Shown piece by piece: positions 1-9,690 of a stretch of DNA of 9,690 nucleotides. The position numbers and the translations under genes were made by a program. Source of the stretch: Clostridiales bacterium (lineage in GTDB: Bacteria > Bacillota_A > Clostridia > Peptostreptococcales > Anaerovoracaceae); assembly GCA_024697655.1 (NCBI GenBank), contig JAILFI010000002.1, positions 1-9,690 of the forward strand, read 5' to 3'. Below the pieces are notes generated by a model that worked only from the letters and a program-made list of their open reading frames with translations, was not told where the DNA came from and did not search any database. How positions within the stretch are numbered: the first letter of the stretch is position 1; every line of letters starts with the position of its first letter.

Positions 1-235
1 TGCCGATCGTGCCGGAAAGTGCAGCTAGAACAGACTGGAAGCTCGTGATATTGCCGGTCTTTGTTTTATCTTTGATACTTTTGATCAATGTCTGGCGGAT
101 GACAAATCCAAGTCTTCTGAACTGGAGACCGCCTATGGCGAACGTTAGGATAATCCCGCCGCCGACAAGCCAGATCAGCATGGGAATGCCCCAGGCCCAG
201 TCCGCAAACGCGGATACTGCATTTGTAATGATCAT
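1..235 (-). CDS. Sodium:alanine symporter (AGCS family), N-terminal 78 residues, truncated by the window edge
   Basis: This is the N-terminus of an amino-acid:cation symporter of the AGCS (AlsT/DagA) family, an inner-membrane carrier that imports alanine or glycine with Na+. The frame is open from an ATG at 235 to the left edge. The protein starts MIITNAVSAFADWAWGIPML, and the first membrane segment (about residues 15-35) contains IPMLIWLVGGGI. It continues through GGLQFRRLGF to a basic loop (KSIKDKTKTGNITSFQS) and ends at LAALSGTIG. This matches the usual AGCS opening: W-G-P/I-x-M-L, then LQFR, then the S/T-x-F-Q-A-L-x-A-L-x-x-T-x-G signature. A strong ribosome binding site (AAAGGAGGA) lies just upstream at about 242-250. 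The rest of the gene, usually about 450-480 residues, lies outside the window. The family call is confident; the substrate is inferred from the family. Confidence 0.88.
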   Translation of the reverse strand, partial: MIITNAVSAFADWAWGIPMLIWLVGGGIILTFAIGGLQFRRLGFVIRQTLIKSIKDKTKTGNITSFQSVLAALSGTIG

Positions 236-264
236 GACGATTCCTCCTTTTTCGAACACTTCTC

Positions 265-300
265 ATAATCCAATGCATTGCGTTAGATTATTCTGATAAT
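265..300. repeat. Clustered dyads in the AGCS symporter leader
   Basis: Three perfect inverted repeats lie between the likely transcription start and the ribosome binding site. ATAATC (265-270) pairs with GATTAT (286-291). CAATGCATTG (271-280) is a 10-bp palindrome inside that pair. ATTAT (287-291), TCTG, ATAAT (296-300) forms a third. In addition CATTGCGT at 276-283 is the exact complement of ACGCAATG at 333-340, which covers the -35. The arms could be an operator or mutually exclusive leader RNA stems; the sequence does not decide which. Confidence 0.45.
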
Positions 301-309
301 TTCACTTTC

Positions 310-338
310 ATTGTAGTGTCGCCATCATCGTGACGCAA
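310..338 (-). promoter_or_regulatory. Sigma-A-type promoter of the AGCS symporter gene
   Basis: On the minus strand TTGCGT (338-333) is followed by exactly 17 bases and then TACAAT (315-310). The -10 matches the consensus at 5 of 6 positions; the -35 matches at its TTG. Transcription would begin near 303 and give a leader of about 68 nt before the ATG at 235. The -35 overlaps one arm of an 8-bp inverted repeat described in the leader entry. Confidence 0.6.
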
Positions 339-415
339 TGAACGGATTCGCACCACAGCCGTGACGATTCATCACGAGTCTCTGTTCTCCCCGTTCCGGG
401 AGGCGCTGATCGCAC

Positions 416-447
416 AAAAAAGACGCACCGCTGCATGGCAGTCCGCC
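416..447 (-). terminator. Rho-independent terminator of nrdDG
   Basis: Downstream of the nrdG stop codon the minus strand reads GGCGGACTGC, loop CATGCA, GCGGTGCGTC, then six Ts (421-416). The stem has nine pairs with one G:G mismatch and two G:T wobbles. It sits 35 bp past the stop codon and separates the nrd operon from the AGCS promoter. Confidence 0.7.
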
Positions 448-481
448 TTTCTGATCAGACAACGCACGTGTTTAGCGCTGC

Positions 482-1003
482 CTACATGTATTCTTCCGCC
501 AGCACAGGTTCCCCTGCTTCCCGGGTCTTCTGCATGTCGAGGATGCGCTGGTTCCTGCTCCCGCGGAATCGCAGTGACAGATCGCGCTCCGCCAGGACGA
601 ACCGCCCGTCCACGATCATATCGCAAAGATCCAGCAGATCCTGTGTGCCGTCGCCGCTCTCCGCCTTCTTCACGAGTTCTTCATAGGTAAACCCTGTGAA
701 AGCAAAGACCGTCTTGCCTCTTTCTTTGACACCTTTTGCGATCGCCGCCATCGCCTTCGGCTGGCAGAACGGTTCGCCGCCGCTTAAAGTGATGCCGTCT
801 AAAAGCGGATCCTTATCGAATTCCGCAAGGATCCGCTCCACAGATGTCTCTCTGCCGGCACCGAACTCATGGGTGGCCGGATTGTGGCAGCCTTCACAGT
901 TGTGCGGGCAGCCCTGGCAGAACACGACGAACCGGATCCCGGGGCCGTCGACGATGGATTCGCGGACGATCCCGGCCAGATCCAGAGTCAGTGTTTCACT
1001 CAT
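482..1003 (-). CDS. nrdG: Anaerobic ribonucleoside-triphosphate reductase activating protein (radical SAM)
   Basis: NrdG is the cytoplasmic radical-SAM activase that uses a [4Fe-4S] cluster and S-adenosylmethionine to place the glycyl radical on NrdD. The 173-residue protein has the normal family length. The cluster motif Cx3Cx2C is at Cys32, Cys36 and Cys39 (GCPHNCEGC), preceded by an additional Cys29. The SAM-contacting GGEP is at residues 75-78, and the C-terminal FRGSRNQRILD stretch is typical of NrdG. The ATG at 1003 overlaps the nrdD stop codon as ATGA (4 bp), so the two genes are co-transcribed and probably translationally coupled; GGGAG lies about 9 bases upstream. A terminator follows. 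No frameshift or missing key residue is visible. Confidence 0.96.
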   Translation of the reverse strand: MSETLTLDLAGIVRESIVDGPGIRFVVFCQGCPHNCEGCHNPATHEFGAGRETSVERILAEFDKDPLLDGITLSGGEPFCQPKAMAAIAKGVKERGKTVFAFTGFTYEELVKKAESGDGTQDLLDLCDMIVDGRFVLAERDLSLRFRGSRNQRILDMQKTREAGEPVLAEEYM

Positions 1004-3390
1004 TGCAGAACGCTCCCTTCGGACCCTTCTGTCAGATCGACCGCCGGCTCGATAACATCGTGCTTGACGCGGTCAGCCTCCTCGGCGCGTTTCGCGTTGT
1101 TCCAGTGCCCCATATCGCCGACCAGATAGCCGGTGATGCGGCGGATACGTTCAAAGCCTTCATCTGCTTCGGTATCGTCGCGGCGGCCGCACATCGGGCA
1201 CTCGTTGTCGATGATGCCGGTAAAGCCGCATACCGGGTCGCGGTCGACCGGATGGTTGATGGAGCCGTAGCCGACGCCCGCTTCCTTCATACAACGGATG
1301 ATCTTCTCAAACGCATCCAGGTTCTTGAGCGGATCGCCGTCGAGTTCGACGTAGGTGATGTGACCGCCGTTGGTCAGCGCGTGATACGGCGCCTCGAGGC
1401 GGATCTTGTCGAACGCGTTGATGTTGTAATAAACCGGGATGTGGAACGAGTTCGTGTAGTAATCTCTGTCCGTCACGCCCGGGATGATGCCGAAACGCTG
1501 CTTGTCGATGCGGACAAATCTGCCGGACAGCCCTTCCGCCGGTGTTGCGATCAGCGAGAAGTTCAGGCCGTACTTCTTAGACGCCTCATCCATGCGCATT
1601 CTCATGTAACCAACGATCTCAAGCCCGAGGTTCTGCGCTTCCTGGCTCTCGCCGTGGTGAACGCCCAGCAGCGCCTTGAGACACTCGGCAAGACCAATGA
1701 AGCCCATGGTCAGTGTGCCGTGCTTGAGAACTTCGCCGACGGTATCTTCCGGCTTGAGCTTGTCGCTGTCGAGCCAGATGCCCTGGCCCATCAGGAACGG
1801 GAAGTTCTTGACCTTCTTCGCGCTCTGGATCTTGAATCTCTCGAGCAGCTGGTCAATGACCAGCGAGATCATACGGTCCAGATCATCGAAGAAGAAGTCC
1901 AGATTCTTATTCGCTTTGATCGCCAGTCTGGGCAGGTTGATCGATGTGAAGGACAGATTGCCCCTGCCGCCGACGACCTCTCTGGTCTTGTCGAAGTTGT
2001 TTGCGATAACGCGGGTACGGCAGCCCATGTACGCGCACTCCGTGTTGTGATCGGTGGGATCGTAGTACTGGAGATTGTACGGGGCGTCGAGGAACGAGAA
2101 GTTCGGGAACAGTCTCTTCGCGCTGACCCTGCAGGCCAGTTTGAACAGATCGTAGTTCGGATCGCCGGGGTTGTAGTTGACGCCTTCCTTGACCTTGAAG
2201 ATGTGGATCGGGAAGATCGCAGTCTCGCCGTTACCAAGTCCTGCCTCCGTCGCCAGCATGACGCACTCGCTGATGAGTCTGCCTTCCGTGCTGGTATCCG
2301 TTCCGTAGTTGATGGACGAGAACGGGATCTGCGCGCCGGCTCTGCTGTGCATGGTGTTGAGGTTGTGGACGAATGCTTCCATCGCCTGGTAGGTCGCTCT
2401 TCTGACCTCCTTCAGCGCGTACTTCATAGACTTCTTCTGGATCTTGACGATCTCTTCATCGGAGAGTTTGTCCCCCAGTCTGTCTTTCAGCGCGACGAGT
2501 TCTCTCTCGCAGTAATCATTATCGTTATCCATGACCGGGGAAACGCCCGCCTCTTCTTCGATGGCTTTGCCGATCTCTTTGACCATGTCGACGCTGTCTT
2601 CCACGTCGTGGAGGATGTCGAGCATCTTGCCCATGTTGGTCCAGTACAGTTTTTTAAAGGTCTTCTTGACGCCGTTGGCCATACCGTAGTCAAAATACGG
2701 AATACTCTGGCCGCCGTGCTGGTCGTTCTGGTTGGACTGGATGGCGATGCATGCCAGCGCAGAGTAGCTGGCGATGTCGTTGGGCTCTCTCAGGAAGCCG
2801 TGGCCGGTCGAAAACCCGTTGTGGAACAGCTTTTCGATATCGATCTGGCAGCAGGTCGTGGTCAGTGTGAGGAAGTCGAGGTCATGGATGTGGATGTCGC
2901 CTTCCCGGTGCGCCTTGGCATGTTCCGGTTTGAGGACGTACATTTCATAGAACTGCTTCGCGCCTTCGCTGCCGTACTTGAGCATGGTGCCCATCGCGGT
3001 GTCGCCGTCGATATTCGCGTTCTCGCGCTTGACGTCATTGTCCTTGGCCTCTTTGAAGGTCAGGTTTTCGTAGGTCTTCATCAGACGCGTGTTCATGTCA
3101 CGGACTCTGGTGCGTTCCGCTCTGTAAAGGATGTATTCTTTTGCGGTGCGCGCGTGACCGTTTTCGATGAGGATCTTCTCGACAGCATCCTGGATCTCTT
3201 CGACGGTAGGTGTATCGTTGCCTTTGATCTCCGTCAGATACAATTCCGTCTGTTTGGCCAGATAGTTGGCCATGTCGCGGTCGTGCCCGCCAAGGGCTTC
3301 CGCCGCCTTGTAGATCGCGGTCGCGATCTTGTCGATGTTAAACTCAACGGTACGTCCGTCGCGTTTTATGATCGTTTTGATGCCATCCAT
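1000..3390 (-). CDS. nrdD: Anaerobic (class III) ribonucleoside-triphosphate reductase
   Basis: NrdD reduces ribonucleoside triphosphates to dNTPs without oxygen through a glycyl radical, usually with formate as reductant. The 796 residues are ordered as follows. An ATP-cone allosteric domain spans about residues 3-95 (IIKRDGRTVEF near the start, AKEYILYR near the end). The barrel carries HIHDLDFLTLTTTCC, with Cys180/Cys181 at the place of E. coli Cys79, and YMGCRTR with Cys457 at the place of E. coli Cys290. The C-terminus has CGFTG (Cys721), CPMC (Cys731, Cys734), the glycyl-radical motif RRITGYL with Gly754, and RVKH. The E. coli zinc site has four Cys; here the position three residues before Cys721 is Asp718, so only three are visible. 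The ATG at 3390 is preceded by AGGAGGA 8 bases upstream. It is first in the nrdDG operon, with an NrdR box and promoter upstream. Confidence 0.97.
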   Translation of the reverse strand: MDGIKTIIKRDGRTVEFNIDKIATAIYKAAEALGGHDRDMANYLAKQTELYLTEIKGNDTPTVEEIQDAVEKILIENGHARTAKEYILYRAERTRVRDMNTRLMKTYENLTFKEAKDNDVKRENANIDGDTAMGTMLKYGSEGAKQFYEMYVLKPEHAKAHREGDIHIHDLDFLTLTTTCCQIDIEKLFHNGFSTGHGFLREPNDIASYSALACIAIQSNQNDQHGGQSIPYFDYGMANGVKKTFKKLYWTNMGKMLDILHDVEDSVDMVKEIGKAIEEEAGVSPVMDNDNDYCERELVALKDRLGDKLSDEEIVKIQKKSMKYALKEVRRATYQAMEAFVHNLNTMHSRAGAQIPFSSINYGTDTSTEGRLISECVMLATEAGLGNGETAIFPIHIFKVKEGVNYNPGDPNYDLFKLACRVSAKRLFPNFSFLDAPYNLQYYDPTDHNTECAYMGCRTRVIANNFDKTREVVGGRGNLSFTSINLPRLAIKANKNLDFFFDDLDRMISLVIDQLLERFKIQSAKKVKNFPFLMGQGIWLDSDKLKPEDTVGEVLKHGTLTMGFIGLAECLKALLGVHHGESQEAQNLGLEIVGYMRMRMDEASKKYGLNFSLIATPAEGLSGRFVRIDKQRFGIIPGVTDRDYYTNSFHIPVYYNINAFDKIRLEAPYHALTNGGHITYVELDGDPLKNLDAFEKIIRCMKEAGVGYGSINHPVDRDPVCGFTGIIDNECPMCGRRDDTEADEGFERIRRITGYLVGDMGHWNNAKRAEEADRVKHDVIEPAVDLTEGSEGSVLQ

Positions 3391-3523
3391 AACACACTTC
3401 CTCCTATATGAACACGATTGATTGATCTTTTATGACACATTGTCCGGTGCGCCTGTCACTCTGCTTCTTCTGAAAATCGCTCCGGGCACTGCGGTTGTCA
3501 CGTTTTTGCGGGTTTTTTACACA

Positions 3524-3539
3524 ACACAAGATATTGTGG
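3524..3539. promoter_or_regulatory. NrdR box upstream of nrdD
   Basis: ACACAAGATATTGTGG matches the palindromic NrdR consensus ACACwATATmTwGTGT, as I recall it, at 14 of 16 positions. NrdR is the ATP/dATP-sensing zinc-finger/ATP-cone repressor of ribonucleotide reductase operons. The box lies 18 bases downstream of the proposed nrdD -10, so bound repressor would sit over about +12 to +27. Boxes normally come in pairs about 31 bp apart; I find no good partner at that distance on either side. Confidence 0.7.
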
Positions 3540-3557
3540 CCAAACCAGCGCATTCTT

Positions 3558-3586
3558 AATTTAGCGCACTAGAATTGGGATGTCAA
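3558..3586 (-). promoter_or_regulatory. Sigma-A promoter of nrdDG
   Basis: On the minus strand a perfect -35 TTGACA (3586-3581) is followed by 17 bases and TAAATT (3563-3558, 4 of 6). The start would be near 3551, giving a leader of about 160 nt. An A-rich run (complement of 3601-3617) lies at about -50 to -66 and could act as an UP-like element. Confidence 0.72.
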
Positions 3587-3644
3587 CAGGACATCGCACA
3601 CTTTTTATTTTTTGTTGTCCGGCTACCGCACGGCAGCCGAATCG

Positions 3645-3653
3645 TGGTATCAT
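3645..3653 (+). promoter_or_regulatory. Candidate extended -10 promoter of the lipoprotein gene
   Basis: TGGTATCAT is a TGn extension plus TATCAT, matching TATAAT at 5 of 6. No convincing -35 is found at 16-18 bases upstream, where the GC-rich hairpin lies; extended -10 promoters can work without one. Transcription would start near 3660, about 39 nt before the ATG at 3699. Confidence 0.4.
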
Positions 3654-3698
3654 TGACACATGTCGTGGAGGTGCGCAGCACCGCCCGGGGAGGATAGC

Positions 3699-5159
3699 AT
3701 GAACAAAACAGCCAGAAGCAACGGTTCCGCAACCGGTTCAAATAACAATATATTGAAAACTAAAATCACTGCCCTTTTGCTGGCCGTTCTGCTACTCATT
3801 TCACTGACAGGATGCACGCAGATCAGCGGACTGACCAAAGAGCGCGCGAAAGCCATCAAAGAAGATGCCGAGGCACTCCGCGTCACGCTTGAAGAAGCGT
3901 TTTCTCTCTCGGAATCGCCGTCCGAGATGCTTGACGCGGTCATCGCTTTCGCGGATGAAAACGAGATCTATTATCGAACAGTTAACGATAATGCTGTTAT
4001 TCTCGTCAAACAGGCGCCGGAAGATACCGGCGACGACGCAACGATCACGATGCATTGCAGCATCAGTCCGGACGCTGCCGAAAGCAGCGCCGCCAAAACA
4101 GCTGCGATCCTGACAGCTCTGCAGGACGCCTCCAACCACAGCCGGACGACCGCGGTCATCACTCTGCGCGATGGTCTGTTCTATACCGGCGCCATGGCGC
4201 TCCCGGCGGATTATCTCGACACGGATCGGCTGATCAACATATCGGACAGCGACAGCGCTGTGCTTTTTAAGAACAGCGCGTCTTTGGATACACATCGTTT
4301 TTCACACGAACTGTCAACCGAACCGATCGCGGATTACAAGGCTTACGAACTCAGTATCGATGGACTCAGCCGCAGCACCCCCGAACAGATCGATGAAGAA
4401 CAGACCGACCCTGTGATGATCCTGTACGAGATCCTGAACTGGTGCGAACAGACGCATATCGACTACCGGCTCTCCTCTTTCAAGGCAGGCGACAGTGTCG
4501 AGACGCTCCCGCAGAGCGCGGTGATGACCATCTCCGTCGATTCGACGGATGTCACCAAGTTCCAGAACAAAGTATACGAGATGATCCAGACCTTTAAAGA
4601 AGAACACGGAACGTCCGTCGATTCTCCTGTTTTCACGCTGCGCCACATCGAGCCGCTGACCCGCGCGATCACCCCGGAGGATACGACCGATCTGCTCGGT
4701 CTGATTTACACCCTGCTGAGCAATTTTGATTATCTCAGCAAGAACGAAACGGACACGACCGTAGGCCGGCAGGATTTCTCTCTTGTAGATATTTCGGAAG
4801 CCGAAATGAACTTCACGATCAGCTGCCGGTTTATGGATGCATCCGAAGAACATGACGACTCGAGCGCGTTTAAAGAACTCGCCCGTCTCAACAATTTCAA
4901 CGTTCTCGACCGGGAGATCTATCCCCGGTGGACGCCGGATCCGGAATCGATGACCGCAATGACGTTCGACCGGTGCGCGGAAGAAGGCAGACTTTCCCCC
5001 AAACCGGCTTCTACGGTGGACATTCTTGAAACCGGCGTTTTCGCCATAAAAAAAGAAAACCTGTCCCAGCTGGCTGTCGGGATCAGTCCGGAGGACTGTG
5101 CGAACCTGACCAAAACACTGGTCCTGTTCATCGAGACAGAGGGACAGGCGACTCTTTGA
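3699..5159 (+). CDS. Lipoprotein with degenerate PepD-like (M20 dipeptidase) fold, probable pseudoenzyme
   Basis: The start at 3699 is preferred to an ATG at 3660 because GGGGAGGA lies 5 bases before it and the signal peptide then follows normally. The 486-residue product has a basic stretch (LKTK, about 19-22), a hydrophobic core and a lipobox LTGC with Cys39, so it should be lipid-anchored outside the membrane. I align the mature part by eye, from memory, with Xaa-His dipeptidases (PepD, M20). AVILVKQ fits NVIIKK; HCS (119-121) fits HMD; residues 129-135 fit GADNGIA; TLRDGLFYTGA (155-165) fits TTDEEVGMTGA; RLINIS (177-182) fits YLINLD; a lid-like domain covers about 215-375; RWTPDPES (411-418) fits GWEYNPDS; ETGVF (444-448) fits ECGVF; GISPED (461-466) fits VHSPDE. 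Most metal and catalytic residues are therefore replaced. The frame is intact, so this is not a decayed gene. Its role is unknown; ligand or peptide binding is a guess. Confidence 0.75.
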   Translation: MNKTARSNGSATGSNNNILKTKITALLLAVLLLISLTGCTQISGLTKERAKAIKEDAEALRVTLEEAFSLSESPSEMLDAVIAFADENEIYYRTVNDNAVILVKQAPEDTGDDATITMHCSISPDAAESSAAKTAAILTALQDASNHSRTTAVITLRDGLFYTGAMALPADYLDTDRLINISDSDSAVLFKNSASLDTHRFSHELSTEPIADYKAYELSIDGLSRSTPEQIDEEQTDPVMILYEILNWCEQTHIDYRLSSFKAGDSVETLPQSAVMTISVDSTDVTKFQNKVYEMIQTFKEEHGTSVDSPVFTLRHIEPLTRAITPEDTTDLLGLIYTLLSNFDYLSKNETDTTVGRQDFSLVDISEAEMNFTISCRFMDASEEHDDSSAFKELARLNNFNVLDREIYPRWTPDPESMTAMTFDRCAEEGRLSPKPASTVDILETGVFAIKKENLSQLAVGISPEDCANLTKTLVLFIETEGQATL

Positions 5160-5181
5160 CCGCTCTTTGCGGATCGTTTTT
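5160..5181 (+). terminator. Probable Rho-independent terminator of the lipoprotein gene
   Basis: CCGC (5160-5163), loop TCTTT, GCGG (5169-5172), then ATCG and five Ts (5177-5181), directly after the stop codon. The stem is short, so this is a weak terminator. It occupies most of the 26-bp gap between two converging genes and shows no T-run for the opposite direction. Confidence 0.5.
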
Positions 5182-5185
5182 AAGA

Positions 5186-6109
5186 TCATACCGAACGGAT
5201 CCAGTTCAGCACATCCTGCATGACCGCATCCTTGTTCAGTTCATTCAGCACTTCGTGGCGGCAGTCCGGATAGAGGATCTTCGTGACCTTCCTATGACCG
5301 GTCTGTTCCAGTTTTTCGCATACCTTATCGATGCCCTTCCCGTATTCCCCGACCGGATCGAGTGCACCGCTGATCACCAGGATCGGCAGGTCAGCCGGAA
5401 CGGCGCGGAACCAGTCCGCGGTGTTGGACTGCCCGTTCACGATGACAAGGTCCTTCATCCCCTGGACGGTGAACAGATACCCGCAGTAAGGATCATCGAT
5501 ATATTGATCCACGATCGCCTCGTCGCGCGTGAGCCAGTCAAACGGCGTGCGGCCTTCAAACCGCTTGCCGTATGAACCGAACGCCAGATTGTTCATGGTG
5601 TTGCTCTTGTGTTTTTTGCCTTTCAGCGCGCCGATCAAAGACGCCATGATCCTGCCCGCTCCGCCGGCAGGATTCGGACCGCCGGTCCCCATATAGATGG
5701 CGCCTTCGAACGGATCTTCCGGATACCATGCCGTATAGAGACGGCAGATGAACGATCCCATGGAATGCCCCATGACGATGATCTTCTTATCCGGGTTTTC
5801 CCGTTTCGCTTCCAACACCATTTCACGAAAGTCTTCGACCAGTCCTTTATAGCCGTCCTTTTCTCCGAACCAGCCGGTCAGTTCGTAGTCTTTGTTGGAT
5901 CTGCCGTGATTGGCCATGTCATGCATGTAGACTGCCACGCCGTTCTCACACAGGTATTCGATGAACCCCAGATACCGTCTCCTGTGTTCCGCCATCCCGT
6001 GGTGGATGACCAGAACAGTCTCAAAAGCGCCATCCTCCGGCGTATAGACACTGGCATCGATCTGACTGACACCGGTCGCGGATGCGAAGGTAAAATCTCT
6101 CGTCTTCAT
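5186..6109 (-). CDS. Alpha/beta hydrolase, lysophospholipase / monoglyceride lipase type
   Basis: This 307-residue serine hydrolase belongs to the alpha/beta-hydrolase fold (Hydrolase_4/S33-like, PldB group); members cleave esters such as lysophospholipids or monoacylglycerols. The oxyanion region HHGMAEHRRRY starts at residue 36. The nucleophile elbow is GHSMGS with Ser116, the acid is probably Asp251 (SGALDP), and the base is His285 (CRHEVLNE), so the triad is complete. No signal peptide is visible, so the enzyme is probably cytoplasmic. The ATG at 6109 has AAAGGAA about 11 bases upstream, slightly far. It is the last of the minus-strand run, 67 bp after the DUF362 gene, and ends 26 bp from the converging lipoprotein gene. 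The family is clear; the substrate is not. Confidence 0.9.
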   Translation of the reverse strand: MKTRDFTFASATGVSQIDASVYTPEDGAFETVLVIHHGMAEHRRRYLGFIEYLCENGVAVYMHDMANHGRSNKDYELTGWFGEKDGYKGLVEDFREMVLEAKRENPDKKIIVMGHSMGSFICRLYTAWYPEDPFEGAIYMGTGGPNPAGGAGRIMASLIGALKGKKHKSNTMNNLAFGSYGKRFEGRTPFDWLTRDEAIVDQYIDDPYCGYLFTVQGMKDLVIVNGQSNTADWFRAVPADLPILVISGALDPVGEYGKGIDKVCEKLEQTGHRKVTKILYPDCRHEVLNELNKDAVMQDVLNWIRSV

Positions 6110-6158
6110 TGATTTTGCGATTCCTTTCTTATTAAGAGCGATAACAGATACATGTGAA

Positions 6159-6175
6159 GACGCTGCTGAAGCGTC
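6159..6175. repeat. Inverted repeat between the DUF362 and hydrolase genes
   Basis: GACGCT (6159-6164), loop GCTGA, AGCGTC (6170-6175) is a perfect 6-bp stem directly after the DUF362 stop codon. No T-run follows on the minus strand, so it is a poor terminator; it could stabilise or attenuate the message. Confidence 0.35.
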
Positions 6176-6176
6176 A

Positions 6177-7370
6177 TCAGTTGTACCGGACGCCGTATTC
6201 TTTCCGGTCTCCTAAAACACCTTTGACAACATCGACGTTGCCGGGCGGACAGCCGACGACCCAGCGCAGCCCTTTTGCTTCCGCCAGTTTTCGGCAGCAT
6301 ATCCCGATGCAGACCGTATTGTCCGCATCGGCGCCTTCCGGCAGCATCTCCTCTGTACAGGGACCGACGCAGACATTCATGCCCTCCAGGTATGGGAACA
6401 GATCCTGCGCCTTCATATCCATCAGGGCGCTGATGACTGTATTATGGCAGCCCGTACAGGCATCTTTCGCGAAGACCAGATTGAACGAATCCGGGATCCC
6501 TTCGATTTCTACCTCGCAGGAGCGCTTGAACCGGCTCGCGACCTCTTCGATCTGCTTTCCGATGACTTCGATCTTCGCAAGATCCATCTCCCCGAAGCCG
6601 CGGTCATACGCCGCCTTGGTGATCATGACCTCCTCCGGTTCATAGCCCATGATCTTGCCGGTCACCGCTTCACAGGCGACAAGATCCTTGGAACCTATGA
6701 TCAGATCCATGCGTTTCGTCTCGCCGAAGATCGGTCCGAGCCCCTGCTGCCCGTACGTACCGTCTACGATCTCCAGGCAGGGCTTGAGGTACAGATTCCA
6801 GTCGACGACACCTTCGATCAGTCCTTTCTTGTGGAAGTCTTTTTTCTGTGTATCCACGAGCAGACCCTTGAGGTTTTTCATACCGAGCGTGATCTCGGTC
6901 TGGTCGTGAGTCTTCATGACCGGCACGGTGATGATGGCATCGCAGTCACGGACCAGCTCCCAGGTGTCGATCTCACGAAAGACGATCCCGTCCCCGATGT
7001 CGAGTCTGATGCGGGCGTTTTCCTTCGCCTTCAGATCGATGACCGGGATTCCCTGTTCACGCAGCTGCTGATAGCCGCATTTTTCGATGGTGAGCTCGGT
7101 ATCCGCGCCGGCTGCGGAAGACTCCGCTATCACGGGAACCGCCCCCTCCGCCTTCACTGCTTCGTAAAGCGCCAGACAGACCTCCCAGCGCGTGATGCCG
7201 CCGGAGAGCCGGTCTGTCGGGCAGGCTACCAGATTTGGTTTGATAATGACCTTATCACCCGGCTTGATGATATCCGAAAGCCCGCCGATGTCCGCAAGGA
7301 CCTGGTCGACGGTCTCTTTAATGGCAGCATAGTCATCGCCGCCCGTTTTACGCACAGATACAACTGACAT
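6177..7370 (-). CDS. DUF362 family protein with cysteine-rich C-terminus
   Basis: The 397-residue protein shows the DUF362 core: VIIKPNLVA (about 41-49), PVIAESS, DAIITVPVMKTH (134-145), and MKNLKG (164-169). The function of DUF362 is not established; members often occur with ferredoxin domains. Here the usual paired CxxCxxCxxxC ferredoxin motif is absent. The last 100 residues instead carry CTGC (Cys305, Cys308), CVGPC (Cys334, Cys338), CIGICC (Cys354, Cys358, Cys359) and GCPPGN (Cys374), which suggests a metal or Fe-S site. There is no signal peptide or membrane segment, so it is likely cytoplasmic. The ATG at 7370 follows a strong AAAGGAGG. It lies 55 bp after the MBL-fold gene with no promoter in between, so it is probably co-transcribed with it. 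The family call is confident; the activity is unknown. Confidence 0.85.
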   Translation of the reverse strand: MSVVSVRKTGGDDYAAIKETVDQVLADIGGLSDIIKPGDKVIIKPNLVACPTDRLSGGITRWEVCLALYEAVKAEGAVPVIAESSAAGADTELTIEKCGYQQLREQGIPVIDLKAKENARIRLDIGDGIVFREIDTWELVRDCDAIITVPVMKTHDQTEITLGMKNLKGLLVDTQKKDFHKKGLIEGVVDWNLYLKPCLEIVDGTYGQQGLGPIFGETKRMDLIIGSKDLVACEAVTGKIMGYEPEEVMITKAAYDRGFGEMDLAKIEVIGKQIEEVASRFKRSCEVEIEGIPDSFNLVFAKDACTGCHNTVISALMDMKAQDLFPYLEGMNVCVGPCTEEMLPEGADADNTVCIGICCRKLAEAKGLRWVVGCPPGNVDVVKGVLGDRKEYGVRYN

Positions 7371-7425
7371 GTGTATCCTCCTTTCCCCGCTCCGCGCAGC
7401 AGGCGCCGGGCAGGCGTTCCTGTGA

Positions 7426-8067
7426 TCAATCCCGGATAATGTTCCGCACTTCGACGGCGGGATCCACCAGCGATGCGAACCTGTCGCCGTCGCTCTTCTT
7501 CCCTACTATAGTACCGTAATGGGTCGGAATCGCCACCGCAGGGCGGATCGTATTGATCAGTGCCGCGGCTTCCTTTGCGTCCATTGTGAACTTGCCGCCG
7601 ACCGGTACGAGCGCGATGTCGCAGGCAACTGCACTGTTCTCGTCCGTCTTATCCGTATCTCCGGCGATGAAAACACGCTTTCCGTCCGTATGCAGAATAT
7701 ACCCGATCCATCCGGCGCTCTTCGGATGGAATGGTTTGAGACGATTGTAGGAAGCGACTGTTTCAAAGGAAAGGCCGGCGATCCGGTATTTCCTGCCGGG
7801 CATGACCGTTTCGATCCGTTCAAACGCCAGCCCGGTCCCGGCTGCTTTGGCAGCCAGTTTTTCCGGTACGACAAGTACCGTTGACGGTCCGATGACCCCG
7901 GCCAGATCGTCCGGTGAAAAATGATCGTAGTGATCGTGTGTGATCAGGATCAGGTCTGCGTCATGCGGTGCATCCTTCATGCGGAACGGGTCGATATACA
8001 CATTGCCCGCTTCGCAGCGAATGCGGATGCTGCTCTGGGTGAACACTTCGATATTCGAAATATCCAT
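7426..8067 (-). CDS. MBL-fold metal-dependent hydrolase (UlaG-like)
   Basis: The 213-residue protein belongs to the metallo-beta-lactamase superfamily, in the short UlaG/YtkL-like group of cytoplasmic metal hydrolases. The metal-binding motif THDHYDH gives His44, Asp45, His46, Asp48 and His49. GDTD (Asp137) supplies the bridging acid, and PTHYG (His183) supplies the last histidine. The N-terminal IRIRCEAGNVYIDPF strand pattern is typical of the group. Length is normal and all metal ligands are present. The ATG at 8067 is preceded by AAAGGAGGG. It starts 39 bp after the BASS symporter stop codon, with its own promoter candidate overlapping that stop. Substrate unknown; UlaG-type lactonase activity or phosphodiester cleavage are possible but unproven. 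Confidence 0.9.
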   Translation of the reverse strand: MDISNIEVFTQSSIRIRCEAGNVYIDPFRMKDAPHDADLILITHDHYDHFSPDDLAGVIGPSTVLVVPEKLAAKAAGTGLAFERIETVMPGRKYRIAGLSFETVASYNRLKPFHPKSAGWIGYILHTDGKRVFIAGDTDKTDENSAVACDIALVPVGGKFTMDAKEAAALINTIRPAVAIPTHYGTIVGKKSDGDRFASLVDPAVEVRNIIRD

Positions 8068-8085
8068 GGTCCCTCCTTTCCCGTT

Positions 8086-8100
8086 CTTCCATATAGGAAG
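8086..8100. repeat. Inverted repeat at the predicted start site upstream of the MBL gene
   Basis: CTTCC (8086-8090), ATATA, GGAAG (8096-8100) is a perfect 5-bp dyad with a 5-base centre. It directly follows the -10 and covers the likely +1, a position suited to a repressor site; it could equally be a small 5' stem in the message. Confidence 0.4.
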
Positions 8101-8109
8101 ATTATATCA
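8101..8109 (-). promoter_or_regulatory. Extended -10 promoter candidate for the MBL-DUF362-hydrolase genes
   Basis: The minus strand reads TGATATAAT: a TGn extension plus a perfect TATAAT (8106-8101), overlapping the TGA stop of the BASS gene. No TTGACA-like -35 lies at 17 bases. Transcription would start near 8094, about 17 bases before the ribosome binding site. Confidence 0.5.
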
Positions 8110-9066
8110 CACTTCTCCGGAAGATGATCCTTTGGAGGATACGCGCTGCAGGATCCCCGCCAGGACCGCGCCGGAAATGTTATGCCATACCGAAAAGATG
8201 GCGCCGGGAACCGTCGCCATGGCAAGGTCGGGAAACGCCGTTCCAGCCAGTGCCGTTGCCAGCCCGGAGTTCTGCATGCCGATCTCGACAGAGATGGCTT
8301 TCGTCTGCGGTGTGTCCAGTTTCAGCAGCCTGCCGATCCCGAACCCGCAGGTGTACCCGAGCAGATTGTGCAGGATCACGACCGCAAAGACGACCGCACC
8401 GGTCGACAGGATCTTTTCCGCGTTGTGCGATACGACCGCCATCACGATCAGGCAGATCGCGGTGACGGACACCAGCGGCAGGATCTTTGCAAAGGAGGCC
8501 GTAAAACGGCCGAGGAAGCGATTCACCAGCAGTCCCAATACGATCGGAATGATCACGACCTGCACGACCGACAGAAACATGCTCCACACGTCCACCTCTA
8601 CGGACGTATGCAGGAACAAATACGTGACTGCCGGGGTCAGAAGCGGTGCGAGAAGCGTGTTCACGCTCGTCATGCCGACCGACAGCGCGACGTCGCCGCC
8701 CGCCAGATACGTGATGACATTGCTGGAGGTGCCACCCGGGCAGGTCCCCACCAGGATCACCCCTGCGAGCAGCGCTGTATCGAGATGAAACGCCATTCCG
8801 AGACCGTATGCCAGCAGCGGCATGATGGTGAACTGGCTGATACACCCGAGCAGGATGTTCCTCGGATGTTGAAAAACGTATTTGAAGTCCTCCGTTTTCA
8901 GTGTCAGCCCCATGCCGAACATGACGAGCATCAGAAGATAGTTGATCCACCCCGTCTGCACCCACAATGCAGTCTTCGGGCAGAACAGCGAAAGAGCAGC
9001 GATCACGAGAACAATGACCGCCATGTATTTACCGACAAATGCACTGATCTTTTCAAGTGCCTGCAA
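8107..9066 (-). CDS. Bile acid:sodium symporter (BASS) family transporter
   Basis: This inner-membrane secondary carrier belongs to the BASS family, which imports organic anions (bile acids, keto acids, pantoate and others) with Na+. With a TTG start at 9066 it has 319 residues, the normal length, and about ten hydrophobic segments. TCPGGTSSN (108-116) and EIGMQN (261-266) match the crossover helices. Glu261, Gln265 and Asn116 correspond, as I recall them, to the sodium-site residues Glu260, Gln264 and Asn115 of the Neisseria ASBT homologue. The start was chosen because AAGGAAGGAG lies 7 bases before TTG at 9066. An ATG at 9132 would add an arginine-rich extension that overlaps the upstream gene and lacks such a site. 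It lies 16 bp after the upstream membrane-protein gene, so the two probably share a transcript. The substrate cannot be told. Confidence 0.9.
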   Translation of the reverse strand: MQALEKISAFVGKYMAVIVLVIAALSLFCPKTALWVQTGWINYLLMLVMFGMGLTLKTEDFKYVFQHPRNILLGCISQFTIMPLLAYGLGMAFHLDTALLAGVILVGTCPGGTSSNVITYLAGGDVALSVGMTSVNTLLAPLLTPAVTYLFLHTSVEVDVWSMFLSVVQVVIIPIVLGLLVNRFLGRFTASFAKILPLVSVTAICLIVMAVVSHNAEKILSTGAVVFAVVILHNLLGYTCGFGIGRLLKLDTPQTKAISVEIGMQNSGLATALAGTAFPDLAMATVPGAIFSVWHNISGAVLAGILQRVSSKGSSSGEV

Positions 9067-9082
9067 GCGCAAGCTCCTTCCT

Positions 9083-9690
9083 TCAGCCGGGGAGATACGG
9101 GATATACTGCCTGAGCGCCACCGCCAGAACAAGACCGGCGAGCAAAGCGATCGCCGTCTGTTTCGGCGTCTTGTACAGCACGGCTGCGGCGGCGAGGAAG
9201 ATCACGGTATTGGCCGCGTCGAGAAGATAAAAATACCAATGTCCTACGCTAAAGCAGTTCATGGCCATCACCCACAGAATCAACGTGCTGAGAACGATGG
9301 ACGGTGTGGTGCCCCCTTTCGCGTACCAGCACAGGACCGCCATGACCGGTGATACCAGCGTGATGCCGTACCAGATCAGCATGTAGCTGCCTGGGTCGAA
9401 TCCGCTGAACAAAATCGAATAGAGATGGTACGCGGCGCACATGCCCGCAAAGAATACGAATACATTGACGGCGGCTTTTCCCGGTGTGTCACTGAACACT
9501 GCGATGATGAGCGCAAACAGCAGCCAGGGCGCCAGCGCCGTGAAGAGATTACCAGGATCGAGTCGCTCCAGGACGCGCAGCCAAAGAACCGCAACGTCAA
9601 AGACCAGACTGACAAGCGACTTGGCAGCAAAACCCACAAACATGCCAAATACGAAAAACAGAACTGTATTCCGCACCGACTTCTTTTTAT
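9083..9690 (-). CDS. Polytopic membrane protein of unknown family, 5' end outside the window
   Basis: I do not recognise this protein. About 200 residues are visible, with six or seven hydrophobic segments: VLFFVFGMFVGF, then LAPWLLFALIIAVF, FVFFAGMCAAY, WYGITLVSPVMAVL, STLILWVMAM, NTVIFLAAAAVLY and IALLAGLVLAVAL. It ends RQYIPYLPG. There are no conserved charged motifs within the membrane segments. A GTG at 9676 could be the start (197 residues), but no ribosome binding site is visible in the 14 bases before it. The frame stays open to the edge and encodes KKKS just before, a typical N-terminus, so the true start is probably a few codons beyond the window. It is followed after 16 bp by the BASS symporter and is likely in its operon. 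Confidence 0.7.
   Translation of the reverse strand, partial: KKKSVRNTVLFFVFGMFVGFAAKSLVSLVFDVAVLWLRVLERLDPGNLFTALAPWLLFALIIAVFSDTPGKAAVNVFVFFAGMCAAYHLYSILFSGFDPGSYMLIWYGITLVSPVMAVLCWYAKGGTTPSIVLSTLILWVMAMNCFSVGHWYFYLLDAANTVIFLAAAAVLYKTPKQTAIALLAGLVLAVALRQYIPYLPG

Follow-up and report, generated by a model that had tools for sequence, protein, structure and literature searches.

PepD, an aminoacyl-histidine (beta-Ala-His) dipeptidase of the M20 type (NCBIfam TIGR01893; PDB 3mru from Vibrio and 2qyv from Haemophilus), is the described protein closest to the one studied here. According to its description (PMC6271292), PepD is a cytoplasmic enzyme whose metal ligands are His80, Asp119, Glu150, Asp173 and His461 (the role of Glu150 being called ambiguous), whose catalytic residues are Asp82 and Glu149, and whose lid domain contributes His219, Asn260 and Arg369. 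The same paper reports that PepD forms a homodimer via the lid domain, that replacement of Arg369 by Ala abolished activity, and that the counterpart of this residue in PepV (Arg350) is ascribed to substrate binding. PepV and Sapep (PDB 1lfw and 3khx), two other M20 dipeptidases, are active metalloenzymes with a two-domain clam. Pseudoenzymes are common, and inactive peptidases at times regulate their active cousins according to a review of inactive metallopeptidases (PMC11266112), in which 'M20' occurs twice, both times within a reference identifier. Judged by the papers listed in searches of an open-access library, we recognised none on an exported inactive PepD family. The case described below is that of a clade of PepD-type pseudoenzymes, probably exported and membrane-tethered, with catalytic loops removed.

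PepD homology and the lipobox leader

The window, i.e. the whole stretch of 9,690 nucleotides analysed, carries on the plus strand an intact gene of 486 codons (3699-5159), with a ribosome-binding-site-like GGGGAGG (3687-3693) 5 bases 5' of its ATG. The leader of the encoded protein consists of a signal peptide and a lipobox, LTGC (3699-3815; Cys codon 3813-3815), and Cys39 is invariant in 11/11 aligned proteins of the window family, which comprises the window protein and 10 relatives. The intact gene and the lipobox at Cys39 announced by the original prediction are thus confirmed, and the product is probably a lipoprotein, tethered to the membrane and facing outwards. The 10 relatives, full length and 56-97% identical, were obtained from a protein database of 5.8 billion, and another search of the same database with a wide alignment returned the same 10 proteins. 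A scan of genome_contigs gave a single locus, L001, in a metagenome-assembled genome of an uncultured Clostridiales (66.5% identity to the window protein), and viral_contigs gave one short match.

The window protein matches the PepD profile TIGR01893 with an E-value of 6.6e-24, its 84.4 bits lying far below the curated cut-off of 343.75 bits; four relatives (L003, L005, L016 and L017) reach 95-196 bits against the same cut-off. A profile-profile comparison with PepD extends over both domains, in the domain order of PepD (E 2.2e-51), and the PepD structure 2qyv is matched by sequence (E 2.7e-8). The first two E-values place homology to PepD beyond chance, and the claim of a PepD-type relationship over most of the mature part holds. 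No Pfam match of the window protein exceeded the gathering score, and neither Peptidase_M20 (PF01546) nor M20_dimer (PF07687) was found in it; in L016 and L017, M20_dimer scores 18.5 bits, under the cut-off of 21. Taken together, these comparisons support a derivation of the window gene from the M20 dipeptidase PepD.

Both predicted models have PepD as their best structure matches, and the check proposed in the original prediction could be run in part. Confidence in the models is low (mean pLDDT 59.6 and 60.1), much of their confident part lies in the lid domain, and the region of the former site, with pLDDT below 50, is not reliable, so that the question of a rebuilt site was judged by sequence alone. 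PepV and Sapep, which have the two-domain clam in common with the window protein, give weaker matches (Foldseek E 2.1e-8 and 5.1e-10). GPAA1 of the eukaryotic GPI transamidase (PDB 7wld and 8imy) is matched in the catalytic part only, and no kinship is claimed.

The former active site and its two deletions

PepD positions were mapped by motif via an active clostridial PepD (L027) in an 85-protein alignment. Unlike PepD, the window protein keeps 0/5 metal ligands: the positions of His80, Asp119, Glu150, Asp173 and His461 correspond to Ser121, a deletion, Gly159, Ser182 and a second deletion, respectively. Both catalytic residues are replaced (Asp82 by Ser123, Glu149 by Asp158), and one of the three lid residues is kept, with Thr227 at the place of His219, Glu268 at that of Asn260 and Arg377 at that of Arg369.

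The segment MHCSIS (residues 118-123; 4050-4067, plus strand) aligns with LQGHMD of PepD, which puts His119 on the Gln that precedes GHMD and Ser121 on the ligand His. In hhalign, His119 falls on the same Gln, GHMDIV is gapped and Cys120 lies on the next Cys; the absence of the ligand His thus holds under both alignments. A pairwise alignment of the window protein with one active PepD placed GHMD otherwise and was set aside. Further downstream, Arg157-Asp158-Gly159 (4167-4175, plus strand) replaces the DEE motif that holds Glu149 and Glu150, and Ser182 (4242-4244, plus strand) replaces Asp173 in LINLD; these two replacements had been read correctly in the original prediction.

The two remaining ligands have disappeared together with the loops that bear them. 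The stretch from the start of the GADNG motif to the next conserved His, which includes the bridging-Asp loop, measures 29 residues in 11/11 window-family proteins and 29-33 in 67/67 other members of the deletion class, vs a median of 61 (60-73) in 34/34 active PepDs and 51-84 in 13/13 loop-bearing anchored forms. The C-terminal stretch with the last-His loop measures 11 residues in all 11 and all 67 of these proteins, vs 23 in 34/34 active PepDs and 22-23 in 13/13 loop-bearing anchored forms. The first deletion removes 32 residues with the bridging Asp119 (junction at about residues 124-130; 4068-4088, plus strand) and the second takes out 12 residues, among them the last ligand, His461 (junction at about Gly461-Ser463; 5079-5087, plus strand). 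The grouping itself rests on the first deletion for the deletion class and on possession of all five ligands for the active class (34 proteins); evidence independent of it comes solely from the second deletion, the trees, the leaders and the synteny. The second deletion is found in 78/78 proteins with the first one and in 0/47 others. The active PepDs are mostly the best-scoring TIGR01893 matches, and the typical enzyme is over-represented among them.

The wide alignment and the segment lengths led us to reject the register proposed earlier, in which HMD had become HCS with His119 as the single retained ligand, Ala131 stood for the Asp of GADNG, and GISPED corresponded to VHSPDE with Ile462 for His; besides the surviving ligand, two of the five motif matches proposed there are wrong. 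Conservation of the replacements among the homologues is true in part: Ser121, Asp158, Gly159 and both deletions are invariant in the 10 relatives, and variation is seen at Ser182 (nearly invariant, Gly in P0007) and at position 157 (Arg, Lys or Gln). In the deletion class as a whole, His80 and His461 occur in 0/78 proteins. None of the window-family proteins has Asp173, Glu149 or Glu150, which occur in 20/67, 16/67 and 4/67 of the other members, respectively. An Asp in the Asp119 column, at the gap edge, is found in 1/11 and 10/67. The Asp82 column holds Asp in 11/29 proteins of a smaller alignment and in 0/67 of the larger one, where the column falls in a gap.

Because the complete metal site is lost, and given the established chemistry of M20 enzymes, a protein with this sequence would be unable to bind the dimetal centre and cannot be expected to hydrolyse peptides by the M20 mechanism. 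The loss of catalysis put forward in the original prediction is now supported by a whole clade rather than by a single sequence, and the protein is very probably both non-catalytic and exported. Automatic annotation may label such proteins dipeptidases; the residues and loops described here argue otherwise. A hydrolase with a new site, or one that works without metal, could in principle use Asp158, His119, His199, His253 and His385, none of which varies among the 11 window-family proteins, and the models are unreliable in the site region. We nevertheless consider such an enzyme very improbable, as conservation of any His, Asp or Glu reaches at most 41/67 deletion members outside the window family and all five ligands are gone along with two loops.

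As a separate observation, Cys120 (4056-4058) is present in 11/11 window-family proteins, in 47/67 other deletion-clade proteins and, in the same column, in 0/34 active PepDs; in hhalign it is aligned instead with the Cys that follows GHMDIV.

The deletion clade and its anchored relatives

The deletion-bearing proteins form one clade (40/40, support 100/99). In a second, overlapping tree, built by a quick search and with L127 omitted, 77/77 of them lie on one side (SH-aLRT 99), and the same is true for 35/35 in a third overlapping tree (100/100), which omits 19 rows (near-copies, the duplicate L162, and L155, the active PepD of genome G001) and whose alignment lacks L113. Among the 78 proteins, 59 have a lipobox-like motif and 18 have an N-terminal transmembrane segment instead; the remaining one (L077) has a hydrophobic N-terminus without Cys. 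Leaders were assigned by pattern in 57 cases and by eye in the rest, including L109, L127 and P0005. The exchange of lipobox for transmembrane segment suggests that membrane location matters for the role of these proteins. No export leader was found in 50 active PepDs (34 + 16), L145 being set apart; in two of them (L157 and L160) the stop-to-stop frame has hydrophobic stretches only upstream of the likelier Met start.

Fifteen anchored proteins (among them L141, L142, L146, L147 and L076) have the loops and lack the ligand set, and except for L076 they lie between the deletion clade and the active PepDs. The series of active, anchored, ligand-less and loop-less forms therefore exists among present-day proteins. 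Provided that the tree is rooted among the active enzymes, the simplest reading is that an ancestral PepD became anchored to the membrane, that the anchored protein then lost its metal ligands, and that the lineage of the window gene would finally have lost the two loops that bear Asp119 and His461.

Two proteins stand apart from this scheme. L145 (genome G442), which branches between the active and inactive sets, is a PepD in which the ligands, the catalytic residues and the lid residues are all in place; it also has a K/R-rich tail, a possible N-terminal transmembrane segment and a Pro-rich linker. The segment is weak, with a best 15-residue hydropathy of 1.47 vs 1.89-3.85 in 12/13 scored loop-bearing anchored forms; the value for the thirteenth, L076, comes from a truncated start. 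Since L145 combines a complete active site with a possible transmembrane segment, the rule that exported means inactive was dropped. L076 (G028:C32) is a lipoprotein that has lost ligands and whose loop is enlarged to 58 residues, and it groups on a long branch with the cytoplasmic active PepDs L062-L065. This grouping led us to abandon the idea that all inactive forms go back to one export event, and L076 may represent a second, independent export and inactivation, or may be misplaced.

In the order of L001, deletion-clade matches occur in at least about 122 of the 393 genomes sampled (hand count). The basis of this figure is at least 123 genomes with matches that start within the first 40 profile positions; in one of these genomes, G063, the match is to a loop-bearing form. 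The deletions were present in 38/38 genes fetched from these matches, by score and before classing. An even sample of the class gave, among the matches listed, 5/291 genomes with a full-length match, and all five also belong to the order sample.

Proposed function, constraint and chromosomal place

The lid, or dimerisation, domain covers approximately residues 196-405 (4284-4913, plus strand; limits by eye). In the deletion clade, mean identity is 0.275 in the lid, 0.263 in the first catalytic part, and 0.240 and 0.165 in the other parts; in active PepDs, the catalytic parts (0.545, 0.544 and 0.486) are clearly above the lid (0.351). This relative shift of constraint to the domain that serves dimerisation and binding of the substrate carboxylate in PepD suggests docking of a partner or of a peptide end. 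However, the lead of the lid is small in the deletion clade. It is absent in the window family, whose parts differ little (0.60-0.69), as well as in the loop-bearing anchored forms, where the N-terminal catalytic parts lead (catalytic parts 0.379, 0.327 and 0.248, lid 0.261). We give docking through the lid domain slightly less than an even chance of being the function.

The reading that we prefer, and that we rate at even chances, is that of a lipid-anchored surface pseudo-dipeptidase that would bind a partner or a peptide without cutting it. The work of the protein, probably a homodimer, would have shifted largely to the lid domain at the outer face of the membrane, where the lid would dock another protein as its partner, or a peptide by its carboxylate end, and leave it uncut. 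The invariance of Asp158 in 11/11 proteins, at the very place of the catalytic Glu149, speaks against this explanation.

Arg377 (4827-4829, plus strand), which aligns with the substrate-carboxylate binder Arg369 of PepD (PMC6271292), is the only one of ten functional PepD residues kept in 11/11 window-family proteins. It is also the most kept of the ten in the other deletion members, being present in 29/67 and absent in 38/67. Of its lid companions, His219 is found in 0/11 and 1/67, and Asn260 in 0/11 and 12/67. The Arg retained in the window family would fit a carboxylate, and binding of a peptide or amino acid, as first suggested in the original prediction, is possible. By analogy with a solute-binding lipoprotein, the retained two-domain clam might close on the C-terminal carboxylate of a peptide through Arg377 and hand the peptide to a transporter or sensor. 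The lipid anchor, which places the protein outside, and the roles of Arg369 and its PepV counterpart in the enzymes agree with such a receptor; we still think it unlikely, given that His219 and Asn260 are mostly lost, that Arg is missing from more than half of the other members, and that no recurrent transporter family lies beside the gene. The last point comes from the clustered neighbours of 34 loci, mostly clustered without annotation, among which one putative ABC transporter half occurs in 3/34. The scarcity of Arg, His219 and Asn260 beyond the window family also weighs on the carboxylate docking included in our preferred reading. The broader proposal of a clostridial family in which PepD moved outside, was stripped of its metal site and now serves at the surface as a receptor or docking protein that recognises carboxylates is offered tentatively, with the chances against it. 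If it is true, the surviving intermediates (the 15 anchored loop-bearing forms and L145) would allow the route from enzyme to pseudoenzyme to be traced stepwise.

The homodimer that PepD forms through its lid, and the regulation of active peptidases by inactive cousins, would also suit a regulatory pseudo-subunit bound via its lid to an active peptidase. Such a partnership appears improbable, as the 50 active PepDs without export leader would not meet an anchored protein. Moreover, a PepD over the NCBIfam cut-off is present in 16/39 deletion-clade genomes (G001 included) and not in the other 23/39, a hand count among 196 genomes in which several assemblies are possibly incomplete, and a partnership with active PepD was disfavoured on this ground.

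The gene is under purifying selection. The dN/dS ratio between the window gene and L001 is 0.149 (dS 1.57, near saturation), and three other pairs gave 0.041, 0.104 and 0.138; a further pair was not measurable, its dS being saturated. The chromosomal position is also stable: in 59/65 deletion-clade loci, at least one gene among recG, an Asp23-family gene (yloU), nrdG, nrdD and a GNAT gene lies upstream in divergent orientation, with neighbour names taken from the Pfam matches of a single member each. L090 and L132 have the GNAT gene as their sole such mark. In five further loci (L099, L115, L116, L123 and L134) such genes lie downstream in the same orientation, and L070 has none of them in 994 bases of upstream DNA. 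In the window, the divergent neighbour is nrdD (1000-3390, minus strand; Pfam NRDD), followed by nrdG (482-1003, minus strand; Pfam Fer4_12/Radical_SAM), and both genes lie on the same side in L001. The lipoprotein diverges fast (66.5% identity to L001 vs 94% for the neighbour NrdD), as might be said of a decaying pseudogene or an artefact of gene prediction, an explanation that is almost certainly wrong: it was rejected on the strength of long open frames in 78 proteins, low dN/dS (0.04-0.15 in four pairs), the synteny and the fixed deletions. Presence in so large a share of the sampled genomes of the order, together with the one chromosomal place in 59/65 loci, points to a conserved surface function, which no curated family in Pfam or NCBIfam names.

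Most loop-bearing anchored forms have recG, a desulfoferrodoxin gene or both as neighbours, or else glgB. Six loop-bearing inactive lipoproteins (L067, L068, L071, L073, L074 and L075) have the desulfoferrodoxin gene 66-141 bases 3' on the same strand (Pfam on the L068 copy). Another anchored inactive subgroup (L066, L080, L081, L141 and L142) is divergent from glgB, with glgC-like and glycogen-synthase-like genes following in L066, L080 and L081 (Pfam on the L081 copies).

On the other side of the window gene, positions 5186-9132 of the opposite strand encode an alpha/beta hydrolase, a DUF362 protein, a beta-lactamase-fold protein and an SBF-family transporter; the DUF362 and beta-lactamase-fold genes follow in L001 too. 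Finally, the divergent region shared by nrdDG and the lipoprotein gene contains the sequence ACACAAGATATTGTGG (3524-3539), which is 12/16 palindromic and has a promoter-like site of the minus strand (3586-3558) upstream of it. A near-copy is present in L001 at 9825, surrounded by about 68 similar bases (by eye), and the element resembles the NrdR consensus, which makes it a candidate NrdR box for nrdDG.
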